From: Methanomassiliicoccus sp.
Lineage (GTDB): Archaea > Thermoplasmatota > Thermoplasmata > Methanomassiliicoccales > Methanomassiliicoccaceae
NCBI GenBank assembly: GCA_033485155.1
Contig: JAWQJJ010000001.1
Location: 496,001 to 560,000, forward strand
Length of the DNA stretch: 64,000 nucleotides
Reading direction: 5' to 3'
Of this stretch, positions 1-64,000 are shown one piece after another. Position numbers and translations under genes: made by a program. The notes under the pieces were generated by a model, which searched no databases, was not told the DNA's origin, and was given only the letters and a program-made list of their open reading frames with translations. Within the stretch, counting starts at the first letter, position 1. Each line of letters starts with the position of its first letter.

Positions 1-505
1 CCTCGGCGACTTCATCGAGAGGCCGTCGGCAGTCCTGCCACAGCGCGTGGACGATCTTGTGATCGAGCTTCGAGAGAGGATCCTTGACCGGGGGCGGGCC
101 GACCATCGCCATGAACACGACCTTCAGATCCTCGATCCTGCCAGCCTCCCGAACGAAAGCCTGGTAGCTCTGCATCTCCTCGTTGGAGCGCACCTGGGCA
201 TCCACGTAGAGGAACTGCCCCCCGGCGGCGGTAAGCCTGGAGGTGCAGATATGGTTCCCAATATGCTCCATCGTCGCCGCCATGCTCGTGGTCAGGGACC
301 GGCCGTAGAGGGAAACGAACCCCCCGCCGGTCACCTGGGGACCAAGGCGGGTCCGGAACCCCACGATCACGCCCTTGGATATGAGCTGCTGGATGCGCTT
401 GTGCGCTCCGTTTACGGAAAGCGATAGGCGGTCGGCCAGGTCCCGGTACGGCAGCCGCGGGTCAGCGGCCAGCTCCTTGGTGATCAGGATGTCCGTTTCG
501 TCCAT
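1..505 (-). CDS. Lrp/AsnC-type transcriptional regulator, partial
   Basis: The gene runs off the left edge, so its C-terminus is missing. It starts at the ATG on 505-503 and reads MDETDILITKELAADPRLPY, the usual opening of an Lrp/AsnC winged helix; a helix-turn-helix follows (RDLADRLSLSVNGAHKRIQQL). The middle part resembles an effector-binding segment, and a second winged-helix-like start (DPLSKLDHKIVHALWQDCRR) appears just before the edge, suggesting a two-HTH archaeal variant of the family. The target genes cannot be told from the window. Family assignment is good; the second HTH is an inference because it is cut. Confidence 0.75.
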   Translation of the reverse strand, partial: MDETDILITKELAADPRLPYRDLADRLSLSVNGAHKRIQQLISKGVIVGFRTRLGPQVTGGGFVSLYGRSLTTSMAATMEHIGNHICTSRLTAAGGQFLYVDAQVRSNEEMQSYQAFVREAGRIEDLKVVFMAMVGPPPVKDPLSKLDHKIVHALWQDCRRPLDEVAE

Positions 506-599
506 GTCCGGCCCCCGAACATCGTTCTAGGGGTAATAACCTGCCATGGTGCGAGCTGGTCGGTCCGGGTCAGTTCGCCGTCACGCCCTGATCTGGCCC

Positions 600-1256
600 C
601 TACCATAGCCCATATATCGGCCCGATGAAGAAGAACGCGATCAATCCGATTGAATTGTTGAACCCGTGGGCGAGCACCGGCGCCCACAGATTGTCGCTGA
701 ACTTCAACCTGGTCAAGCTGAAGAAGACCGCGTCCAGGGTCGTCACCACCACGCCGATGGTTCCCTGTTCAGTATGAGCGACCCCGAACAGCAGCGAGGT
801 CAGGACGACCGCGATGATCACTCCGAGCAGGCCCCTGCCGACGATGTCCCGTGTCCTCACCTGGAGGTAGCCACGATAGACGATCTCCTCTCCCAGCGCG
901 GCCAGCGTCCAGCTCGCCAGCAGGAGGAAGGCTAGGCTGCCGACGTTGCCCTTCAGCCCCTCGAACCCGCTCAGGTCCTGGGTCGTTCCGGTGAGGTGGT
1001 TCAGCACCGGCATGGTGAGGCCCAGCTGCAGTATCGTCCATCCGACGGTCAGGGCGAAAACGATCAGTGCCATCCTCAGCGGCCGCTCCGTCCGCCTGAA
1101 CCCTAGTGACCTGACCCCCTGGCCCCGGGCCAGCGTCGTGACGGCACAGACCGCGAGCAACACCAGGGTAGGGACGAACAGGTCAAGAGCGATGACGACG
1201 ATGGCGATTATCAGTTCGGCTACCGATACGATCCTCCACGCTGCATCCTTTTTCAT
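600..1256 (-). CDS. CPBP-family intramembrane metalloprotease (type II CAAX protease-like)
   Basis: A 218-residue membrane protein with about six hydrophobic segments. The CPBP signature is complete: EEIVYRG (Glu123, Glu124, Arg128), FGVAH (His161) and HGFNN (His197), the glutamates and histidines that form the metal site in Rce1-like proteases. I start at MKKDAAW (1256) because the upstream in-frame extension to 1607 is rich in Arg/Gly and lacks membrane character. In archaea such proteins may process prenylated or secreted peptides, but the substrate here is unknown. It stands alone, reading away from the gene at 1355-2128. Compare the broken relative at 51733-52430. Confidence 0.8.
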   Translation of the reverse strand: MKKDAAWRIVSVAELIIAIVVIALDLFVPTLVLLAVCAVTTLARGQGVRSLGFRRTERPLRMALIVFALTVGWTILQLGLTMPVLNHLTGTTQDLSGFEGLKGNVGSLAFLLLASWTLAALGEEIVYRGYLQVRTRDIVGRGLLGVIIAVVLTSLLFGVAHTEQGTIGVVVTTLDAVFFSLTRLKFSDNLWAPVLAHGFNNSIGLIAFFFIGPIYGLW

Positions 1257-1354
1257 TCCGCACCCGGATATTATTCGGGGATAAAAAAACGTCCACCATG
1301 GTCCGGGGGCGGCGAACCGCACTTTGAGTGCCTCACCCCAGGGCGGCTCGACCG

Positions 1355-2128
1355 CTACCGCCCGGTGACGTCCTGGTTGATCCCGACCACTTTGAGGACG
1401 TTGCCGCACGCGTCCTTGAGAAGGCCCACGCGCACGATGACGTCCCGGACCTCGCCGTCCCGGCGCATCATGCGATGCTCGATCTGCAGGTAATCGCACT
1501 GCCACCGCGTGCCGGTCATCATGAACTCCAGCACTCGTTCGACATCCTCCGGGTGCACGAACTCCCGCAGGTAGGTCTCGGCGTCCATGGTGTATCCGCC
1601 CTCGCACTCCGCGGTGGTGCCCAGCAATTCGTAGAAGATATCATCGAACACATAGAGGTTCGTCCGCACGTCGAACTCCCAGCTCGCGATCTTGGCGAGG
1701 TCGATGGCCATCCGGGCCTGCAGCTGTCTCACCCTCAAGTGCTCCTCTGCCACGTGCCGGGCCACCGCTTGCCGGACCTTGTGCGCGAGCTCGGCGAACT
1801 GCACCTCCAGGTCGTAGCCCTTTTGCACGTAGCAGGACGCGCCCCCGTTGTACGCCTCGATGACAACCTCCTCCCGGCTCCGGCCAGAGAACAGTATGAA
1901 CGGGATGCCCCCGTCCCTCTCCCGGACCATGTGCAGGAACTCAAGGCCATCGATCTCTGGCATGCTGTAGTCGGAGACCAGCGCATCGTAGCTCTTCGAG
2001 GCCATCATGTCCTTGGCCTCCCTCACCGAGGTGGCAGTATCGACCGTGAAGTCCCCAGTCTCCTCTAGGAAGGTCTTGACCAGGTCGAGGGAGTACCCCT
2101 CATCGTCCACGTACAGCATTTCAATCAT
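1355..2128 (-). CDS. Response regulator receiver domain with C-terminal PAS domain
   Basis: 257 residues from MIEMLYVDDEG. The receiver domain occupies about residues 1-120: acidic pair Asp8-Asp9, phospho-acceptor Asp53 in VSDYSMPEID, and the Lys of YVQKG near 105. A PAS/PAC sensor domain follows (about 145-257), ending VVGINQDVTGR. There is no histidine kinase or output DNA-binding domain, so this is a single-component relay or a regulator acting by protein contact; such receiver-PAS proteins are common in methanogens. No partner kinase is encoded nearby. An upstream in-frame extension to 2251 overlaps the Tam gene end and looks non-coding. Confidence 0.85.
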   Translation of the reverse strand: MIEMLYVDDEGYSLDLVKTFLEETGDFTVDTATSVREAKDMMASKSYDALVSDYSMPEIDGLEFLHMVRERDGGIPFILFSGRSREEVVIEAYNGGASCYVQKGYDLEVQFAELAHKVRQAVARHVAEEHLRVRQLQARMAIDLAKIASWEFDVRTNLYVFDDIFYELLGTTAECEGGYTMDAETYLREFVHPEDVERVLEFMMTGTRWQCDYLQIEHRMMRRDGEVRDVIVRVGLLKDACGNVLKVVGINQDVTGR

Positions 2129-2192
2129 GGCGTGATGTGTTCTCCGGCATTGGAATCCAAATATATATTCTTTAGATGTCCGCCCTGGACGG

Positions 2193-2963
2193 TCAGCGGC
2201 TGGCCACGACGAACAATCGCTTGAAGGGGAAGAGAACACGGCCGTCGCCACGTGACGGGTAGATCGACCTCAGTGCCTCAAGAACGTGAGCCTTGAACTC
2301 CTCGGTTCGATCGTCAGGCAGCCGATCAAGGTACGGCCGCAGGCCGGTGGACCCCACCATGGCGACAATGTCATTATGATCATCCATCACGTGGAAGTAC
2401 TCGGTCGCCCACATCTGGACCTCATCGGCCAACGGGGACAGGACGTCGTAGTAGAACATGTCGGAATAGAACGAGAATCCCGTGCGGACCTCGCCCAGCA
2501 GGGACGCCCACCGCGGCGAGGCGGCCAGGTCGGCGATGGCCCGTGAGATCGGCATATGGTCGTACTGCGGGATCTGGGCCGCGAACACCCCCCGGTCATT
2601 GAGCATGCGGAACAGGCGAGGGATCAGAATATCATGCGACGGCATCCACTGCAGCGAGGCATTGGCGAAGATGAGGTCGAAGTTGCCGAGGTCGCCGAGG
2701 TCCCCACAGGCGTCCCGCACCAGGAACTCCATGCCTGAGCAGTCGTGCCTGGCCTTCTCAATCATGGACGCCGAGCTGTCCAGCCCGATCACCTCCGCCG
2801 TCGGCCACCTGTTCCGCAGCGCGGCGGTGCTGTTCCCCGGCCCGCAGCCTAGGTCCAGGATGCGCTTAGGGGCATCCGACCTTACCCGGGAGATGAGATC
2901 GTGGACCGGTTGGGTTCGCTCTTCGGCGAACCTGAGGTATTGCGTGGGGTTCCAATCGGACAT
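2193..2963 (-). CDS. tam: Trans-aconitate 2-methyltransferase-like SAM enzyme
   Basis: 256 residues with the hallmark Tam N-terminus MSDWNPTQYLRFAEERTQPV and a class I SAM-binding motif ILDLGCGPGNSTAALR (about 34-49). In bacteria Tam methylates trans-aconitate, which otherwise inhibits aconitase. The length matches the family (about 255). The gene reads divergently from the antiporter at 3138, sharing an AT-rich intergenic region. Tam is mainly a bacterial enzyme, so transfer into this archaeon is likely (inference). Some family members methylate other small acids, so the exact substrate is not certain. Confidence 0.8.
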   Translation of the reverse strand: MSDWNPTQYLRFAEERTQPVHDLISRVRSDAPKRILDLGCGPGNSTAALRNRWPTAEVIGLDSSASMIEKARHDCSGMEFLVRDACGDLGDLGNFDLIFANASLQWMPSHDILIPRLFRMLNDRGVFAAQIPQYDHMPISRAIADLAASPRWASLLGEVRTGFSFYSDMFYYDVLSPLADEVQMWATEYFHVMDDHNDIVAMVGSTGLRPYLDRLPDDRTEEFKAHVLEALRSIYPSRGDGRVLFPFKRLFVVASR

Positions 2964-3137
2964 CGGGCACCTGGACGCTCCCGATAGTCCTTAATCGGTA
3001 ATGAATTGATATGCCCGGCTGCTCTTGGTCATAATCGCCGAAAAAATGGGTCGCGTGTCGTGCTGAGCATCTGTGCCAGGGCGATCGTCCGAAGCTGCAT
3101 AATATTGAATAACCATGGCCTTAATTAATAATCATGG
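2964..3137. promoter_or_regulatory. Divergent promoter region between tam and the antiporter
   Basis: This 174-base spacer holds AT-rich TATA-like stretches at about 3098-3115 (CATAATATTGAATAACC) and 3120-3133 (TTAATTAATAATC). The first lies about 30 bases before the antiporter start at 3138, the right spacing for an archaeal promoter with a very short leader. Confidence 0.45.
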
Positions 3138-4382
3138 ATGTCGGAGTCCTTCCTTCTCGTGACCGTCCTGCTCGGGACGCTGCTGGCCTATAGCCTGGTG
3201 GCCGGAAGGCTCAAGGGTGGCATCCTGACCCCGCCGATGATCTTCCTAATGGTCGGTCTGGCGGTGAGCCCCCTGGCTCTGGGGGTGCTTCACTTCAACG
3301 AGAACCGTGAGCTCATCATCATCTACGCCGAGTTGTCCTTATCCATCGCCTTGTTCAGCGATGCCGCTTCGGTGAACTTCAAGGCTGTCCGCCGGAACCG
3401 TTTGCCGGTGAGGCTTCTGCTCATTGGGCTGCCCCTCTCCATCTTCCTGGGCCTGGTCCTGGCGCTCGCCACTTTCACCGGCCTCTCGTTCGGGGAGGCT
3501 GGACTGATAGGTGCCATCCTCGCCCCGACCGACGCAGCTCTGGGCCAGGCGATACTGCACGACGAGCACGTCCCCGAGAGGATACGCGAGGCGCTGGACG
3601 TGGAGAGTGGCCTGAACGACGGCGGATCGATCCCGTTCTTCGCCCTGTTCATCTCTCTGGCCCAGGAGCAGGCCGGGCAAATATCGCTGGGGACCTGGGT
3701 CGTTTTCTCGGTCGAGCAGATAGGGTTCGGCATTCTCGTCGGAGCGCTCATCGGCTTCATTGGAGCGGCGCTCATCAACCGTTCGATCGATAACAATTGG
3801 ATCAACCAGAGGCGCCGTCCGATCGCCCTCATCGTCCTCGCGCTGCTCTCATTCTTCATGGCGGACATGGTCGGAGGCAGTGGATTCATCGCCGCCTACG
3901 TCGCCGGCCTGACCGTGGCCGCTTACCGTTCTAGGATCACCGAGGAGCTGGTCGAGTACGCCGAGGTGGAGGGCGAAGCCTTGAGCCTCGGGGTCTTCTT
4001 CATCCTCGGCCTGGTCTTCGTGGAACTGGTGCCCAACGTTACCTGGACGATAGTGGTGTACGCGCTGCTCAGCCTCACCCTGGTGAGGATGCTGCCGGTC
4101 TGGATATCGCTCATAGGCGCGAAGCTGAGGGTCCGGGACAAGCTGTTCATGGGATGGTTCGGCCCGCGGGGGCTGGCGTCGGTCGTGCTGGTCATCATCG
4201 CCATCGGCGGGTATGAGAACATCCCGGGGATGCTCACGGTCGTCACCACCGGCCTTCTGACCGTGGTCCTCAGCGTCTTCGCCCACGGCATTTCCGCCGC
4301 CCCTCTGGTGAAACGTACCTATTCCTCTAAACACGATCGGGGTCGGATCGGAGCTTCGGACGAGGGCGAGACAGCGAAGTGA
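3138..4382 (+). CDS. NhaP/CPA1-type Na+(K+)/H+ antiporter
   Basis: 414 residues with about 12 hydrophobic segments. The CPA1 ion-binding region is recognisable: GAILAPTDAALGQAI (about 128-142) contains the TD pair of this class, and ESGLNDGGSIPFF (about 155-167) contains the conserved ND of NhaP/NHE proteins. FGPRGLASVVL near residue 345 is another family motif. It would exchange protons for Na+ or K+ across the membrane. The C-terminus is short and hydrophilic, without a nucleotide-binding regulatory domain. It appears to be a single-gene unit; the small HMA protein follows 54 bases later and could be co-transcribed. Confidence 0.88.
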   Translation: MSESFLLVTVLLGTLLAYSLVAGRLKGGILTPPMIFLMVGLAVSPLALGVLHFNENRELIIIYAELSLSIALFSDAASVNFKAVRRNRLPVRLLLIGLPLSIFLGLVLALATFTGLSFGEAGLIGAILAPTDAALGQAILHDEHVPERIREALDVESGLNDGGSIPFFALFISLAQEQAGQISLGTWVVFSVEQIGFGILVGALIGFIGAALINRSIDNNWINQRRRPIALIVLALLSFFMADMVGGSGFIAAYVAGLTVAAYRSRITEELVEYAEVEGEALSLGVFFILGLVFVELVPNVTWTIVVYALLSLTLVRMLPVWISLIGAKLRVRDKLFMGWFGPRGLASVVLVIIAIGGYENIPGMLTVVTTGLLTVVLSVFAHGISAAPLVKRTYSSKHDRGRIGASDEGETAK

Positions 4383-4436
4383 AATGGGCAACGATAATAT
4401 GGTTCAGAGTCGCTTAATGCCGCGAGGAAAGGTCAC

Positions 4437-4643
4437 ATGGAAGAGGTAACGATCAACGTCAAGGGCATGAAGTGCGGCGGCTGCGCGAAGAGGGTCGAGG
4501 AAGGTCTCAAGACTCTGCCGGGAGTGTCCGCGGTGGCCGTGGACCTCAAGGGCGCCAAGGTCAAGGTGTCGCTGGATAAGACGAAGACCACCGTGGAGCA
4601 GGTGCGCCAGAAGATCAAGGATACCGGATACAAGGCAGAGTGA
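4437..4643 (+). CDS. Heavy-metal-associated (CopZ/MerP-like) metallochaperone
   Basis: A 68-residue single HMA domain. The metal-binding GMKCGGC motif (Cys14, Cys17) sits in loop 1, and the protein shows the beta-alpha-beta-beta-alpha-beta pattern of copper chaperones. It would bind Cu(I) or another soft metal and hand it to a partner such as a P-type ATPase, but no such ATPase is in the window. A GAGGAAAGG Shine-Dalgarno-like sequence lies just before the ATG. Length and motif fit CopZ; the metal cannot be read from the sequence. Confidence 0.85.
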   Translation: MEEVTINVKGMKCGGCAKRVEEGLKTLPGVSAVAVDLKGAKVKVSLDKTKTTVEQVRQKIKDTGYKAE

Positions 4644-4665
4644 AGGGCGGACCCAGGATCGCCGC

Positions 4666-4681
4666 CCCCGATTATCCGGGG
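4666..4681 (+). terminator. Short hairpin after the HMA gene
   Basis: CCCCG-ATTATC-CGGGG forms a 5-base-pair GC stem 22 bases after the stop codon. There is no strong T-tract after it, so a termination role is only possible. Confidence 0.3.
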
Positions 4682-4815
4682 CAGCAATTGTTCTCGTGAC
4701 GGTGCGAGGTCCCGACCGAGCCCTTCGTCTACTTCATTTAAGCTCATCTTCCCGTCGATCGGCACGCTGGCAGTAATCCTCGGAAGATGTCTGGCCTCGG
4801 ACGTGGCCGCCTGTC

Positions 4816-4835
4816 TACCTACCGGACGGTAGGTA
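4816..4835. promoter_or_regulatory. Perfect palindromic operator before the TetR gene
   Basis: TACCTACCG and CGGTAGGTA form a perfect 9-base inverted repeat around a GA spacer. It is immediately followed by TATAAGTAG, a TATA-like element, about 75-90 bases before the TetR start. Size and symmetry are typical for TetR dimers, so autoregulation is the simplest reading. Confidence 0.65.
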
Positions 4836-4908
4836 TAAGTAGAGGACGCATCATACTCTCGAACAGATCACCTGCCGGGTGGTAGGGAGCAGGAGTGGCG
4901 TGGTGAAC

Positions 4909-5595
4909 ATGGCCGGAAAGAGCAACGGGAACAAGGGGACGCCGACCGACGCGTCCGGGGAGAAGAGCACGAGGTCCAGGATATTCGATGTCTCGGTCGA
5001 TCTCTTCGCCCAGAAAGGCTTCGACGCGGTCACCATGCAGGAGATCGCGGACGCGGTCGGTATCAAGAAAGCGTCGCTGTACTATCACTTCGAGAGCAAG
5101 GACCGGATCCTCGATGAGATCCTCAGCTACCCCATGCAAAGGCTGGGTGAGATCGGCGGGGAGGTGGGCGCGTACAACGAGCAGCTGATCGTCTCCGATG
5201 GCCTGGAAGGCTTTCTCGCCCGATCGCAGGAGGTCGTCCTCAGCTGGATGGAGACGCCCTACATCGAGAAGATAATGCGGATCATCTTCGTCGAGCTGTA
5301 CCATAACGACCGCATCAAGGAGTTCTTCGGAAAAGCCGTCCTCGATGCCGCCAGTGTGTTCTGGGAACAGAATTTCGCCATCATGATGAGGCACGGGCTG
5401 ATCACGGAGAAGGACCCCAGGGTGCTGATGGGCGAGTACCTTTCCTTCTACAGCCACACCTGGATGGAGTACTTCCTCTTCCGTTACGGGCGGACCGCAG
5501 GTAACTATCGACAGGAGTACGAGGATCAGTTGTCCGAGCACACCCGGTACATGGTGTGGGCCTTGAAGCCCGAGGCCGACGGCTGCAAGAGCTGA
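4909..5595 (+). CDS. TetR/AcrR-family transcriptional regulator
   Basis: 228 residues from the ATG at 4909; GTG codons at 4900 and 4903 are equally placed after a GGAG (4892-4895) and are alternative starts. The TetR DNA-binding domain is clear: TRSRIFDVSVDLFAQKGFDA, then VTMQEIADAVGIKKASLYYH with the recognition helix and the FESKDRIL that follows it. The C-terminal ligand domain is divergent. A perfect palindrome at 4816-4835 next to a TATA-like box suggests that it represses its own gene and possibly the operon that starts at 5711, 115 bases downstream. The ligand is unknown. Confidence 0.85.
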   Translation: MAGKSNGNKGTPTDASGEKSTRSRIFDVSVDLFAQKGFDAVTMQEIADAVGIKKASLYYHFESKDRILDEILSYPMQRLGEIGGEVGAYNEQLIVSDGLEGFLARSQEVVLSWMETPYIEKIMRIIFVELYHNDRIKEFFGKAVLDAASVFWEQNFAIMMRHGLITEKDPRVLMGEYLSFYSHTWMEYFLFRYGRTAGNYRQEYEDQLSEHTRYMVWALKPEADGCKS

Positions 5596-5710
5596 TGCCG
5601 ATGCCTGCCTTATGTGCTGACCGGATATCGAGACCTGCACGACGCATCGATGTGCTGCCCTCAATGACGGCGGAAGCGACGTACCCATGGCCCGCCGGGA
5701 GGGGATCGCC

Positions 5711-6949
5711 ATGAGCTCGGTCAGCGAGATCAAGCGTCCAAGGGTTCTGCTCTTCGGCTACAACGGCGCCAACAACACCGGCGCGGAGGCCAAGCTCCTC
5801 GCTACCATAGAGGAGATGCGCGCGCTGATACCTGACGCCGTGCTTACGGTCCCAAGCCTGGACGTCGATCGGCTGCGCCGTTATCTTCGAGAGGCCGATG
5901 ATCTGAGGATCGTCCGCGTGCCGACGACCTATCGACGCACGGTGCGCCGGCTTGTGAAGGAGAGCGACCTCGTCGTCCTGGTGGAGGGCTCGTGCTACAT
6001 CGAGACCTTCACCAAGGCGCTGCTCGACGCCTACCTGTGGGCCACGAGGTGCGCGCACGAGTTCGGAAAGCCCTGTGTGGCCTATGCCGTCGACTCCGGC
6101 CACTGCACCGAGGAGAGCGTGGATAAGGTGAGACGGGACGGGAGCTTGACCGATCTAATCATCATGCGCACTCGCACCGGGGCGGAGCGAATGCGGGCGT
6201 GGGGGGTCACTGCGCCGATCAAGGTCGCCGCTGACACCGCGCTGCTGATGAGGACGGACCCCCGGGACGCGGACATTCTGGAACGTTCATTGCCAGGAGG
6301 GACGGTGGGCATCGCGGCGGTGGATTTCTTCCTCTTCCCTGTCGTGCCCAGGCCGTGGGGCCGGCGGTCGAGGTGCTACAAGTGGCCCTACTACTTCGCG
6401 TGGAGCAGGGAGCGCCGTCGGGCGGCCGCCGAGCTGGCCCAGCGCTTCGCCGAGCTGGCGGACCGGTTCGTCAAGGAGCATGACCGGAACGTGGCGCTGC
6501 TGTGCATGGAGTCGGTCGACGATGACCTGGCCAAGGACATCCTCGCCCGCATGAAATGTCCTGAACGCGCCAGGATCTTCTCGGCCACGGAGCATAATGC
6601 CTCCCAGATGGCCTCGGTCCTGCGGTCCCTGGACCTCCTGGTCACCTCCCGCTACCACGCCGGAGCGCTCTCCCTCGAGGGGCATGTCCCCCAGATCGCC
6701 ATCGCCCACGACGTTCGCCTGGCGGACCTGTACGACGAGATCGGGATGAAGGATGAGTTCTTCTTCGAGCGCTCGGCCGAGGGCCTGTGGCCTCAGGTAA
6801 GGGCTAAGGCCGACCGCCTGCTGAACGATCCCGGGGAGGTGCGCGCCCAACTGGCCAAAGCGCACGAAGAGCATGTCATCCGGGCGAAGAGCGCCAGCGG
6901 ATGGGTCGCCGAGCTACTGAGGGAGAAGGGGTGGAGCGTGGGACCGTGA
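5711..6949 (+). CDS. Polysaccharide pyruvyl transferase family protein
   Basis: 412 residues from MSSVSEIKRPRVLLFGYNGA. The start at 5711 follows a strong GGGAGGGGA sequence with about 6 bases of spacing; an ATG at 5687 is an alternative. The N-terminal Rossmann-like segment (FGYNGANNTGAEA) and C-terminal SRYHAGALSLEGHVPQIAI match the CsaB/WcaK-like family, which adds pyruvyl ketals to cell-surface sugars. A Trp/Arg/Tyr-rich insert around residue 210-235 is unusual. It is the first gene of a four-gene operon with overlapping ends, so it may act on the same surface lipid or glycan as the downstream enzymes (inference). Confidence 0.8.
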   Translation: MSSVSEIKRPRVLLFGYNGANNTGAEAKLLATIEEMRALIPDAVLTVPSLDVDRLRRYLREADDLRIVRVPTTYRRTVRRLVKESDLVVLVEGSCYIETFTKALLDAYLWATRCAHEFGKPCVAYAVDSGHCTEESVDKVRRDGSLTDLIIMRTRTGAERMRAWGVTAPIKVAADTALLMRTDPRDADILERSLPGGTVGIAAVDFFLFPVVPRPWGRRSRCYKWPYYFAWSRERRRAAAELAQRFAELADRFVKEHDRNVALLCMESVDDDLAKDILARMKCPERARIFSATEHNASQMASVLRSLDLLVTSRYHAGALSLEGHVPQIAIAHDVRLADLYDEIGMKDEFFFERSAEGLWPQVRAKADRLLNDPGEVRAQLAKAHEEHVIRAKSASGWVAELLREKGWSVGP

Positions 6950-9684
6950 TCCTGCTCACCGGAGGTTCCGGCTTCATCGGCACCTACGTCGCCAGGTGGT
7001 TCCTGGCGAACTCCGGCCATAACATCACCGTGCTGGCGCGGGGGGGCGATGACCGGGAAGCGAGAGACCGGTTGGCCCGAGTTTGGGGGGACCGCCCGGA
7101 GGTCGCCAGCGCGCTCGGCTCGAGGGTCGAGGTGCTGGCCGGGGACGTGTGCAAGGAGGACCTGGGACTGGAGCCATCGAGGTACGCGGAGCTGGCCCGG
7201 CAGGTGGACATCATCGTCCACTGCGCCGCCGACATCCGCCTCCACGCTCCGCTGGACGAGCTGAGGGAGACCAACGTCAACGGGACCCGGAACGTCCTCA
7301 AGCTCGCCTTCGCCGTCCACCGTGACCACGGGCTGAAGCGCTTCGCGCACGTTTCCACCGCCTACGTCGCCGGGGGGCGGAGGGGCGCGGTGCGAGAGGA
7401 CGAGCTCACAGATCAATACGGCTTCCTGAGCAACTACGAGCGGAGCAAGTACGAAGCCGAAACGGTCGTCCGCGGGGCGATGGACGAACTGCCGATCTCC
7501 ATCTTCCGCCCGGGCATGGTCGTCGGGGCCTCGGACGACGGCTATGTGAGAACTTTCAACACGCTGTACTATCCCCTGCGCCTCTACCTCGCCGGCAAGG
7601 TCAAGGTGCTTCCCATATCCCCCTCCCAGCGGGTGAACCTCGTCCCCGTGGATCACGTTGCCGAAATGATCGCCCGCCTTTCCCTCGATCCCCGGGCGGA
7701 AGGGAGGACCTTCCATGCCGTGGGCGATCCGGCGACGCTGCCGACCGTGAGGGAGCTCGTCAATGCCACCCGTTCCTGGGCCCTTGAGCATCTTGGGGTG
7801 TCCCTCCCCCGTCCCGTCTACCTGCCGATACTCCAGGGCACGGGGGCCAAAGGGCCGGCCAAGGACCTCGCTCCCCTGGCCGGCTACCTGCAGGAGCGGC
7901 GGGAGTTCCTTAGGACGAACGCGGACGACCTCCTCGGCCACTGCCCGGTGGACTGGCATCTCCTGCTCCCGAAGCTGCTGGAGTTCGGGACCTACACCGG
8001 GTTCCTGCACCGCAGTGACCGGACCGTGCACGAGCAGGTCTTGTTCCGCCTGACCAGCAAGCGGAGGCCGGTGCGGATGTTCGACATTGTGGACGGCGAG
8101 ACCAGGGAGCGTCCCGCCGCCGAGGTCCGGGGGGACATGCTGCGGGCGGCAGCTGCCCTGCACGAGATGGGCATCGGCAAGGGCGACCGGGTGGCTATCG
8201 TCGGCGCGAACAGCACTCGGTACCTGACCCTCGATGTGGCCATCGGCATGGTGGGCGGAATCAGCGTTCCCCTTTACTACACCTCCCCGCCCCGGGAGCT
8301 GGACGAGCAGGTCGCCAGCAGCGGGGCCCGCCTCCTGCTGATCGGTTCAGGGCAGGTGCTCAAAAGAGCGCGCGAGATGCAGACCTCTGTTCCCATGATC
8401 TCGTTCTGCCGTTCGGTGCCCGAGGAAATGAGATCCCGGGCCCTATCTTGGGAGGAATTCCTCGACCGGGGCGTTGATGAGGAAAGGGCACGCTCCCCGG
8501 CGGGGCTGGGGGACATCGCCACGCTGCGGTACACCTCAAGCACCACCGGTCCGGCCAAGGGTGTGCTGTTCGATCACGATAACCTGCGGTACATGGCCGA
8601 ATCCACCGCCTCCCTGCCGCCGTGGGAGGCGCGCAACTCTCAGGTCGTTTACCTATCGTTCCTGCCCATGAACCACGTGGTCGAGGGCATCCTGGCGACC
8701 TACTCGCCGTTCTACGCTCCGGCGGCCGTCGACCTCTACTTCCTCGAGGAGTTCAGGGAGCTGCGGAACGCACTTCCCAAGGTGCGGCCCACCGTCTTCT
8801 TCTCCGTACCCCGCTTCTTCGAGAAGTTGCACTCTGGCCTGGTCGACAACCCCAACGCCATGAGGGTGATGGCAAGGCCATCCAAGCCGACCTCCAAGCT
8901 CCTGGCGTCGGCGATCGGGAGGCAGGCCCTGAGGCGTGCAGGACTGGACCGCTGTGCCTACCTGATCTCCGGCTCGGGGGTCATGAGCCCGGCGATACTG
9001 CGGGACCTCCGGGTGCTGGGCATCGAGGTGCACAACGCCTACGGCCTGACCGAGGCACCGCTGGTCACAATCAACCGCCGGGGATGCAACGTCATCGGCA
9101 CGGTCGGCACACCGCTGCCCAGGACGGAGGTCGCCATCGCCGAGGACGGCGAGGTGCTGGTCCGCGGACCCCAGGTCACCAGGGGCTATGACGGCCTCGA
9201 GGAGGATCCGTTCCACGACGGCTGGCTGCTCACCGGCGATACCGGGCACATTGCCGACGACGGTAGCCTCGTACTTCAGGGTCGGAAGAAGGAGCTGATC
9301 AAGACCGCCTACGGCAAGTACGTCAACCCTCTGAAGGTGGAGACGATGATGCGTTCTCTTCCCGGAGTGGAGGAGGCGATGGTGGTCGGCGAGGGCCGCC
9401 CGTACGGGGTCGCCCTGCTGTGGGTCGGGGGACGCCCGGCGGTGGACGACATCGATGCTGCCATCGTCAGCATGAACGAGCAACTGGCACGCCCCGAGCA
9501 GATCAGGGCCTGGGCCGTGCTACCCAACGACCTGTCCGTGGAGAGGGGCGAGCTGACTGCCAACATGAAGCTCCGGAGGCCTAGGCTGGTCCTGCGGTAC
9601 CAGCCGGTGATCGAGTCGCTGTACTCGGGCCAGTCGTCGGCACCAGAGGCGCTGCACGTGGGTCGGGCGGGGAGGGAGACATGA
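6931..9684 (+). CDS. Thioester-reductase-like SDR domain fused to AMP-dependent acyl ligase
   Basis: About 917 residues from the GTG at 6931, which follows GGGAG and overlaps the upstream gene by 19 bases. The N-terminal part (about 1-380) is an extended SDR of the fatty acyl/thioester reductase type: TGGSGFIGTYVARWF nucleotide-binding motif, HVSTAYVAGG, and YERSKYEAE with the catalytic Tyr and Lys. The C-terminal part is an adenylating enzyme: LRYTSSTTGPAKGV (P-loop), NAYGLTE, and GWLLTGDTGHI. The order is reductase then ligase, the reverse of carboxylic acid reductases, and there is no carrier-protein domain. It probably activates and reduces a long-chain acid, but the substrate is unknown. 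Confidence 0.82.
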   Translation: MERGTVILLTGGSGFIGTYVARWFLANSGHNITVLARGGDDREARDRLARVWGDRPEVASALGSRVEVLAGDVCKEDLGLEPSRYAELARQVDIIVHCAADIRLHAPLDELRETNVNGTRNVLKLAFAVHRDHGLKRFAHVSTAYVAGGRRGAVREDELTDQYGFLSNYERSKYEAETVVRGAMDELPISIFRPGMVVGASDDGYVRTFNTLYYPLRLYLAGKVKVLPISPSQRVNLVPVDHVAEMIARLSLDPRAEGRTFHAVGDPATLPTVRELVNATRSWALEHLGVSLPRPVYLPILQGTGAKGPAKDLAPLAGYLQERREFLRTNADDLLGHCPVDWHLLLPKLLEFGTYTGFLHRSDRTVHEQVLFRLTSKRRPVRMFDIVDGETRERPAAEVRGDMLRAAAALHEMGIGKGDRVAIVGANSTRYLTLDVAIGMVGGISVPLYYTSPPRELDEQVASSGARLLLIGSGQVLKRAREMQTSVPMISFCRSVPEEMRSRALSWEEFLDRGVDEERARSPAGLGDIATLRYTSSTTGPAKGVLFDHDNLRYMAESTASLPPWEARNSQVVYLSFLPMNHVVEGILATYSPFYAPAAVDLYFLEEFRELRNALPKVRPTVFFSVPRFFEKLHSGLVDNPNAMRVMARPSKPTSKLLASAIGRQALRRAGLDRCAYLISGSGVMSPAILRDLRVLGIEVHNAYGLTEAPLVTINRRGCNVIGTVGTPLPRTEVAIAEDGEVLVRGPQVTRGYDGLEEDPFHDGWLLTGDTGHIADDGSLVLQGRKKELIKTAYGKYVNPLKVETMMRSLPGVEEAMVVGEGRPYGVALLWVGGRPAVDDIDAAIVSMNEQLARPEQIRAWAVLPNDLSVERGELTANMKLRRPRLVLRYQPVIESLYSGQSSAPEALHVGRAGRET

Positions 9685-10277
9685 GCCTGCGGCTGACCAT
9701 CGCCTCGCGGTGGATGCCCCGCTTCCTCATGTCACGGGAGGTCCAGAGGATCGAAGCGAGGACGAACGCCACGCTGGACGCCCTTCTTCGGAGCGCCGGT
9801 TCCCATCCGCCCGAGGGCACCAAGGCCCGAGCAAAGGACCTGGAGGGCCACCGGGCGGCCATGGCCGGAGGACACGAGATCAGAGTGCGGGCGCTGATCG
9901 ACGCCCTGGGCCGGGAGGAGGCGATCCGTGCCGCCCGGAGTGCGCTGAACGACACCGGCATGGAACTGGGACGGGAGGCGAAGGCGAGCCTCGGGGTCGG
10001 CGGTTCCTCCGAGGACCTCATGCGAGCGGCGGCGGTGATGTACCGCATCCTGGGCATCGAATTCTCGGTCCTCGACACCCCGGACGGACGACGGATGGCG
10101 GTCCGCCGGTGCGCCCTCTCCCAGGTATATTCCCATGATGCATGCCTGATGCTCAGCGCCGTGGACGAGGGGGTGGTGAGCGGGCTGAACCCGATGGCGT
10201 CGATGCGGTTCACCGAGCGCATGACCGGGGGCGCCCCGTGCTGCCTGGCATCGATAACGTTGAAGGAGGGGACATGA
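9681..10277 (+). CDS. L-2-amino-thiazoline-4-carboxylic acid hydrolase-like protein
   Basis: 198 residues; the ATG overlaps the previous stop codon (ATGA), showing translational coupling. The C-terminal part, with SALNDTG, GIEFSVLD and a final MTGGAPCCLASITLKEG segment, resembles the L-2-ATC hydrolase-like family, whose members often sit beside lipid or natural-product genes. The N-terminus (MSLRLTIASRWMPRFLMS) is amphipathic or hydrophobic. True ATC hydrolysis is not implied; most family members are uncharacterised. Context ties it to the reductase-ligase fusion and the GMC oxidoreductase. Confidence 0.55.
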   Translation: MSLRLTIASRWMPRFLMSREVQRIEARTNATLDALLRSAGSHPPEGTKARAKDLEGHRAAMAGGHEIRVRALIDALGREEAIRAARSALNDTGMELGREAKASLGVGGSSEDLMRAAAVMYRILGIEFSVLDTPDGRRMAVRRCALSQVYSHDACLMLSAVDEGVVSGLNPMASMRFTERMTGGAPCCLASITLKEGT

Positions 10278-11572
10278 AGGCCATCGTGGTCGGGTCGGGA
10301 GCGGGCGGAGCGACCGCCGCCCGGGAGCTGTCAAGAACGGGCGCGGAGGTCGTGGTGCTGGAGGCCGGCGAGCGGTTCAAGCCGTTCACCCGACTGGTGG
10401 GGTGGACCGAACCCCTCAGGCGTGCTGGCCTGCTGGGCGGCGAGGCTAACGTCGAGAGGTTCATTTCCGCCTACCGAACCACGCGGTCGAGCAAGGAGCT
10501 GCTGCTGGTGCGGGGCATGGCCGTCGGCGGATGCTCGGTGGTCTCCTGCGGCAACCTGGTGCGGGCGGAGGCGGGACTGAAGGAGATCGGTCTGGACCTC
10601 TCGCCGGAGTACGAGAGCCTCGAGCGTCAGATCGGCATCGCGACGCTTCCCCGGGAGCGCTGGCGACCGACCACCCAGCGGATGTTCGACGCGGCCTCGG
10701 AGATGGGCCTGGACCCCCGCCCGACCCCCAAGGGGCTGGACATCTCCCGGTGCATCTCCTGCGGGCTGTGCGAGGTCGGCTGTCCCACCGGCGCGAGATG
10801 GGACTCCCGCCGGTTCCTGGACGAGGCCGCAAGATGGGGATGCCGGGTGCAAACCGGATCGGCGGTCAAGCAGGTCTTGGTGGAGGGCGAAAGAGCGGTC
10901 GGCGTGCGGGCGGAGGTGGACGGCCGGATGAGCACCATGAAGGCGGACGTCGTGGTCCTCGCCGCCGGGGGGATAGGCACCGCCCAGATCCTCAGGGCCT
11001 CGGGTATCGCCCCCAGCGATACGTTGTGGGCCGATCTCGTCCTCACCGTGGGTGGCAGGAGCAAGGCCGCGAGGCAGCTCGAGGAGCCGCCCATGGCCTG
11101 GTTCGCCCAGCGGGAAAGGCACATCATCTCACCGTACGTCGACGTCCTCTCGCACTGGTTCCACCGTCCCTGGAGAAACGTCGGCCTCCAGGACCGAGTA
11201 GGGGTAATGGTCAAGCTGGCCGAGTCCGCGAACGGCAGGGTACTGGAAGACGGCAGGGTGGAGAAGCCGGTGAGCGCGGAGGACCAGTCATACCTGCGCC
11301 GGGCCGCGGACGAGGTGAAGGATATGATGGGACGCGCCGGCGTGGAGGAACCCTTCATCAACGGCATATTGCACGGCGGTCATCTCGGGGGCACGGTGCC
11401 CCTGCGTCGCGAGGACGTCAGCGGCATGCGTCCATCATACCTTCCGGAGGGACTGTGGGTGGCCGATCTATCTCTTCTCCCCAGATCGCAGGGTCTGCCC
11501 ACCATGCTGACCACCGCCGCCCTGGCCCTGCGAGTGGCCAGGAGCATTCAGCCGGAAAGCGGTCGAACATAG
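10274..11572 (+). CDS. GMC-type FAD oxidoreductase with 4Fe-4S motif
   Basis: 432 residues from MKAIVVGSGAGGATAARELS, a Rossmann FAD-binding motif; the ATG again overlaps the previous stop (ATGA). A ferredoxin-like cluster CISCGLCEVGC lies near residue 160, and the C-terminus has GILHGGHLGGTVPLR and LWVADLSLLPRSQGLPTMLT, which matches the GMC C-terminal domain with its catalytic His. The Fe-S motif is found in anaerobic GMC relatives that pass electrons to ferredoxin rather than oxygen. It would oxidise an alcohol or reduce a double bond of the operon product (inference). A hairpin followed by T residues at 11573-11602 ends the operon. Confidence 0.8.
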   Translation: MKAIVVGSGAGGATAARELSRTGAEVVVLEAGERFKPFTRLVGWTEPLRRAGLLGGEANVERFISAYRTTRSSKELLLVRGMAVGGCSVVSCGNLVRAEAGLKEIGLDLSPEYESLERQIGIATLPRERWRPTTQRMFDAASEMGLDPRPTPKGLDISRCISCGLCEVGCPTGARWDSRRFLDEAARWGCRVQTGSAVKQVLVEGERAVGVRAEVDGRMSTMKADVVVLAAGGIGTAQILRASGIAPSDTLWADLVLTVGGRSKAARQLEEPPMAWFAQRERHIISPYVDVLSHWFHRPWRNVGLQDRVGVMVKLAESANGRVLEDGRVEKPVSAEDQSYLRRAADEVKDMMGRAGVEEPFINGILHGGHLGGTVPLRREDVSGMRPSYLPEGLWVADLSLLPRSQGLPTMLTTAALALRVARSIQPESGRT

Positions 11573-11602
11573 AGGTCACTTCTCCGGGATGCCTGACCTT
11601 TT
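11573..11602 (+). terminator. Terminator-like hairpin after the four-gene operon
   Basis: AGGTCA (11573-11578) pairs perfectly with TGACCT (11594-11599) and is followed by a short T run. It starts at the first base after the stop codon. Confidence 0.45.
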
Positions 11603-11805
11603 AGATAACATCGCTCGCCGGGAAAAGCCTAACGACCTCTCCCGCCGAACACCGGAACCTGCCGGGGGGCGATCGATCACCGCCGCCGGCACCCTCCCCA
11701 CCAGATGTGGAGCGGCTCTCGGGACGGCCCCCGGGCATTGCGCCGAGAAGCCCTGGTTCAACGATAAAAATAGTAGCGTTATGTTTGTTATATCCGTTAT
11801 TCCAG
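11603..11805. other. Intergenic spacer, nothing recognised
   Basis: About 200 bases between two convergent genes. The last 60 bases are AT-rich. I see no gene, tRNA or clear repeat; short open frames here lack codon bias. Confidence 0.4.
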
Positions 11806-12729
11806 TTAGGCGTCCAGATAGAATATGTCGGTGACGTTCTCGCCCGAATCAGTGAGCCTCAGCTCGCTGCCCCGGCCGTTCTTCCCGTCGACCCAGCCCT
11901 GCCTGATCCATCCGTCGATAAAGTGCCGGGAATAGTACATCTTCTCCGCCTGGGCCAGTTTATCTCGCCGGGAGTCCGTAGCCTTGAACTTCTCCATCGC
12001 CTCCCCATCATAGGTCCACACCCCGGCCTCCTTGAGATCCTGGATCATGGCGGCATACTTGGTGGACAGCTTGTTCTCCCTCCTGATCCGGAACCTCCTC
12101 AGGGCGATCACGAGATCCCGGGGCGGAGGGCTGATGCGGAACGAGGGCAGCTCCACCGGATCGGTGAGCTCTGTCTTTTTGCTGAACTGTATATATTGCG
12201 AGTGGTACAGCTCGTCCAATTGGGTCACGTAGTTCTGGTTGAGCTGGGAGTGCACGATGAACGGCTTGACTCCGTCGACCATCATCGACGCCACCGTCGC
12301 CGCGGCCACGTACTCCATCGTCCCTGACGAAAGATTGACATAGACGTCGTTGCCCAAACCCCGCTCCCTGGACATGATCGACATCAGCTCGCCCATCACC
12401 TTCTTGAACTGATAGACGTCGATCCTCCGCACCACGATGTCGTCGGCCTCGAACCCGATGTTGTGGAGCCGTTTGACGATCTCATCGTAGAAATCACTGA
12501 ACACCGAACATCTCCTGTTCGACCCAATGCCGTTCCAGCAGATGAGGTAGATCTTCTCGGCCCTGAGGTCCCCTATGGGCTTAACCACCTTCAGGGTCTC
12601 GTAGCTCATGCAGCTGATTACCACCCTTAGGCGCGGCGATATGCTCGGTCCGTCAAGACCGTTGATGGCCGACAAGCCTTTTTTCGAAGCCTTGTTGGAA
12701 TCGGTGCATGGGCTAGACTTATGCCTCAT
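11806..12729 (-). CDS. HFX_2341/DUF6293-like regulator: CARF-like Rossmann domain plus winged helix
   Basis: 307 residues. From about residue 33 (LRVVISCMSYETLKVVKPIG) the protein follows a Rossmann-like pattern: AEKIYLICWNG, DDIVVRRIDVYQFKKVMGEL, and NDVYVNLSSGTMEYVAAATVASMM, a glycine/serine loop of the type seen in CARF domains. The C-terminal 90 residues form a winged helix (YYSRHFIDGWIRQGWVDG, ELRLTDSGENV). This layout is that of archaeal DUF6293 proteins, related to Csa3-type CRISPR regulators. No CRISPR array or cas gene is in the window, so its ligand and targets are open. The first 30 residues look dispensable; a GTG near residue 35 is an alternative start. Confidence 0.65.
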   Translation of the reverse strand: MRHKSSPCTDSNKASKKGLSAINGLDGPSISPRLRVVISCMSYETLKVVKPIGDLRAEKIYLICWNGIGSNRRCSVFSDFYDEIVKRLHNIGFEADDIVVRRIDVYQFKKVMGELMSIMSRERGLGNDVYVNLSSGTMEYVAAATVASMMVDGVKPFIVHSQLNQNYVTQLDELYHSQYIQFSKKTELTDPVELPSFRISPPPRDLVIALRRFRIRRENKLSTKYAAMIQDLKEAGVWTYDGEAMEKFKATDSRRDKLAQAEKMYYSRHFIDGWIRQGWVDGKNGRGSELRLTDSGENVTDIFYLDA

Positions 12730-13029
12730 TTCCCCACCAGCTACCCGAAATCGACCATGAAGTTATAGTCTTGCATCAAGGTTCGGCATATCGCATCATC
12801 GGCGCTTCGAAATCCAAGGATGGCCGTCGAGATCCACAGAGAAAATAAGCGCGGCGTGGGAGTTTGGAGTGGGCTCCCTATTTTTCTATTATTTTAAAAA
12901 GCGAGTACTTCTGTAACATAAAGAGCCTACATTTCAAATGTGCAGAATTTTAGAAATTGAATATACATTCATCTGGAACAGAAAGTGATTTTTATCATTA
13001 TGTCTGTCCGGGAACGAGGTTCGTTAGCG
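12730..13029 (+). promoter_or_regulatory. AT-rich amt promoter region with palindrome
   Basis: This spacer becomes very AT-rich after 12880. ACATTT-C-AAATGT (12929-12941) is a perfect 6-base palindrome around one base, about 20 bases before a TATA-like GAATATACATTC (12958-12969). Transcription would begin near 12988, before the amt start. The palindrome is a candidate nitrogen-control operator. Confidence 0.45.
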
Positions 13030-14259
13030 ATGGTGTTCGATGCTGGCAATATTGCTTGGGTTTTGATCTCGACGGCGATGATCCTTTTAATGGTCCCCGC
13101 CGTGGCTTTCTTCTACGGAGGCATGCTCCGCAAGAGCAGTGTACTGTCCATGCTGGGTCAGAGCCTGCTCATCACCGGAGTAATAACATTGCTCTGGGTG
13201 ATCGTGGGGTACTCGCTGGTCTTCAACAGCGACTACGGAGGCTTCATCGGTGGACTTGATTACGTGATGCTGCACGGGGTCGATGCGTTGACCCCGGCCC
13301 CCATGGCGTCATCGATACCCCACCTGCTGTTCATGATGTTCCAGGGTATGTTCGCCATAATCACCGTGGCGCTCATCATCGGCGGCACCGCGGAGCGCTT
13401 GCGGCTCAAGGCGTTCGTGCTCTTCGTCATCCTGTGGTCCCTCCTTGTCTACGATCCTGTCGCCCACTGGATATGGGGCGGCGGATGGCTGCAGACGCTC
13501 GGAGTGCTGGACTTCGCCGGCGGTATCGTCATCCACATCACCGCCGGGGTGTCGGTACTGGCCGCTGCCCTGATACTGGGTAAAAGGGCTTCGGTGTCCC
13601 ACGGGATATCGGAGAACCCCCACAACATCCCCACCGTGGTCCTGGGCGGGGCGCTTCTATGGTTCGGCTGGTTCGGGTTCAACGGGGGCAGCGCGCTGAG
13701 CGCCGGATCGGTCGCCATCAACGCATTCGTCGTCTCCCAGATCTCCGCGGCCACCGCTACGGTGGTGTGGGGGACGATCTCCTGGCTGCACCTCGGTCGG
13801 CCGTCGGTGCTCGGTCTCATCTCCGGGGCCATCGCCGGTCTCGCCGCGATCACTCCCGCCGCCGGCTACGTGGACACCAGCGGAGCCATCGCCATCGGCT
13901 TTGGTGCCGGCGTGCTGTGCTACGGCGGCATCCTGCTGCGAAAGAGGATGGGTTTCGACGACGCTCTCGACGTGTGGGGCGTGCACGGCGTAGCCGGCAC
14001 CTTCGGCGCGTTGATGATCGGCCTGCTGGCCACCTCCTCGGTGAACGACGCCGTGGTCCACAACGGTCTGCTCTACGGCGGGGACGCCTATCTGCTGGGC
14101 GTGCAGGCATTGGCCGTGGGCGTGGTTTGGGCGGTCTCGTTCGCAATAACCTTCATTGTCCTGAAAGTGATTGGGGCTATCACCCCGCTGAGGATGACCA
14201 AGGAAGAAGAGCGTATCGGAGCCGACCTTATCCAGCACGGGGAAACCGCATACAGCTAG
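13030..14259 (+). CDS. amt: Ammonium transporter
   Basis: About 409 residues and 11 membrane segments. I start at MVFDAGNIAWVLISTA (13030), which matches the usual Amt N-terminus; ATG 13000 and GTG 12985 are possible upstream starts. Family landmarks include FFYGGMLRKSSVLSM, DFAGGIVIHITAGVSVLAAA with the first pore histidine, WFGWFGFNGGSAL, and DDALDVWGVHGVAGTFGALMIG with the second. It conducts ammonium into the cell. A PII gene follows 8 bases later, the standard amt-glnK pair in which PII closes the channel when nitrogen is plentiful. Confidence 0.95.
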   Translation: MVFDAGNIAWVLISTAMILLMVPAVAFFYGGMLRKSSVLSMLGQSLLITGVITLLWVIVGYSLVFNSDYGGFIGGLDYVMLHGVDALTPAPMASSIPHLLFMMFQGMFAIITVALIIGGTAERLRLKAFVLFVILWSLLVYDPVAHWIWGGGWLQTLGVLDFAGGIVIHITAGVSVLAAALILGKRASVSHGISENPHNIPTVVLGGALLWFGWFGFNGGSALSAGSVAINAFVVSQISAATATVVWGTISWLHLGRPSVLGLISGAIAGLAAITPAAGYVDTSGAIAIGFGAGVLCYGGILLRKRMGFDDALDVWGVHGVAGTFGALMIGLLATSSVNDAVVHNGLLYGGDAYLLGVQALAVGVVWAVSFAITFIVLKVIGAITPLRMTKEEERIGADLIQHGETAYS

Positions 14260-14267
14260 GTGTTTCC

Positions 14268-14606
14268 ATGAAGAAGATCGAAGCGTTCGTAAGGCCGGAG
14301 AGAGCAGACTCCGTAAAGAAGGCGCTGGAAGAGGCCGGAGCCACCGGGATGACATTGACCGATGTCAAGGGCCGCGGGGAGCAGAAGGGGATCGAGCTTA
14401 TCAACCGGGCCGGTAAGTACCGCGTCGACCTGCTACCCAAGGTCAAGATCGAGGTGGTGGTCGAGGACAAACAAGTAGACCCCTTCGTGAACGCCATAAT
14501 CGCCTCGGCGCGCACCGGCGAGATCGGCGACGGCAAGATATTCGTCTACCCGGTCCAGCAGTGCATCCGCATCCGCACCGGGGAGAAGGACGATGAGGCC
14601 ATCTGA
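14268..14606 (+). CDS. glnK: PII nitrogen regulatory protein (GlnK)
   Basis: 112 residues, the standard PII length. It keeps the family signature from MKKIEAFVRP, the T-loop (KGRGEQKGIELINRAGKYRV) and the C-terminal GEIGDGKIFVYPVQQCIRIRTGE that binds ATP/ADP. The Tyr corresponding to Tyr51 of E. coli GlnB is present (GKYRVD), while the Tyr46 position is not Tyr. GlnK senses 2-oxoglutarate and adenylate state and blocks Amt. It is 8 bases after amt, surely co-transcribed. Confidence 0.95.
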   Translation: MKKIEAFVRPERADSVKKALEEAGATGMTLTDVKGRGEQKGIELINRAGKYRVDLLPKVKIEVVVEDKQVDPFVNAIIASARTGEIGDGKIFVYPVQQCIRIRTGEKDDEAI

Positions 14607-14640
14607 GCTTCGATCATCGTAATAAGCCGTGAAGAAGGAT

Positions 14641-14685
14641 GGGGGCTGCGAGCACCGCCGCACCCCCTCTCTTGCATTTTTTTTT
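14641..14685 (+). terminator. Terminator after amt-glnK
   Basis: A GC-rich hairpin (GGGG..TGCG pairing with CGCACCCC) is followed by nine T residues at 14677-14685, about 35 bases after the glnK stop. Confidence 0.6.
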
Positions 14686-14850
14686 AATGAGCGCGAACGA
14701 TGGATGATGCTACCCCGGCCATGGCGGCCACTCGCTCGATTGCCCGGACCGCTGTATCTGCGCCCATAGTCTCCAGTTGCCTGCTTGCTTGACCCCTCAA
14801 TCTAAATACGGCCGCTTCCAAGCTCTTCACTCGTTGTCTTAGGTAATGGT

Positions 14851-16302
14851 ATGGGGTTGGCTAGGGACATCACCAAGAACGCATTGGCCATGGCGCTAGT
14901 GCAGGCTACCACTCTTATCTCGACCTTTATCCTCTCGATCTTTCTGGCAAGGTATCTGGGAACCGAGAGGTATGGTATCTACACCCTTGCCTTCTCCCTA
15001 TCCACCCTCATCTTCTTCATAGCAGACTTCAACCTGGGGTTCCAGCTGGTGGTGGAGGTCGCTCCCAACAAGGAGATCGCGCCACGGTACCTCACCAGTA
15101 CCCTCCTCTTGCGCGTGATGCTGGGGGCGGTGGCCCTGTTCGTCACCCTGGCGGTCACTCTGTTCGAGGGCCTCCCGCCAGACGTGATCTACGCCATTAT
15201 GGCCATCGCCGTGGCCACCTACTTCAACTGGTTATACAAGACCTTCACCTCGATGTACATGGCCTATGAGCAGATGCACTACGTGCTGTGGACCTCCATC
15301 GCCGAGAGGATGTTCACCATCCCCCTGGCCATCCTACTGCTGGTCCTCGGCTTCGGTCTGCCGGCGGTCGTCTTGGTCACCGTGGCCGGGGCGGTCCTGC
15401 AGTTCGTCCTCGGCCTCATCGTCTGCTCGCGTTTCGTGGTCCGGCCGTCCAGGAGGCTGAGCATCGACGACTCGAAGGCCCAGCTCAGGAAGGCGGTCCC
15501 CTATGCTACCCTAGACCTGGCGATCAACTCCCTTTTCTCGGTCAACGCCGTCCTCCTACAGTCGATCATTTTGTGGCTGGGGGGCGGAACGGCCCTGGCC
15601 CTCAGCTCCACGGCGATGTTCAACCTGCCGTTCAATATGGTCACTGCCCTGGTGGCGCTGCCCACCACGCTCATCGTATCCCTGGTCCCGGTGGTCTCCC
15701 GTACCCTGAGGTCATCGAAGGATCTGACCCAGATGACCCAACAGAAGGTCATGAAGTATATGTTCATCCTCGGTCTGCCCATCGGGGTCGGCGGGATCAT
15801 CCTGGCGAACAAGATAATCCTATTCTTCTACGGTCCGGAGTATGCCCCGGCGGGCGTGGTCTTCGCTGTTCTTATGCCGGCGGTGGCCTTGAGCTTCTTC
15901 GACGTGGGAATGGGGAGCGTCCTGGCCTCAGCCAAGCGCATCCGCCTGCTGACCGTGGCCAACTGCGCCGCGGCGGTGGTGAACATCGCCCTCTGCTTTC
16001 TCCTCGTTCCGTTCTACCATGAGGTGGGGGCCGCCATCGCTTTCACCGTCTCCTACTTCGTAATGGTCGCCATCACCTTCGTGTTCCTGTGCCGGCACGT
16101 GTTCAGGATCGATCTCGTAGAGATTGTCTCCCGGCCGGTGGGGGCCGCCATCGGCATGGCTGCCGTTCTCCTCCTCCTTCCGGACCTCGGCCTGTTTGTC
16201 TCCATCGGCTTGGGGGCGGCGCTCTATTTCATCGCCCTGTTCCTATTCAAAGGGCTCAACAAACAGGACCGGGACATCCTCAGGGCGGTGCTCAACAAGT
16301 AA
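14851..16302 (+). CDS. Polysaccharide/oligosaccharide flippase (PST/MOP family)
   Basis: 483 residues with about 14 hydrophobic segments. The start MGLARDITKNALAMALVQAT and the first segments (STFILSIFLARYLGTERYGI) are typical of Wzx-like flippases of the MOP superfamily, which turn lipid-linked sugars across the membrane. Length fits the family. It stands alone after the glnK terminator, with an AT-rich spacer before it and a weak ribosome site. It may serve surface glycan or N-glycan assembly; no glycosyltransferase is adjacent. Confidence 0.82.
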   Translation: MGLARDITKNALAMALVQATTLISTFILSIFLARYLGTERYGIYTLAFSLSTLIFFIADFNLGFQLVVEVAPNKEIAPRYLTSTLLLRVMLGAVALFVTLAVTLFEGLPPDVIYAIMAIAVATYFNWLYKTFTSMYMAYEQMHYVLWTSIAERMFTIPLAILLLVLGFGLPAVVLVTVAGAVLQFVLGLIVCSRFVVRPSRRLSIDDSKAQLRKAVPYATLDLAINSLFSVNAVLLQSIILWLGGGTALALSSTAMFNLPFNMVTALVALPTTLIVSLVPVVSRTLRSSKDLTQMTQQKVMKYMFILGLPIGVGGIILANKIILFFYGPEYAPAGVVFAVLMPAVALSFFDVGMGSVLASAKRIRLLTVANCAAAVVNIALCFLLVPFYHEVGAAIAFTVSYFVMVAITFVFLCRHVFRIDLVEIVSRPVGAAIGMAAVLLLLPDLGLFVSIGLGAALYFIALFLFKGLNKQDRDILRAVLNK

Positions 16303-16454
16303 GGGGGGATGCCGGGCGATGGGCACCCATACCACTTTTTCGCTCAATATGGAGCATAATAGTGCATTCTAGCGGCTACCTTCATTTGAATTCTTATCCC
16401 TTGATGTACAGAATGCCGTCTCATGTGTCACAAGTAGGTAATAATTATCCTCGA

Positions 16455-16472
16455 AAGAAAAAATATTATATT
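16455..16472 (+). promoter_or_regulatory. Promoter of the coenzyme M operon
   Basis: AAAGAAAAAATATTATATTC has a purine-rich BRE-like part followed by a TATA box centred near 16466. Transcription would start about 25 bases later, near 16490, giving a leader of only a few bases before ATG 16497. Confidence 0.5.
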
Positions 16473-16496
16473 CTTCTTTCTCGGATGGGCGGCACC

Positions 16497-17750
16497 ATGG
16501 GCAACTACATGCTCGAGTGCACGGGCTGTCGTTCGAGGCTCGACGAGCGCGCGAACGCGTGTCCGGACCATGACGCGCTCCTTCGCCCGGTATACGAGCA
16601 GAGGAGCCTGACGATCTCGCCTTACAAGGGCATCTGGCAGTACTGCGAATGGCTGCCTGTGCACGGCATCATCAAGGGCTTCACCGGCGGCCCGGTCACC
16701 TACCGGAGCGAGGGCCTGGCCCGGGAGCTGGGACTCGACCGGTTGTACATTTCCTTCAATGGTTATTGGCCGGAGCGAGGGGCGTCGCTGCCGACCTGCA
16801 GCTTCAAGGATCTAGAGGCCCCACCCACGGTACAAAGGTTGATGGACCAGGGACGCGGCGACGTGCTGGTGGTGGCCTCCGCCGGCAACACCGCCCGGGC
16901 TTTCGCCAACCTGTCCTCGATCACCCGCCACCCGCTGGTGCTGCTGGTACCCTCCTCTGCCCTCGGCCGGCTGTGGCTACCGTCTGGGGCGAACACCGCC
17001 GGCTCGATCTTCGTCCTGGCGGTCGGGGGCGACTACAGCGACGCCATCGTCCTCGGCGACGCCATCGCCCGCCGCCCGGGGTTCGTACCGGAGGGCGGGG
17101 CCAGGAACGTGGCCAGACGGGACGGCATGGGCGTGGTTATGCTGGACGCGGTGCGGACGATCGGAGAGCTGCCATCCCACTACTTCCAGGCGATCGGGAG
17201 CGGGACCGGGGGCATCGCCGCCTGGGAGGCGTCCATTCGCCTCATCGCCGACGGCCGGTTCGGGACCACCATGCCGATCCTGCACCTGGGGCAGAACCTG
17301 CCCTGCGCACCCATCTACGACAAGGTGCACGGCGGGAGCTTCGATCCATCGTGCCCCCATGGAATGGTGGACGAGGTGCTGTTCAACCGCCGCCCGCCGT
17401 TCTCCGTCGCCGGTGGGGTCGCTGACGCCCTGCGCGCCACGGGCGGGGAGGTGCTGGGCATGACCAATCAGCAGTCGGACGAGGCCAAGGCACTGTTCCT
17501 CGAGTCCGAGGGCATCGACATCATGCCCGCTGCCTCGGTGGCCGTGGCCGCCCTCGTCCAGCGGGTCAAGGAAGGAGCGGTGGGAAGGAACGAGACGGTG
17601 CTGCTGAACATCACCGGGGGCGGGGCGGAGAGATTTCGCCGGGAAGAGGGTACCAAGGACCTCATCCCTGACCTGACGGTGAAGGGGCAGGACCAGGACA
17701 TTGAAGCGATCACGAGCAACATCTTTGAGAACTTAAGGGAGGTCATGTGA
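16497..17750 (+). CDS. Cysteate synthase (coenzyme M biosynthesis)
   Basis: 417 residues, close to the length of the Methanosarcina enzyme. It converts O-phosphoserine and sulfite to L-cysteate with PLP and evolved from threonine synthase. Visible features are an N-terminal Cys cluster (MLECTGCRSRL), the PLP-lysine motif TCSFKDLEAP, the SAGNTARAF substrate loop and a glycine-rich phosphate loop (SGTGGIAAWE). The neighbours ComD and ComE supply the next step, which separates it from true threonine synthase. The start is ATG 16497; ATG 16485 is possible. The next gene begins one base after the stop. Confidence 0.85.
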   Translation: MGNYMLECTGCRSRLDERANACPDHDALLRPVYEQRSLTISPYKGIWQYCEWLPVHGIIKGFTGGPVTYRSEGLARELGLDRLYISFNGYWPERGASLPTCSFKDLEAPPTVQRLMDQGRGDVLVVASAGNTARAFANLSSITRHPLVLLVPSSALGRLWLPSGANTAGSIFVLAVGGDYSDAIVLGDAIARRPGFVPEGGARNVARRDGMGVVMLDAVRTIGELPSHYFQAIGSGTGGIAAWEASIRLIADGRFGTTMPILHLGQNLPCAPIYDKVHGGSFDPSCPHGMVDEVLFNRRPPFSVAGGVADALRATGGEVLGMTNQQSDEAKALFLESEGIDIMPAASVAVAALVQRVKEGAVGRNETVLLNITGGGAERFRREEGTKDLIPDLTVKGQDQDIEAITSNIFENLREVM

Positions 17751-17751
17751 C

Positions 17752-18516
17752 ATGGGACCGAAGCTTAGCCTGACGATCAACGGCGGGGTGGGGAAGAACG
17801 GCATCGAGGAACGCATCAGGAGGATCGACATCGACGGCGGTGACATCGTCGGCATCGTGGGACCGACCGGTTCCGGCAAGTCCACCCTCATCAGCGACAT
17901 CGAGCAGCTGGCTCAGGCCGACACCCCCTCTCGTCGCACGATCCTCATCAACGGGGCGGTGCCCGACAGCATCATCCGCACCGACCCGAGGAAGAAGCTG
18001 GTGGCCCAGCTCTCCCAGAACATGCACTTCCTCTCGGACATGAACGTCGGGGAGTTCCTCAAGATGCACGCCAAAAGCAGGGGTAGGAGGACTGAGGTGG
18101 TCGAGGATGCCATCGATCTGGCCAACACCATGTGCGGCGAGCCCCTGGCCGCCGACCACCACCTCACCGCGCTCAGCGGCGGGCAGTCCAGGGCCCTCAT
18201 GACCGCGGACATCGCGCTCATCAGCGACTCCCCCATCGTGTTGATCGACGAGATCGAGAACGCCGGCATCCGCAAGCAGGAGGCACTGCGCCTGCTGTCC
18301 GGGGAGGGCAAGATCGTCATCGTGGTGACCCACGACCCCGTGCTCGCGCTTTCCACCTCCCGGAGGATCGTCATGCGCAGCGGGGGCATGTCCAGCATCA
18401 TCGAGCGGTCGGAGGGCGAGCGATCGGTTTGCTCTCGCTTGGCAGAGATGGACGACATGCTCATCTCGCTCCGCGAGGTCATCCGCAACGGGGAGATGGT
18501 GGAGGGCCACCTGTGA
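17752..18516 (+). CDS. ABC-type ATPase domain protein of the coenzyme M cluster
   Basis: 254 residues forming a single soluble nucleotide-binding domain: Walker A GPTGSGKST (37-45), signature LSGGQ (141-145), Walker B VLIDEIENAG (Asp166, Glu167) and switch THDP. There is no membrane partner, so it is not an ordinary transporter ATPase. The glycine-rich N-terminus KLSLTINGGVGKNGIEERI is characteristic. It begins one base after the cysteate synthase stop and overlaps the next gene by 4 bases. With the GTPase and Fe-S protein it may energise insertion of a metal or sulfur centre needed for the last steps of coenzyme M synthesis (inference). Confidence 0.75.
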   Translation: MGPKLSLTINGGVGKNGIEERIRRIDIDGGDIVGIVGPTGSGKSTLISDIEQLAQADTPSRRTILINGAVPDSIIRTDPRKKLVAQLSQNMHFLSDMNVGEFLKMHAKSRGRRTEVVEDAIDLANTMCGEPLAADHHLTALSGGQSRALMTADIALISDSPIVLIDEIENAGIRKQEALRLLSGEGKIVIVVTHDPVLALSTSRRIVMRSGGMSSIIERSEGERSVCSRLAEMDDMLISLREVIRNGEMVEGHL

Positions 18517-19211
18517 GATACGTCGTCTTCGCGGGAACCCCGGGGTCAGGGAAGACTTCGGTGCTCATCAACCTCATCCAGACGATTAAGGAGCGGGGAG
18601 CGAGCCCGGCGGTGGTCAAGGTCGACTGCCTATGGACGGAAGACGACAAGCGCATCGCCCGTCTGGGGGTGCCGGTGAAGACCGCCCTCTCCAAGGACAT
18701 GTGCCCGGACCACTTCGCCATCTACAACATAGAGGAAATGTTCTCCTGGGCCAAGGGGACCGGCGCGGACACCCTGCTCAATGAGACCGCCGGCCTTTGT
18801 CTCCGCTGCGCCCCGTACACTGACCGGTGCCTGGCGGTGTGCGTGATCGACGTGACCTCGGGGCCCAACAACCCTCTGAAGGTCGGCCCCTTGCTGACCG
18901 CCGCGGACGTGGTGATGATGACCAAGGGAGACATAGTCTCCCAGGCGGAGAGGGAGGTGTTCCGGGAGCGGGTGCTGGAGGCGAATCCCGGCTGCCGGGC
19001 CATCGACGCCAACGGCCTCACCGGCAAGGGCTCGGCAGAGCTCGCGGACATCCTGATGTCCGCGCGCCCCGTCGACCAGGAGATGACGCTGCGCAACAAC
19101 CCCCCTTTCTCCATCTGCACGCTATGCGCCGGGGAGTCCCGGGTCGGCAAGCAGCATCATCACGGCCTGCTGCGCCGCATCGACGGCTTCACCGAGTACA
19201 GGGGGGAGTGA
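18513..19211 (+). CDS. HypB/CooC-like P-loop GTPase of the coenzyme M cluster
   Basis: 232 residues from a GTG that overlaps the previous stop (GTGA). A P-loop GTPGSGKTS lies at residues 8-16; the order of motifs resembles the HypB/UreG/CooC group of nickel-insertion NTPases. Cysteine clusters CLRCAPYTDRC and, near the C-terminus, CTLCAGE followed by HHHG could hold a metal. Position in the operon between an ABC ATPase and a 4Fe-4S protein suggests a metallocentre maturation factor. The substrate protein is not known; the convergent marker 16 metalloprotein is a candidate. Confidence 0.7.
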   Translation: MRYVVFAGTPGSGKTSVLINLIQTIKERGASPAVVKVDCLWTEDDKRIARLGVPVKTALSKDMCPDHFAIYNIEEMFSWAKGTGADTLLNETAGLCLRCAPYTDRCLAVCVIDVTSGPNNPLKVGPLLTAADVVMMTKGDIVSQAEREVFRERVLEANPGCRAIDANGLTGKGSAELADILMSARPVDQEMTLRNNPPFSICTLCAGESRVGKQHHHGLLRRIDGFTEYRGE

Positions 19212-19212
19212 G

Positions 19213-19842
19213 CTGGCCCGCCTTGAGGCGCTGCTGCCGGGCTTCAACTGCGGCCGGTGCGGTCACCGGACGTGCACGGAGCTAGGCGACGCCCTCATGG
19301 ACGGCGAGAGCGTGGACCAGTGTCCGTTCATGTCCCAGGAGCGGTTCCTGGGGCCGAGGGCCGAGCTGGAGAGGACGCTCGCGTCCGAGGGCCGGGGAAA
19401 GAAAATAATAGGCATCATCGATGGCCTGGAGGCCCAGTTCTCCCTCCTCCCTCTGGACGGGGAGCCTTCCTGCCGGGAGGACCTTTACCCCTTCGACCGC
19501 GCCGCCCGGGTGGAGAAGGGCGATCTCATCCAGTACCGCCCCCTGGGCTGTCCCATCGTCCACTTCGCCCGTGTCCTCAATGAATCGCACGGCATACTGA
19601 GCGTACACATCGTCGGCCCTCGCAGGATCGTACTGGATGCTGCAGAGGAGCCCAAGGATATCGGGATGTGCATGGTGGCCGCCTTCGAGGGAGTCATCGG
19701 CCAAGGAAAGATGCCCCGGGTCGGGCAGACGGTGAGGTTCCTGCCCCAACATTGTATGATGGGGAAGGTGCATTCCGGCGTCGTGGTCGGCATCGAGGGC
19801 AGCAAGCTGAGGATCGAGGGGATCGACCTCAAGGTGTGGTGA
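19213..19842 (+). CDS. 4Fe-4S (RnfB-type) cluster protein of the coenzyme M cluster, non-canonical start
   Basis: About 209 residues. The N-terminus LARLEALLPGFNCGRCGHRTC carries Cys13, Cys16, Cys21 and Cys37, a Cys-x2-Cys-x4-Cys-x15-Cys motif like the PF04060 Fe-S domain of RnfB and acetyl-CoA synthase proteins. The remainder (LEAQFSLLPLD, PLGCPIVHFARVLNESHG, PQHCMMGKVHSG) is specific to this family. No ATG, GTG or TTG exists in frame between a stop at 19084-19086 and ATG 19297, which is inside the Fe-S domain. I use CTG 19213, 5 bases after GGGGGGAG. Either this is a rare CTG start or a base is wrong. It would deliver electrons or a cluster. Confidence 0.65.
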   Translation: MARLEALLPGFNCGRCGHRTCTELGDALMDGESVDQCPFMSQERFLGPRAELERTLASEGRGKKIIGIIDGLEAQFSLLPLDGEPSCREDLYPFDRAARVEKGDLIQYRPLGCPIVHFARVLNESHGILSVHIVGPRRIVLDAAEEPKDIGMCMVAAFEGVIGQGKMPRVGQTVRFLPQHCMMGKVHSGVVVGIEGSKLRIEGIDLKVW

Positions 19843-19846
19843 TGAA

Positions 19847-20341
19847 ATGTCCAGCGGAGCCATGGACGCCTACCAGGGGCTGAAGGGCTGCGGGATCGGG
19901 CTGGTCGCCAGTGTGCCGTGCATTAACATGCGTGAGCTCATCGATCTGGTGCGGGCGGACCCGCAGATCGAGCACCTGGCCGTTACGAGAGAGGAGGAGG
20001 GGGTCGGCATCTGCGCCGGGTATCATCTCGGCGGCAGGCGGGCGGCGATCCTCATGCAAAACTCCGGTCTGGGCAACTCGATCAATGCGCTGGCATCGCT
20101 GGACATGCTGTACGGCATCCCCCTGCTCATGATCATCAGCCACCGCGGGGTGGAGGGCGAGCAGGTCTCGGCCCAGGTGCCCATGGGCCAGCTGACCGTA
20201 CCCCTGCTGGAGGCGATGGGCCTGCCCTGCATCGTGCCGGAAGCGGGTGGGGTGGAGCAGTCCATCGCCCAGGCATGGGAGGAGGCGGAGCGGAGGGGCT
20301 GTCCCTCGACGGTGCTGGTACGTCCGGAGGTGTGGAGGTAG
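19847..20341 (+). CDS. comD: Sulfopyruvate decarboxylase, alpha subunit
   Basis: 164 residues, the PYR-type half of the TPP-dependent enzyme that converts 3-sulfopyruvate to sulfoacetaldehyde in coenzyme M synthesis. The N-terminal YQGLKGCGIGLVASVPCIN and the conserved glutamate region VTREEEGVGICAGYHLGGRR (activating Glu) are visible, followed by QNSGLGNSINALASL, a ComD signature. It starts 4 bases after the Fe-S gene and is followed one base later by comE. In Methanosarcina the two halves are fused; here they are separate as in Methanocaldococcus. Confidence 0.9.
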   Translation: MSSGAMDAYQGLKGCGIGLVASVPCINMRELIDLVRADPQIEHLAVTREEEGVGICAGYHLGGRRAAILMQNSGLGNSINALASLDMLYGIPLLMIISHRGVEGEQVSAQVPMGQLTVPLLEAMGLPCIVPEAGGVEQSIAQAWEEAERRGCPSTVLVRPEVWR

Positions 20342-20342
20342 G

Positions 20343-20900
20343 ATGAAGCGGATCGAGGCCCTGGAACTGATCGTCGGGAAGGCCGGAGATGCGCTGGTGG
20401 TCTGCAATCTCGGTTACCCGGCGAGGGAGCTGTATGCAGTGGGGGATCGGCCGGGTAACTTCTACATGCTCGGCTCCATGGGCCTCGCGTCATCCATCGG
20501 TCTAGGGTTGGCCCTGGCCCGGCCCGAGCGCAGGGTTATCGTGCTGGACGGGGACGGTTCGGTGCTTATGAACCTGGGAAGCCTCTCCACCCTCGCCTGC
20601 CGGGCGCCGGAGAACCTCCTGGTGATCATACTGGACAACGGCGTGTACGGCTCGACTGGCTCACAGCCGACCCCGGTCTGCCCCCGAACCGACCTCGCCA
20701 GGGTGGCCTCGGCCGCAGGAGTGGAGAACGTCCGGACGGCGGTCGGAGAGACGGACCTGGTAACAGCCCTCGGAGACATGGACCACGGTGTGATGCTGAT
20801 CAAGGTGGAGGCGGGGAATGCGGAGGTGCCCCTGATCGACCTGACCCCTCATAATGTCATAGAGCGGTTCATGGCGTCAGCTTCCCCACGGCTTCGGTGA
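20343..20900 (+). CDS. comE: Sulfopyruvate decarboxylase, beta subunit
   Basis: 185 residues, the TPP-binding half. GDGSVLMNLGSLSTLAC followed by VIILDN is the Gly-Asp-Gly ... Asn cofactor motif, and MLGSMGLASSIGLGLAL precedes it. It starts one base after the comD stop and finishes the operon. The last 32 bases overlap the convergent marker 16 gene. Together with ComD it makes sulfoacetaldehyde, which is then thiolated to coenzyme M by a step that is still incompletely described. Confidence 0.9.
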   Translation: MKRIEALELIVGKAGDALVVCNLGYPARELYAVGDRPGNFYMLGSMGLASSIGLGLALARPERRVIVLDGDGSVLMNLGSLSTLACRAPENLLVIILDNGVYGSTGSQPTPVCPRTDLARVASAAGVENVRTAVGETDLVTALGDMDHGVMLIKVEAGNAEVPLIDLTPHNVIERFMASASPRLR

Positions 20901-22152
20901 TGCGGAAGGACCGGTCGAGGATGCGGTCGCGGAGCGTCCTGGCCGTTCGGAGGGCGCGGACGCGGTCGGACTGGCGACAGGTGACCGGCACGGTGACCTC
21001 CCGGCCGTCCACGGTGAACCGCACCTCGCCCAGGTCCGCCCTGAACACCTTGTTCTCGCACAGCGTCGAACATAGTCCGCAGTTGTAGCAGCGGTAGCGG
21101 TCTATGGTCGGCTTCCCGTGGGGGAAGCTGATGGCCTCGGTCGGGCAACGCCGCTCCGCCTCGCAGCACTGGCATCTTGCACACGAGGCACGGTCCACCC
21201 TGACGGTGGCGCTGACATCTTTCCACACCTGGCCGTAGTCGGCCACGGCGATGGGGTGGCGGTCCTTGATGTCCGCCACCGGCATGGGTATCTCGTCATC
21301 AGGCCTGGCCAGGCCGGACCGGATATCGTCATCCAGGACGGGGATGGGTACGGCCCAGGAGACCGCACATTCCGGACCGGCGGAAGTGATGAACCCGCCG
21401 ATGAGCTCGGCGTCCATGCCTCTCATGTCCGCCGCCATCATCAGATTGGGGCTCCCGGCCGAGCTCCTGGTCCCCAGCCCGGTGACGAAGCCCTGGCCGC
21501 CGTTAACCAGCACCCGCGTGCCGATCCCGATGGTCCTCAGACCGGGGTCGTTCTGAATCGGATTGAGGTGTCCGCATCCGGAGAAGGTCAGCTCACGGAG
21601 GTGGGGCTTAAGCTCGGCGGCGTGGAAGATGGTGCGGACGGCCTCGTTCCCAGAGTTGACCATTGCCCGGTAGTTGCGGAAGGCGTGCCTGGTGGCCATG
21701 AGCACCGCGCTGTTCATGTCGTCCATCGAAACCTCCTTGGCGATGGCGTGGCCCTCTCCGGTCTCCGCTTCCACCTGAACGGGAGCTCCGGCGACCAGAT
21801 CATGCAGCAGATGCCCGCCCCCGTACTTGGGATCGTGCTCGCTGACGGAGGTACCGAAGACCATGAGATCGAGGATGCCCAGCCGCTCGTTGGGGCAAGG
21901 GCCCACGCTGGTCGGTACGCCGTTCATGGTCACCCGGGTCGCCCTCTCGAAGATGCCGGGGGAGGAGATGGGGAAGGAGAGGACCGCATAGGTACCGCTC
22001 ATGATGCCCCGGGTCCCGGTGGTCACCACGTCCACCTCCTCGAGCGCCCTCCCGTCCCCTCCGGAGATACGGTCATAAAGCTCCTGGACGGTCATCACGA
22101 CGGCTTCCCCGCGCTCGATCTTTCGGTCGATCTCCATGATCGTCTGCTTCAT
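20869..22152 (-). CDS. Methanogenesis marker 16 metalloprotein (DUF39 family)
   Basis: About 427 residues from MKQTIMEIDRKIERGEAVVM. The DUF39 region (DVVTTGTRGIMSGTYAVLSF, NGVPTSVGPCPNERLG) is followed by a two-cluster ferredoxin-like tail: CARCQCCEAERRC and CYNCGLCSTLC. DUF39 proteins take part in sulfur transfer to homocysteine in other archaea; marker 16 is found in methanogens next to comDE and has been proposed for the sulfur-insertion end of coenzyme M synthesis. A TATA box CATAAAAAAAAGG at 22181-22193 would place transcription near 22162, supporting ATG 22152 over the TTG at 22173. It overlaps comE tail to tail. Confidence 0.85.
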   Translation of the reverse strand: MKQTIMEIDRKIERGEAVVMTVQELYDRISGGDGRALEEVDVVTTGTRGIMSGTYAVLSFPISSPGIFERATRVTMNGVPTSVGPCPNERLGILDLMVFGTSVSEHDPKYGGGHLLHDLVAGAPVQVEAETGEGHAIAKEVSMDDMNSAVLMATRHAFRNYRAMVNSGNEAVRTIFHAAELKPHLRELTFSGCGHLNPIQNDPGLRTIGIGTRVLVNGGQGFVTGLGTRSSAGSPNLMMAADMRGMDAELIGGFITSAGPECAVSWAVPIPVLDDDIRSGLARPDDEIPMPVADIKDRHPIAVADYGQVWKDVSATVRVDRASCARCQCCEAERRCPTEAISFPHGKPTIDRYRCYNCGLCSTLCENKVFRADLGEVRFTVDGREVTVPVTCRQSDRVRALRTARTLRDRILDRSFRITEAVGKLTP

Positions 22153-22180
22153 TCGGGGGACTATCGGGCTCAAGCCTAAT

Positions 22181-22193
22181 CCTTTTTTTTATG
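22181..22193 (-). promoter_or_regulatory. TATA box of the marker 16 gene
   Basis: On the minus strand this reads CATAAAAAAAAGG, 35 bases before ATG 22152. Confidence 0.5.
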
Positions 22194-22274
22194 GGCCCTA
22201 GCCGCCGGACAATGCCAGAACCTAAAATCGCCCCGATCGGCATATGCGCGGAACGGGAGGAGGCGGGTCCCGGA

Positions 22275-23423
22275 TCACCGAGGTTGGATGGCGATCCTCC
22301 CTGGCACCCCGGCTTCGCCCTGTCGCTGGATCTGCTCAGGCAGCTCCTCGAGCGGCCGGACCTCGCCTACGATCTCTCCGAACGGGACCCCCGCCTGCTT
22401 GGCCTTCACCATGGTGGCCATGGCCGTCCGGTACTCCAGGCCCGAGTAGCCGAAGGAGCCGAGAACGTCGACGTCCTTCTGGCAGACGTCGGTGAAGGGG
22501 CTGAGCTGAGCCTTGCCCGAATCGGCGGCGTTGCCGACCTCGACGATGCACCCTCCTTTCCTCACCAGCTGGAAAGACTCCTCGAATGCGCTGGGGTGTC
22601 CGGCGGTCTCGAACACGATATCCGCACCCTCGCCCCCCGAGAGCTTCTTGACCTGCTTCTGACGGTCCTCTATCGAATCGACCTCATTCATGTCGATGGC
22701 GTCGGTCAGCCCCATCCGCTTTCCCTTCTCCAAGCGTTCTGGCACCTTATCGATCCCGATGATGTTGGTCATCCCGAACAGGTTGCAAACCAGAGCATGG
22801 CACATGCCCACCGGCCCCATGCCTTGGACGACTACGGTCTGGGAGGGGTCCACGCCCACTCCGGTCTTGGTGTAGCCGGCCGCCGACCCCTGCGCCCGCT
22901 TGAACGCTCGGGTGGCCACGGCGATGGGCTCCACCAACACCAGCTCCCGGTCGTCCATGCCCGGAGGCAACTTGTATATGGGAAAATAACCTGGCAGGTA
23001 CACGTGCTCGGCGAAAGCGCCCCAGAAGTGGGGCGGGTCATCGGCGGTGTGGGTCATGCTGATCCCCACCTCCTCGAACCCGCTGGACACGTTCGGTCGA
23101 TCGGGAAGGTTCCTCGAGTACCAGTCCGGCCGACTGATCCCGATGCCCGAGGCGATGCGGTCTCCGGTGCTGAGAGGCTGCCCGGTGGCATCGGCCTCCA
23201 CTCCCTCCCCCAGCTCACGGACCCGCCCGAACCACTCGTGCCCGAGGGCATGGGGCACCGGAATAGGGAGCCAACCCATTACCTGGTGGGTATCGGTACC
23301 GCAGACCCCGCACAGGACGACGTCAGCCACGACCGCACCGGGCCCCGCCGAGGGCGTGGGATAATCTCTCATCTCAAGATAATCGGTCGAACCCTGCTTG
23401 CTGAGTACCATCTCTTTAGCCAT
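22275..23423 (-). CDS. Medium-chain (MDR) zinc-dependent alcohol/polyol dehydrogenase-like protein
   Basis: 382 residues. The catalytic zinc site is present (CGVCGTDTH and GHEWFGRV), and the nucleotide site is GMGPVGMCHAL. The lobe that normally carries four structural-zinc cysteines after GDRIASG has none, so only the catalytic zinc is expected. A longer than usual segment between about 95 and 150 (DRPNVSSGFEEVGISMTHTA) may shape the substrate pocket. Related proteins act on alcohols, sugars or glutathione adducts; I cannot name the substrate. It reads toward marker 16 with about 100 bases between. Confidence 0.75.
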   Translation of the reverse strand: MAKEMVLSKQGSTDYLEMRDYPTPSAGPGAVVADVVLCGVCGTDTHQVMGWLPIPVPHALGHEWFGRVRELGEGVEADATGQPLSTGDRIASGIGISRPDWYSRNLPDRPNVSSGFEEVGISMTHTADDPPHFWGAFAEHVYLPGYFPIYKLPPGMDDRELVLVEPIAVATRAFKRAQGSAAGYTKTGVGVDPSQTVVVQGMGPVGMCHALVCNLFGMTNIIGIDKVPERLEKGKRMGLTDAIDMNEVDSIEDRQKQVKKLSGGEGADIVFETAGHPSAFEESFQLVRKGGCIVEVGNAADSGKAQLSPFTDVCQKDVDVLGSFGYSGLEYRTAMATMVKAKQAGVPFGEIVGEVRPLEELPEQIQRQGEAGVPGRIAIQPR

Positions 23424-23588
23424 TCATATCACGCATGTTGAGCGCATGGACCAAGCATTTCAAACTTAGGCGACCCTTCTGTGCATTCGGCGGTCAGGAT
23501 GGCCTTCCGCGATCATCGCGGGGTCGGTCAGATCGATAAAGAGTGAGATGGGGGCCGCCGCCCCGGTCGGGTTTGCTCGCGGGCATGG

Positions 23589-23756
23589 TCAATGGGCATA
23601 AGCGGCGGCCAGGCACGAGGTGCAAAGCAGCAGCACCGTCAGGACGATGAGCCACACCGTCAAATACCGCAGCCGGCGATGCTCGTCCAGCATCTCCTTC
23701 TGAATGCCGATCAGATTTCGCAGCTCCAAGCTGCCCACGTTGTCAGAGTCTTCCAT
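23589..23756 (-). CDS. Small membrane protein (55 aa), unknown
   Basis: A 55-residue protein starting MEDSDNVGSLELRNLIGIQK. A perfect AGGAGG lies 6 bases before the ATG, which decides the start. The N-terminal half is charged and probably helical; the C-terminal half is one membrane helix (LTVWLIVLTVLLLCTSCLAA). The topology suggests a tail-anchored peptide. It lies 86 bases downstream of another tiny hydrophobic gene on the same strand, and the two may form a unit. No family recognised. Confidence 0.6.
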   Translation of the reverse strand: MEDSDNVGSLELRNLIGIQKEMLDEHRRLRYLTVWLIVLTVLLLCTSCLAAAYAH

Positions 23757-23842
23757 GATATTCCTCCTATGCGCTAATGCGTTCGCTCTCATCGCAATGG
23801 GACGGGCGCTCACTGCCCGAGTCGGTGGAAAAAGGGCGCTCG

Positions 23843-24022
23843 CTATTTGCGCATCGGGACGAGGATGGAGACAAAGACCGCGCTCGATGATGGTTCAGGT
23901 TCGGCGCAGTCCCGACACTGGGCCGTCATCAGCTCCAGCGCCTCCGGGGGGAACAGCATGACCAGGGCCATGCAGGCGATCCATATGCGTGCCATCTCGC
24001 TGCCTAAAGCCACTTCGTTCAC
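23843..24022 (-). CDS. Small hydrophobic protein (59 aa), unknown
   Basis: 59 residues from a GTG that follows GGGAGCGTGAG; an internal ATG at 23995 is an alternative start. A hydrophobic stretch ARIWIACMALVMLF is followed by a short tail with AQCRDC. It could be a membrane-anchored peptide or have a signal sequence. Codon use fits the surrounding genes, but there is no recognised family and the call rests on the ribosome site and the neighbour at 23589-23756. Confidence 0.4.
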   Translation of the reverse strand: MNEVALGSEMARIWIACMALVMLFPPEALELMTAQCRDCAEPEPSSSAVFVSILVPMRK

Positions 24023-24186
24023 CTCACGCTCCCAAAAAGGCTTGAGATATAGTGGTTTGTGAACCAATCATCTTCATCTTGGCGTCGGGACGCCATGCTG
24101 GGCGGCAGGTCCCCGAGCGCTGATGGGATCGAGAAGGGGCGACAGGGGGAAAGGTTCATGAGGGAACGGCTAGAGAAGTCCAGTGC

Positions 24187-27100
24187 ATGCTCGGCATGAA
24201 GGGCGGGATGTCCGGACCAAGACCTCGAGCCCGATCGGCGGCCGGCCTGAAGGACGTCGACGCTGTGATCATGGACCTGGACGGAGTGGTCACCGATACC
24301 GCGCGCCTGCATTCCGCGGCGTGGAAGGAAACGTTCGACGAGTTCCTCCGCCAGCGCGAGGAGCGCTATGGGGAGAGGCACGAGGCGTTCACCCAGGAGG
24401 ACTATCTCAGCTATGTTGACGGAAAGCCCCGGTGCGACGGGGTGCGCGACTTCCTCGCTTCCCGGGGGATTACCCTCTCCGAGGGCTTGGAAGATGATCC
24501 TCCTCACAATGACACCGTCTGCGGACTGGGGAACCGCAAGAACCGCAGGTTCCTGGCGATTATCGAGGATCGGGGGGTGGAGCCCTATCCGTTCGTGGAG
24601 AAGGCCATCCGCTCGTGGAGGCAGCGAGGGACCAGGCTGGCCCTGGTCTCCGCCAGCCGGAACGCCAGGCAGGTGCTGAAGATGTCCTCCCTGGCCAGAA
24701 TGTTCGACGCGGTTGTCGACGGCAACGACCTAGCCGCCCTCCGGCTGAGGGGCAAACCGGCGCCCGACCTCTTCCTGGAGGCGGCGAGGCAGCTGGAGGT
24801 GGTCCCGCATCGCGCGGCGGTCATCGAGGACGCCCTCGCCGGGGTGGAGGCCGGCCGGGCCGGAGGCTTCGCCCTGGTCATCGGGGTCGACCGCGGCCAC
24901 CACGCCGCCGACCTCATGGCCCACGGCGCCGATCTGGTGATCGAGGATCTATCCTCGCTGGTGGAACTCCGCACCGAGGGCCTGCCATCCGCTCTCGACC
25001 GTTCCCGGGAGATCTTCAAGCGCCTCATCGGGGGCCAACCGGCGATCTTCCTTGACTACGATGGTACGCTCTCCCCCATCGTCGCCCGGCCCGACCTGGC
25101 GACCCTCTCCGACGATCTCCGGGAGACCCTGAGGCGGCTGGCTAGGGAGTGCCCGGTGTACATCGTCAGCGGCCGCGGTCTCGACGATGTCATGAAGATG
25201 GTCGCTCTCGATTCGCTGGGGTATGCGGGCAGCCATGGCTTCGAGATCGAGGGCCCGGGAGGCTCGTACTCCGATCGGGAGCGGGGTGCTGGATACCTCA
25301 CCGCCTTGGACGACGCGGAGCGGAAGCTCCGACCGATGGTGGAGAGCATCCACGGGGCGATCGTGGAGAGGAAGCGGTACGCTCTTGCCTTGCATTACCG
25401 CCTCGTCTCGCCGCCCATTGTCCCGGTGGTGGAAGCGGCGTTCGACAAGGTCGCCCGGAGCCATTCCGAGCTAAGGCGAACCTCGGGTAAGATGGTCCTC
25501 GAGCTGCGTCCTGACCTGGACTGGGATAAGGGGAACGCGGTGCTGTCGATCAGCGATCGGCTGAGTGCCGGGCGGTCCCCGGTCGTTCCGCTGTACATCG
25601 GTGATGATCTCACCGACGAGGACGCCTTCCGGGCCATCGGGGACAAGGGGATAACCATTCTCGTCAGCGACCGCGTCCGGCCGACGGCCGCGCGGTACCT
25701 GCTCGATGACGTCGCCGAGGTCCAGGTGTTCCTTGATCGTCTTGTCGAGGGCTTCGAGAGCGAGGGTGCCACAGATATGTGGTCGCTGGTGTACGACGAG
25801 TATCGGCCGGGGAAGGAACAGCTGCGCGAGGCGCTGTGCACCCTGGGCAACGGATACATGGCCACCCGCGGTTCGGCCCCCGAGTCCGTGGCCGGCGAGC
25901 ACCACTACCCCGGCACTTACATTGCTGGCATCTACAACCGGCTGCAGAGCATCGTGGCCGGCCGGGTCATCGAGAACGAGAGCATCGTCAACCTTCCCAA
26001 CTGGTCCTATCTCTCGTTCCGCATCGCGGGCGGGGAATGGTTCGATGTCGATGAGATAGACATCGACGGCTTCCGTCAGGAGCTGGACATGCGGAGCGGG
26101 GTGCTTGTCAGGGAGGTCCGGTTCACCGATCGGCAAGGGCGCAGGACAACGGTCCGGCAACGACGATTCGTGAGCATGGACATCCCCAACCTCGCCGCGC
26201 TGGAGACAATCATCGTTCCTCAGAATTGGTCTGGCCAGGTGACGGTGCGCACGGCGCTGGACGGCAGGATCGGCAACACTCTGGTCACCCGGTACCGGGC
26301 GCTGAACAACCAGCACCTGACGCACCTGGCCTCGGGGACCGAGGGAGATGGGACGGTATGGCTGGAGGTTGAGACAAGCCAGTCCCACGTGCGCATCGCC
26401 GAGGCCGCCCGCACTGCGGTGTTCGAAGGACAGACCGCGGTCAACGGAGCGAGCGTCCCTCTCGAGGATGAGGGCCTAGTCGGGCAGGACATCAAGGTCG
26501 CCGTCAGCGAGGGTCGCCCCCTGCGGGTGGAGAAGGTCGCAGCCGTTCACTCCTCGCGCGACCCGGCCATATCGGAAAGTGCCATCGAGGCCCGCGACCT
26601 AGTCGCCCACTGCGGCAACTTCGCCCAGTTGCTGGAACAGCACGTACGGCGCTGGGACATGCTATGGTCCAGGTTCCAGATCGAGGTGGACCCCGGGCAC
26701 GTGTGGATTTCCCAGATCCTCAATCTCCATGTCTTCCACCTGCTTGAGAATGCCTCGCTGCATTCCATCGACATGGACGCGGGCATCGCCCCCCGTGGTC
26801 TGGCCGGGGAAGCGTACCGCGGTCAGGTCATGTGGGACGAGCTGTTCATCTTTCCCTTCCTGAACCTGCACAGTCCTGACATCACGAGGAGCCTGATGTT
26901 ATATCGCCATCGCCGCCTGCGTCGGGCGCGGTGGGCGGCGAGGCAGGAAGGCTACCGGGGAGCGATGTTCCCCTGGCAGAGCGGGAGCGACGGGCGGGAG
27001 GAGGCCCAGACCATACATCTTAACCCCCTATCGGGGAGGTGGGTGCCGGATAATAGCCACCTGGAGCAGCATGTCAGCCTGGCCATCGCCTACAACGTGT

Positions 27101-28182
27101 GGCACTACTACCAGGTGACCAACGACTTGAACTTTATGTCACTGTACGGTACCGAGTTATTGTGCGAGATCGCCCGGTTCTGGGTCAGTCGCTGTACCTA
27201 CGACCCGGCCCGCGAACGGTACGTGATCCTGGGAGTAGAGGGACCGGACGAGTTCCACGAGGGGTATCCCGGGGCTCCCGAGCCAGGGGTGAACAACAAT
27301 GCCTACACCAACGTCATGGTCTCATGGACGCTGGGGCGGGCGATGGAGGCGCTGCGGGAACTGCCTCTGCAGTACCACCGCGACGTGCGGGCCGAACTGT
27401 CCCTGGAGGACGAGGAGCTGGATCGCTGGAAGGAGATCGCCTTGAAGATTTTCGTGCCGTTCCACGGGGACGGCATATTGAGTCAGTTCGAGGGCTACGA
27501 TGACCTCGGGGAACTGGATATGAGCAAGTACCGGGGCAAGTACTGCTCCCTCCACCGCATGGATCGCATCCTGGAGGCGGAGGGCGACAGCGTCCGCCGA
27601 TACAAGGTGTCGAAGCAGGCCGACGCGCTCATGCTCCTCTACCTCTTCTCGGAGGACGAGCTCCGGGAGCAGCTGGGCAGTATGGGTTACTCCCTAAGCC
27701 AAGATGCGGTGCGGAAGACCATCGAATATTACTCAAAGCGCACCGCCCATGGTTCCACGCTCAGTCGGGTAGTGTACGCCTGGGTGCTCTCCCGCTACAA
27801 CCGGGAGAGCTCATGGTCTATGTTCCTGGAGGCGCTGAGATCGGACGTTTCCGACGTCCAATGCGGCACCACGCACGAAGGCATCCACCTCGGGGCCATG
27901 GCTTCCACCGTGGACATCGTCCAGAGGTGCTACTCCGGCCTGGAGACAAGAGGGGATGCCCTCATCTTCGATCCCCGCCTCCCGCCCCAGCTGAAGCGGC
28001 TCAAGTTCCTACTGGAGTACCGCCGCCACCTGGTGGCAGTGGAGATCGATCGGGAGCGCATGCACCTGTCGAGCCGGACCAGCGACATCGCCCCCATCGC
28101 TGTCGGCTACCACGGCCGTACTTTCACCCTGGAGCCGGGGGGAGCCCTGGAGGTCCTGCTGGACGACGATGCCGGAACCTGA
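24187..28182 (+). CDS. Three-domain trehalose protein: HAD phosphoglucomutase-like, OtsB-like and GH65
   Basis: 1331 residues. Domain 1 (about 20-270) is a beta-phosphoglucomutase-like HAD with DLDGVVTDT (Asp30, Asp32). Domain 2 (about 280-520) is a trehalose-6-phosphate phosphatase: FLDYDGTLSPIV and YIGDDLTDEDAF. Domain 3 (about 535-1331) is a GH65 disaccharide phosphorylase or hydrolase with catalytic Glu1022 in EGPDEFHEGYP followed by NNNAYTN. The length and order match actinobacterial OtsB1 (M. tuberculosis Rv2006). It could degrade trehalose or trehalose phosphate to glucose phosphate. No OtsA is nearby. The start is uncertain among 24187, 24196 and 24208. Confidence 0.85.
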   Translation: MLGMKGGMSGPRPRARSAAGLKDVDAVIMDLDGVVTDTARLHSAAWKETFDEFLRQREERYGERHEAFTQEDYLSYVDGKPRCDGVRDFLASRGITLSEGLEDDPPHNDTVCGLGNRKNRRFLAIIEDRGVEPYPFVEKAIRSWRQRGTRLALVSASRNARQVLKMSSLARMFDAVVDGNDLAALRLRGKPAPDLFLEAARQLEVVPHRAAVIEDALAGVEAGRAGGFALVIGVDRGHHAADLMAHGADLVIEDLSSLVELRTEGLPSALDRSREIFKRLIGGQPAIFLDYDGTLSPIVARPDLATLSDDLRETLRRLARECPVYIVSGRGLDDVMKMVALDSLGYAGSHGFEIEGPGGSYSDRERGAGYLTALDDAERKLRPMVESIHGAIVERKRYALALHYRLVSPPIVPVVEAAFDKVARSHSELRRTSGKMVLELRPDLDWDKGNAVLSISDRLSAGRSPVVPLYIGDDLTDEDAFRAIGDKGITILVSDRVRPTAARYLLDDVAEVQVFLDRLVEGFESEGATDMWSLVYDEYRPGKEQLREALCTLGNGYMATRGSAPESVAGEHHYPGTYIAGIYNRLQSIVAGRVIENESIVNLPNWSYLSFRIAGGEWFDVDEIDIDGFRQELDMRSGVLVREVRFTDRQGRRTTVRQRRFVSMDIPNLAALETIIVPQNWSGQVTVRTALDGRIGNTLVTRYRALNNQHLTHLASGTEGDGTVWLEVETSQSHVRIAEAARTAVFEGQTAVNGASVPLEDEGLVGQDIKVAVSEGRPLRVEKVAAVHSSRDPAISESAIEARDLVAHCGNFAQLLEQHVRRWDMLWSRFQIEVDPGHVWISQILNLHVFHLLENASLHSIDMDAGIAPRGLAGEAYRGQVMWDELFIFPFLNLHSPDITRSLMLYRHRRLRRARWAARQEGYRGAMFPWQSGSDGREEAQTIHLNPLSGRWVPDNSHLEQHVSLAIAYNVWHYYQVTNDLNFMSLYGTELLCEIARFWVSRCTYDPARERYVILGVEGPDEFHEGYPGAPEPGVNNNAYTNVMVSWTLGRAMEALRELPLQYHRDVRAELSLEDEELDRWKEIALKIFVPFHGDGILSQFEGYDDLGELDMSKYRGKYCSLHRMDRILEAEGDSVRRYKVSKQADALMLLYLFSEDELREQLGSMGYSLSQDAVRKTIEYYSKRTAHGSTLSRVVYAWVLSRYNRESSWSMFLEALRSDVSDVQCGTTHEGIHLGAMASTVDIVQRCYSGLETRGDALIFDPRLPPQLKRLKFLLEYRRHLVAVEIDRERMHLSSRTSDIAPIAVGYHGRTFTLEPGGALEVLLDDDAGT

Positions 28183-28185
28183 GTT

Positions 28186-29151
28186 TCAGCCGACCTGGGC
28201 GATGTACGCCGAGCCGTACTCGTCGGGTATCTCCCCGACCTTCCAGCCCACTGCGGTGGTCTCGCAGTAGAAGTAATCCTTGCCCTCGAACTCGTAGTAG
28301 GTCCCGGTCGCCTTAAGGACCGATATGCCGGCCGCGGCGTGCCCGTCGTACAGCAGGATGACCGCGTCATCGTTCATGGCTTCCATGATCGAGGCGTACA
28401 GGAAAGCTTTGTCCTCGCAGTCACCGGCCTCGTCGTACAACGTCTCCACGGGGAACCGCCAGTACTCGTCCTCGCTAACGCTCACCTCGTCCTCGACGTA
28501 CTTGATGTTCTGCACGAAGGAGAGTACGAAATTCGCCTTGTTCACGTCGGAGAAGCTCGCCGACATACTCTCCAGCTCCTGGGCGACCTCCTGGACCACC
28601 GAGTCGTTGGGCGTGACATACTCATCGCACATGCTCACCGCCTCATCGATGGTGGTGGCGTACCGCTGCACCGTGCTGGTGTGATAGTACTGATACTCCG
28701 CGGCGGAGATGTTGACGCTCAGCGTATAGATCTTCCCGTTGAATGTCCAAGAGTACCTTCCGTCCCCGACCTTGGTGTTGGCGGACGAGTCCGGGTACAG
28801 CACCCCGCTGGCGATGACAGCCACGAGGATCAGCACCACCACGAGGGCGATGGCCACGATGACCACTACGGTCCGGTTGTTCCGTCGCTGGACCGGGCCG
28901 AACACCCCGCCTGGCGGAACGGGGGGCGCCAACTGATACGGGGGGGTCCATGGCGTCTGGAGATTGGTCCCGCAGCGCGGGCAGAAGCTACTGGTCGCCG
29001 GGTTCTGGTTGCCGCAGTGGGGGCAGAACCTGATCGCCGGCGGGGCCGGCACCGGGGCAGTCTGGGGCGCACCGCACGACGGACAGAACCTGGTCCCGAT
29101 GGCCAGCTCGCTTCCGCAATATGGGCAGTTAACCGCTACGGGTTCGACCAT
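28186..29151 (-). CDS. Zinc-ribbon, membrane-anchored transglutaminase-like protein
   Basis: 321 residues. Two zinc ribbons open the protein (Cys9/12/23/26 and Cys43/46/57/60), then a Pro-rich linker and a membrane helix at about 94-117. The outer domain has GDCEDKAFLYASIMEAM and LYDGHAAAGIS, the Cys and His of the transglutaminase-like cysteine fold. The ribbons should be cytoplasmic and the enzyme-like domain outside. Similar proteins are frequent in Thermoplasmatota and methanogens; the substrate is unknown. It ends 3 bases from the trehalose gene (convergent). Confidence 0.75.
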   Translation of the reverse strand: MVEPVAVNCPYCGSELAIGTRFCPSCGAPQTAPVPAPPAIRFCPHCGNQNPATSSFCPRCGTNLQTPWTPPYQLAPPVPPGGVFGPVQRRNNRTVVVIVAIALVVVLILVAVIASGVLYPDSSANTKVGDGRYSWTFNGKIYTLSVNISAAEYQYYHTSTVQRYATTIDEAVSMCDEYVTPNDSVVQEVAQELESMSASFSDVNKANFVLSFVQNIKYVEDEVSVSEDEYWRFPVETLYDEAGDCEDKAFLYASIMEAMNDDAVILLYDGHAAAGISVLKATGTYYEFEGKDYFYCETTAVGWKVGEIPDEYGSAYIAQVG

Positions 29152-29784
29152 GGTAATGGGACATCTAAAGAGGTCCGATTATATAAGTCATGAGAACCAG
29201 GGATGCATAAGAGATATGAATTCCCCGGACCAGGCCGTTCATCATCGGCCTGGCCGAAGAGGAGAGAATGGGTTTGGGCCCCCGTGTCGGTGTCCTCGGG
29301 CCCGGACGGTTGCAGTTTGCAAGCGTATCAATCGCCCCCCTTGCTGCTGCCGTTCCGACGGGCCGTTCGGACGCGCAGAAATGGAGGGATCCGCGCGTCG
29401 AAGGGTCCCCGCCGGTTCGGCGGCCTGCCCCGTTCTTGAGTAAATATATGTAGTTACATATTAAAATATATTTCGGTTAATGATAACATCATTCGGGTCC
29501 GGCCGCGGAGGGGAGTGATCAAGGCGCAGATGGGTCTCGTCCTTGTTCCGGCGGGCTCTCGATCCCCTCGATCGCGCACGCTGGACAGCGGCGATGCCGG
29601 CGGTGGGGGATCTTTTCTCCTTCCCACAGACGAGTAGGACCGAGCGGTCCGGGGCTCCGAAACCACGAAGGACCTTATCATTATGTAAAACGAGGAACCT
29701 TGCCGCCGGTTCAGGCCTTTCTATATGTCCAGAATAATTTTGGTAAGTATTATCTCAACTGATTGTATCCTGTGGCGTGGAGGG
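29152..29784. other. Large intergenic region with several perfect inverted repeats
   Basis: 633 bases without a supported gene. Inverted repeats seen: CCAGGCCG/CGGCCTGG (29230-29253, 8-base loop), CCGCCG/CGGCGG (29409-29423), ATATGTA/TACATAT (29446-29461, 2-base spacer) and GGACC/GGTCC (29638-29651). An AT-rich promoter-like stretch lies at 29441-29475 and another at 29735-29765, the latter fitting the PKD gene promoter. The part between could be a non-coding RNA or a long leader; nothing matches SRP or RNase P RNA. Confidence 0.35.
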
Positions 29785-31374
29785 ATGGATTTGCACTCCA
29801 ACAAAGCACTGTCAAGCATCGCCATATCTTCGATGCTCGTTCTAATGGCCATGGTCGTGGTCGTGCCGATCGGCGCGCAGGCCGCTTGGCCCGATCAAGC
29901 GAACCTCAGCATCTCACCGGCGGAATTGTACCCTGGAGAGACCACCACGTCCAAATATACATTGGATATCAATTCGATCGACAATGGTGTTACCAAACTG
30001 ACGATCTCCAATGTCTGGGTCAAGTACAGTTGGGAGACCGCGGCCCATGACATCCTAGCTTCGAGCGAGCCTCGTACAATCGGCGCTTTCCCCGCTCAGG
30101 TCGTATTCAGCAACAGCACTCATGTGCCCACCGATCAAGCGAAGGGAGCGTATTCCGTCAATGTAACCGTATGGGCCTATTCCAACGACGACCCGTTAAC
30201 GCTCGTGACCCACACTTTCACCAGCGATGTTTCCATCAGTGACCCTGTCTCGGCCGTCGCATCCGCCGATCCGACCACTGGCTACAGTCCTCAAAACGTC
30301 ACCTTCGACGTCACTGCCAGCGGTGGCAACGGCGTGTATTCATACACTTGGAATTTCGGTGATGGGACGGCGAACGTATCCCAGAAGTCTCCCACTCACA
30401 CATATGATTCGAGCGGGAAGTTCACCGCCACAGTAACGGTGACCGACAGTCTGGGCAGATCGACCGATACGAACACCACGGTCACCATCGCGCCGGGGAT
30501 CGGGGTGACAATAACGGCTCAGCCTTTGTCCGGTCCGTTCCCGCTAGAGGTCAAGTTCAGTAACACCGTCACCAACTCGGTGGATAATGAACTGACCTAT
30601 CTGTGGAACTTCGGGGACGGGTCGAACAGCACTGAATCGTCCCCCACCTATACTTACAATAAAGCAGGCAACTACAACGTGAATCTCAAGGTCACGGACT
30701 CTCGCAACCGGAGCGCGGTATCAACGGACCTGACCGTCAGGGTCAGCGCCTCGATCTATCCGATCGCGAGCATCAACGCATCGGTAAGCAGTGGCCACGG
30801 TCCTCTGACCGTGGATTTCACCAGCACGGTCGAAGGTGGCACCTATCCATACAACTATATGTGGAGCTTCGGGGATGGATCGACCGATTCAAGTGCCAAC
30901 CCTTCGCACACCTATGACGAGCCAGGCGTCTATGTTGTCCAGTTGACGACCATCGACTCTGCCAGCCGGCAGGACGTGTCCGAGCAGCTTACCATCACCG
31001 TACTCTCTGACACCACGATGAAGGTGGTGATCGGCGCGTCGAGCCTGAAAGGCACGTCCCCGCTGACAGTAAACTTCAACAGCACGATCGTCGACGGTAC
31101 CGGGCCGTTCTTCTATACCTGGAACTTCGGTGATGGGAACACCAGCACATCGGCGAACGCGACGCATTTATTCAATGAAGCGGGAGAGTACAGCGTGACC
31201 CTGTCAGTCAAGGACTCGCTGTCGAACGTGACCATCTCGAACACGCTGGCAATAGTCGTGTCCGAACCAAAGGCGGCCACCATACCGGCATGGGTACTGA
31301 TATGGGGCTCCACGGGCGCCATCATCGCCGTGGTGGGCGTGGTAGCGTTCACGATGATGAGACGCCGGATGTGA
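29785..31374 (+). CDS. Secreted PKD-repeat surface protein with C-terminal anchor
   Basis: 529 residues starting MDLHSNKALSSIAISSMLVL, a signal peptide ending near IGAQA; ATG 29725 is an upstream alternative. After an N-terminal beta-sandwich of about 140 residues come four PKD domains, each with a FGDG motif (WNFGDGTANV, WNFGDGSNST, WSFGDGSTDS, WNFGDGNTST). The C-terminus has one membrane helix and RRRM, so the protein is anchored outside the cell. PKD proteins of archaea serve as surface-layer or adhesion components. Thr/Ser richness and NxS/T sites suggest glycosylation. Confidence 0.85.
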   Translation: MDLHSNKALSSIAISSMLVLMAMVVVVPIGAQAAWPDQANLSISPAELYPGETTTSKYTLDINSIDNGVTKLTISNVWVKYSWETAAHDILASSEPRTIGAFPAQVVFSNSTHVPTDQAKGAYSVNVTVWAYSNDDPLTLVTHTFTSDVSISDPVSAVASADPTTGYSPQNVTFDVTASGGNGVYSYTWNFGDGTANVSQKSPTHTYDSSGKFTATVTVTDSLGRSTDTNTTVTIAPGIGVTITAQPLSGPFPLEVKFSNTVTNSVDNELTYLWNFGDGSNSTESSPTYTYNKAGNYNVNLKVTDSRNRSAVSTDLTVRVSASIYPIASINASVSSGHGPLTVDFTSTVEGGTYPYNYMWSFGDGSTDSSANPSHTYDEPGVYVVQLTTIDSASRQDVSEQLTITVLSDTTMKVVIGASSLKGTSPLTVNFNSTIVDGTGPFFYTWNFGDGNTSTSANATHLFNEAGEYSVTLSVKDSLSNVTISNTLAIVVSEPKAATIPAWVLIWGSTGAIIAVVGVVAFTMMRRRM

Positions 31375-31384
31375 AGCGGACCGA

Positions 31385-31412
31385 GGGGACGGGGCCTCGG
31401 TGCCCCGTCCTC
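31385..31412 (+). terminator. Strong hairpin after the PKD gene
   Basis: GACGGGGC (31388-31395) and GCCCCGTC (31402-31409) pair perfectly around CTCGGT, with three further outer pairs (one G-U). It begins about 10 bases after the stop and lacks a T tract, so it may stabilise the mRNA end as well as terminate. Confidence 0.45.
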
Positions 31413-31470
31413 GCCACAACCAGTTAATAGCCGGCCCGGCCTTCCCCCATCCAGGCGTCGGAGGGAGGGG

Positions 31471-34400
31471 ATGTCCGGCTCGAAACGTCAGGTGATCGTC
31501 ACCGACATCGGTGAGTATATCAATCAGCGCGAGTGCGAGCGAAGCTTCAAGCTGCGCATCAACAAGGCGGAGATCGCCCGTCGGTTCCCCTTCTACGGAA
31601 CGGTGCGCAGCCCACTGAACCCCATTCTAGCTACCCGTGGACGGAAGCGGGAGAGCGAACTGCGGGACGCCCTCGCCGGGTCGATGCGCTTCCTCAACCC
31701 CGGAGGCGACCAGGAAGAGGTCCGCATGGCGTGGACCACGCTCCTGCAATGCCTAGCTGACCTTCCGGCGGGCACTGACTGCTTCGCCCGGGAGGTGGAG
31801 ATCGAGGGTCCGGTCGGGGAGTTTTCCCTTTTCGGCCGCATGGACTTCCTCATCCTCCGGTGGGAGGGAGGCGTCCCCCACCTGCGCATCGTGGAGTGCA
31901 AGGCCAGCCGGAGGGACAAGACCTACCACCGCATCCAGCTATCCGCGTACCGCACCATGGTGCGGGAGATCTTGGAACGTGATGGCCTGGTTCTGGGGGG
32001 ACAGCGGCACGATGACGTCGTTCTAGAGTCGGTGGTGGCCCGCATCGACGAGGAGACCAACGAGGTGCAGGACGCGCTGACCATGCCGTCCCTGGACCTG
32101 GACCAGGAGATGGGAGATCTCCGCAGCCTATTGGCCGCCGACGGCCCGCTGGCCCGCATCGACGCCACCGCTCTCGACGCGCTGAGCTACTGCCTCGAGG
32201 CCAAGTGCGATGCCTGCGTCCACGCCCCCATCTGTCTGCCGGAGAGCGCGAGGCAGCGGCGGCTGGAGCTGATCGGCCTGGATCCTGCCTCGGTTCGCTC
32301 GATGCGCGACGCCGGCATACACGACCTCGATGCCCTGGCCGATCTTGACCCTCGGAGCCGGGAAGCGAGGCGGCTGCGCAGCACCGTCGGCTTTTCCTCC
32401 GACCTCGACGACCTCATCGGCCGGGCCAAGGCTCGGCGTTCCACCCTCGTGGATCGCCGGGAGGGTGACTGGGAAGTCATCGCCAAGCGGCACTCGGGAC
32501 CGGGGCTGCTGCCCTCGCACGACCATAACGGCCTGCGGCTGGTGAGGGTGTTCCTGGACGTGGAGTACGACTACATCGAGGATCGGCTGGTCGGCCTCGC
32601 CGCCCATGTCACCGACAGCGACATGGCCCTGCTGACCCCGAGGACCGAGGGCCACGTCCCCGTCCCCGCGCTCAAGGAGACGTCGGAGGACGGCGTCGAA
32701 AGGTCGCTGCGGGCGGAGGAGGTCGTGCGGATGATCACCTCGCCGTGGTCGGACGACGTGGGTGCGGATGACTCGGCGGAGGGAGCCTTGCTGCAGACCT
32801 TCTTCCAAGACCTCGTCGCCGCTATCGTGAAGGTCGGGGGGGCCGGGGATCGTCCGCTTCACTTCTACACCTGGTCGATGGGGGATATGGACCATCTCAT
32901 CGATGCATGCTCCCGCGCCGGAGGAGGGGCTCTGCATGACCTCACCGAGTTGCTGGGCTGCCGGGCGGAGTGCAGGGCCGACCTGGAGCAGACGATCGTC
33001 ACCCCCCTACGGGACGAGATCGAGCAGAAGGTCATGCTCGGCTACACTGGCCTCAGCCCGGTGATCGCCTCCTCTCTCAGCTGGTTCGGTCGGCCCCGGT
33101 TCCACTGGACCCGGCAGGTGGGCGGAGAGATCGTTGACCTCTCGGCGTCGTTCCGCCGCGACATCTTCGACTTCCGGACCAAGCTCCACACCTCGCCCGA
33201 GGGTGGTTGGAGCAGGCGGGGGGAGCCGGGAGCGGTGGGCAGCTACTTCGAGGTCCGCGCCCACTTCAGCTCCGACGTCAGCTCGCCGTACTGGTACGCG
33301 ATGTGGGGCATCCTGCCCGAGGCCAGGGGACGGGACAACATGCTCCCCCGGGCTCTCGAGGACTACCGGCGGGGAGGCACCGCCACGCTCATCTCCTCAT
33401 TCCTCCTGGCCAAGTGCCAGGCGCTCCGGTGGCTGGAGGAGCGTTTGTTCACTACCGCGGGCATCGTCAAGCCCCCGGTGCCGCTGGGCCGTCTGAGGGA
33501 GATCGGTTCCCGCTTCGCCTCCCGCTACGATATCGTCGACGCCAGCCTGGACTTCCTCCGCCTGGATCACCACGCGAGCAAGACCGAGTGGCTGATCGAC
33601 GCCATGCGCTCCCCCGCGTCACGCGTCGCCGACGGCTCCTGCCTGCCGTTGAGGGACCTTGGCCTCTTCCACGGCGAGGACGGACCGCATGTCGGCGGGC
33701 TCATCGACCTGGAGAGGTACTCGATCGACAAGGAGGTATACTCGGCCTCGAGCACCATCGACGAGGGCGGGTACGTGCGCATCGTGCCCTACTCCGGCGA
33801 CATCGAGCGGGCGCCGAACATCGGGGACTTGCTGCGCCGGGGGGTGACGGCCAAGGTCGACGTCCTGGTCCCCGACGCCGATGTTTTCGAGGCCAGCATC
33901 TACGTGTACTCGCCCCGGGGAGCCTCTACCGAGCATTATATACTGCCATCCCACCGGGAATCTATGGATGGCGCAAGGTTCGCCCTGGCCGGGGAGAGCC
34001 TGAGCGACTTCGTCCACTCGCGGGTCGACAAGTGGCTGAGCGAGCACTCCGCCTCGAGGACCGCCCGGTGGTTCGACCCCCAGGCTCCGTCGGTGCCGGT
34101 GCGCGCTCCCCCGTCCCCCGAGGCAGCAGAGCGCTGGCGGGCGGTCCTCCAGCGCCTGCTGCTGAACGACCGGCACCTGGACGATGTGCAGGTCCAGGCC
34201 TGCCTGGACGGGCTCGCCTGCACCGTCCAGCTTCTCCTCGGTCCCCCGGGGACGGGGAAGACCAACACCACGGCGGCGGCGGTGATGCTCCGCCTGGCCT
34301 CCCGCCCTCGGAGGAAGCTTTTCTTCCTATCTGCCAGCACTCATACCGCGGTCGACGAGCTCACCGGGAGGATCAGGGACGTTCTGCCCGTCTTCCGCCG

Positions 34401-35565
34401 GGCGGCGGACGAGGTCGGCATAAATTACAACACTCCCACAGTCCTCCGCCTCACCTCGGATAGGTTGGCGGAGGGCGAAGTGGTGTGCACTGAGGATGCC
34501 GCCCGCATGCAGGGGGCGATGAGGGCCGGTGACCTGGTGCTGTGCGGCACCATAAATGAGGTCCTGAAGAGCGCCCGGACGCTCAATGTCGGCACCGGGG
34601 CCTTCGCCGACGGCCTCATAATCGACGAGGCCAGCATGATGGTCTTCGCCGACTTCCTGGCGCTGACAACGCTGGTCGCCGAGGACGGGGAGATGATGCT
34701 GGCAGGGGACCACATGCAGCTGGCCCCCATCACCGCCCACGACTGGGAGGACGAGACCAGGGAGCAGGTGCTCCGCCTCACGCCTCATCAGAGTGCCTAC
34801 AGGACCGTCAACGATCTTGCCTCTCGGACCCCTCCCGGAGCCATAGGGCGCTCCGCTCTCAGCATCACCTACCGCCTCACCCCTGAGCTCACTCACCTGA
34901 TCTCCGGAGTGTATAGCGGAGAAGGGGTCGACCTGAGGTCGTGGAAGGGCCAGGACCCCAAAGCCGGCAACATCGCCTCGCTTGGAGATCTTTGGAAGAA
35001 TAGAGGCGTCTTCCTCGTCGTCCACGACGAGGCGGGCTCCAAGAAGAGCAACGATTTCGAAAGCCAGCTGATCCGCGACATCATGGCCTCGAGAGGGGTC
35101 GAGGAGCACGAGGTGCGTCCCAGGACAGTGTCGGTCATCACCCCGCACCGGGCGCAGCGCGGCTTGCTCAAGAACACCTTGAACCCCGCGTTCGGGTATC
35201 ATATTAAGCTCATCGACACCGTGGAGCGCCTGCAGGGCGGGGAGTGCGAGACCATAATAGTGTCCGGGACCCAGAGCGACACGGGAACTATAAGCAACAA
35301 CGCCGAGTTCATACTCGATCTGAACCGCACCAACGTCATCTTCTCGCGAGCCCAGGAGCGGCTCATCGTGGTGTGCTCCCGCAACCTGCTGGACAGCATG
35401 CCCGCGGACATCGACGACTACGCGTCGGCTTGGTTGTGGAAGCACCTCCGCGCGGTGTGCGACACCACCGTGCTCGAGGTCCCTGGTTACGAGCATCGGG
35501 TGGATGTCCGGGTCCCCGGGAGGTTCTGGGGCACGGTAAAAGGTAAATCGGGAACGATTCGATGA
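31471..35565 (+). CDS. Fe-S PD-(D/E)XK nuclease / RNase H-like / superfamily 1 helicase fusion
   Basis: 1364 residues. The N-terminal Cas4/RecB-like nuclease has the catalytic VECKAS (Glu142, Lys144) with QLSAYR after it, and four cysteines (Cys22, Cys246, Cys249, Cys255) placed as in AddB/Dna2 Fe-S nucleases. A DnaQ/RNase H-like segment follows (FLDVEYDYIEDRLVGLAAHV near 361). The C-terminal third is a Dna2/Upf1-type helicase: GPPGTGKT (924-931), IIDEAS (near 1052), GDHMQLAP and ITPHRAQRG. This is the layout of TM0106-like RecB nuclease-helicases. It likely processes DNA ends or foreign DNA; a stand-alone defence role is possible but not shown. Confidence 0.82.
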   Translation: MSGSKRQVIVTDIGEYINQRECERSFKLRINKAEIARRFPFYGTVRSPLNPILATRGRKRESELRDALAGSMRFLNPGGDQEEVRMAWTTLLQCLADLPAGTDCFAREVEIEGPVGEFSLFGRMDFLILRWEGGVPHLRIVECKASRRDKTYHRIQLSAYRTMVREILERDGLVLGGQRHDDVVLESVVARIDEETNEVQDALTMPSLDLDQEMGDLRSLLAADGPLARIDATALDALSYCLEAKCDACVHAPICLPESARQRRLELIGLDPASVRSMRDAGIHDLDALADLDPRSREARRLRSTVGFSSDLDDLIGRAKARRSTLVDRREGDWEVIAKRHSGPGLLPSHDHNGLRLVRVFLDVEYDYIEDRLVGLAAHVTDSDMALLTPRTEGHVPVPALKETSEDGVERSLRAEEVVRMITSPWSDDVGADDSAEGALLQTFFQDLVAAIVKVGGAGDRPLHFYTWSMGDMDHLIDACSRAGGGALHDLTELLGCRAECRADLEQTIVTPLRDEIEQKVMLGYTGLSPVIASSLSWFGRPRFHWTRQVGGEIVDLSASFRRDIFDFRTKLHTSPEGGWSRRGEPGAVGSYFEVRAHFSSDVSSPYWYAMWGILPEARGRDNMLPRALEDYRRGGTATLISSFLLAKCQALRWLEERLFTTAGIVKPPVPLGRLREIGSRFASRYDIVDASLDFLRLDHHASKTEWLIDAMRSPASRVADGSCLPLRDLGLFHGEDGPHVGGLIDLERYSIDKEVYSASSTIDEGGYVRIVPYSGDIERAPNIGDLLRRGVTAKVDVLVPDADVFEASIYVYSPRGASTEHYILPSHRESMDGARFALAGESLSDFVHSRVDKWLSEHSASRTARWFDPQAPSVPVRAPPSPEAAERWRAVLQRLLLNDRHLDDVQVQACLDGLACTVQLLLGPPGTGKTNTTAAAVMLRLASRPRRKLFFLSASTHTAVDELTGRIRDVLPVFRRAADEVGINYNTPTVLRLTSDRLAEGEVVCTEDAARMQGAMRAGDLVLCGTINEVLKSARTLNVGTGAFADGLIIDEASMMVFADFLALTTLVAEDGEMMLAGDHMQLAPITAHDWEDETREQVLRLTPHQSAYRTVNDLASRTPPGAIGRSALSITYRLTPELTHLISGVYSGEGVDLRSWKGQDPKAGNIASLGDLWKNRGVFLVVHDEAGSKKSNDFESQLIRDIMASRGVEEHEVRPRTVSVITPHRAQRGLLKNTLNPAFGYHIKLIDTVERLQGGECETIIVSGTQSDTGTISNNAEFILDLNRTNVIFSRAQERLIVVCSRNLLDSMPADIDDYASAWLWKHLRAVCDTTVLEVPGYEHRVDVRVPGRFWGTVKGKSGTIR

Positions 35566-35590
35566 TAACACCAACGACGGAGATGGACAA

Positions 35591-36172
35591 ATGAAGATAG
35601 CGATCATCGGGAAGGGCCATGTGGGCAGGGCGATTGGAGCGGGAGTGACGAGAATCGGGCATGAGGTCCGGTACGGTCATCGCGAGCCGGGGGAGCGGCC
35701 CAAGTATGCGGCGGAATGGGGCGAACTGATCGTCCTGGCGGTGCCGTACCATCAGATCAGCAACCTGGTAGAGGACATCGGCTCCCTTATGGAGGACAAG
35801 ATTGTCATCGACGCCACCAACCGCATCGGTCCCAACGGCGAGCCGGTGCCGTGCGGCGACACCTCGGGGGCCGAGGAACTGCAGAAGGCGCTGCCCCTGG
35901 CCAAGGTGGTCAAGGCCTTCAACACCGTGTTCGCCCAGAACCAGGCCACCGGCCATATCGGGGAAAAACAGCTGGCCGGCTTCGTGGCTGGCGATGACCC
36001 CGAGGCCAAGGCCGCCGTCATGTCTCTCCTTAAGGACCTGGGATACGATCCGGTGGACAGTGGCTCGCTCAGGGCGTCCCAGCACCTGGAGGCCATGGGG
36101 CTTCACCTGGTCGGCCTGGGCTACGGACAGAGAATGGGAACGGCCATCGGCTACCAGTTGGCCAAGGGATGA
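35591..36172 (+). CDS. F420:NADP oxidoreductase-like Rossmann protein
   Basis: 193 residues. MKIAIIGKGHVGRAIGAGVT is an NADP-binding Rossmann motif; VLAVPYHQISNLVEDIG and KVVKAFNTVFA follow the pattern of NADPH-dependent F420 reductase (PF03807-type). The length is slightly shorter than the classical enzyme (about 210-225). It may move hydride between F420 or another deazaflavin/flavin and NADP, or act on a different substrate, since many relatives are uncharacterised. It lies 25 bases after the helicase gene and upstream of the cooT promoter. Confidence 0.7.
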   Translation: MKIAIIGKGHVGRAIGAGVTRIGHEVRYGHREPGERPKYAAEWGELIVLAVPYHQISNLVEDIGSLMEDKIVIDATNRIGPNGEPVPCGDTSGAEELQKALPLAKVVKAFNTVFAQNQATGHIGEKQLAGFVAGDDPEAKAAVMSLLKDLGYDPVDSGSLRASQHLEAMGLHLVGLGYGQRMGTAIGYQLAKG

Positions 36173-36181
36173 ACCCACGCC

Positions 36182-36197
36182 CGTGGACTGGTCCACG
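36182..36197. promoter_or_regulatory. Perfect inverted repeat upstream of the coo operon
   Basis: CGTGGAC-TG-GTCCACG, 7-base arms. It lies 10 bases after the upstream stop and 18 bases before the coo TATA box, so it can be an operator or a hairpin ending the previous transcript. Confidence 0.5.
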
Positions 36198-36213
36198 TGA
36201 GGTTGGGAGCATC

Positions 36214-36222
36214 GTTTATAAG
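36214..36222 (+). promoter_or_regulatory. TATA box of the coo operon
   Basis: TTTATAAG centred about 28 bases before the cooT ATG (36246), implying a leaderless or nearly leaderless transcript. Confidence 0.6.
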
Positions 36223-36245
36223 CGTCCCCGCCGTAATAATGTCAC

Positions 36246-36437
36246 ATGTGCGAGTCGACGGTGCTGCTCAAGGAGGATAGCGGTCTGCGTTCGGTCATGG
36301 TCGATGCGGTCAAGGTCGCCATAGATGATCGCGGCTGCGTGTGCATCGACCCGCTGGGACGATCCCTGCCGCTCGATGGAACCCATGTCGTGGAGATCGA
36401 CCTGCGGAGGCACCGGATCATCCTGGAGCGGGCTTGA
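36246..36437 (+). CDS. cooT: CooT-family nickel-binding protein
   Basis: 63 residues starting MCESTVLLKEDSGLRSVMVD. CooT of Rhodospirillum rubrum is a 66-residue homodimer that binds Ni(II) through Cys2, and Cys2 is kept here. The beta-rich pattern and the final VVEIDLRRHRIILE match the family. It overlaps no gene but abuts cooC, whose ATG begins at the base after the stop. It should help supply nickel to the CO dehydrogenase made by the third gene. Confidence 0.85.
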   Translation: MCESTVLLKEDSGLRSVMVDAVKVAIDDRGCVCIDPLGRSLPLDGTHVVEIDLRRHRIILERA

Positions 36438-37229
36438 ATGTCCCTGAAGATCGCCGTTTCCGGTAAGGGAGGGGTGGGAAAGACTACCGTGGCCGTGGTG
36501 CTGGCATCCCAGCTGGCCAGGGAGGGTCGCGATGTCATAGCCGTCGATGCCGACCCCGCATCCTCGATGCCAGCGGCGTTAGGCATCCCGGAAGGGGAGC
36601 GGAAGACCATCGTTCCCTTATCCCAGATGCTCGAACTCATCGAGGAGAGAACGGGAATGAGGCCAGGGGCGGGAACGGGCGGGCTGTACTCGCTGAACCC
36701 CCAGGTCGATGACCTCGCCGATAGATATGCAGTGCGCTGCGCCGACGGGATCAGGCTCCTAGTCTTGGGTACCATTAAGGCGCCCGGAGCCGGCTGCTTC
36801 TGTCCGGAGAGTGCGCTGCTCAAAGCCCTGCTGCGCCATCTGGTGCTCGATGACCAGCACGTGTTGGTGCTGGACATGGAGGCAGGATTGGAACACCTGG
36901 GCAGATCGACCCTGCAAGCGGTGGACCTTCTCCTGGTAGTGGTCGAGCCCGGTCGACGGTCGGTGGACACCGCTTCGCGCGTAGCGGCCATGGCTAGGGA
37001 GCTGGGGGTCCGACAGATCTACGCGGTGCTCAACAAGGTCTCCGCTCCTCAGCAGGAGGTGGAGCTTCGTCGCCTTCTACGAGAGGCATCGCTGGAATGC
37101 CTCGCCGCCATCCCGTTCGACGAGCGGCTGGTGCAGGCTGACCTCTCCGGGCGATCAGTTATGGAGAGCGGGGCCCGGGGAGTTCTGGACGCAGTCGCCG
37201 TGATCAAGGACGAGATGCTTCGCCGGTAG
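36438..37229 (+). CDS. cooC: Nickel-insertion ATPase CooC
   Basis: 263 residues of the MinD/SIMIBI type. The deviant Walker A is GKGGVGKTT (9-17), and the nickel-binding Cys-x-Cys is CFC (Cys120, Cys122), as in characterised CooC1 proteins. VVEPGRRSVDTASRVAAMA is a further family segment. It dimerises with ATP and nickel and loads nickel into the C-cluster of CooS. It directly follows cooT and precedes cooS by 51 bases in one operon. Confidence 0.92.
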   Translation: MSLKIAVSGKGGVGKTTVAVVLASQLAREGRDVIAVDADPASSMPAALGIPEGERKTIVPLSQMLELIEERTGMRPGAGTGGLYSLNPQVDDLADRYAVRCADGIRLLVLGTIKAPGAGCFCPESALLKALLRHLVLDDQHVLVLDMEAGLEHLGRSTLQAVDLLLVVVEPGRRSVDTASRVAAMARELGVRQIYAVLNKVSAPQQEVELRRLLREASLECLAAIPFDERLVQADLSGRSVMESGARGVLDAVAVIKDEMLRR

Positions 37230-37280
37230 GACTGGACCGGGGCGAAGGCCTGTTATACGGGGCGTTGTCAATCGTTTGGC

Positions 37281-39218
37281 ATGAGCGACCAGTACCCCGA
37301 GATCCTGTCCATCGAATGTCTGCGCGTACCCACCAAGCAGCTGAAGCCTGAGGAAGTGGACAAGAAGGCCGAAGATAGGGCGCTGGATCCATCGACCCAG
37401 GAGGTTCTCAAGAAGACCATGCGGGAGGGCACCGAGACGGTATGGGATCGACTGGAGCGCCAGACCCCACACTGCAAGTTCTGCTCCGAGGGGATATCGT
37501 GCCAGAGGTGTGCGATGGGACCCTGCCGGATCATGGGCGGAGACCGCGTCCGGGGGGTCTGCGGCAATGACGCCAACCTCATCGTGGCCAGAAACCTTCT
37601 GGACTGGGTGGCCATGGGATCGGCGGCCCATTCCGACCACGGCCGCGACGTCGTGGAGGCGATGCTCAAGACCTCCCGTGACCAGGCCCCCCATTATGCA
37701 GTGGCCGACGAGGCCAAGCTCCGGAGGATAGCTCAGGAGTATGGCATCGACACATCCGCCCCGGTGAAGAAGATCGCCGAGTCGCTGGCGCTGGCGATGA
37801 TGGACGAGTTCGGCATGCGCAAGGGCGAGCTGCAGATGGCCAACCGTGTCCCGGCGGGTGACCTCGAGCGGTGGAGAGCCACTGACATAATGCCCCGTGG
37901 GATCGACCGCGAGGTGGTCGAGGCGATGCACCGCATCCACATGGGAGTCGGCAACGATCCCTATGGCCTGGTCATGCATGGATTCCGGGCGTCCCTGGCC
38001 GACGGCTGGGGAGGCTCCATGATGGGGACCGAGATATCGGACGTCATGTTCGGCACCCCCGAGCCGAAGCGATCCAGGGTGAACCTGGGGGTCCTCAAGC
38101 ATGACCAGGTAAACATCGCGCTGCACGGCCACAATCCGGTGCTGTCGGAGATGATGGTCAAGGCCGCCGCGCTGCCTGAGCTGGTGGAACGGGCACGGGG
38201 GGTGGGGGCGGCGGGCATCAACCTGGTGGGGCTGTGCTGCACCGGCAATGAATTGCTCATGCGCAAGGGCGTGCCCCAGGCGGGAAACCATCTGGACCAG
38301 GAGCTTACGATCACCACAGGGGCGCTGGAGGCAATGGTCGTGGACTACCAATGTATCTTCCCAACCCTTCCCAACACCGCCGCCTGTTACCACACCAAAG
38401 TCTTCACCACCTCGCCGAAGGCCCACATCACCGGGGCCACCTTCATGGAGATCAGGCCGGAGAACGCTTTCGAGCAGTCCCGCCGCATGTTGGAGGAGGC
38501 CATCGACAACTTCCCCAACCGCATGAAGGAGAAGGTATTCATCCCCGATCGGCCGATGGAAGCCATGGTCGGTTTCTCGGTGGAGGCGATCAAGAACGCC
38601 CTCGGCGGCAGCTTAGGGCCGCTGCTGGACGTGATCAAGGCGGGCAAGGTCCGGGGATGCGTAGGGATCGTCGGATGCAACAACCCTCACATTCGCCACG
38701 ACTACGCCCACGTCACCCTGGCCAGGGAGCTGATCAAGCGGGACATCCTGTGCGTGGAGACTGGTTGCGCGGCCATCGCCAGCGCCAAGGCCGGACTGTT
38801 GCTGCCCGAGTCGATCCAGTACGCGGGGGACGGGCTGAAGGAGGTATGTGGCTCGCTGGGCATCCCCCCCGTCCTGCACATGGGTTCCTGCGTCGACAAC
38901 ACCCGGGTACTGAACCTGGTGGCGGAGCTGGCCCGGGAAGCAGGGGTAACCATCGACCGGCTCCCGGTAGCCGGGGCAGCCCCAGAATGGTATTCCCCCA
39001 AGGCCGTTTCCATCGCCGAGTACTTCGTCGGAAGCGGTGTCAGCGTGGTACTTGGCATCATGCCCCGCATCGGAGGAAGCAGGGTCGTCACCAGGCTGCT
39101 GACCGACACAATCGAGGATAGCATCAAGGCCAAGTTCTGGGTCGAACCAGAACCAAAGAAGGCGGCTGCTCTGATCTATGATCACATCGAGATCAAGCGG
39201 AAGGGGCTGGGATTGTAA
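37281..39218 (+). CDS. cooS: Anaerobic carbon monoxide dehydrogenase catalytic subunit
   Basis: 645 residues, normal for monofunctional Ni,Fe-CODH. The B/D-cluster cysteines are in CKFCSEGISCQRCAMGPCR (Cys65, 68, 74, 77, 82). C-cluster segments include GLCCTGNELLMRKG, GCVGIVGCNNPHIRHDY, VETGCAAIASAKAG and HMGSCVDNTR. It oxidises CO to CO2 with electrons to ferredoxin, or works in reverse. No acetyl-CoA synthase subunit, CooF ferredoxin or hydrogenase is adjacent, so its electron partner must be elsewhere. It is not the Cdh alpha subunit of methanogen ACS, which is longer and carries extra ferredoxin sites. Confidence 0.93.
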   Translation: MSDQYPEILSIECLRVPTKQLKPEEVDKKAEDRALDPSTQEVLKKTMREGTETVWDRLERQTPHCKFCSEGISCQRCAMGPCRIMGGDRVRGVCGNDANLIVARNLLDWVAMGSAAHSDHGRDVVEAMLKTSRDQAPHYAVADEAKLRRIAQEYGIDTSAPVKKIAESLALAMMDEFGMRKGELQMANRVPAGDLERWRATDIMPRGIDREVVEAMHRIHMGVGNDPYGLVMHGFRASLADGWGGSMMGTEISDVMFGTPEPKRSRVNLGVLKHDQVNIALHGHNPVLSEMMVKAAALPELVERARGVGAAGINLVGLCCTGNELLMRKGVPQAGNHLDQELTITTGALEAMVVDYQCIFPTLPNTAACYHTKVFTTSPKAHITGATFMEIRPENAFEQSRRMLEEAIDNFPNRMKEKVFIPDRPMEAMVGFSVEAIKNALGGSLGPLLDVIKAGKVRGCVGIVGCNNPHIRHDYAHVTLARELIKRDILCVETGCAAIASAKAGLLLPESIQYAGDGLKEVCGSLGIPPVLHMGSCVDNTRVLNLVAELAREAGVTIDRLPVAGAAPEWYSPKAVSIAEYFVGSGVSVVLGIMPRIGGSRVVTRLLTDTIEDSIKAKFWVEPEPKKAAALIYDHIEIKRKGLGL

Positions 39219-39331
39219 GGCTCGGGGCTCTGCCCCTTATCTTATCTGAGCTTTGGCGATCTTGGTAAATGAGATCTCAGGCCTGCGGCCCGATCATCCA
39301 CGGGAAGATCGACCGGAGGCCTGGGGAGGGT
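39219..39331. other. Spacer after cooS
   Basis: About 110 bases between cooS and the small zinc-finger gene on the other strand. No clear terminator or other element seen. Confidence 0.3.
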
Positions 39332-39472
39332 TCATCCCTTCTTGTCCTTTTCCTCGGTCGATGGGATGCGTCTCGCTGCGCTTGATTTCTTATAGTTGCT
39401 GTACGCAACGCAACCAGTGCACTTCGATCCAGAGAATTGGAACTGGCAAAAATAGCAGTGCTTGTCGCCCAC
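39332..39472 (-). CDS. Small zinc-finger protein (46 aa), unannotated-type microprotein
   Basis: 46 residues from a GTG at 39472: VGDKHCYFCQFQFSGSKCTG and onward. Cys6, Cys9, Cys18 and Cys21 form Cys-x2-Cys-x8-Cys-x2-Cys, a compact zinc knuckle pair, followed by a basic, Lys-rich tail (RRIPSTEEKDKKG). GGATGGAG precedes the start by 4 bases. The upstream in-frame stop is 16 codons back and contains no other start. The region is less GC-rich than the neighbours. Such one-zinc microproteins are common in archaea; the function is unknown. Confidence 0.5.
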   Translation of the reverse strand: MGDKHCYFCQFQFSGSKCTGCVAYSNYKKSSAARRIPSTEEKDKKG

Positions 39473-39649
39473 GATGCTCCATCCGTATTTGAAAAAGGAA
39501 AAGCCAATGGGGTGTTATCAAAGTTGATGTTCCTATTATCAAATGCAACGTTTTACGATTACGAACACTTTCCGGGAGGTCTGTAAAAAAGTTTTCCACG
39601 TCCCCAGAATATTATACTGGATGATGACATATTTCGAGCGGGACGGGGC
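39473..39649. other. AT-rich spacer
   Basis: Unusually AT-rich for this genome (GAATATTATACTGG near 39605, among others). It probably holds the promoter of the small zinc-finger gene and the 3' end of the nitroreductase transcript. Confidence 0.3.
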
Positions 39650-40396
39650 TCAGGGGCGCTGATGCTCGAGGGTCATCGATGCGATGTAGGCGTACCCCCG
39701 GGGCGTGCTCTCCCCTCCGTCCGGTTGGACCGAGAAGGATGCCGTCATTCCTTCGTGATCGGCGGCAAGCCACATGTGGGCGAGGGCGATGCCGACGTTG
39801 ATGCGGTTCATGCCGTCGGTGACGGCTGAGCGGGCGGCATAAGCATGTATCGTCCCATCCCCGCCAGTGAAGTACCATGACTGGTTGTTCATGCCCGAAG
39901 GAGCGATACGCGCTGCCTCCAGGACCTCGAAGTGGTCGGTTATGTCCGTTATCTCGGAGAGGGAGCGGCGCTTGAAGCCGGAGCGGTCCCGGCGGGTCAC
40001 CTCCCGGGGAGGTCCGAAAGCGAGCATGATCACGAAGTCCAAGCCCGAGAGCTGCCTCATGCCCCGGACCGGTCGGGGGCCTCCCTGCCAGCAGCTGCCA
40101 AGGCCGATGGCCGACAGGAACAGGTCCGCCTGCTGGAGGAGGAAACCTGCATTGGCTTCGAAGCCCGGTTTCTTCTCGGAAAATACTGCCAGGTAATGGG
40201 GGGCGTCGACCTTGAAGATCCCCTTGACCTCCTCGGGCCCCATGAGTCTGAGCTCGGTCCGGATATCCGGGAACAGCGGCCTCATGGTGGCCGTGAAGGC
40301 CACGACCCGGTCCATGGTGGCCACGTCCAGCTTCTCCCGGTCGAACTTCCTCACCGACTTGCGAACGAACATCGCCTCGTACAGTTCCTCGCTCAT
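39650..40396 (-). CDS. Nitroreductase-family flavoprotein
   Basis: 248 residues from MSEELYEAMFVRKSVRKFDR, the classic RxSxR-type FMN-binding start of nitroreductases. AGFLLQQADLFLSAIGLGSCWQGG and ARIAPSGMNNQSWYF are the other FMN/dimer motifs. The usual order is altered: the APSGMNNQ motif, normally near residue 35-40, sits near residue 180, so the protein resembles the two-half or permuted TM-nitroreductase subfamily of anaerobes. Substrate unknown. It faces the spacer before the antiporter gene and is divergent from it. Confidence 0.75.
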   Translation of the reverse strand: MSEELYEAMFVRKSVRKFDREKLDVATMDRVVAFTATMRPLFPDIRTELRLMGPEEVKGIFKVDAPHYLAVFSEKKPGFEANAGFLLQQADLFLSAIGLGSCWQGGPRPVRGMRQLSGLDFVIMLAFGPPREVTRRDRSGFKRRSLSEITDITDHFEVLEAARIAPSGMNNQSWYFTGGDGTIHAYAARSAVTDGMNRINVGIALAHMWLAADHEGMTASFSVQPDGGESTPRGYAYIASMTLEHQRP

Positions 40397-40735
40397 GGCC
40401 CTCACCCCTTACTATCAGAGGTACAATATCAAAAGAACGCATGATCGTAGGCGGCAGCGAGGACCCGGCCGCTATCGGGCTGAAGCCATGCGGCGTATCC
40501 TGTGGCCGTGATATCGATCCGCAGACCGGCAACCTCGCCCTAGGGCCGGGATGCGCCGCGATCGTCCCAGCCAGGGGAGAGTAGCGAATAGTGGAGCCAG
40601 GTCGAAACAAATTAGTAATGATGTGTCATGGATAAGACCAGTGTCGGCACCTGCTGGCGCGGTCACGGCCCCGTAGCCTGCCCTCCCTGGCCAGATGGCG
40701 ACGGGGATGGTGTGGCGGCAGGGATGGGGACGTAG
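40397..40735. other. Intergenic spacer between divergent genes
   Basis: About 340 bases with mixed composition. An AT-rich patch near 40608-40630 may be a promoter of the antiporter. I see no gene or RNA; short frames inside it look random. Confidence 0.35.
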
Positions 40736-42511
40736 ATGGAAGAGACAAGGCTGCTTCTCGATATAACCTTCCTGACCGCCATCGCCGGCATATGCTCCAT
40801 TCTGCTGGTCAAGCTCAAATTCCCCTCCATCATCGGATACCTGGTGGCGGGCATAGTCCTCGGCCCCACCATGCTGCCGGACCTATGGGTGGACAACATC
40901 ACCGTCTTCATCCTCTCCAACATGGGCATCGTTCTCCTGATGTTCTATATCGGGATGGAGCTGAACCTGAAGGAGCTGCGGCGCATCGGCTCGTACACCA
41001 TTGCCGTGGTGACGATCAATATGACCGCCATGGTCATGTTCGGCTTTCTCGTGGGGACCATGCTCCTGGGGCTGGACACGGTGACCTCGATCTTCCTCGG
41101 GGCCATAATATCCGGCACCTCCACCGCCGTGGTGGTGGGGGTGCTGCAGAGCCAGGGCAGGCTGGGGACCAAGGAGTCCAAGCTCGCCATCGGTATCACG
41201 GTCCTGGAGGACATCGGCCAGGTCATCATCCTGACCCTGGCGGCGCCCCTGCTGGTGGGGGAGTCCCCGACCCTCGGCTCCACCCTGAGCATGGTCCTCG
41301 TCATCCTGGTGTTCATCGCCCTGAGCATCGTGCTGGGCATTACCATAATCCCTAGGCTGCTGAACTGGATCGCCCGAAACTATTCCGGGGAAACGCTCCT
41401 CCTCGTCGCCATGGCCCTGTGCTTCGCCATGGCCCTGGCTTCCAGCACGATCGGACTATCCATTGCCATCGGAGCGTTCCTCATGGGGGTGATTGTTTCC
41501 CAGTCCGCCTACGTCTCCGTCCTCAAGTCAAAGATCGAGCCGATGAAGGAGCTGTTCATGGCCGTGTTCTTCATCTCCATCGGGATGCAGATCGACCCCA
41601 CCCTGGTCCTCTCCGGCCTACCTCTCGCTCTGATCATCGCTTCCACTTTCACCCTGGCCAAGATATCGAGCGTCACCCTCGCCTCGTACATCAACGGGAT
41701 GGGAATGCGCTCCAGCTTCAGGGTCGGAGTCAGCCTGGTAGCCATGGGTGAGTTCGCGTTCATCATCGCCAAGACCGCCTTGGACGCAGGGTTGATTGAT
41801 CAGGGCTTCTACTCCTCGGTGTTCGGGGCGGCCCTCATCACCATGGTCCTTCTGCCGGTCCTGTCCCGCCACTCCGACCGCCTCTACGACCGCCTCGTCC
41901 GTTGTGTACCTCAGAAGGCGATGTATTCGTTATTGAGGTTCAACAAGTTCAAGGATGAAGCGGGGAAGCGCTTCGAAGCCTCGGCGGAGATAAGGAAGAA
42001 GGCCAAGTCCGAGCTCCTCCTGCTGTCCCTGGACCTGGTGGTCATCATCAGCGTCATGCTGCTGGTCAACCTCCTGTCGACCATGAGCGAGGAGCTGAAG
42101 GATGCGGCTCAGGGATTCCACATCCTGCCGATTCTCCTCCTCTTCCTGGTCGGCCTGATCATCATCACCCCGGCGGTGTTCAACACCATGATGAGCGTCC
42201 GGCGGATGGCCGCCATGATGACCCGAGGGGCGCCGGGGGAGGCCAAGGGCAGCCCGACCGCCACCTACCGCCTGGTGCGGAACCTGGGGGATATGGCCCT
42301 GGCGATGGTGCTGATCCTGTTGTTCGCCCCCTTCGTGACCGAGTTCGGGGTCGGGATGTACCCCGCTCTGATTTTCCTCCTCATGACCTGGATGGTCATC
42401 CTCTATCTGGTCTGGAACCGCTACAAGAGAGTGTATGAACGGGTGCGCTCCACGATCAACTTGAACATCGTGAACCCCGAGGACGAGGATGAGATCAAGG
42501 ATGCACGATGA
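40736..42511 (+). CDS. CPA2-type cation/proton antiporter (KefB/NapA-like)
   Basis: 591 residues. Residues 1-390 form the antiporter core: LKFPSIIGYLVAGIVLGPTM, MFYIGMELNLKELRRIG, GAIISGTSTAVVVGVL, ITVLEDIGQVIILTL with the ED pair of the CPA2 ion site, and FFISIGMQIDP. Instead of a cytosolic TrkA-N domain the C-terminal third has two or three more membrane helices (SLDLVVIISVMLLVNLL, GFHILPILLLFLVGLIII, LALVLILLFAPF) and a charged tail. It would exchange K+ or Na+ for protons. No gating partner is adjacent. Confidence 0.82.
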   Translation: MEETRLLLDITFLTAIAGICSILLVKLKFPSIIGYLVAGIVLGPTMLPDLWVDNITVFILSNMGIVLLMFYIGMELNLKELRRIGSYTIAVVTINMTAMVMFGFLVGTMLLGLDTVTSIFLGAIISGTSTAVVVGVLQSQGRLGTKESKLAIGITVLEDIGQVIILTLAAPLLVGESPTLGSTLSMVLVILVFIALSIVLGITIIPRLLNWIARNYSGETLLLVAMALCFAMALASSTIGLSIAIGAFLMGVIVSQSAYVSVLKSKIEPMKELFMAVFFISIGMQIDPTLVLSGLPLALIIASTFTLAKISSVTLASYINGMGMRSSFRVGVSLVAMGEFAFIIAKTALDAGLIDQGFYSSVFGAALITMVLLPVLSRHSDRLYDRLVRCVPQKAMYSLLRFNKFKDEAGKRFEASAEIRKKAKSELLLLSLDLVVIISVMLLVNLLSTMSEELKDAAQGFHILPILLLFLVGLIIITPAVFNTMMSVRRMAAMMTRGAPGEAKGSPTATYRLVRNLGDMALAMVLILLFAPFVTEFGVGMYPALIFLLMTWMVILYLVWNRYKRVYERVRSTINLNIVNPEDEDEIKDAR

Positions 42512-42562
42512 CCACTGCCTTTTCGGTCATGGTTTGAAGTAGCCAATGTCCATTTCCTAGGC

Positions 42563-43189
42563 ATGATGGAGGCCTCTCTGATCATCGAGCTTCCCGACAC
42601 CTGGATGTCCGACATATGCGGACGCCATAAAACCACCATCCATATCCAGCGATGCCTACCGTACGGGTCGACGGGCGGACGCAGCCTCATCGAGATCGAC
42701 GAGGGCGAGGACCCCGGGATGATCGTGGGCGAGATCCAGAAGCATCCGGCCGTGGAACGAGTGGAGATCACCCGCACTGACGGGGGCAAAGTCGCGGCGA
42801 CAGTGGTGAACCGGACATGCCGAGCCGGCCAGATTCTGGCCGCGTCCGACTGCTTCATGGTGGGGGCGCAAAGCCTCGACGGGGGGCGGGTGAGGTGGAA
42901 GCTGATCACGGGAAGAGAGGGCTCCCTGCAGGCGCTGGTCGATGAACTCCGGAGGGCGGGAAGCAGGGTCGATATCGAGCGGGTGAGAGCGATCAAGGAC
43001 AAGTCCATATTGACGAGGAGGCAGGAGGAGGTCCTCTCCCTAGCGCTGAGAGAGGGCTATTACGACATGCCAAAGCGCGTCCACCTTTCCCAGCTGGCGA
43101 AGAGGCTCGGCATCTCCCCGTCCTCGCTGGGCGAGCTGCTCAAGAGAGCGGAGCGGACGGTCATCGAGGAACATCTGCGAGAGCTCTGA
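42563..43189 (+). CDS. Bacterio-opsin activator-type HTH regulator
   Basis: 208 residues. The C-terminal 60 residues are an HTH_10 domain: LTRRQEEVLSLALREGYYDM, PKRVHLSQLAKRLGISPSSLGELL and KRAERTVIEEHL, the standard archaeal Bat-type output. The N-terminus is a small sensor region with Cys19, Cys31, Cys87 and Cys98, which could sense metal or redox state, but this is inference. It precedes the NifX-like gene, whose leader contains hairpins, and may control it. Confidence 0.8.
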   Translation: MMEASLIIELPDTWMSDICGRHKTTIHIQRCLPYGSTGGRSLIEIDEGEDPGMIVGEIQKHPAVERVEITRTDGGKVAATVVNRTCRAGQILAASDCFMVGAQSLDGGRVRWKLITGREGSLQALVDELRRAGSRVDIERVRAIKDKSILTRRQEEVLSLALREGYYDMPKRVHLSQLAKRLGISPSSLGELLKRAERTVIEEHLREL

Positions 43190-43280
43190 CCGGACATATC
43201 CGGAACAATTCCCAAGCCTGGGAATGGGATGACCATCTGCGGGCATGGGCCAGGTTCCCTGGCTGAGAGATGCCCGGAGG
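43190..43280 (+). promoter_or_regulatory. Structured leader before the NifX-like gene
   Basis: Three perfect hairpins in a row: CCGGA-CATA-TCCGG (43190-43203), ATTCCCA-AGCC-TGGGAAT (43208-43225) and GCCAGG-TTC-CCTGGC (43249-43263), the last nested inside GGGCAT/ATGCCC (43241-43246 with 43270-43275). The outer stem touches the GGAGG ribosome site at 43276-43280. The first hairpins may also end the upstream transcript. Confidence 0.45.
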
Positions 43281-43286
43281 CTGACC

Positions 43287-43643
43287 ATGACCATCATAGC
43301 CATACCGACGCAGGGCAGCAAAGGGATGGACGACCGAGTGTACGAGCATTTTGGGAAGGCCCCTACCTTCACACTATTGAACCTGGAGACCGGAGGATTG
43401 ACCATCATCGACAATACCAGCGATCATATGGGCGGTGCGGTGAGCCCGCCCGAGCTGATCAGGTCGACGGGGGCGGACACCGTGGCCGTCGGTCACCTGG
43501 GAGCGAAGGCCGCGGACCGCTGTGCTGAGCTGGGGATCACCGTGCTGTGCGGGGCCCGGGGAAGGGTGAGGGACGTCATGGAGCAGGTCAGGGAGGGTCG
43601 GTTATCGTCCTCCGACCCAGGCCTGATATGTCAGCGCCATTGA
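43287..43643 (+). CDS. NifB/NifX-type (dinitrogenase FeMo cofactor) domain protein
   Basis: 118 residues from MTIIAIPTQGSKGMDDRVYE, the opening of the NifX/NafY fold, with HFGKAPTF and a C-terminal part GADTVAVGHLGAKAADRCAE. These proteins bind Fe-S clusters or Fe-Mo-like cofactors; in methanogens outside nitrogen fixation they are common companions of metal or Fe-S assembly genes. GGAGG lies 6 bases before the ATG. No nif genes are present, so a role in Mo/W or Fe-S handling is more likely. Its leader is strongly structured. Confidence 0.8.
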   Translation: MTIIAIPTQGSKGMDDRVYEHFGKAPTFTLLNLETGGLTIIDNTSDHMGGAVSPPELIRSTGADTVAVGHLGAKAADRCAELGITVLCGARGRVRDVMEQVREGRLSSSDPGLICQRH

Positions 43644-43665
43644 CCATTGGTCCCGGCGCTCCCCG

Positions 43666-44460
43666 TCACAGCCGGGACTTGGCTTCGGCGTACGACCGGT
43701 CCACGCAATCCAGATTGATATGCTCGGCCTCCAGGTCCCTAAGCTGGAAGCCGAAGGTGCGGACGAACTCGTCGATACGGGCGTCGAACCCCTCCTGGTC
43801 CCCCAGTCCGGTCTGGATCTTGAGCGCCAGCTTGTACCCGGCCATTTCGAACAACCACTTGATGGTGGCGAGGTCGTCCCCATCGATGCCCCGGGTGATC
43901 TCCATCTTTTTCATTAGCGTCCGCCAGTTCTCGGCCCAGCCCGGGGTTAGATAGAATACGCCTGGGTATCTTTTAAGAAGCCGCAGGTACCCGTCCGTTC
44001 CGCCGAGGACCGCGGCGATGCAGTCATCGACTGGTCTCTGCTGTTGGTCGGAGATGATGGTTATCGGTCGGCCCACCGTCCGGGACATGGAGCCCACGTC
44101 ACTGAAAGCATTGCCGCACAGGCCGTAGAAGAGGAGGATGGAACGGCAAACCAGGGCCATAGCGGCGGCGGTAGCCGAGACCTCCTCTCGCAACCGTTCG
44201 GGATGCTCGTGCAGGGCCATCGACTTCATGTACACCAGGAGAGCGAACCCTTCCGGGGACAGGTGCTCGATCTCATCCTCGCCGATGAGTGTGACCGGTG
44301 GTCGGCGGTCCAGGGCTAATAGCTTCCTCACTAGGTTCTTGGAATCCTCGTTGTCGACCACGAACAATCTAGAGATACTGCGATCACCGCGCACCGCGTA
44401 GACAAGCTCGTCCTCCAGGATGGGGCAGCCGATGATTCCGAGCACCTGGTCAGCGGGCAT
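43666..44460 (-). CDS. DUF1638 family protein
   Basis: 264 residues from MPADQVLGIIGCPILEDELV, matching the DUF1638 opening, with RLFVVDNEDSKNLVRKL, LLFYGLCGNAFSDV, DCIAAVLGGTDGYLRLLKRYPGVFYLTPGWAENW and DLEAEHINLD. DUF1638 proteins often occur with corrinoid methyltransferase genes in methanogens and anaerobes; their biochemical role is unknown. The start overlaps the upstream HTH gene by 11 bases, so the two are translated together. An upstream extension to 44649 is the antisense-like Arg/Ser-rich type and was dropped. Confidence 0.8.
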   Translation of the reverse strand: MPADQVLGIIGCPILEDELVYAVRGDRSISRLFVVDNEDSKNLVRKLLALDRRPPVTLIGEDEIEHLSPEGFALLVYMKSMALHEHPERLREEVSATAAAMALVCRSILLFYGLCGNAFSDVGSMSRTVGRPITIISDQQQRPVDDCIAAVLGGTDGYLRLLKRYPGVFYLTPGWAENWRTLMKKMEITRGIDGDDLATIKWLFEMAGYKLALKIQTGLGDQEGFDARIDEFVRTFGFQLRDLEAEHINLDCVDRSYAEAKSRL

Positions 44461-45223
44461 CGCCGTCCTCCGCATCCGGACCCGGCCCGAGACGGTGGAC
44501 GATCTCCTCGGTCCACTGGAGGGCGACGACCCCACGCTCGGTGATGCGGTACAGATGCCTGCGGCGGTCTGCCTCCACGTACCCGGCCTCGATGAGTGCC
44601 CGGAGGTGGAACTGTAAGTGGCCTGTGCGCAGCTCCACCGCCCGGCCAAGCTCGCTCAGGCTTCGCTCCCCCCGGCGCAGGGTGGTGAGGACTTTGATCC
44701 GCCAGGCGTTGGCAAGAGGGTCGAGGATCCTCTCGGCGCGGTCGGCGGGGACGGGCTCTCGGGGAGCGGCGGCCCTTACCGCTGAAGGTCCCGGCCCGAG
44801 CCTGGTGATGAGTCCATCGTACACCTGCAGCACCGCCCTCACCCTCCGCACGGTCTCCTTGGCCCCCCGTGAGCAATCGTCGTCCTGGCAGGCAGAGCAC
44901 TCGCCGGAGATGAGGCCCTCCACCTCGTCCAGGAGCTCCTTGGCGCCCTTGACGTCGTCCCTCATGAACCTGTCCGCGGCCGCGTCTACCGCTCCCTCCA
45001 GCTTGGCTAGGCATACCGACTTCAGCTCGCACTGGGAGGATGCGGTGAGCGTGGGAGCCTCGCTCTGGAAGGTACGGCGCCCCTCCTCCCCCACGGCCAC
45101 TCTGATCTGTTCCAGGAACGCGCTCTTTATATCAGCATAGCGCAGACGTACCATATGGTCGCCCAAGGTGCCCATCTCGCTCCTCAGGGACCTTATCTCC
45201 TCTATCATGTCTTGACTGGTCAT
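44450..45223 (-). CDS. ArsR-like winged-helix regulator paired with DUF1638
   Basis: 257 residues. The C-terminal 90 residues are an ArsR-type winged helix (RILDPLANAWRIKVLTTLRR, LSELGRAVELRTGHLQFHLR, YRITERGVVALQ). The N-terminal 150 residues are mostly helical, with a Cys cluster (SGECSACQDDDC) that may bind metal or a cluster. A TATTG/CAATA inverted repeat at 45239-45253 in the divergent promoter region is a candidate operator. It probably regulates itself, DUF1638 and perhaps the divergent PNPOx-like gene. Confidence 0.78.
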   Translation of the reverse strand: MTSQDMIEEIRSLRSEMGTLGDHMVRLRYADIKSAFLEQIRVAVGEEGRRTFQSEAPTLTASSQCELKSVCLAKLEGAVDAAADRFMRDDVKGAKELLDEVEGLISGECSACQDDDCSRGAKETVRRVRAVLQVYDGLITRLGPGPSAVRAAAPREPVPADRAERILDPLANAWRIKVLTTLRRGERSLSELGRAVELRTGHLQFHLRALIEAGYVEADRRRHLYRITERGVVALQWTEEIVHRLGPGPDAEDGDAR

Positions 45224-45293
45224 GGTTGAATAGAAAAGTATTGTTTGGCAATATTAAAGTATTTTGTATGCCCTCCTATGACTCGGTGAGAAA
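45224..45293. promoter_or_regulatory. Divergent promoter with inverted repeat
   Basis: AT-rich spacer. TATTG-TTTGG-CAATA (45239-45253) has perfect 5-base arms and is followed by AATATTAAAGTATT, a TATA-like stretch that can serve the gene at 45294. Confidence 0.45.
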
Positions 45294-45704
45294 ATGGTTG
45301 CATTACCTGACGACGTTTTCGCCCTGTTGAACGAGCAGAAGGCAGCGAAGGTATTGGGAACGAGGAGCGCCAACAACGATGTGCATATAATCAACGTCGG
45401 TGGCTCTGGGGCCATCGACCCGGAGACCATCTTCATCGGTGAGATCTTCATGCACAAGACCAGCGAGAACCTGAAGCTGGCCCAGAAGGAGAAGACCAAG
45501 GTCTCCGTACTGGTGTCCCAGGGCTTCAAGTCCTACGAGGTCAAGGCCTCGGTGAAGGACTACATGACCTCTGGCCCGGTGTTCGACAAGATGGCCGGGG
45601 TGTTCAAGTCTATGAAGTTCGATCTGAAGGGCCTGTGGCTGCTGAAGGTGGAAGAGGTTTGGAACGAGAGCCCGACCTACGATGCGGGCAAGAGGATGGT
45701 CTGA
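45294..45704 (+). CDS. Pyridoxamine 5'-phosphate oxidase-like flavin-binding protein
   Basis: 136 residues with the split-barrel pattern: VFALLNEQKAAKVLGTRSAN, DPETIFIGEIFMHKTSENLKL, KVSVLVSQGFKSYEVKASV. Small PNPOx-like proteins of methanogens bind FMN or F420 and act on unknown substrates. It is divergent from the ArsR-like regulator. A T-rich stretch (CCTCTTTTTT, about 45731-45746) follows the gene and may terminate it. Confidence 0.7.
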   Translation: MVALPDDVFALLNEQKAAKVLGTRSANNDVHIINVGGSGAIDPETIFIGEIFMHKTSENLKLAQKEKTKVSVLVSQGFKSYEVKASVKDYMTSGPVFDKMAGVFKSMKFDLKGLWLLKVEEVWNESPTYDAGKRMV

Positions 45705-45759
45705 AGGTCGCATATCCCTCCAGTAAACCACTTCCCTCTTTTTTCAACATGCTTCCGCC

Positions 45760-46119
45760 TCAGATGAGGACGGCGATCCCCACCACGCCATAGCTGACGA
45801 GTTCGATGGACGGGTTCCCATCCTTGGCCAGGAGGTCCGCGGCGGCGGAATGGGCCTCATCCGGAACGATGACCAGCGCCTTCCCCCCGGCCAGTGTGAC
45901 CTCGGTGAACTGGTCCAGGGCCTCCGGGCGGTCGAGGCTCCCCTCGCTCTCCACGAACTCCACGTATATGACGCGGTCCCACAGATCGGAGACGATTATC
46001 TCTCCCCTCTCTCCCCTCCGTTCGAGGAAGATGTTGTAGTCGGTCTTCGTGCCTGGGATCTCGTGCTCCAGCATCCTGAGCCGAGCCTCCACGATCCTTT
46101 CGATGGTGGTTCCGGGCAT
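45760..46119 (-). CDS. Conserved hypothetical protein (119 aa)
   Basis: 119 residues: MPGTTIERIVEARLRMLEHE, then TDYNIFLERRGERGEIIVSD, RVIYVEFVESEGSLDRPEAL and a final ELVSYGVVGIAVLI. The alternating beta and alpha pattern with VIYVEF and ALVIVPDEAH resembles a small Rossmann or nuclease-like fold, but no catalytic motif is clear. It follows the TetR gene on the same strand with about 50 bases between, so they may share a transcript. Function unknown. Confidence 0.6.
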   Translation of the reverse strand: MPGTTIERIVEARLRMLEHEIPGTKTDYNIFLERRGERGEIIVSDLWDRVIYVEFVESEGSLDRPEALDQFTEVTLAGGKALVIVPDEAHSAAADLLAKDGNPSIELVSYGVVGIAVLI

Positions 46120-46168
46120 GCCAGCGCCTCGGAACCCACCGTATAAAACGGTTGCGCCCGTTGGGACG

Positions 46169-46771
46169 TCAGAACGGCATAGGGACGGCGGTCTTGGTGG
46201 AAGGCTTCAGCTTGGCGCGGACGCCCGCCACCCACGCCTTCTTGACAGCCGGCAGCTTCTTGCCCTGGAGAAGCTGGGCAGTGTACTCGATGAATGATGT
46301 GACCATGTCCTCGTTGACCTTCTCCACTCCCTCCACCTCGTCGATGATGGAGTCGTTGACCATCTGCATGAGGTATGCCTTGACCGCGAAGTTGACGTTC
46401 TTCGAGGACCGCTTGACGATCTCCATCAGCGTCCGGTCCTCGGTGGCCTGATAGATGATGTTGAGATGAAGCTCGGGGCCGAAAGGCATCAGCCCGTCCT
46501 TGATGCCATCGAACATCTCTTCGATATGGGATTCCAGGTCCCCGGTGTGAATCGTCCGGAAACGCTCTTCCATCTTCCTCTGGCCGATGCGGAAGGCGGC
46601 GATCAGGAGCTCCTCCTTGGTCGGATAGAGGGCTCTGACCTCGGCGACCGGCACGCCTGACGCCTTGGCGATATCCGTCAGGGTGACATTGGAAAAGCCC
46701 TTGCTGGCGAAGAGCTCCATGGCCGGCTTGATGATCTTCGAGGGGTCCGCTTTCTTCTTGGTCCCAGGCAT
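46169..46771 (-). CDS. TetR/AcrR-family transcriptional regulator
   Basis: 200 residues. The DNA-binding domain is MPGTKKKADPSKIIKPAMEL then FASKGFSNVTLTDIAKASGV with PVAEVRALYPTKEELLIAAF, a slightly divergent recognition helix (VPVAEVRALYP in place of the usual sxxtlYyhF). The C-terminal helical domain is of ordinary size. No clear palindrome was found in the short upstream spacer. Its target may be the downstream hypothetical gene. Confidence 0.8.
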   Translation of the reverse strand: MPGTKKKADPSKIIKPAMELFASKGFSNVTLTDIAKASGVPVAEVRALYPTKEELLIAAFRIGQRKMEERFRTIHTGDLESHIEEMFDGIKDGLMPFGPELHLNIIYQATEDRTLMEIVKRSSKNVNFAVKAYLMQMVNDSIIDEVEGVEKVNEDMVTSFIEYTAQLLQGKKLPAVKKAWVAGVRAKLKPSTKTAVPMPF

Positions 46772-46797
46772 GTGACCGCCTATGACGAGGCCTCGAT

Positions 46798-47149
46798 TTA
46801 AATGTGGTTGTCGCCGCCCTGCTGCCCCTCGCGGAGGCCATCAGGTATCAGCCGAAAGCCGTATTCCACATGGACGTCGGGTAGGCGATCATGCGCTCTG
46901 AACCCCCGTGCCGATCGGTCGTGAAGGATGGCTATGTCCACGTCGCCGGGAAAGTGGAGGAGGAAGGCCCGCCCGATGATTCCGATGGCCAGAGTGATGT
47001 GTGCGTCATGCATACACCAGACAGTTGAAGATGACCTGGGCGTGGATGAACACGAACGCGGGGAGGGCGAACGGCCATTGCGGCCCGGACGGGTCGTCGA
47101 GCACCACGAGGTCGGCGACGACGCCGGTACCGGCACCTTGAATATGCAT
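46798..47149 (-). pseudogene. Possible decayed or frameshifted small gene
   Basis: Two overlapping minus-strand frames share GC-rich third positions. The first (47149 to 47006) reads MHIQGAGTGVVADLVVLDDP and ends in FIHAQVIFNCLVYA; the second, in another frame from MHDAHITLAIGIIGRAFLLH, ends at 46798. Together they would make about 115 residues if one frameshift were corrected. No family is recognised, and the plus strand also has an open frame (46928-47158), so the coding claim is weak. Confidence 0.2.
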
Positions 47150-47174
47150 CCGCGCTGAAGGATGCCCGAGAGGT

Positions 47175-48356
47175 ATGAGGAACGGCGGTTTATCGACGGC
47201 CATCGATCTCATGACTAAGTTTGCGTCCCGAACCGGCCTGGAACCGGAGGGCGCCGGACCGCGGCGGTACCTGTGGACCGACTCCTTTGCGGTGTGCAAC
47301 TTTCTCGAACTCCACCGCCTAACCGGGGAGGACAGGTTCCGTAGGCTCGCGCTTCGCCTGGTGGACCAGGTGCACCGCGTCCTGGGTCGCCACCGAGGGG
47401 ACGACGGGCGGAGGGGATGGATCAGCGGCCTTCCCGAGGATGAGGGCCGTGAACACCCGACCGCCGGAGGGCTGCGTATCGGGAAGAAAGTGTCGGAGCG
47501 TGCCCCCGGGGAATCAATGGATCCACGGGAGGAATGGGACCGGGACGGGCAGTACCTGCATTATCTCACCAAGTGGATGCATGCCCTGGCTCGGGTGAGT
47601 GAGGTAGCCGCTGAGCCCCGGTATCTGAGGTGGGCTATTGAGCTGGCCGCGGTGGCCCAGGAGAGGTTTGCCTACAACCATCCCAGCGGGGGGAGGAGAA
47701 TGTTCTGGAAGATGAGCATCGGCCTCGACCGCCCCCTCGTATTGTCCATGGGTCAGCACGACGCCCTCGACGCCTTCGTTACCTACCGCGAGCTCCAGCT
47801 GGCCGAGGAGCAGTTTCCCGAAGCCTCGTTTCCCGATCTGGGGCCGGCCATCGAGGACGCCACCGCGATGTGCAGGAAAGGCAGCTGGGCGACCGATGAT
47901 CCGCTGGGGGTGGGGTCGCTGCTCATTGATGCCTGGAGGGTGGCGAGTATGGAGGACGGCACCACCCTCGGTTTGCTGCGGCACATCTCCGCGGAGTCTG
48001 CCGTGAGCATGGCGGCGGTCGGGGAGATGGACTGCGACATTCCTGCCACGCACCGCCTGGCCTTCCGGGAGCTGGGGCTATCCATCGGCCTGCACGCGGC
48101 GGAGCGTCTGGACGCCCGCCCGGGAGGGATGGACGAGGTGCTGGCTGATGAGTTCGACATCCTGCGGAGCCACGCACCCCTGGGAAGGCGGATCGAGGCG
48201 TTCTGGTCCGATCTCCGCAACCGCGACAATGACCTGTGGCGGGAGCATGAGGACATCGACACGGTAATGCTCGCCACCAGTCTGGTGCCGGATGGCTTTC
48301 TTCGGGTGTGGGTTCCGGCCGAGGTTCCGATCATGACCGAGGAGAGGGCCCGCTAG
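47175..48356 (+). CDS. Six-hairpin glycosidase-like hypothetical protein
   Basis: 393 residues: repeated helix pairs (FLELHRLTGEDRFRRLALRL, KWMHALARVSEVAAEPRYLR, LELAAVAQERFAYN, GGRRMFWKMSIGLDRPLVLS) give the look of an (alpha/alpha)6 barrel, as in glycoside hydrolases and epimerases. I see no proven catalytic pair, although a WDRDGQYLHYLTKW segment is conserved-looking. It has no signal peptide. The last 4 bases overlap the convergent AMP-binding gene. Function unknown; sugar processing is a guess from the fold. Confidence 0.6.
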   Translation: MRNGGLSTAIDLMTKFASRTGLEPEGAGPRRYLWTDSFAVCNFLELHRLTGEDRFRRLALRLVDQVHRVLGRHRGDDGRRGWISGLPEDEGREHPTAGGLRIGKKVSERAPGESMDPREEWDRDGQYLHYLTKWMHALARVSEVAAEPRYLRWAIELAAVAQERFAYNHPSGGRRMFWKMSIGLDRPLVLSMGQHDALDAFVTYRELQLAEEQFPEASFPDLGPAIEDATAMCRKGSWATDDPLGVGSLLIDAWRVASMEDGTTLGLLRHISAESAVSMAAVGEMDCDIPATHRLAFRELGLSIGLHAAERLDARPGGMDEVLADEFDILRSHAPLGRRIEAFWSDLRNRDNDLWREHEDIDTVMLATSLVPDGFLRVWVPAEVPIMTEERAR

Positions 48357-49975
48357 GCCTCGAGCTTCTCCCTGACCATGGTGCGGAACTCCGCCTCTCC
48401 CTCGACCTTGTAGATGCGCTTCGGCTTGAGCTGACCCAGGGACCGGCCCTCCCTGACCCGGCGATCGATCTCCCGCTGCACAACGCTGTACGCGCCCGAC
48501 CCGGTCACCACGACCTCGACCCGGCCCAGTTCGTGGCCGATCTGCAGGGTGTGGTGGGGGTCGTCACACTCCCGGAGTAGGTGGCGGAGGGTATCCTTCG
48601 AGAACCGGTCCCGGTCCTCGACGTCCTTGTCCGGGATGACCAGGAAGCACAGCCGTCCGGGATCGCCTTTGATGTTGTACAGCTCCCACCATCGCACGTT
48701 GTTCGGCCTCTGCAGCGCCTCGTGGATGTGATGAGAGTAGATCTTGTTGCCCAGGAAGGACCCCATCTCGTCGGGGACCTCGAAGTCGAGAGTTTCCACG
48801 GACCGGCCGAGCACCTTGATGAGAGGCATTGTGGCCCATATCCCGCCATCGACGTCGATGCGGACCTTCGCGGCGGGGTCCAGTACCTCGATCATGTCTC
48901 CGGTGGGGTACCTTACCAGGGGCAGGCTCTCCCCCGGGCGGGTGATCAGCAGCTCACCCCTCATCCCTGCCTCCCAGGCGGGCCATGGAACGCCCCTCAC
49001 CGAAGTACCCTCCCGCAATCCCCTGACCACCTCGGCGGGATCAGCCAGCTCCGGCACCATTGCATGGACGAAGAGATATAACCCCCGGTCCCGGTGGTCC
49101 AGCTGAGCCGCCAGGACGGGGTTCTCGGTGCTACCCAGGACATCGTGGAAGATCATGTGGGGGAAGGCTGCCCGAAGGTCCTGCACGTATGGGGTGAGCG
49201 GCTCCGCATAGGTAAGGGCCAGTCGGGTGGAGGATAGCGTTCGGCGGAGCCGATTCAGATCAATGCGGGAGAGGTACAGCGAAGTGGCGACGTCGGCCAT
49301 AGCCCCGGGCAGATGGTAGTCGCGCCTCAGCTTCTCCTTTACCACTCCCTCCAGGAAGCCGGGCTCCGCGATCGAGCGGGCCAGGAAGTAGAGGACCAGC
49401 GAGGGGCAGGACAAAACATCGATGCGGTCCGCGCGGGACGCCTGGCGCAGCGCCCCCATGAGGTCCGAGTCCCGGGTCAGCAGGGTGGTCAGCTTCTCCA
49501 GCCCCACGAGGTCGCTGGTCAGCTCCAGCATCGCTCCCGAGACGTTCGGTCGGGCGCCCCCCAGGTTCCATCCCACGTCTCCTTGGCGTACTCCAACCAT
49601 GCGGCATAGCACCGCGAAGTCCATGGTCAGGCGGTCGACGTCCCCTTTGGTGTAGTACATACACTTGGGGCTGCCGGTGGAGCCCGAGGTCTTGAAGACC
49701 TGGTCCGCAGGCGTCAGCAGGCAGCGCTCCGGGCCCTCGGCGGCCATCGCCGCCTCGATCATGGAATAAGGAGTCAGCGGGAGATCGGACAAGGCTTCCA
49801 GGTCGGAAACCTCCCAGGTACGGCCGGCGTATACGGCCGAACGTTGTAGCTGGGAAGTGATCGACCGGAGCATGTCCTCCTGCCGAGAGGTCCGCTCCCC
49901 CGGGGGAACAATAACGTCCCGCCTGATGCGGAGGGCGACCCGGTCCTCGGTCTGGCCGTTCATCGACGGGTGCAT
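48353..49975 (-). CDS. AMP-binding enzyme of the LuxE/PaaK-like type
   Basis: About 540 residues from MHPSMNGQTEDRVALRIRRD. The adenylation loop is VFKTSGSTGSPKCMYYT; later motifs are VLGSTENPVLAA, LVRYPTGDMIEVLD and a C-terminal KPKRIYKVEGEAEF. The pattern is closest to phenylacetate-CoA ligase and acyl-protein synthetase rather than FadD. It probably activates an aryl or fatty acid. The longer reading from 50023 starts with TTG upstream of an AT-rich TATA-like GATTAATATCC, so 49975 (or ATG 49963) is preferred. No partner reductase or transferase is adjacent. Confidence 0.72.
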   Translation of the reverse strand: MHPSMNGQTEDRVALRIRRDVIVPPGERTSRQEDMLRSITSQLQRSAVYAGRTWEVSDLEALSDLPLTPYSMIEAAMAAEGPERCLLTPADQVFKTSGSTGSPKCMYYTKGDVDRLTMDFAVLCRMVGVRQGDVGWNLGGARPNVSGAMLELTSDLVGLEKLTTLLTRDSDLMGALRQASRADRIDVLSCPSLVLYFLARSIAEPGFLEGVVKEKLRRDYHLPGAMADVATSLYLSRIDLNRLRRTLSSTRLALTYAEPLTPYVQDLRAAFPHMIFHDVLGSTENPVLAAQLDHRDRGLYLFVHAMVPELADPAEVVRGLREGTSVRGVPWPAWEAGMRGELLITRPGESLPLVRYPTGDMIEVLDPAAKVRIDVDGGIWATMPLIKVLGRSVETLDFEVPDEMGSFLGNKIYSHHIHEALQRPNNVRWWELYNIKGDPGRLCFLVIPDKDVEDRDRFSKDTLRHLLRECDDPHHTLQIGHELGRVEVVVTGSGAYSVVQREIDRRVREGRSLGQLKPKRIYKVEGEAEFRTMVREKLEA

Positions 49976-50036
49976 GAGGGCCTGGATATTAATCCTCGCC
50001 ACGTGGTTGGCACGGGCGAGCAATCACTCGTCCGGC

Positions 50037-51569
50037 CTACTGCCCGTATATCATGTCCACCTTGCGGCCCAGGTAGTTGAGGAAGGGCGAGGTGCTGATG
50101 CTCTTCCCCGTCACCACCTTGATCAGGTCGGCGGGGTCGTACATGTTGCCCTTGGCGTGCACGTTGTCGCGGAGCCAGGTCCGCACCGGAGAGAAGTCCC
50201 CGTGCTCAACGGCGGACCTCCAATCGGGGACGTCCCGTTCCATCTTCTCCAGGAACATGCCCCCGTAGATGTTGCCCAAGGCATAGCTGGGGAAGTAGCC
50301 GAAGCTCCCGCCCGCCCAGTGGGTGTCCTGCATGACGCCCTCGGCGTCATCCTCGATCTCTACCCCCAGGTACTTGGCATACTTGTCGTTCCACGCCTGA
50401 GGCAGCTCGTCCACGGTGACCTTGCCAGCGAAGATGTCCTTCTCCAGCTCGAAGCGGATGATGATGTGCAGCCCGTAGGTAACCTCGTCCGCCTCGATCC
50501 TGATCTTCGACCGTTCGGCCACGTTGACCGCCCTGACGAAATCTTCCAAACCTACCCCGGCCAGCGCCTTCCCGGCTACCCTCTTCAGCTTGGGGAGGAT
50601 GTAGGCAAGGAACTCCGGGCTCCGGCCGACCATGTTCTCCACGAACCGGCTCTGTGACTCATGGATGCCGTAGCTGGCCGCACTGCCAATGGGCTGGTAG
50701 ATCCAAGCCGCGGGCATCTGACTCTCATAGAGCGCATGCCCGCACTCGTGGAGGACGCTGAACAGGCTGGACTTGAAGTTATCCTCATAGTAGTGGGTCG
50801 TGACCCGGACGTCGTTGTAGTAACCGTTAGAGAACGGGTGCTCGGTCTCGTCAAGCCGGCCCCAGGCCTCGGGGCCGGTGGTCTGGTAGCCCAGAAAGTC
50901 CATGGCCATCTGGCTAATCTTTCGCTGGGCGTCGATAGATACTCGGTTGAAGAGGAACGATTGGTCCGGTCGATCCCCTGCGTCCACCCGCTGCAGGATC
51001 TTGATGAGGCCGGTGCGCATTCCCCCGAACATCCTGCTGATACGGTCAGCGGTCATACCCGGCTCGTAGAGGTCCAGCATGGCGTCGTAGGGCGTCTTAG
51101 CCCCCTTGGCCTCCATGAGGATCTCGGCGGCCCGTCTCTTCAGTTCGATGTTTTTAGCCAGGTCGTTGCGGAACAGCGCATAGTCCTTGGCCGCCTTGGC
51201 CTTCTTCCACGCCCCCACCGCCAAGATCTGCTGCTTGGACATCTCCGCGACTAGGGCGTCAGGGAGCTTGGACTCCTCGTCGTACATCTTGCGCTGCAGG
51301 TGGACGTTCCTTTTCTGCTCGTCGCTGAGACCGGAGAATCCCTTGTCCTTCTCAATAGCGTCCAGGTGGGTGCCGATCTTGCGGTCGGTGACCATCTTGT
51401 GGGTGGTCAGCCCAATAAAAGAGAGCTGTTCGCTCCTCAGTTCCAGGCCCTTGGCCGGCATCTTGGTCTCCATGTCCCAGTAGATGATGTCCCCGGCGGT
51501 GCGGAGGACGGTCATTTCCTTGTATCTTTCGAGCAGCTGGTCGTAGTGCTTCTGGAGTGGGGAGACCAT
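50037..51569 (-). CDS. M32-family (Taq-type) metallocarboxypeptidase
   Basis: 510 residues, the standard M32 length. The zinc site is HECGH in SVLHECGHALYESQMP with the third ligand in IHESQSRFVENMVGR; DTHWAGGSFGYFPSYALGNIY is another M32 block. It removes C-terminal residues from peptides in the cytoplasm. GAGTTA-T-TAACTC (51596-51608) sits about 30 bases before the start and overlaps the likely TATA box. The neighbours are unrelated, so it appears to be a single-gene unit. Confidence 0.93.
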   Translation of the reverse strand: MVSPLQKHYDQLLERYKEMTVLRTAGDIIYWDMETKMPAKGLELRSEQLSFIGLTTHKMVTDRKIGTHLDAIEKDKGFSGLSDEQKRNVHLQRKMYDEESKLPDALVAEMSKQQILAVGAWKKAKAAKDYALFRNDLAKNIELKRRAAEILMEAKGAKTPYDAMLDLYEPGMTADRISRMFGGMRTGLIKILQRVDAGDRPDQSFLFNRVSIDAQRKISQMAMDFLGYQTTGPEAWGRLDETEHPFSNGYYNDVRVTTHYYEDNFKSSLFSVLHECGHALYESQMPAAWIYQPIGSAASYGIHESQSRFVENMVGRSPEFLAYILPKLKRVAGKALAGVGLEDFVRAVNVAERSKIRIEADEVTYGLHIIIRFELEKDIFAGKVTVDELPQAWNDKYAKYLGVEIEDDAEGVMQDTHWAGGSFGYFPSYALGNIYGGMFLEKMERDVPDWRSAVEHGDFSPVRTWLRDNVHAKGNMYDPADLIKVVTGKSISTSPFLNYLGRKVDMIYGQ

Positions 51570-51595
51570 GTTGATCAGATAGGGGAAGTGTAAGG

Positions 51596-51608
51596 GAGTT
51601 ATTAACTC
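51596..51608 (-). promoter_or_regulatory. Palindromic TATA region of the M32 gene
   Basis: GAGTTA-T-TAACTC is a perfect palindrome around one base; on the minus strand it contains TTAATAAC, about 30 bases before the ATG at 51569. Confidence 0.4.
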
Positions 51609-51732
51609 TAGTTACGATTATCGAAGCAACTGGTATGGTCGGCCGTCGTTGGCTCCGTGGGACAGGGTCGGTCCGAAGATTTGGTAAAGCACATGGAAGA
51701 CGACTTGTAGGCCGACGGACATTTACTGCCGT

Positions 51733-52430
51733 GTGAGCTCCGAGGAGGCATCCTCCGAACATACGTTCCGCGCTACGAACCTCGACATCGTCATCGCCCT
51801 GGTGGCCACCTTCCTGCTGCCGGTGGCCTGTGCCCTCCTTTTTCGATGGACCGGGGCCCTGCTGCCGCTGGCGCTATACTACGGCGTCTTTTGCGTCGGC
51901 ATCGTCAAGTGGCGGAAAGGTTCGCTGCAGTACGTCCGCCCTCGGACCTGGGCCTGGCCGCTCTTCCTCATCCTTCTCGCCGTGCAGCTGGTGGCCCAGA
52001 CCCTCGCCGTGTTGACCATCGTGCCGGGTACGATCCCCTGCCGGGCGTGGCGGTGTCCCTCGCGCTGTGGGTGCCGATCAACGCCCTCTCCGAGCAGCTG
52101 CTGTGGGTGTACATCTTCGAGGCGTTCCAAACCCGATGGAAGAAGGGGGTGGGGAGGGTCGCGGGAACGGTGGTGGGCGTGCTGATGACGATCATATTCG
52201 TCGGCCTCATCCACGCCCTGTTCTGGGGTGAGTTCCTTCCCGGATTTAGGAGTGTTTTCCCACTGTCCCAGATATTCCTCTCCGCCCAGTTCGTGATGAC
52301 CGTGGGGTACCTACTCCTGTTTCAACGCACCAGGTCCATGGTCCCATTGTTCTTACTGCACATCATCGCCGACGCCGCCCTGGTCCTCGGGGCTGCATAC
52401 TCGATCGTCCCAGACCTGTGGACGCTCTAA
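51733..52430 (+). pseudogene. CPBP-like membrane protein interrupted by a frameshift
   Basis: The first frame (GTG 51733) encodes three hydrophobic segments up to VLTIVPG; a second frame then continues YDPLPGVAVSLALWVPINAL to the stop at 52430. The join is at the GGG run 52026-52028: one missing G gives CCG GGG TAC and an uninterrupted protein of about 232 residues, the CPBP size. The EExxxR protease motif is replaced by LSEQLLWVYIFEA, while later His positions remain (GLIHALFW, LLHIIADAA). So it is either a real pseudogene, a sequencing slip in a G run, or a programmed shift. The intact relative is at 600-1256. Confidence 0.6.
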
Positions 52431-52515
52431 GCGATCACCTGGTCGCCGGTCGGCGAACCCCGCGCCGCGGTGGATGACAAGATCGGGCTCGGCGGAGCCG
52501 GCGGCCCTGTCAGGA

Positions 52516-53346
52516 TCAGTTCCTTTCCTTCACGCCTTCCGACCGCACCTGGCCGACCATCTCTTCCATGGGATGCTTGGCCAGGAAGTCCAGCACCAGG
52601 GGAGCATATCCAGATGGCGGGAGGAAGTGCCCCGCGCTGGCGATTACGTTGAACTCGGCGTTCGATATCCCGGCGGCCAGTCTCTCGCCGAAGCCGATGG
52701 GGACCATGATGTCCTCGTCCCCATGGACGACCAGGGTGGGCATGGTGATGAGGTGGAGCCGCTCCCGGCTGTCGAACCCGTCTAGGGCCCTTTTTTGCCG
52801 GTCCAGGCCGTTGAGGACGCTGATGTCGCATCCCTCTCCGAGCTCGCACACCGAGACCTTGCCCCGGAAGAACGCCTCGGTCGAGCACCAGGTCTGCATC
52901 ATCGTCTGGAAAGTATCCATGCTGGCACCCTCCCGCACAGCGTGGATCATGGCGTCGATGGCGAACCGGGCACGGTTCGGCTCGTAGGTGTAGGTGGACA
53001 TCAGGATGAGATTGGCGACCTTCTCCGGGTGGCGAAAGACCAGCTCCTGGGCCACGTTCCCGCCCATGGACCAGCCCAGGATGTGCGCCCGCTCGATGCC
53101 CAGCGCGTCCAGGAGGCCGGCGACGTCGTCAGCCATCTGGGCCATTGTGAACGGTGTCCCAGGGTCCTCGGTGTGCCCGCTGCCCCGGTTATCGAAGACG
53201 ATGACCCGATAGGACTTGCTGAGCAGAGGTATCGCTTTCTTCCAGTTGTACAGGTCCCCGTAGAAACCGGTTATGAGGAGGAGGGGTTCCCCCTCCCCGC
53301 TCTCGTGGTAGTGGATGACGGCGTCTCCAACCTTGATCTTAGGCAT
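52516..53346 (-). CDS. Alpha/beta hydrolase
   Basis: 276 residues with the full hydrolase fold: LLLITGFYG oxyanion loop, nucleophile GWSMGG (Ser93), acid in VVHGDEDIMVP and His in SAGHFLPP. This matches the esterase/3-oxoadipate enol-lactonase-like group. It lies 45 bases downstream of the acyl-CoA synthetase on the same strand, so a role in thioester or ester turnover with it is reasonable. The substrate is not known. Confidence 0.82.
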   Translation of the reverse strand: MPKIKVGDAVIHYHESGEGEPLLLITGFYGDLYNWKKAIPLLSKSYRVIVFDNRGSGHTEDPGTPFTMAQMADDVAGLLDALGIERAHILGWSMGGNVAQELVFRHPEKVANLILMSTYTYEPNRARFAIDAMIHAVREGASMDTFQTMMQTWCSTEAFFRGKVSVCELGEGCDISVLNGLDRQKRALDGFDSRERLHLITMPTLVVHGDEDIMVPIGFGERLAAGISNAEFNVIASAGHFLPPSGYAPLVLDFLAKHPMEEMVGQVRSEGVKERN

Positions 53347-53391
53347 CCGACCGCACCGATTCGCGAGGTACTATTTACTGCTTTTTTCGGC

Positions 53392-55044
53392 TCACGCCTC
53401 AGGCCACCGCTTATGGGCGTCCTCCCTCAGCTTGTACTTCATGATCTTCCCGGAGGCCGTCAGGGGAAACTCATTGACGAAGGCCACGTACTTGGGGGTC
53501 TTGTACCACGCGATCTTGCCCCGGCAGAAGTCCTGGACATCCTCGGAGGTCATCTGAATGCCCTTCTTCAGGATGATGAACGCGCCGACCTGCTCCCCGT
53601 ATTTCTGGCTTGGGACGCCGACCACCTGCACGTCCTGGATGCCGTCCATGTGGTGGATAAAGTCCTCGACCTCCTTGGGGTAGACGTTCTCCCCGCCGCG
53701 AATGATCATGTCCTTGAGCCGCCCGGTGATAGACAGATAGCCCAGGGCGTCGACCTTCCCGATGTCGCCGGAGTGCAGCCAGCCATCCTTATCAATGGCC
53801 TTGGCGGTCTCCTCAGGCATGTTGTAGTAACCCTTCATCACATTGTAGCCGCGGCAGCACACCTCGCCGTGCTCCTCGACCGCGCACTCGAGGCCGGTAT
53901 CGGGGTTGAACAGCCTCATCTCCACCCCCGGCAGAACGCGGCCCACGGTGGCGCATTTCTTCTCGATGGACGGCTCGTCGAAGCGGGTCTGGGTCATCCC
54001 CGGCGACGACTCGGTAAGGCCGAACACGATGGTGATCTCGCGCATGTTCATGTGCTCCACGACCTCATGCATGCTCTTCACCGGGCAGGGCGATCCGGCC
54101 ATAATTCCGGTACGCAGGGTGGAGAAATCGAACTTGCTGAACAGAGGGTGCTCGAGGACGGCGATGAACATCGTCGGCACGCCGTACAGCGCGGTGCACC
54201 TCTCCTTCTCCACGGCCATCATCACATTCACCGGATCATATTTCTCCAGGATGACCAGGCATGCCCCGGAGTTTAGCGAAGCCATCACCCCCAGCACGCA
54301 GCCGAAGCAGTGGAACAGGGGCACCGGCAGACAAATGCGGTCCTCGCAGGTGTAGTTCATGTTGGCCGCGATCCAATATCCGTTGTTGCCGATATTGTGG
54401 TGGGTGAGCATGACCCCTTTGGGGAAGCCGGTGGTGCCCGATGTGTACTGCATGTTGACGACATCGTAGCAGGATAGGGCGGCCTGCCTCTCCTTGTACT
54501 CGCCATCGGAGGTCTCCACGCTCATGGCCATGACCTCATTCATCGAGTACATGCCCCGGTGCTTCTCCGGCCCCAGGAACAACACCCGCTTCAGGTGCGG
54601 AAACCTCTCCGAGTGCAGCTTGTCCCGCGGCTGGGTCTTCAGCTCGGGGACGAGCTCGTAGATGGTGGCGACGTAGTCGGTATCTCGGTAGCCGTCGATG
54701 ACGAAGATGTTCTCCGTCTCCGACTGCGTGAGCACGTACTCGATCTCCGAGATTTTGTAGTTGATATTGATGGTGAGCAGGATGGCGCCGATGCGCGCGG
54801 TGGCATACTGTAAGGTCACCCAGTGCGGGACGTTGGTCGCCCACACCGCCACCTTTTCCCCTTTCTTGACGCCCAGCGCCATCAGGCCTTTGGCCACCCG
54901 GTCGATGGTATCGGAGAACTCCCGCCAGGTCTCGCGGTAGTCGCGGTCCGCATACACTATGGCCTCGTTGTCCGGGCACTTCGCCACGGTCTCGTCCAGC
55001 AGCTGGCCCAGGGTGACCTCTCTGGTTATCTCGGCCCTTACCAT
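53392..55044 (-). CDS. Fatty acyl-CoA synthetase-like AMP-binding protein
   Basis: 550 residues, full-length ANL enzyme: YTSGTTGFPKGVMLTH (P-loop), IVFGLTESSPGMTQ, GWLHSGDIGKVDALGYLSIT, and the final catalytic Lys in LTASGKIMKYKLRE. It resembles medium-chain or long-chain acyl-CoA synthetases of the FadD/AcsM type. A methanogen lacks beta-oxidation, so it may recycle acids for lipid or protein modification or use acetate-like acids. It starts 9 bases after the XRE-cupin gene, a pairing widespread in bacteria and archaea in which the regulator controls the synthetase. Confidence 0.85.
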   Translation of the reverse strand: MVRAEITREVTLGQLLDETVAKCPDNEAIVYADRDYRETWREFSDTIDRVAKGLMALGVKKGEKVAVWATNVPHWVTLQYATARIGAILLTININYKISEIEYVLTQSETENIFVIDGYRDTDYVATIYELVPELKTQPRDKLHSERFPHLKRVLFLGPEKHRGMYSMNEVMAMSVETSDGEYKERQAALSCYDVVNMQYTSGTTGFPKGVMLTHHNIGNNGYWIAANMNYTCEDRICLPVPLFHCFGCVLGVMASLNSGACLVILEKYDPVNVMMAVEKERCTALYGVPTMFIAVLEHPLFSKFDFSTLRTGIMAGSPCPVKSMHEVVEHMNMREITIVFGLTESSPGMTQTRFDEPSIEKKCATVGRVLPGVEMRLFNPDTGLECAVEEHGEVCCRGYNVMKGYYNMPEETAKAIDKDGWLHSGDIGKVDALGYLSITGRLKDMIIRGGENVYPKEVEDFIHHMDGIQDVQVVGVPSQKYGEQVGAFIILKKGIQMTSEDVQDFCRGKIAWYKTPKYVAFVNEFPLTASGKIMKYKLREDAHKRWPEA

Positions 55045-55053
55045 GTCAAGGCC

Positions 55054-55617
55054 TCAGAAGGGAGTATAGATGACCGCGTAGATGGCGGCCTTGGCGTTCC
55101 CAGCCGCCCGGACATCGTGCGGCACCACCGAGTTGTAGTACATGGAGTCTCCGGCCTTCAGCCGGTACATCTCCTTCCCGTAGGTGAGCTCGATCTCCCC
55201 GCTCACCACGATGATGAACTCCTCCCCCTCGTGAGAGGACAGTGAGCTTTCGCTGGTCGGTTCGATCTCGATGTACATGGGCTCCATGTGGCGGTCTGTC
55301 TTTCCCTTGCCCAGCGGGTAGTAGTGGTAGTTGCCTGGACCCGCCCCGTGGTGGGGAGTGGTGGCTTCCTTCCTCCCCGCGGCGCGGACGATGAGGGGAT
55401 CGGGAATGAACTGGTCGTCCATGAACGTTCCCAGTCGCTGGCCCAGGGCCCGGGACAGCTTGACCAGTACGCCGATGGCCGGGTACACGGTCCCGTTCTC
55501 GATGTTGTTTACCAGGGCGGCGTCGATCCCTGCGTTCTTGGCCAGGTCCTCAACGGAGAGTCCAAGGCGCTCGCGGTAGGTCTTGAGGCGGTTTCCTAGT
55601 TTTTCAGAAGCTGACAT
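55054..55617 (-). CDS. XRE-cupin transcriptional regulator
   Basis: 187 residues from MSASEKLGNRLKTYRERLGL; GGAGG precedes the ATG by 5 bases and decides this start over the 55719 reading. The XRE helix-turn-helix spans about 8-65 (LSVEDLAKNAGIDAALVNNI), and a cupin domain ends the protein (SSHEGEEFIIVVSGEIELTY, LKAGDSMYYNSVVPHDVRA). The cupin likely binds an acyl-CoA or small acid and controls the acyl-CoA synthetase 9 bases downstream. Confidence 0.88.
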   Translation of the reverse strand: MSASEKLGNRLKTYRERLGLSVEDLAKNAGIDAALVNNIENGTVYPAIGVLVKLSRALGQRLGTFMDDQFIPDPLIVRAAGRKEATTPHHGAGPGNYHYYPLGKGKTDRHMEPMYIEIEPTSESSLSSHEGEEFIIVVSGEIELTYGKEMYRLKAGDSMYYNSVVPHDVRAAGNAKAAIYAVIYTPF

Positions 55618-55768
55618 GCTATCCTCCGGGTGCTGGTCGTTCCAGGACGACACGGTCGCTCGGGACCATGGCCGCTGGTCTCCGGGCAAATCTCCAAATC
55701 GGCTAATATACCTTGTCACCGCTCGTCTAAAGGGTCGCCACTCGTCCCTGCCAGGTGCGTCCGCGTGC

Positions 55769-57169
55769 CTAGGCTAGGTGCTCCCTGGCCCAGGCCCTGG
55801 CAGCCGCATACACCTTGCGGTTGCGCTCCACCAGCGCGGGCTTTTCGGCAAAGCTGTCGTCCAGTGCCGCGAGGACGGAGGCCTCCGGCACTCCCAGGAG
55901 GTCGAGCTCCGCTAGCGCCCCCAGGAACGCGGTGTTCGCCGCCTTCGGCGTGCCCGCCTCCTCGGCGATCTGCATGGCCGGGAAGGGCCTGACCGTGACC
56001 CCGGGAGGTGATGCTGGCCGGAGGGGGATCGACTCCTCGAACAGCACCGAGCCACCCTTGGCCACCGTGGGCAGGAACTTCTCCAGGGACGGCTGGTTCA
56101 TCGCCACCAGGACGTCGGGGGCGTCCACCGCCGGCGACCCGATCTCTTTGCCCCCCATCACCACCGAGGCGGAGGCTGCGCCGCCCCTCTGCTCCGGCCC
56201 GTAGCTGGGGAACCAAGAGACATATCGTCCAGCCTTCCCCGCCGCCTCGGCGACCACGAGGCCGAGGCTGAGCACGCCCTGCCCGCCGAACCCAGAGAAC
56301 TTGAAGTGGCGCTCCTTGAAGGCGGGATCGGGTCTGGGATCCATGCCCCCCTCGGAGCCGTGAACCAGGGTGAGGAGGTCCTTGACCTCTATCTCCGACG
56401 CTTTCAACGATTCTTCCGCGCTGCGGTCGCGGAAGCAGCCCAGGGGAAAGGTCTTTTCCATCTCCTGGGTCACGAAGTCCGCTGCCTTGAGGGCATCCAT
56501 CCTCCAATTGGTGGGGCAGGGAGACAGGACCTCGACGAACGCGTACCCCTTGCCGTCCCGCTGAATTTCCAGGGCCTTGCGGACCGCCCTCTTGGCCTGC
56601 ATGATACGCTTGGTGTCCGCCACCGACACTCTCTCGATGTACACCGGAGCCTCGAGCTGGGCAAAGATCTCGCACACCCGCAGAGGATACCCGCTCTTCA
56701 CCACGTCCCGGCCGAACGGCGAGGTGGTGGTCTTCTGTCCGGGCAGAGTGGTGGGGGCCATCTGCCCGCCGGTCATGGCGTACAGTGAGTTGTTGATGAA
56801 GAAGCAGGCGAAATGATCTCCGCGGTTCGCTGCCTGGAAGGCGTTGTTGAACCCGATGGCACCGAGGTCGCCGTCACCCTGGTAGGCGATGACGACCTTG
56901 TCCGGAAGCACCCGCGAAAGTCCGGTGGCGACCGCCGAGGCCCGCCCGTGCGGCGCGGCCACGTTGCCGCAGTCGAAGTAATAGTAGCAGAACGCCGCGC
57001 ACCCCACCGGGGACACGAACACCGTGCGGTCCTGCAGCCCGAGGTCGGCCATGGCCTCCCCGATGAGCTTGTGGACGATGCCGTGTCCGCAGCCGGCGCA
57101 GAACGTCGTGGTCCGGCTGCCGTCCTTGCGGTCGAAGGTCTCGTAGAATCCCGTTGCTCGCTTGATCAT
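55769..57169 (-). CDS. vorA: 2-oxoisovalerate:ferredoxin oxidoreductase, fused beta-gamma subunit
   Basis: 466 residues. The N-terminal half is the TPP-binding beta part: CAGCGHG (Fe-S cysteines 24 and 27), then VIAYQGDGDLGAIGFNNAF as the TPP/Mg motif. The C-terminal half, from about residue 288 (FKFSGFGGQGVLSLGLVVAE), is the gamma part with PSYGPEQRGG. Methanothermobacter VorA has this same fusion. The enzyme converts branched-chain 2-oxo acids to acyl-CoA with ferredoxin reduction, or works in reverse for amino acid synthesis. Third gene of the operon; ATGA overlap with vorB. Confidence 0.88.
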   Translation of the reverse strand: MIKRATGFYETFDRKDGSRTTTFCAGCGHGIVHKLIGEAMADLGLQDRTVFVSPVGCAAFCYYYFDCGNVAAPHGRASAVATGLSRVLPDKVVIAYQGDGDLGAIGFNNAFQAANRGDHFACFFINNSLYAMTGGQMAPTTLPGQKTTTSPFGRDVVKSGYPLRVCEIFAQLEAPVYIERVSVADTKRIMQAKRAVRKALEIQRDGKGYAFVEVLSPCPTNWRMDALKAADFVTQEMEKTFPLGCFRDRSAEESLKASEIEVKDLLTLVHGSEGGMDPRPDPAFKERHFKFSGFGGQGVLSLGLVVAEAAGKAGRYVSWFPSYGPEQRGGAASASVVMGGKEIGSPAVDAPDVLVAMNQPSLEKFLPTVAKGGSVLFEESIPLRPASPPGVTVRPFPAMQIAEEAGTPKAANTAFLGALAELDLLGVPEASVLAALDDSFAEKPALVERNRKVYAAARAWAREHLA

Positions 57170-58221
57170 CGTTTCGCCTCCATCATGCTGCGGGCAGCGA
57201 TGAGCACGTCCTCCACCTTGACCATGTTCCCACCCATGCGGTTGACCAGGCGGATGTCCGACCTACTGCACCGGTCAAGGTGCAGGAGCACGTCATCGCG
57301 ATACTGCCCGTTGCTCATCTCCACCACCAGCACCTTGCGGTCCTGGACCGCCTTATTCATCTGCCGGGTGGGGAAGGGCGAGAGGGTGATCGGACGGAAG
57401 AGGCCTGCCTTCACGCCATCGGCACGGAGCCGGTCCACGGCGGTGCGAGCGATGCGGGCCGAGGAGCCGTAGCCGGTCAGGATGATGTCCGCATCCTCGG
57501 TGCGGTAGCTCTCTGAGGCGGCCTCGGCCTTCATGCGCTCGTACTTCTCCTGGAGGATCTGGTTGTGAACCTCGTGGCGGTCCGGCTCAAGGTAGATGGA
57601 GGTAATGAGGTTGTTCCTCGTTTCCGGGTCCCCCCGCACCGCCCAGGCGGAAGCGTCCGGGGACTCGACGATCGCGTTCGGCAGCTGGAGAGACTCCATC
57701 ATCTGGCCGAGCACGGCGTCAGCGAGCACGATCACCGGGCTGCGGTACTTGAACGCCAGGCCAAAGGCCTTGGTTGTAAGGTCGCACATCTCCTGTACCG
57801 ATCCGGGGGCGAGGACAAGGCACTTATAGTTACCATGCCCGCCCCCCTTGACCGCTTGGTTGTAATCGCCCTGCTCCGGGCCGATATTGCCCAGTCCTGG
57901 CCCCGTGCGCATGACATTAATGATGACCGCCGGGAGCTGGGCCCCCGCCAGGTAGGAGATGCCCTCCTGCATCAGGCTGATCCCCGGCCCGGAGGACGCG
58001 GTCATCGCCAGCTTCCCGGCGCTGGCCGCCCCGTAGATCATGTTGATGGACCCCGTCTCGCACTCCGCCTGCAGAAACTCCTTGCCCATCTGGGGAAAGA
58101 GCTCCGCCGCCCCGTGGGCGATCTCGCTCGCCGGGGTTATAGGGTATCCGAAGTAGACGTCGCAGCCGGCATACAGTGCCCCGATGACCACCGCCTCGTT
58201 GCCCTTTACGAACTTTCTCAT
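57166..58221 (-). CDS. vorB: 2-oxoisovalerate:ferredoxin oxidoreductase, alpha subunit
   Basis: 351 residues from [20 protein letters not shown], the size of VorB (about 352). [20 protein letters not shown] and [20 protein letters not shown] are the alpha-subunit motifs, with [20 protein letters not shown] following. It binds the substrate side of the TPP centre. It overlaps vorC by 4 bases before and vorA by 4 bases after, so all three are translated as one unit. Specificity for 2-oxoisovalerate rather than 2-oxoglutarate is taken from gene order and subunit fusion. Confidence 0.88.
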
Positions 58222-58460
58222 CGCCGCTCCCCCTTGTCCGCGGTGTGGACCTCGATCGCGTAGATCTCCGGACAGTTGTAGAAGCAGATCGCACAGCCGG
58301 TGCAACCCTCGCCCGCGTACTCGACGGGCACGAAGCCTCTGCGGTTCACGTGCTGAGCCTTTCGGAGGACCTTCTTGGGGCAGGCGGCGATGCAGCGTCC
58401 ACACCCCTTACATTCGTCCTCGATGATGACCGGTCTGGGGACCTCGACGTCGGCGGCCAT
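58218..58460 (-). CDS. vorC: 2-oxoisovalerate:ferredoxin oxidoreductase, delta (ferredoxin) subunit
   Basis: 80 residues with two 4Fe-4S motifs, [12 protein letters not shown] and [12 protein letters not shown], the delta subunit that leads electrons to free ferredoxin. It is the first gene of vorCBA. On the minus strand GATTTAAGTAC (about 58488-58498) lies about 33 bases before the ATG and is a good TATA candidate. Overlap with vorB is 4 bases (ATGA). Confidence 0.92.
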
Positions 58461-58562
58461 GTTCTCCGCCCGGAAAAAGGTCCAGCGTACTTAAATCCTC
58501 GGACAGGTGCCGCCAGACGGCGAAAGGAATAGTAACCCGGGGAACGATTAAGATATGATATC
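58461..58562. promoter_or_regulatory. Divergent promoter region, vorCBA and flavin reductase-like gene
   Basis: About 100 bases with a TATA-like element for vorC at 58488-58498 (minus strand) and AT-rich GATTAAGATATGATATC just before the plus-strand start at 58563. Confidence 0.45.
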
Positions 58563-59135
58563 ATGACCAAGACCGCTCGCGGGAAGGGGATGCCCCCCGT
58601 CGCTCTGCCCATCTGCCTGTTGGGAGCTAACGTCGGTGGACGACCGAACTACTGTACTATCGCTTGGTTCACCATGATGGACGATGAGCCGCCGACCATC
58701 GGGCTGGTGACTGGCAAGGACCGGAAAACGAAGGACGGCATAATCGAGAACCGTACCTTCAGCGTCAGCCTGCCCAGCGCAGACATGGCCGTTCCGGTGG
58801 ACTACGTCGGCATCACCTCCGGCAGGGAGCAGGACAAATCGAGAGTGTTCCGCTCGTTCTACGGGAAGCTGAAGACCGCTCCGATGGTGGAGGAATGCCC
58901 CTTGACGATGGAGTGCGAGCTGAAGCGGATAGTCGACCTGGAGGGAACGGACCTGATCATCGGCGAGATCGTCGAGGTCTACGCCGACGATGGAGTGTAC
59001 CACGGCCAGGAACCGGACCCCATAGTCCTGGATCCCCTGATGTACCTGTCATCGGCCGCCGCCTATCACCGGCTGGGGGCAAGGGTGGCGGACGCGTTCA
59101 AGGTCGGGAAAACGTACTTGAAGGAAAAGTCATAG
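58563..59135 (+). CDS. Flavin reductase-like FMN-binding protein
   Basis: 190 residues of the flavin reductase split-barrel family, seen in PICLLGANVGGRPNYCTIAW, IGLVTGKDRKTKDGIIENRT, FSVSLPSADMAVPVDYVG and the late HGQEPDPIVLDPLMYL. In anaerobes this family (with flavoredoxin as the model) moves electrons between flavin and Fe-S partners and is often oxygen- or sulfur-related. It is divergent from vorCBA. A PNPOx-like relative at 45294-45704 is shorter and not closely similar. Confidence 0.8.
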   Translation: MTKTARGKGMPPVALPICLLGANVGGRPNYCTIAWFTMMDDEPPTIGLVTGKDRKTKDGIIENRTFSVSLPSADMAVPVDYVGITSGREQDKSRVFRSFYGKLKTAPMVEECPLTMECELKRIVDLEGTDLIIGEIVEVYADDGVYHGQEPDPIVLDPLMYLSSAAAYHRLGARVADAFKVGKTYLKEKS

Positions 59136-59194
59136 GGTGCGCTCCCCGGAATAATGTAATAGAGGGGCCGGGGGCTCACCGGCAAAGACAATGC

Positions 59195-59413
59195 TTACAG
59201 GCTGGTCTTGACCAGGTAGTAGGACACGGCATTGTTGTTCTTGTGCTTCTTGGCCACTCCCATCTTCTCCAATTCCGCCAACGCGTTCATGCACTGGGCC
59301 TTGGGCAGCTTGGACATGGAGGTCACCTTCTCGGCGCTGACGGCCTTGTCCTCGGAGACGATGCCCCCGTTCTTCATGGAATTGAATAGTTTCTCAACTT
59401 GAGGCGTTACCAT
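59195..59413 (-). CDS. Small winged-helix DNA-binding protein (72 aa)
   Basis: 72 residues from MVTPQVEKLFNSMKNGGIVS. The order helix, KAVSAEKVTSMSKLPKAQCM helix-turn-helix, NALAELEKMGVAKKHKNNNA wing and VSYYLVKTSL fits a minimal winged helix. Such small proteins are abundant in Thermoplasmatota. The ATG follows an AT-rich region (59414-59480) that could be its promoter. A longer reading from 59548 passes through AT-rich non-coding-like sequence. Target unknown. Confidence 0.65.
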   Translation of the reverse strand: MVTPQVEKLFNSMKNGGIVSEDKAVSAEKVTSMSKLPKAQCMNALAELEKMGVAKKHKNNNAVSYYLVKTSL

Positions 59414-59591
59414 AAAACCGGGGAATGAAAGGGCCACTAAATACATTTCGGTCTGCCGATAAAATTTTAAAAATCTGATAATGCATGAACGGAATGAGCG
59501 TCCAGCGTCAGTGCGGGGAAGATGCGTCCTGGAGTTCGCCCGGAGCACCTGTTAAATAGCCCGTAACGCCAAATCGAAGTGAGGAGTACGC

Positions 59592-60011
59592 GTGTCGATG
59601 ACGAGCAAGGCGAGAACCGACAAGATCGTAAGGTCGGAGGACGAATGGCGGAGACTGCTGACGCCAGTGCAGTTCGGGATCCTGCGCAAGGAGGGTACCG
59701 AGCCCGCTTTCCAGAACGAGTACTGGGATAATCATGAGGAGGGGACTTACAAGTGCGCGGGCTGCGGCCTGCCGTTGTTCTCTTCTCGGGACAAGTTCGA
59801 GTCGGGCACCGGCTGGCCCAGCTTCACCCGCCCCCTTGCCGATGACGTTGTGGAGTTCGAGCCGGATAACAAGTTTGGCATGAGGCGTACCGCGGTGAAG
59901 TGCGCGCGGTGCGATGGCCATCTCGGCCACGTGTTCGACGACGGTCCACCTCCTGCCCGCACTCGCTACTGCATGAACTCGGGATCGCTAGAGTTCGAGC
60001 CAGAGCGGTGA
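59592..60011 (+). CDS. msrB: Peptide-methionine (R)-S-oxide reductase
   Basis: 139 residues. The start is GTG 59592, 5 bases after GAGGAG; ATG 59598 is the alternative. Zinc cysteines are Cys55/Cys58 (CAGCGLPLF) and Cys104/Cys107 (CARCDGHLGH), the SGTGWPSF segment is intact, and the catalytic Cys127 lies in RYCMNSGSLEF. It repairs methionine-R-sulfoxide in proteins. The 3' end overlaps the convergent HAD gene by 46 bases. Confidence 0.95.
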   Translation: MSMTSKARTDKIVRSEDEWRRLLTPVQFGILRKEGTEPAFQNEYWDNHEEGTYKCAGCGLPLFSSRDKFESGTGWPSFTRPLADDVVEFEPDNKFGMRRTAVKCARCDGHLGHVFDDGPPPARTRYCMNSGSLEFEPER

Positions 60012-60646
60012 CCGGGGGGAGGGAAGAGCGCGCCGGCGACCTCCCGCAGGTCAGTGAAGGTGCGGTGCTGACGTCCCTTGCGCCCGAGCATGGTATCGAG
60101 ACGCGATCCACGCACGGCGAAGGCGAGGTCGGCGGATAGCGCGGCCCACAGATCGGAGGTGCCGTCGCCGATGTACACCACCCGGCGGCCCAGGGCCCGC
60201 TCCGTCAGCACTTTGTCCTCCTTGAAGTTACTCGCCCCCGGGTTCCTCAGGGGAGGGAAGCGGAAGCGAACGCCGTGTCCCTCATCGGTCACCTCCGGAG
60301 CGACGATCTCGACCGAACTCCAGCCGACGGCCGCCATGAAGTGCCGGATGTAGAAGTCCATTCCTGCGCTGGTGATAGTGAAGGTGGCATCATGGGCGAT
60401 GCACCCCTCGATTAGGTCATCGAGCCCGGGGCGGGGGACGACCACCTGGTCGAGCTCCGTCAGCATGGCGTCGCGGGAGATGGAGATCATCTCAAACTGC
60501 ATCCCCATGCTCTGCTCGATGGTGACCTTTCCCTGCTCCAGAAGGCGCTCGACAGCCCTCCAGTCTCCTGCGGCGTGGTGGTCCAGGATATACTCGGCGG
60601 TGTCGATGAGGGTGATGGTGCCATCGAAGTCGCAGAGCACGCTCAT
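59966..60646 (-). CDS. HAD-IB phosphatase (MtnX/SerB-like)
   Basis: 226 residues from MSVLCDFDGTITLIDTAEYI; ATG 60688 would add 14 Gly/Asp-rich residues. The HAD motifs are DFDGT (nucleophile and acid), TITSAGMDFYIR (motif II Ser/Thr), the Lys in NFKEDKVL and YIGDGTSDLWAA (final Asp pair). The size and the order match MtnX-like phosphatases (methionine salvage) and phosphoserine phosphatase. The pattern DAMLTELDQVVVPRPGL after the small cap favours MtnX-like, but the substrate is unproven. It ends inside msrB. Confidence 0.75.
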   Translation of the reverse strand: MSVLCDFDGTITLIDTAEYILDHHAAGDWRAVERLLEQGKVTIEQSMGMQFEMISISRDAMLTELDQVVVPRPGLDDLIEGCIAHDATFTITSAGMDFYIRHFMAAVGWSSVEIVAPEVTDEGHGVRFRFPPLRNPGASNFKEDKVLTERALGRRVVYIGDGTSDLWAALSADLAFAVRGSRLDTMLGRKGRQHRTFTDLREVAGALFPPPGHRSGSNSSDPEFMQ

Positions 60647-60809
60647 CCCGCCAGGGCGATCATCCCCCGGCCCTCCATCCGAACCCATCGGCCCCCTATC
60701 CAGGTCACCGCTAATAAAGATTGGACATCTGCGGTTGGTCGAAGGCCGAGGGCTGGGACGAACGACCCTTAATTACTACCTCTACCAGTAATTTCTTCGA
60801 GGGATCCGC

Positions 60810-62174
60810 TTGTTGATCAAGAAGGTCAAGGCCGAGGGATTGGCTCACCTCTCGTACCTGGTGGGCTCGGACGGTAGGGCCGCGGTGATCGACCCCCGCC
60901 GCGATTGCCATGTGTACCTGGATATCGCCGACGGGGAGAAGCTGAGGATCACGCACATCCTAGAAACGCACCGCAACGAGGACTACGTGACCGGCTCGCG
61001 GGAGCTGGCCTCGATGACCGGAGCGGCCATACTTCACGGCGATAACGCATTCGGCTACGGTCAGCCGGTCCGGGAGGGCGACACGATCGACCTCGGTCAG
61101 GCGGTTCTCAAGGCCCTTGCCACTCCCGGGCATACTCTCGACAGCATGTCCTATGTTCTCTACGACCGCTCGGCCGGACCCCAGCCGGTAGGGGTGTTCA
61201 CGGGGGACGCCCTGTTCGTGGGTGAGGTCGGGCGGACCGATCTCTTCGGCGAGGAGCGCATCGGGCAGATGGCGCCCCTGCTGTTCGATTCTCTGCACGA
61301 CAAGCTCCTCTCCCTGGGGGAGGGGACCATAATCTATCCGGCCCACGGAGCGGGCTCTGCCTGCGGAGGTAGCATATCTGATCGCGAGGAAAGCACCATC
61401 GGCCTGGAGATGGCTCAAAACAAAGCTCTCACGATCGGGAGCAGGGAAGCGTTCGTGGCCATGAAGAAGGCGGAGGTGATGGAGAAGCCGTACTACTTCG
61501 CCCGGATGGAGGAGATCAACCTGGCCGGGCAGCCGGTGCTGGGCTCCCTGCCCCGTCCACCCCAGCTGTCTCCCGGGGAGTTCGAGCGGCTCATTGGCGC
61601 CGGAGCGGCGGTCCTGGACGTTCGGGCCCCCACCTCCTTTGCCGGCGGCCACATTGAAGGTTCTGTCAGCATCCCCCGGGAGGTCCTGCCCAGTTACGCA
61701 GGATGGGTCCTCGAGTACGGCAGGCCGATCGTGCTGGTCACCGACGGTCCGGAGGAGGTGTCCGAGGTCGTGCGCATGCTGATACGCATCGGCTATGACG
61801 ATATCATCGGTCACCTGGGGGAGGGGATGGAGGGGTGGGCCAAGAGAGGGCTGCCGATAGCAAGCTTCCCCCTTGTCACCCCGACAGAGCTCCATGGCAT
61901 GCTTGGCCGGGAAGAGAACATCCTAGTCCTCGACGTGCGCACGGAGAAGGAGTGGAGGGCGGAGCGGGTGGAACGTTCGATGCACATCTTCGCCGGTTAC
62001 CTCAGGGACCGTATCGACGAGGTCCCTCGGGGTACGAGGGTGGCGGTGATGTGCTCGTCCGGTCTGAGGGGAAGCCTGGGAGCGGGCATTTTGCAGGATG
62101 CCGGCTATGAGGTGCTCAATATTCTGGGAGGGACAGGAGGGTGGAAGAAGGCGGGCTTGCCATTGGAGAAATGA
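60810..62174 (+). CDS. Metallo-beta-lactamase-fold protein with two rhodanese domains
   Basis: 454 residues from a TTG start. The first 240 residues follow the persulfide dioxygenase-like MBL pattern (AVIDPRRDCHVYLDIADGEK, PGHTLDSMSYVL, TGDALFVGEVGRTDLFG, IYPAHG). The metal motif THxHxDH reads THRNEDYV here, so His to Asn and His to Tyr changes occur. Two rhodanese domains follow (ILVLDVRTEKEWRAERV in the second); only the second has the catalytic Cys (VMCSSGLRG). It probably handles persulfides or thiosulfate-type sulfur. Start SD is weak and a TATA-like TTAATTACTACC lies near 60770. Confidence 0.75.
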   Translation: MLIKKVKAEGLAHLSYLVGSDGRAAVIDPRRDCHVYLDIADGEKLRITHILETHRNEDYVTGSRELASMTGAAILHGDNAFGYGQPVREGDTIDLGQAVLKALATPGHTLDSMSYVLYDRSAGPQPVGVFTGDALFVGEVGRTDLFGEERIGQMAPLLFDSLHDKLLSLGEGTIIYPAHGAGSACGGSISDREESTIGLEMAQNKALTIGSREAFVAMKKAEVMEKPYYFARMEEINLAGQPVLGSLPRPPQLSPGEFERLIGAGAAVLDVRAPTSFAGGHIEGSVSIPREVLPSYAGWVLEYGRPIVLVTDGPEEVSEVVRMLIRIGYDDIIGHLGEGMEGWAKRGLPIASFPLVTPTELHGMLGREENILVLDVRTEKEWRAERVERSMHIFAGYLRDRIDEVPRGTRVAVMCSSGLRGSLGAGILQDAGYEVLNILGGTGGWKKAGLPLEK

Positions 62175-62396
62175 GAAAGTGTGCTCCGAGCTAGCATGTT
62201 TCACTTAAGTTTATTTATGAAGTGTAAGGGGCATGCTTAAAATCGAAAAAAAATGGCAATATTTGGTCATTATAATCATCATTCTCGTAACAATGTTCTA
62301 TTTAACAGCCTTTAGAAACAAAATATGTAACATTGTTGCGGTTTCTAAACAACAAGGATTAAATATTGTAAAACCAGTTAAGAAAATAGGGATTAT
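62175..62396 (+). promoter_or_regulatory. AT-rich promoter of the methyltransferase gene with paired operators
   Basis: This 220-base spacer is the most AT-rich part of the window. Two copies of the palindrome AACAWTGTT occur, AACAATGTT at 62289-62297 and AACATTGTT at 62329-62337, both preceded by GT, with centres 40 bases apart. A TATA-like TTAAATATT lies at about 62356-62364, about 35-40 bases before the ATG. The two sites fit dimers on the same face of the DNA. Confidence 0.55.
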
Positions 62397-63512
62397 ATGG
62401 GCTACGAGGAAATATTTCCGCCATATGACATGGAGTGGCATGCGCATGCCACCAAGCGCTTTGCGAATCCCTTCGTTGACAACAAGTATGACAGGGTAGA
62501 TGTTGACCCGGTCATGCTGTCCCATGCGGCTATCGCATGCGGTTACACGATTAGGGATTTCTACGAGAAGCCTGAGCTGGGCATACACTGCCTGGCCTAC
62601 ATCTACCAGATGTACGACCTGCTACCGGTCACTCACTGGTTCTACTCGACCCCTTGGCTCAAGGAGCTGGGGATGGAGCTGACCCAGAAGGACACCCTTC
62701 CTCCAATCGCCGAGACTCCCATCATCAGCGAGCCCGGCCAGGTGGATGACCTTGAGGTGCCCGACGAGAAGGCCATCAGGAACGGTTACACCTACCCGCA
62801 GTACCAGAGGCTGTACTCTTACGTCCAGAAGAACCTACCGCAGACCTTCGTCCCGATCGCTTACGGTTTCGATCCGGTCGGAGAGGCCTCCCACATCTGC
62901 GGCGTCGAGAACTTCATCATGTGGACCTTCACTGAGCCCGAGGCGGCCCAGAAGCTGCTGAAGAAGTTCACCGACACCGCCATCGAGGGCGCGCTGTGCA
63001 CCGCTAAGGACTATGGCATGGCCATGCTCGTCCTGGGTTCCGTCCTGGCGAACAACGATATCTTCTCTGACGAGGCTGTCCGTGAGTACTCCGTCAACAA
63101 CATGCGGTACTACATCGACAAGTGCTTCAGGGGAGGCGCTGGCCCGCAGATCTTCTACCACTGCTGCGGTAACCACGAGACCGACTACAAGGAGTTCCAC
63201 AACCTTATCTGGTCCCCCTTCACCGTGTTCCACATCGGGTACAAGGGCCGTGAGGTCTTCCCGACCGAACTGCTGAAGAAGGAGTTCGGGAACAAGGCCA
63301 CCATCATGGGCTCGGTCGACACCAAGCTGATGATCAACCCCAACCCGAAGGCGGTTTACGATCAGGCTGCGGCCTCCGTTAAGGCTGGACGCGACAGCCC
63401 CAGGGGATACATCCTGGGCTGCGCTTGCGAATGCCCCATGTACACGCTCCCCGGCAACATCCTGGCCATGACCAGGGCGGCTGCGGACCACGGGACGTAT
63501 GGGAAGTTCTGA
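62397..63512 (+). CDS. Methylcobamide:CoM methyltransferase-like protein (MtaA/MtbA, URO-D fold)
   Basis: 371 residues from MGYEEIFPPYDMEWHAHATK. The URO-D fold family includes MtaA, MtbA and MtsA, which move a methyl group from a corrinoid protein to coenzyme M. The zinc ligands are suggested by IFYHCCGNHETD (His-x-Cys) and LGCACECPMYTLPGNIL near the C-terminus. Codon use is strongly biased, as for a highly expressed gene. No corrinoid protein is adjacent. The precise substrate (methanol, methylamine, methylthiol or methoxylated aromatics) cannot be told. The next gene starts 10 bases later. Confidence 0.75.
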   Translation: MGYEEIFPPYDMEWHAHATKRFANPFVDNKYDRVDVDPVMLSHAAIACGYTIRDFYEKPELGIHCLAYIYQMYDLLPVTHWFYSTPWLKELGMELTQKDTLPPIAETPIISEPGQVDDLEVPDEKAIRNGYTYPQYQRLYSYVQKNLPQTFVPIAYGFDPVGEASHICGVENFIMWTFTEPEAAQKLLKKFTDTAIEGALCTAKDYGMAMLVLGSVLANNDIFSDEAVREYSVNNMRYYIDKCFRGGAGPQIFYHCCGNHETDYKEFHNLIWSPFTVFHIGYKGREVFPTELLKKEFGNKATIMGSVDTKLMINPNPKAVYDQAAASVKAGRDSPRGYILGCACECPMYTLPGNILAMTRAAADHGTYGKF

Positions 63513-63522
63513 GGTGAGCCAA

Positions 63523-63969
63523 ATGGATGCAAAGTTCTCTGCTAACGCCAAGGACCTGCTGGGGAAGAGGGGCCTGAAGGAGGCCGATGTCGCGGACGTC
63601 ATCAAGACCGCGGAGACCTCCCACAGGAAGATCACCGACGGTAAGGTCAGCATCGCCAAGAAGCGCATCGGCGAGGTCACCATCTACGCCGTCTACGACA
63701 GCCACGGCAACGTCGAGTCCGCATACTCTCACCGCATGGTGCTGGGCGAGCCTGTGAAGACCACCGACGAGCCCGAGGTCACCAAGTGGGAGTGCGTGCA
63801 CTGCAAGGAGAAGGCTATCGCTGGGACCGTCAACATGACCTATATGGGCATCACCAGGTCCGGACCGGCGGTCGTCTGCCAGAAGTGCGGCGACTCCTGG
63901 GTCGAGGAATACCTCGCCACCAAGACCATCGCGGCGGCCGAAGGGCTGTTCGAGAAGAAGAAGGCGTAA
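63523..63969 (+). CDS. DUF7479/DVU_1557-like redox protein with zinc-ribbon cysteines
   Basis: 148 residues from MDAKFSANAKDLLGKRGLKE; GAGGTGAG lies just upstream. The C-terminal part has CVHCKEK and CQKCGDS, a treble-clef/zinc-ribbon pair, and the middle segment (AKKRIGEVTIYAVYDSHGNV then ESAYSHRMVLGE) matches small redox proteins found beside methyltransferase or aldehyde genes in anaerobes. It is co-transcribed with the URO-D methyltransferase and shares its strong codon bias. It could reactivate the corrinoid or carry electrons (inference). The gene ends 31 bases before the window edge. Confidence 0.65.
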   Translation: MDAKFSANAKDLLGKRGLKEADVADVIKTAETSHRKITDGKVSIAKKRIGEVTIYAVYDSHGNVESAYSHRMVLGEPVKTTDEPEVTKWECVHCKEKAIAGTVNMTYMGITRSGPAVVCQKCGDSWVEEYLATKTIAAAEGLFEKKKA

Positions 63970-64000
63970 ACCTCTTTCGGCCGCACTGCGGCCCCTTTCA

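Follow-up and report, generated by a model that had tools for sequence, protein, structure and literature searches.

Four kinds of described protein, namely GMC oxidoreductases, carboxylic acid reductases, polysaccharide pyruvyl transferases and V4R-fold proteins, offer the closest counterparts of the genes considered here. In GMC oxidoreductases, the usual catalytic pair is a histidine plus an asparagine or a histidine. Carboxylic acid reductases (NF041592; PDB 5msc/5msp) combine an adenylating and a thioester-reductase domain in a single protein, in the order A-T-R, with a phosphopantetheine carrier. The members of the pyruvyl transferase family PF04230 that have been characterised so far use sugar acceptors; one of these, CsaB, binds PEP through R148, R306, H308 and K328, and a K328R variant retains activity (PMC10435577). 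Finally, the ATC_hydrolase, V4R and HNOB families have already been linked via three conserved cysteines (PMC5847659), and the zinc site of the V4R-type sensor DmpR is built from three cysteines and one glutamate (PMC7264223).

Organisation and distribution of the cassette

The window analysed is a stretch of 64,000 nucleotides (G000:C1:496001-560000) from the 2.8 Mb genome of a Methanomassiliicoccus species. It carries four consecutive genes, here called PyvT, RedLig, ATCh and GMC-FeS, which lie with their immediate neighbours as follows:

4879..5595, plus strand: TetR-family regulator, 115 bases upstream of the cassette and in the same direction
5711..6949, plus strand: PyvT, PS_pyruv_trans (PF04230, 62.3 bits against a cut-off of 25.3)
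6931..9684, plus strand: RedLig, a fusion of NAD_binding_4 and AMP-binding domains (193 and 191 bits)
9681..10277, plus strand: ATCh, PF14196 'ATC_hydrolase' (31.0 bits against a cut-off of 28.1, barely above it)
10274..11572, plus strand: GMC-FeS, GMC_oxred_N (81.1 bits against 23) plus Fer4
11806-12729, minus strand: HFX_2341/DUF6293-family protein, directly downstream of the cassette

The open frames and domains bear out the first-pass annotation of this DNA, which had described the same four genes with overlaps of 19, 4 and 4 bases at the PyvT/RedLig, RedLig/ATCh and ATCh/GMC junctions. The 19-base figure presumes that RedLig starts at the GTG at 6931; the alternative ATG at 6901 would give 49. 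Scans of the window for tRNAs and Rfam families returned no matches. The HFX_2341/DUF6293-family neighbour is not conserved with the cassette, and no other gene is conserved in the flanks of the block across loci. A TetR gene also adjoins the cassette at one other locus (L041), and one lies about 1.9 kb upstream at another (L191). It probably regulates the cassette, and we count it outside the core because it is missing from most of the other loci.

The complete set of four genes is present at 23 loci, the window among them, although in a few of these PyvT is cut by a contig end or RedLig is split; 7 further loci, at contig ends, hold three of the four. Gene order is altered at one locus only (L060), and the 4-base overlaps recur across phyla. 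The hosts comprise Methanomassiliicoccales, other Thermoplasmatota, Methanobacteriota and bacterial metagenome-assembled genomes (MAGs) of Bipolaricaulota, KSB1 and Spirochaetota, while Thermoproteota MAGs carry parts of the cassette. When 61 genomes of the taxonomic order were searched with RedLig, 14 of them, counting the window's own, gave full-strength matches; the 19 genomes sampled from one family (f2) gave no such match. The other 13 matching genomes have the cassette neighbours in the same order, except for genes lost to contig ends. Within the taxonomic order, identity to the window's copy ranges from about 34% to 75%, varying by gene.

Among named genomes, carriers of the block close to the window's host are Methanomassiliicoccus and Methanomassiliicoccales MAGs. 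Relatives in named genomes were recovered by an alignment scan, a single-protein scan having returned none; with the GMC alignment, this identified MAGs labelled Methanobacteriaceae, Euryarchaeota, Bathyarchaeota, Thermotoga, Acetothermia, KSB1 and Spirochaetales, most of which hold the four-gene block. The Thermotoga label is doubtful, since this MAG clusters with the Acetothermia one in both the phylum search and the trees. In samples of the respective phyla, the cassette-type GMC protein was present in 8 of 152 genomes for the Methanobacteriaceae MAG (one of the eight being broken), 6 of 390 for Thermoplasmatota, 3 of 100 for Acetothermia, 2 of 250 for Bathyarchaeota, 1 of 198 for Spirochaetales and 1 of 82 for KSB1, the last with nine weaker relatives besides. 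Collections of plasmids and viruses yielded no cassette, only distant superfamily matches.

The bacterial records are MAGs, and some could be mis-binned single contigs. The Bipolaricaulota copies are the firmest of them, occurring in three genomes with common flanking genes. Two methanogen copies, each within a large contig (of 1.52 Mb and 0.54 Mb respectively), have a shared genomic setting, which argues against contamination. Three candidates were set aside: a Sphingobium plasmid ligase/oxidoreductase, considered as a relative of RedLig, has an unrelated gene neighbourhood; an internal TGA in the PyvT gene of two Bipolaricaulota copies, considered as a selenocysteine codon, is a normal stop; and distant Fe-S GMC proteins of Spirochaetota were not kept as members of the system, as they come without ATCh.

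We then asked how the four genes have been inherited. In a tree of three of the proteins over 22 loci, a single bacterial clade is rejected (p-AU 0.007), as is a single clade of Methanomassiliicoccales (p-AU 0.009), with the caution that base composition varies between rows and that one sequence (L071) forms a long branch. The cassette is horizontally mobile, having spread to further archaea and to several phyla of bacteria. Pairwise divergences among the four proteins correlate with r of 0.81-0.95 over 16 loci (PyvT values calculated without truncated copies), which serves as supporting evidence only, given that the common ancestry of the hosts contributes to r. Furthermore, in one methanogen (G1051; L189:8578-10762) PyvT, RedLig and most of ATCh have been deleted, and the GMC remnant is frameshifted; the flanks match those of relatives at about 92%, and the sister loci L187 and L188 are intact at the same site. 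For the frameshift itself, there is some chance of an assembly error.

It is near certain that the four genes form a functional unit, as had been proposed from the overlaps in the window. Conservation of the block, recurring overlaps, co-divergence and co-loss all argue for this, and the circumstance that would have spoken against it, separation of the genes in relatives, was looked for and the block proved conserved. That four unrelated genes lie side by side by chance has a negligible probability: the dissimilarity of the families is the single point found for it, against an order that is conserved, 4-base overlaps found again in different phyla, and genes that diverge and disappear together.

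Part of the unit also occurs in a second context. In the KSB1 phylum, a different operon (L100-L108, e.g. L101:6139-9585) encodes a radical SAM/SPASM protein, a hydrophobic protein of about 133 amino acids, ATCh and an Fe-S GMC protein. Its junctions overlap, and the ATCh-GMC overlap is the same 4 bases as in the cassette, but the radical SAM/SPASM and small hydrophobic proteins take the place of PyvT and RedLig. We found no description of this radical SAM-ATCh-GMC operon. At the loci examined ATCh always adjoins an Fe-S GMC flavoprotein, and their pairing in KSB1 without the other two genes identifies ATCh-GMC as a smaller core, making a complex or a shared substrate likely.

The four proteins and their closest relatives

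RedLig resembles carboxylic acid reductases, the closest solved relatives of both of its halves, in having adenylating and thioester-reductase domains in one protein with the catalytic residues present. Its N-terminal half is a thioester reductase of the SDR type (Ser/Thr142-143, Tyr169, Lys173) and its C-terminal half an adenylating acyl ligase (P-loop YTSSTTG, TGD, catalytic Lys880), and the catalytic motifs of both are invariant across copies. In contrast to the A-T-R arrangement, however, the reductase precedes the ligase and there is no carrier, no PP-binding match having been obtained in RedLig. The best named matches are FadD11, carboxylic acid reductase and thioester reductase; against the carboxylic acid reductase model RedLig scores 194.7 bits, with a cut-off of 1300.

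PyvT is a divergent protein of the polysaccharide pyruvyl transferase family with a predicted GT-B fold (model pLDDT 92). It resembles CsaB and Pvg1p in exceeding the PF04230 cut-off and in retaining the PEP-site residues: CsaB R148, R306 and H308 correspond to R153, R314 and H316, invariant in 19 sequences, and the position of K328 is taken by R336 in the 19 sequences (register set via alignment with a canonical PF04230 paralogue in the same genome). It differs from them at the acceptor site, where the CsaB aromatics Y14 and F16 are replaced by N18 and A20, invariant in all 19 aligned copies (register set by motif); in a unique subfamily insert, PVVxRxxGRRxxCYxWPYY at residues ~210-228, also invariant; and in scoring 71.8 bits against the CsaB model TIGR03609, far under its equivalog cut-off of 213.1. 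A sequence search of the PDB gave no match, and Foldseek searches with the model returned epimerases and glycosyltransferases as top matches. Given this ranking and the distance from CsaB, transfer of a group other than pyruvyl is possible. The paralogue used for the register (L205, G000:C2:196150-197079) is a second, canonical pyruvyl transferase of the same genome, scoring 142 bits.

The GMC-FeS protein shares GMC_oxred_N, the FAD motif and the HxxGT-motif histidine (H370) with MftG and other GMC oxidoreductases, and MftG models are its top NCBIfam names. It nevertheless reaches 68.1 bits where the MftG equivalog cut-off is 387.45, has ATCh as a partner and carries an inserted, invariant 4Fe-4S motif, C160-x2-C163-x2-C166-x3-C170. 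In addition, the Asn/His of the usual catalytic pair is replaced, the second position being Leu, Phe, Met or Ser in cassette copies; in several KSB1 copies it is Asn.

As to ATCh, the description 'ATC-hydrolase-like' reflects a genuine match, although a marginal one, to PF14196, and is misleading as a statement of function, for which hydrolysis of L-2-amino-thiazoline-4-carboxylate would be the defining activity. The predicted structure (pLDDT 95) has instead a V4R/TRAPP (Bet3) fold. The best Foldseek matches are TRAPPC3 with bound palmitate and PoxR, which senses phenol (E 8.5e-5 to 1e-3), with 6aq3 on top (TM 0.57-0.65). At the sequence level, PF14196 alone recurs (20 of 31 homologues at E<=0.01); the V4R family PF02830 has no match among the homologues, and a PDB sequence search with ATCh gave nothing significant. 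C144, C155, D162 and C188 are invariant and make up a candidate metal site, by analogy with the three cysteines and acidic residue of the DmpR zinc site. Unlike the PoxR-MopR-DmpR sensory domains and Bet3, ATCh is neither fused to a regulator nor a component of a vesicle complex. Structure prediction thus gives a lipid-binding V4R/Bet3 fold to a family whose annotation is that of a hydrolase, and this family is linked to an uncharacterised lineage of Fe-S GMC flavoproteins.

Candidate functions of the cassette

The product of the cassette is probably a hydrophobic molecule, modified and so far undescribed. More specifically, and tentatively, we favour a self-contained, mobile biosynthetic cassette for such a compound in anaerobes, with a chemistry suggested by the protein families; the sequence of reactions, their substrates and the end product are all inferred. 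The ligase domain of RedLig would adenylate a hydrophobic, probably long-chain or isoprenoid, carboxylic acid and hand it to CoA or another thiol, after which the reductase domain would use NAD(P)H to reduce the thioester, yielding either an aldehyde or an alcohol. With the V4R-fold ATCh as its substrate-binding partner, the Fe-S GMC protein may further oxidise or reduce the hydrophobic intermediate and exchange electrons via its 4Fe-4S centre, likely with ferredoxin. Finally, PyvT would use PEP to pyruvylate a hydroxyl or diol, which would make the product acidic. A more elaborate version, which we consider doubtful, has ATCh as a dedicated carrier of intermediates, possibly via an invariant cysteine, that replaces the carrier domain of carboxylic acid reductases and presents the substrate to the Fe-S flavoenzyme, the product being an acidic pyruvylated lipid or hydrophobic metabolite common to archaea and bacteria.

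The lipid-binding fold of ATCh, and a ligase nearest to long-chain acyl ligases and carboxylic acid reductases, are compatible with the earlier suggestion of a modified surface lipid or natural product; a location at the surface found no support. It had also been stated that no described pathway has this set of genes, and indeed we found no published description of it in the open-access literature, subscription journals lying outside this scope. A common lipid substrate is not obvious, because the membrane lipids of the hosts differ (isoprenoid ethers versus acyl lipids). A unit that crosses the boundary between archaea and bacteria suggests that its product benefits anaerobes whose membranes are very unlike each other, and the cassette offers a concrete target in the search for a new lipid or metabolite.

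Several other functions deserve consideration. The sugar acceptors of characterised PF04230 members (PMC10435577), together with the GT-B fold and retained PEP-binding residues of PyvT, would suit decoration of a surface glycan, in which PyvT acts on a surface sugar or a lipid-linked one and its three partners supply or modify an acyl or aldehyde group of this glycan. Yet the flanks of the block lack conserved glycosyltransferase, flippase or polymer genes, none of the 19 aligned PyvT copies has the CsaB acceptor aromatics, and ATCh and the GMC protein do without PyvT in KSB1 bacteria, so that we regard this reading as unlikely, if worth keeping in mind. Rather less probable still is a catabolic or detoxifying operon under TetR control, with the ligase and flavoprotein converting a hydrophobic environmental compound that PyvT then conjugates. 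The TetR genes at or near three loci and the patchy, transferred distribution, with its gap in family f2, fit such a role; however, a thioester reductase and a PEP-consuming transferase point in the anabolic direction, the flanks show no conserved gene for uptake, beta-oxidation or ring cleavage, and most loci have no TetR gene.

Two further proposals concern hydrocarbons and redox cofactors. The reductase-ligase fusion, and the presence of an acyl-ACP-reductase-like gene beside a relative of the GMC protein, might indicate a hydrocarbon or wax route in which the aldehyde from RedLig leads to a neutral storage lipid or hydrocarbon and PyvT has a side role. This seems improbable to us, as the block includes no wax synthase, decarbonylase or Ole genes and PyvT is found at nearly every complete locus. 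Slightly more remote is a redox cofactor system resembling mycofactocin, with the GMC protein reoxidising a small carrier that the products of the other genes would make: the MftG names, and the joining of ATCh-GMC in KSB1 to a radical SAM/SPASM protein that has relatives among cofactor-maturation enzymes, speak for it, whereas the score far below the MftG cut-off, the lack of a precursor peptide or MftA-F counterpart adjoining the block and the lack of a radical SAM gene in the four-gene cassette speak against it. Ole-type hydrocarbon synthesis and mycofactocin were set aside, their partner genes being missing.

Relatives of the Fe-S GMC protein

Fe-S GMC proteins related to that of the cassette are found in a range of other gene neighbourhoods. 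A shorter form (L194-L199, e.g. L199:3904-7037) is present in 139 of 152 Methanobacteriota genomes, cassette copies being counted in, and at L198 and L199 it follows a homocysteine-biosynthesis gene (PF01837) and a NIL/ferredoxin gene. At two loci in the Bathyarchaeota phylum (L202:2590-8127 and L203), a relative lies 3' of the large and small subunits of an aconitase-family enzyme and also downstream of a thiamine-diphosphate enzyme. At four loci in the Spirochaetota phylum (L132, L137, L141 and L144), relatives adjoin genes for 2-hydroxyacyl-CoA dehydratase and for a BcrAD/BadFG-type activator. Judging by these neighbours, lipids need not be the substrates of this flavoprotein family.

Genes resembling CrtI and carotenoid isomerases are located upstream in Bipolaricaulota and at the KSB1 locus L101, near a GMC relative at L138, and also beside an Fe-S GMC relative at L064. 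At L130:1354-5154, an Fe-S GMC relative stands in a row with polyketide-cyclase-like, acyl-ACP-reductase-like and methanethiol-methyltransferase-like membrane proteins. The CrtI-like and acyl-ACP-reductase-like neighbours point to hydrophobic substrates, an indication that concerns these relatives rather than the operon of the window.
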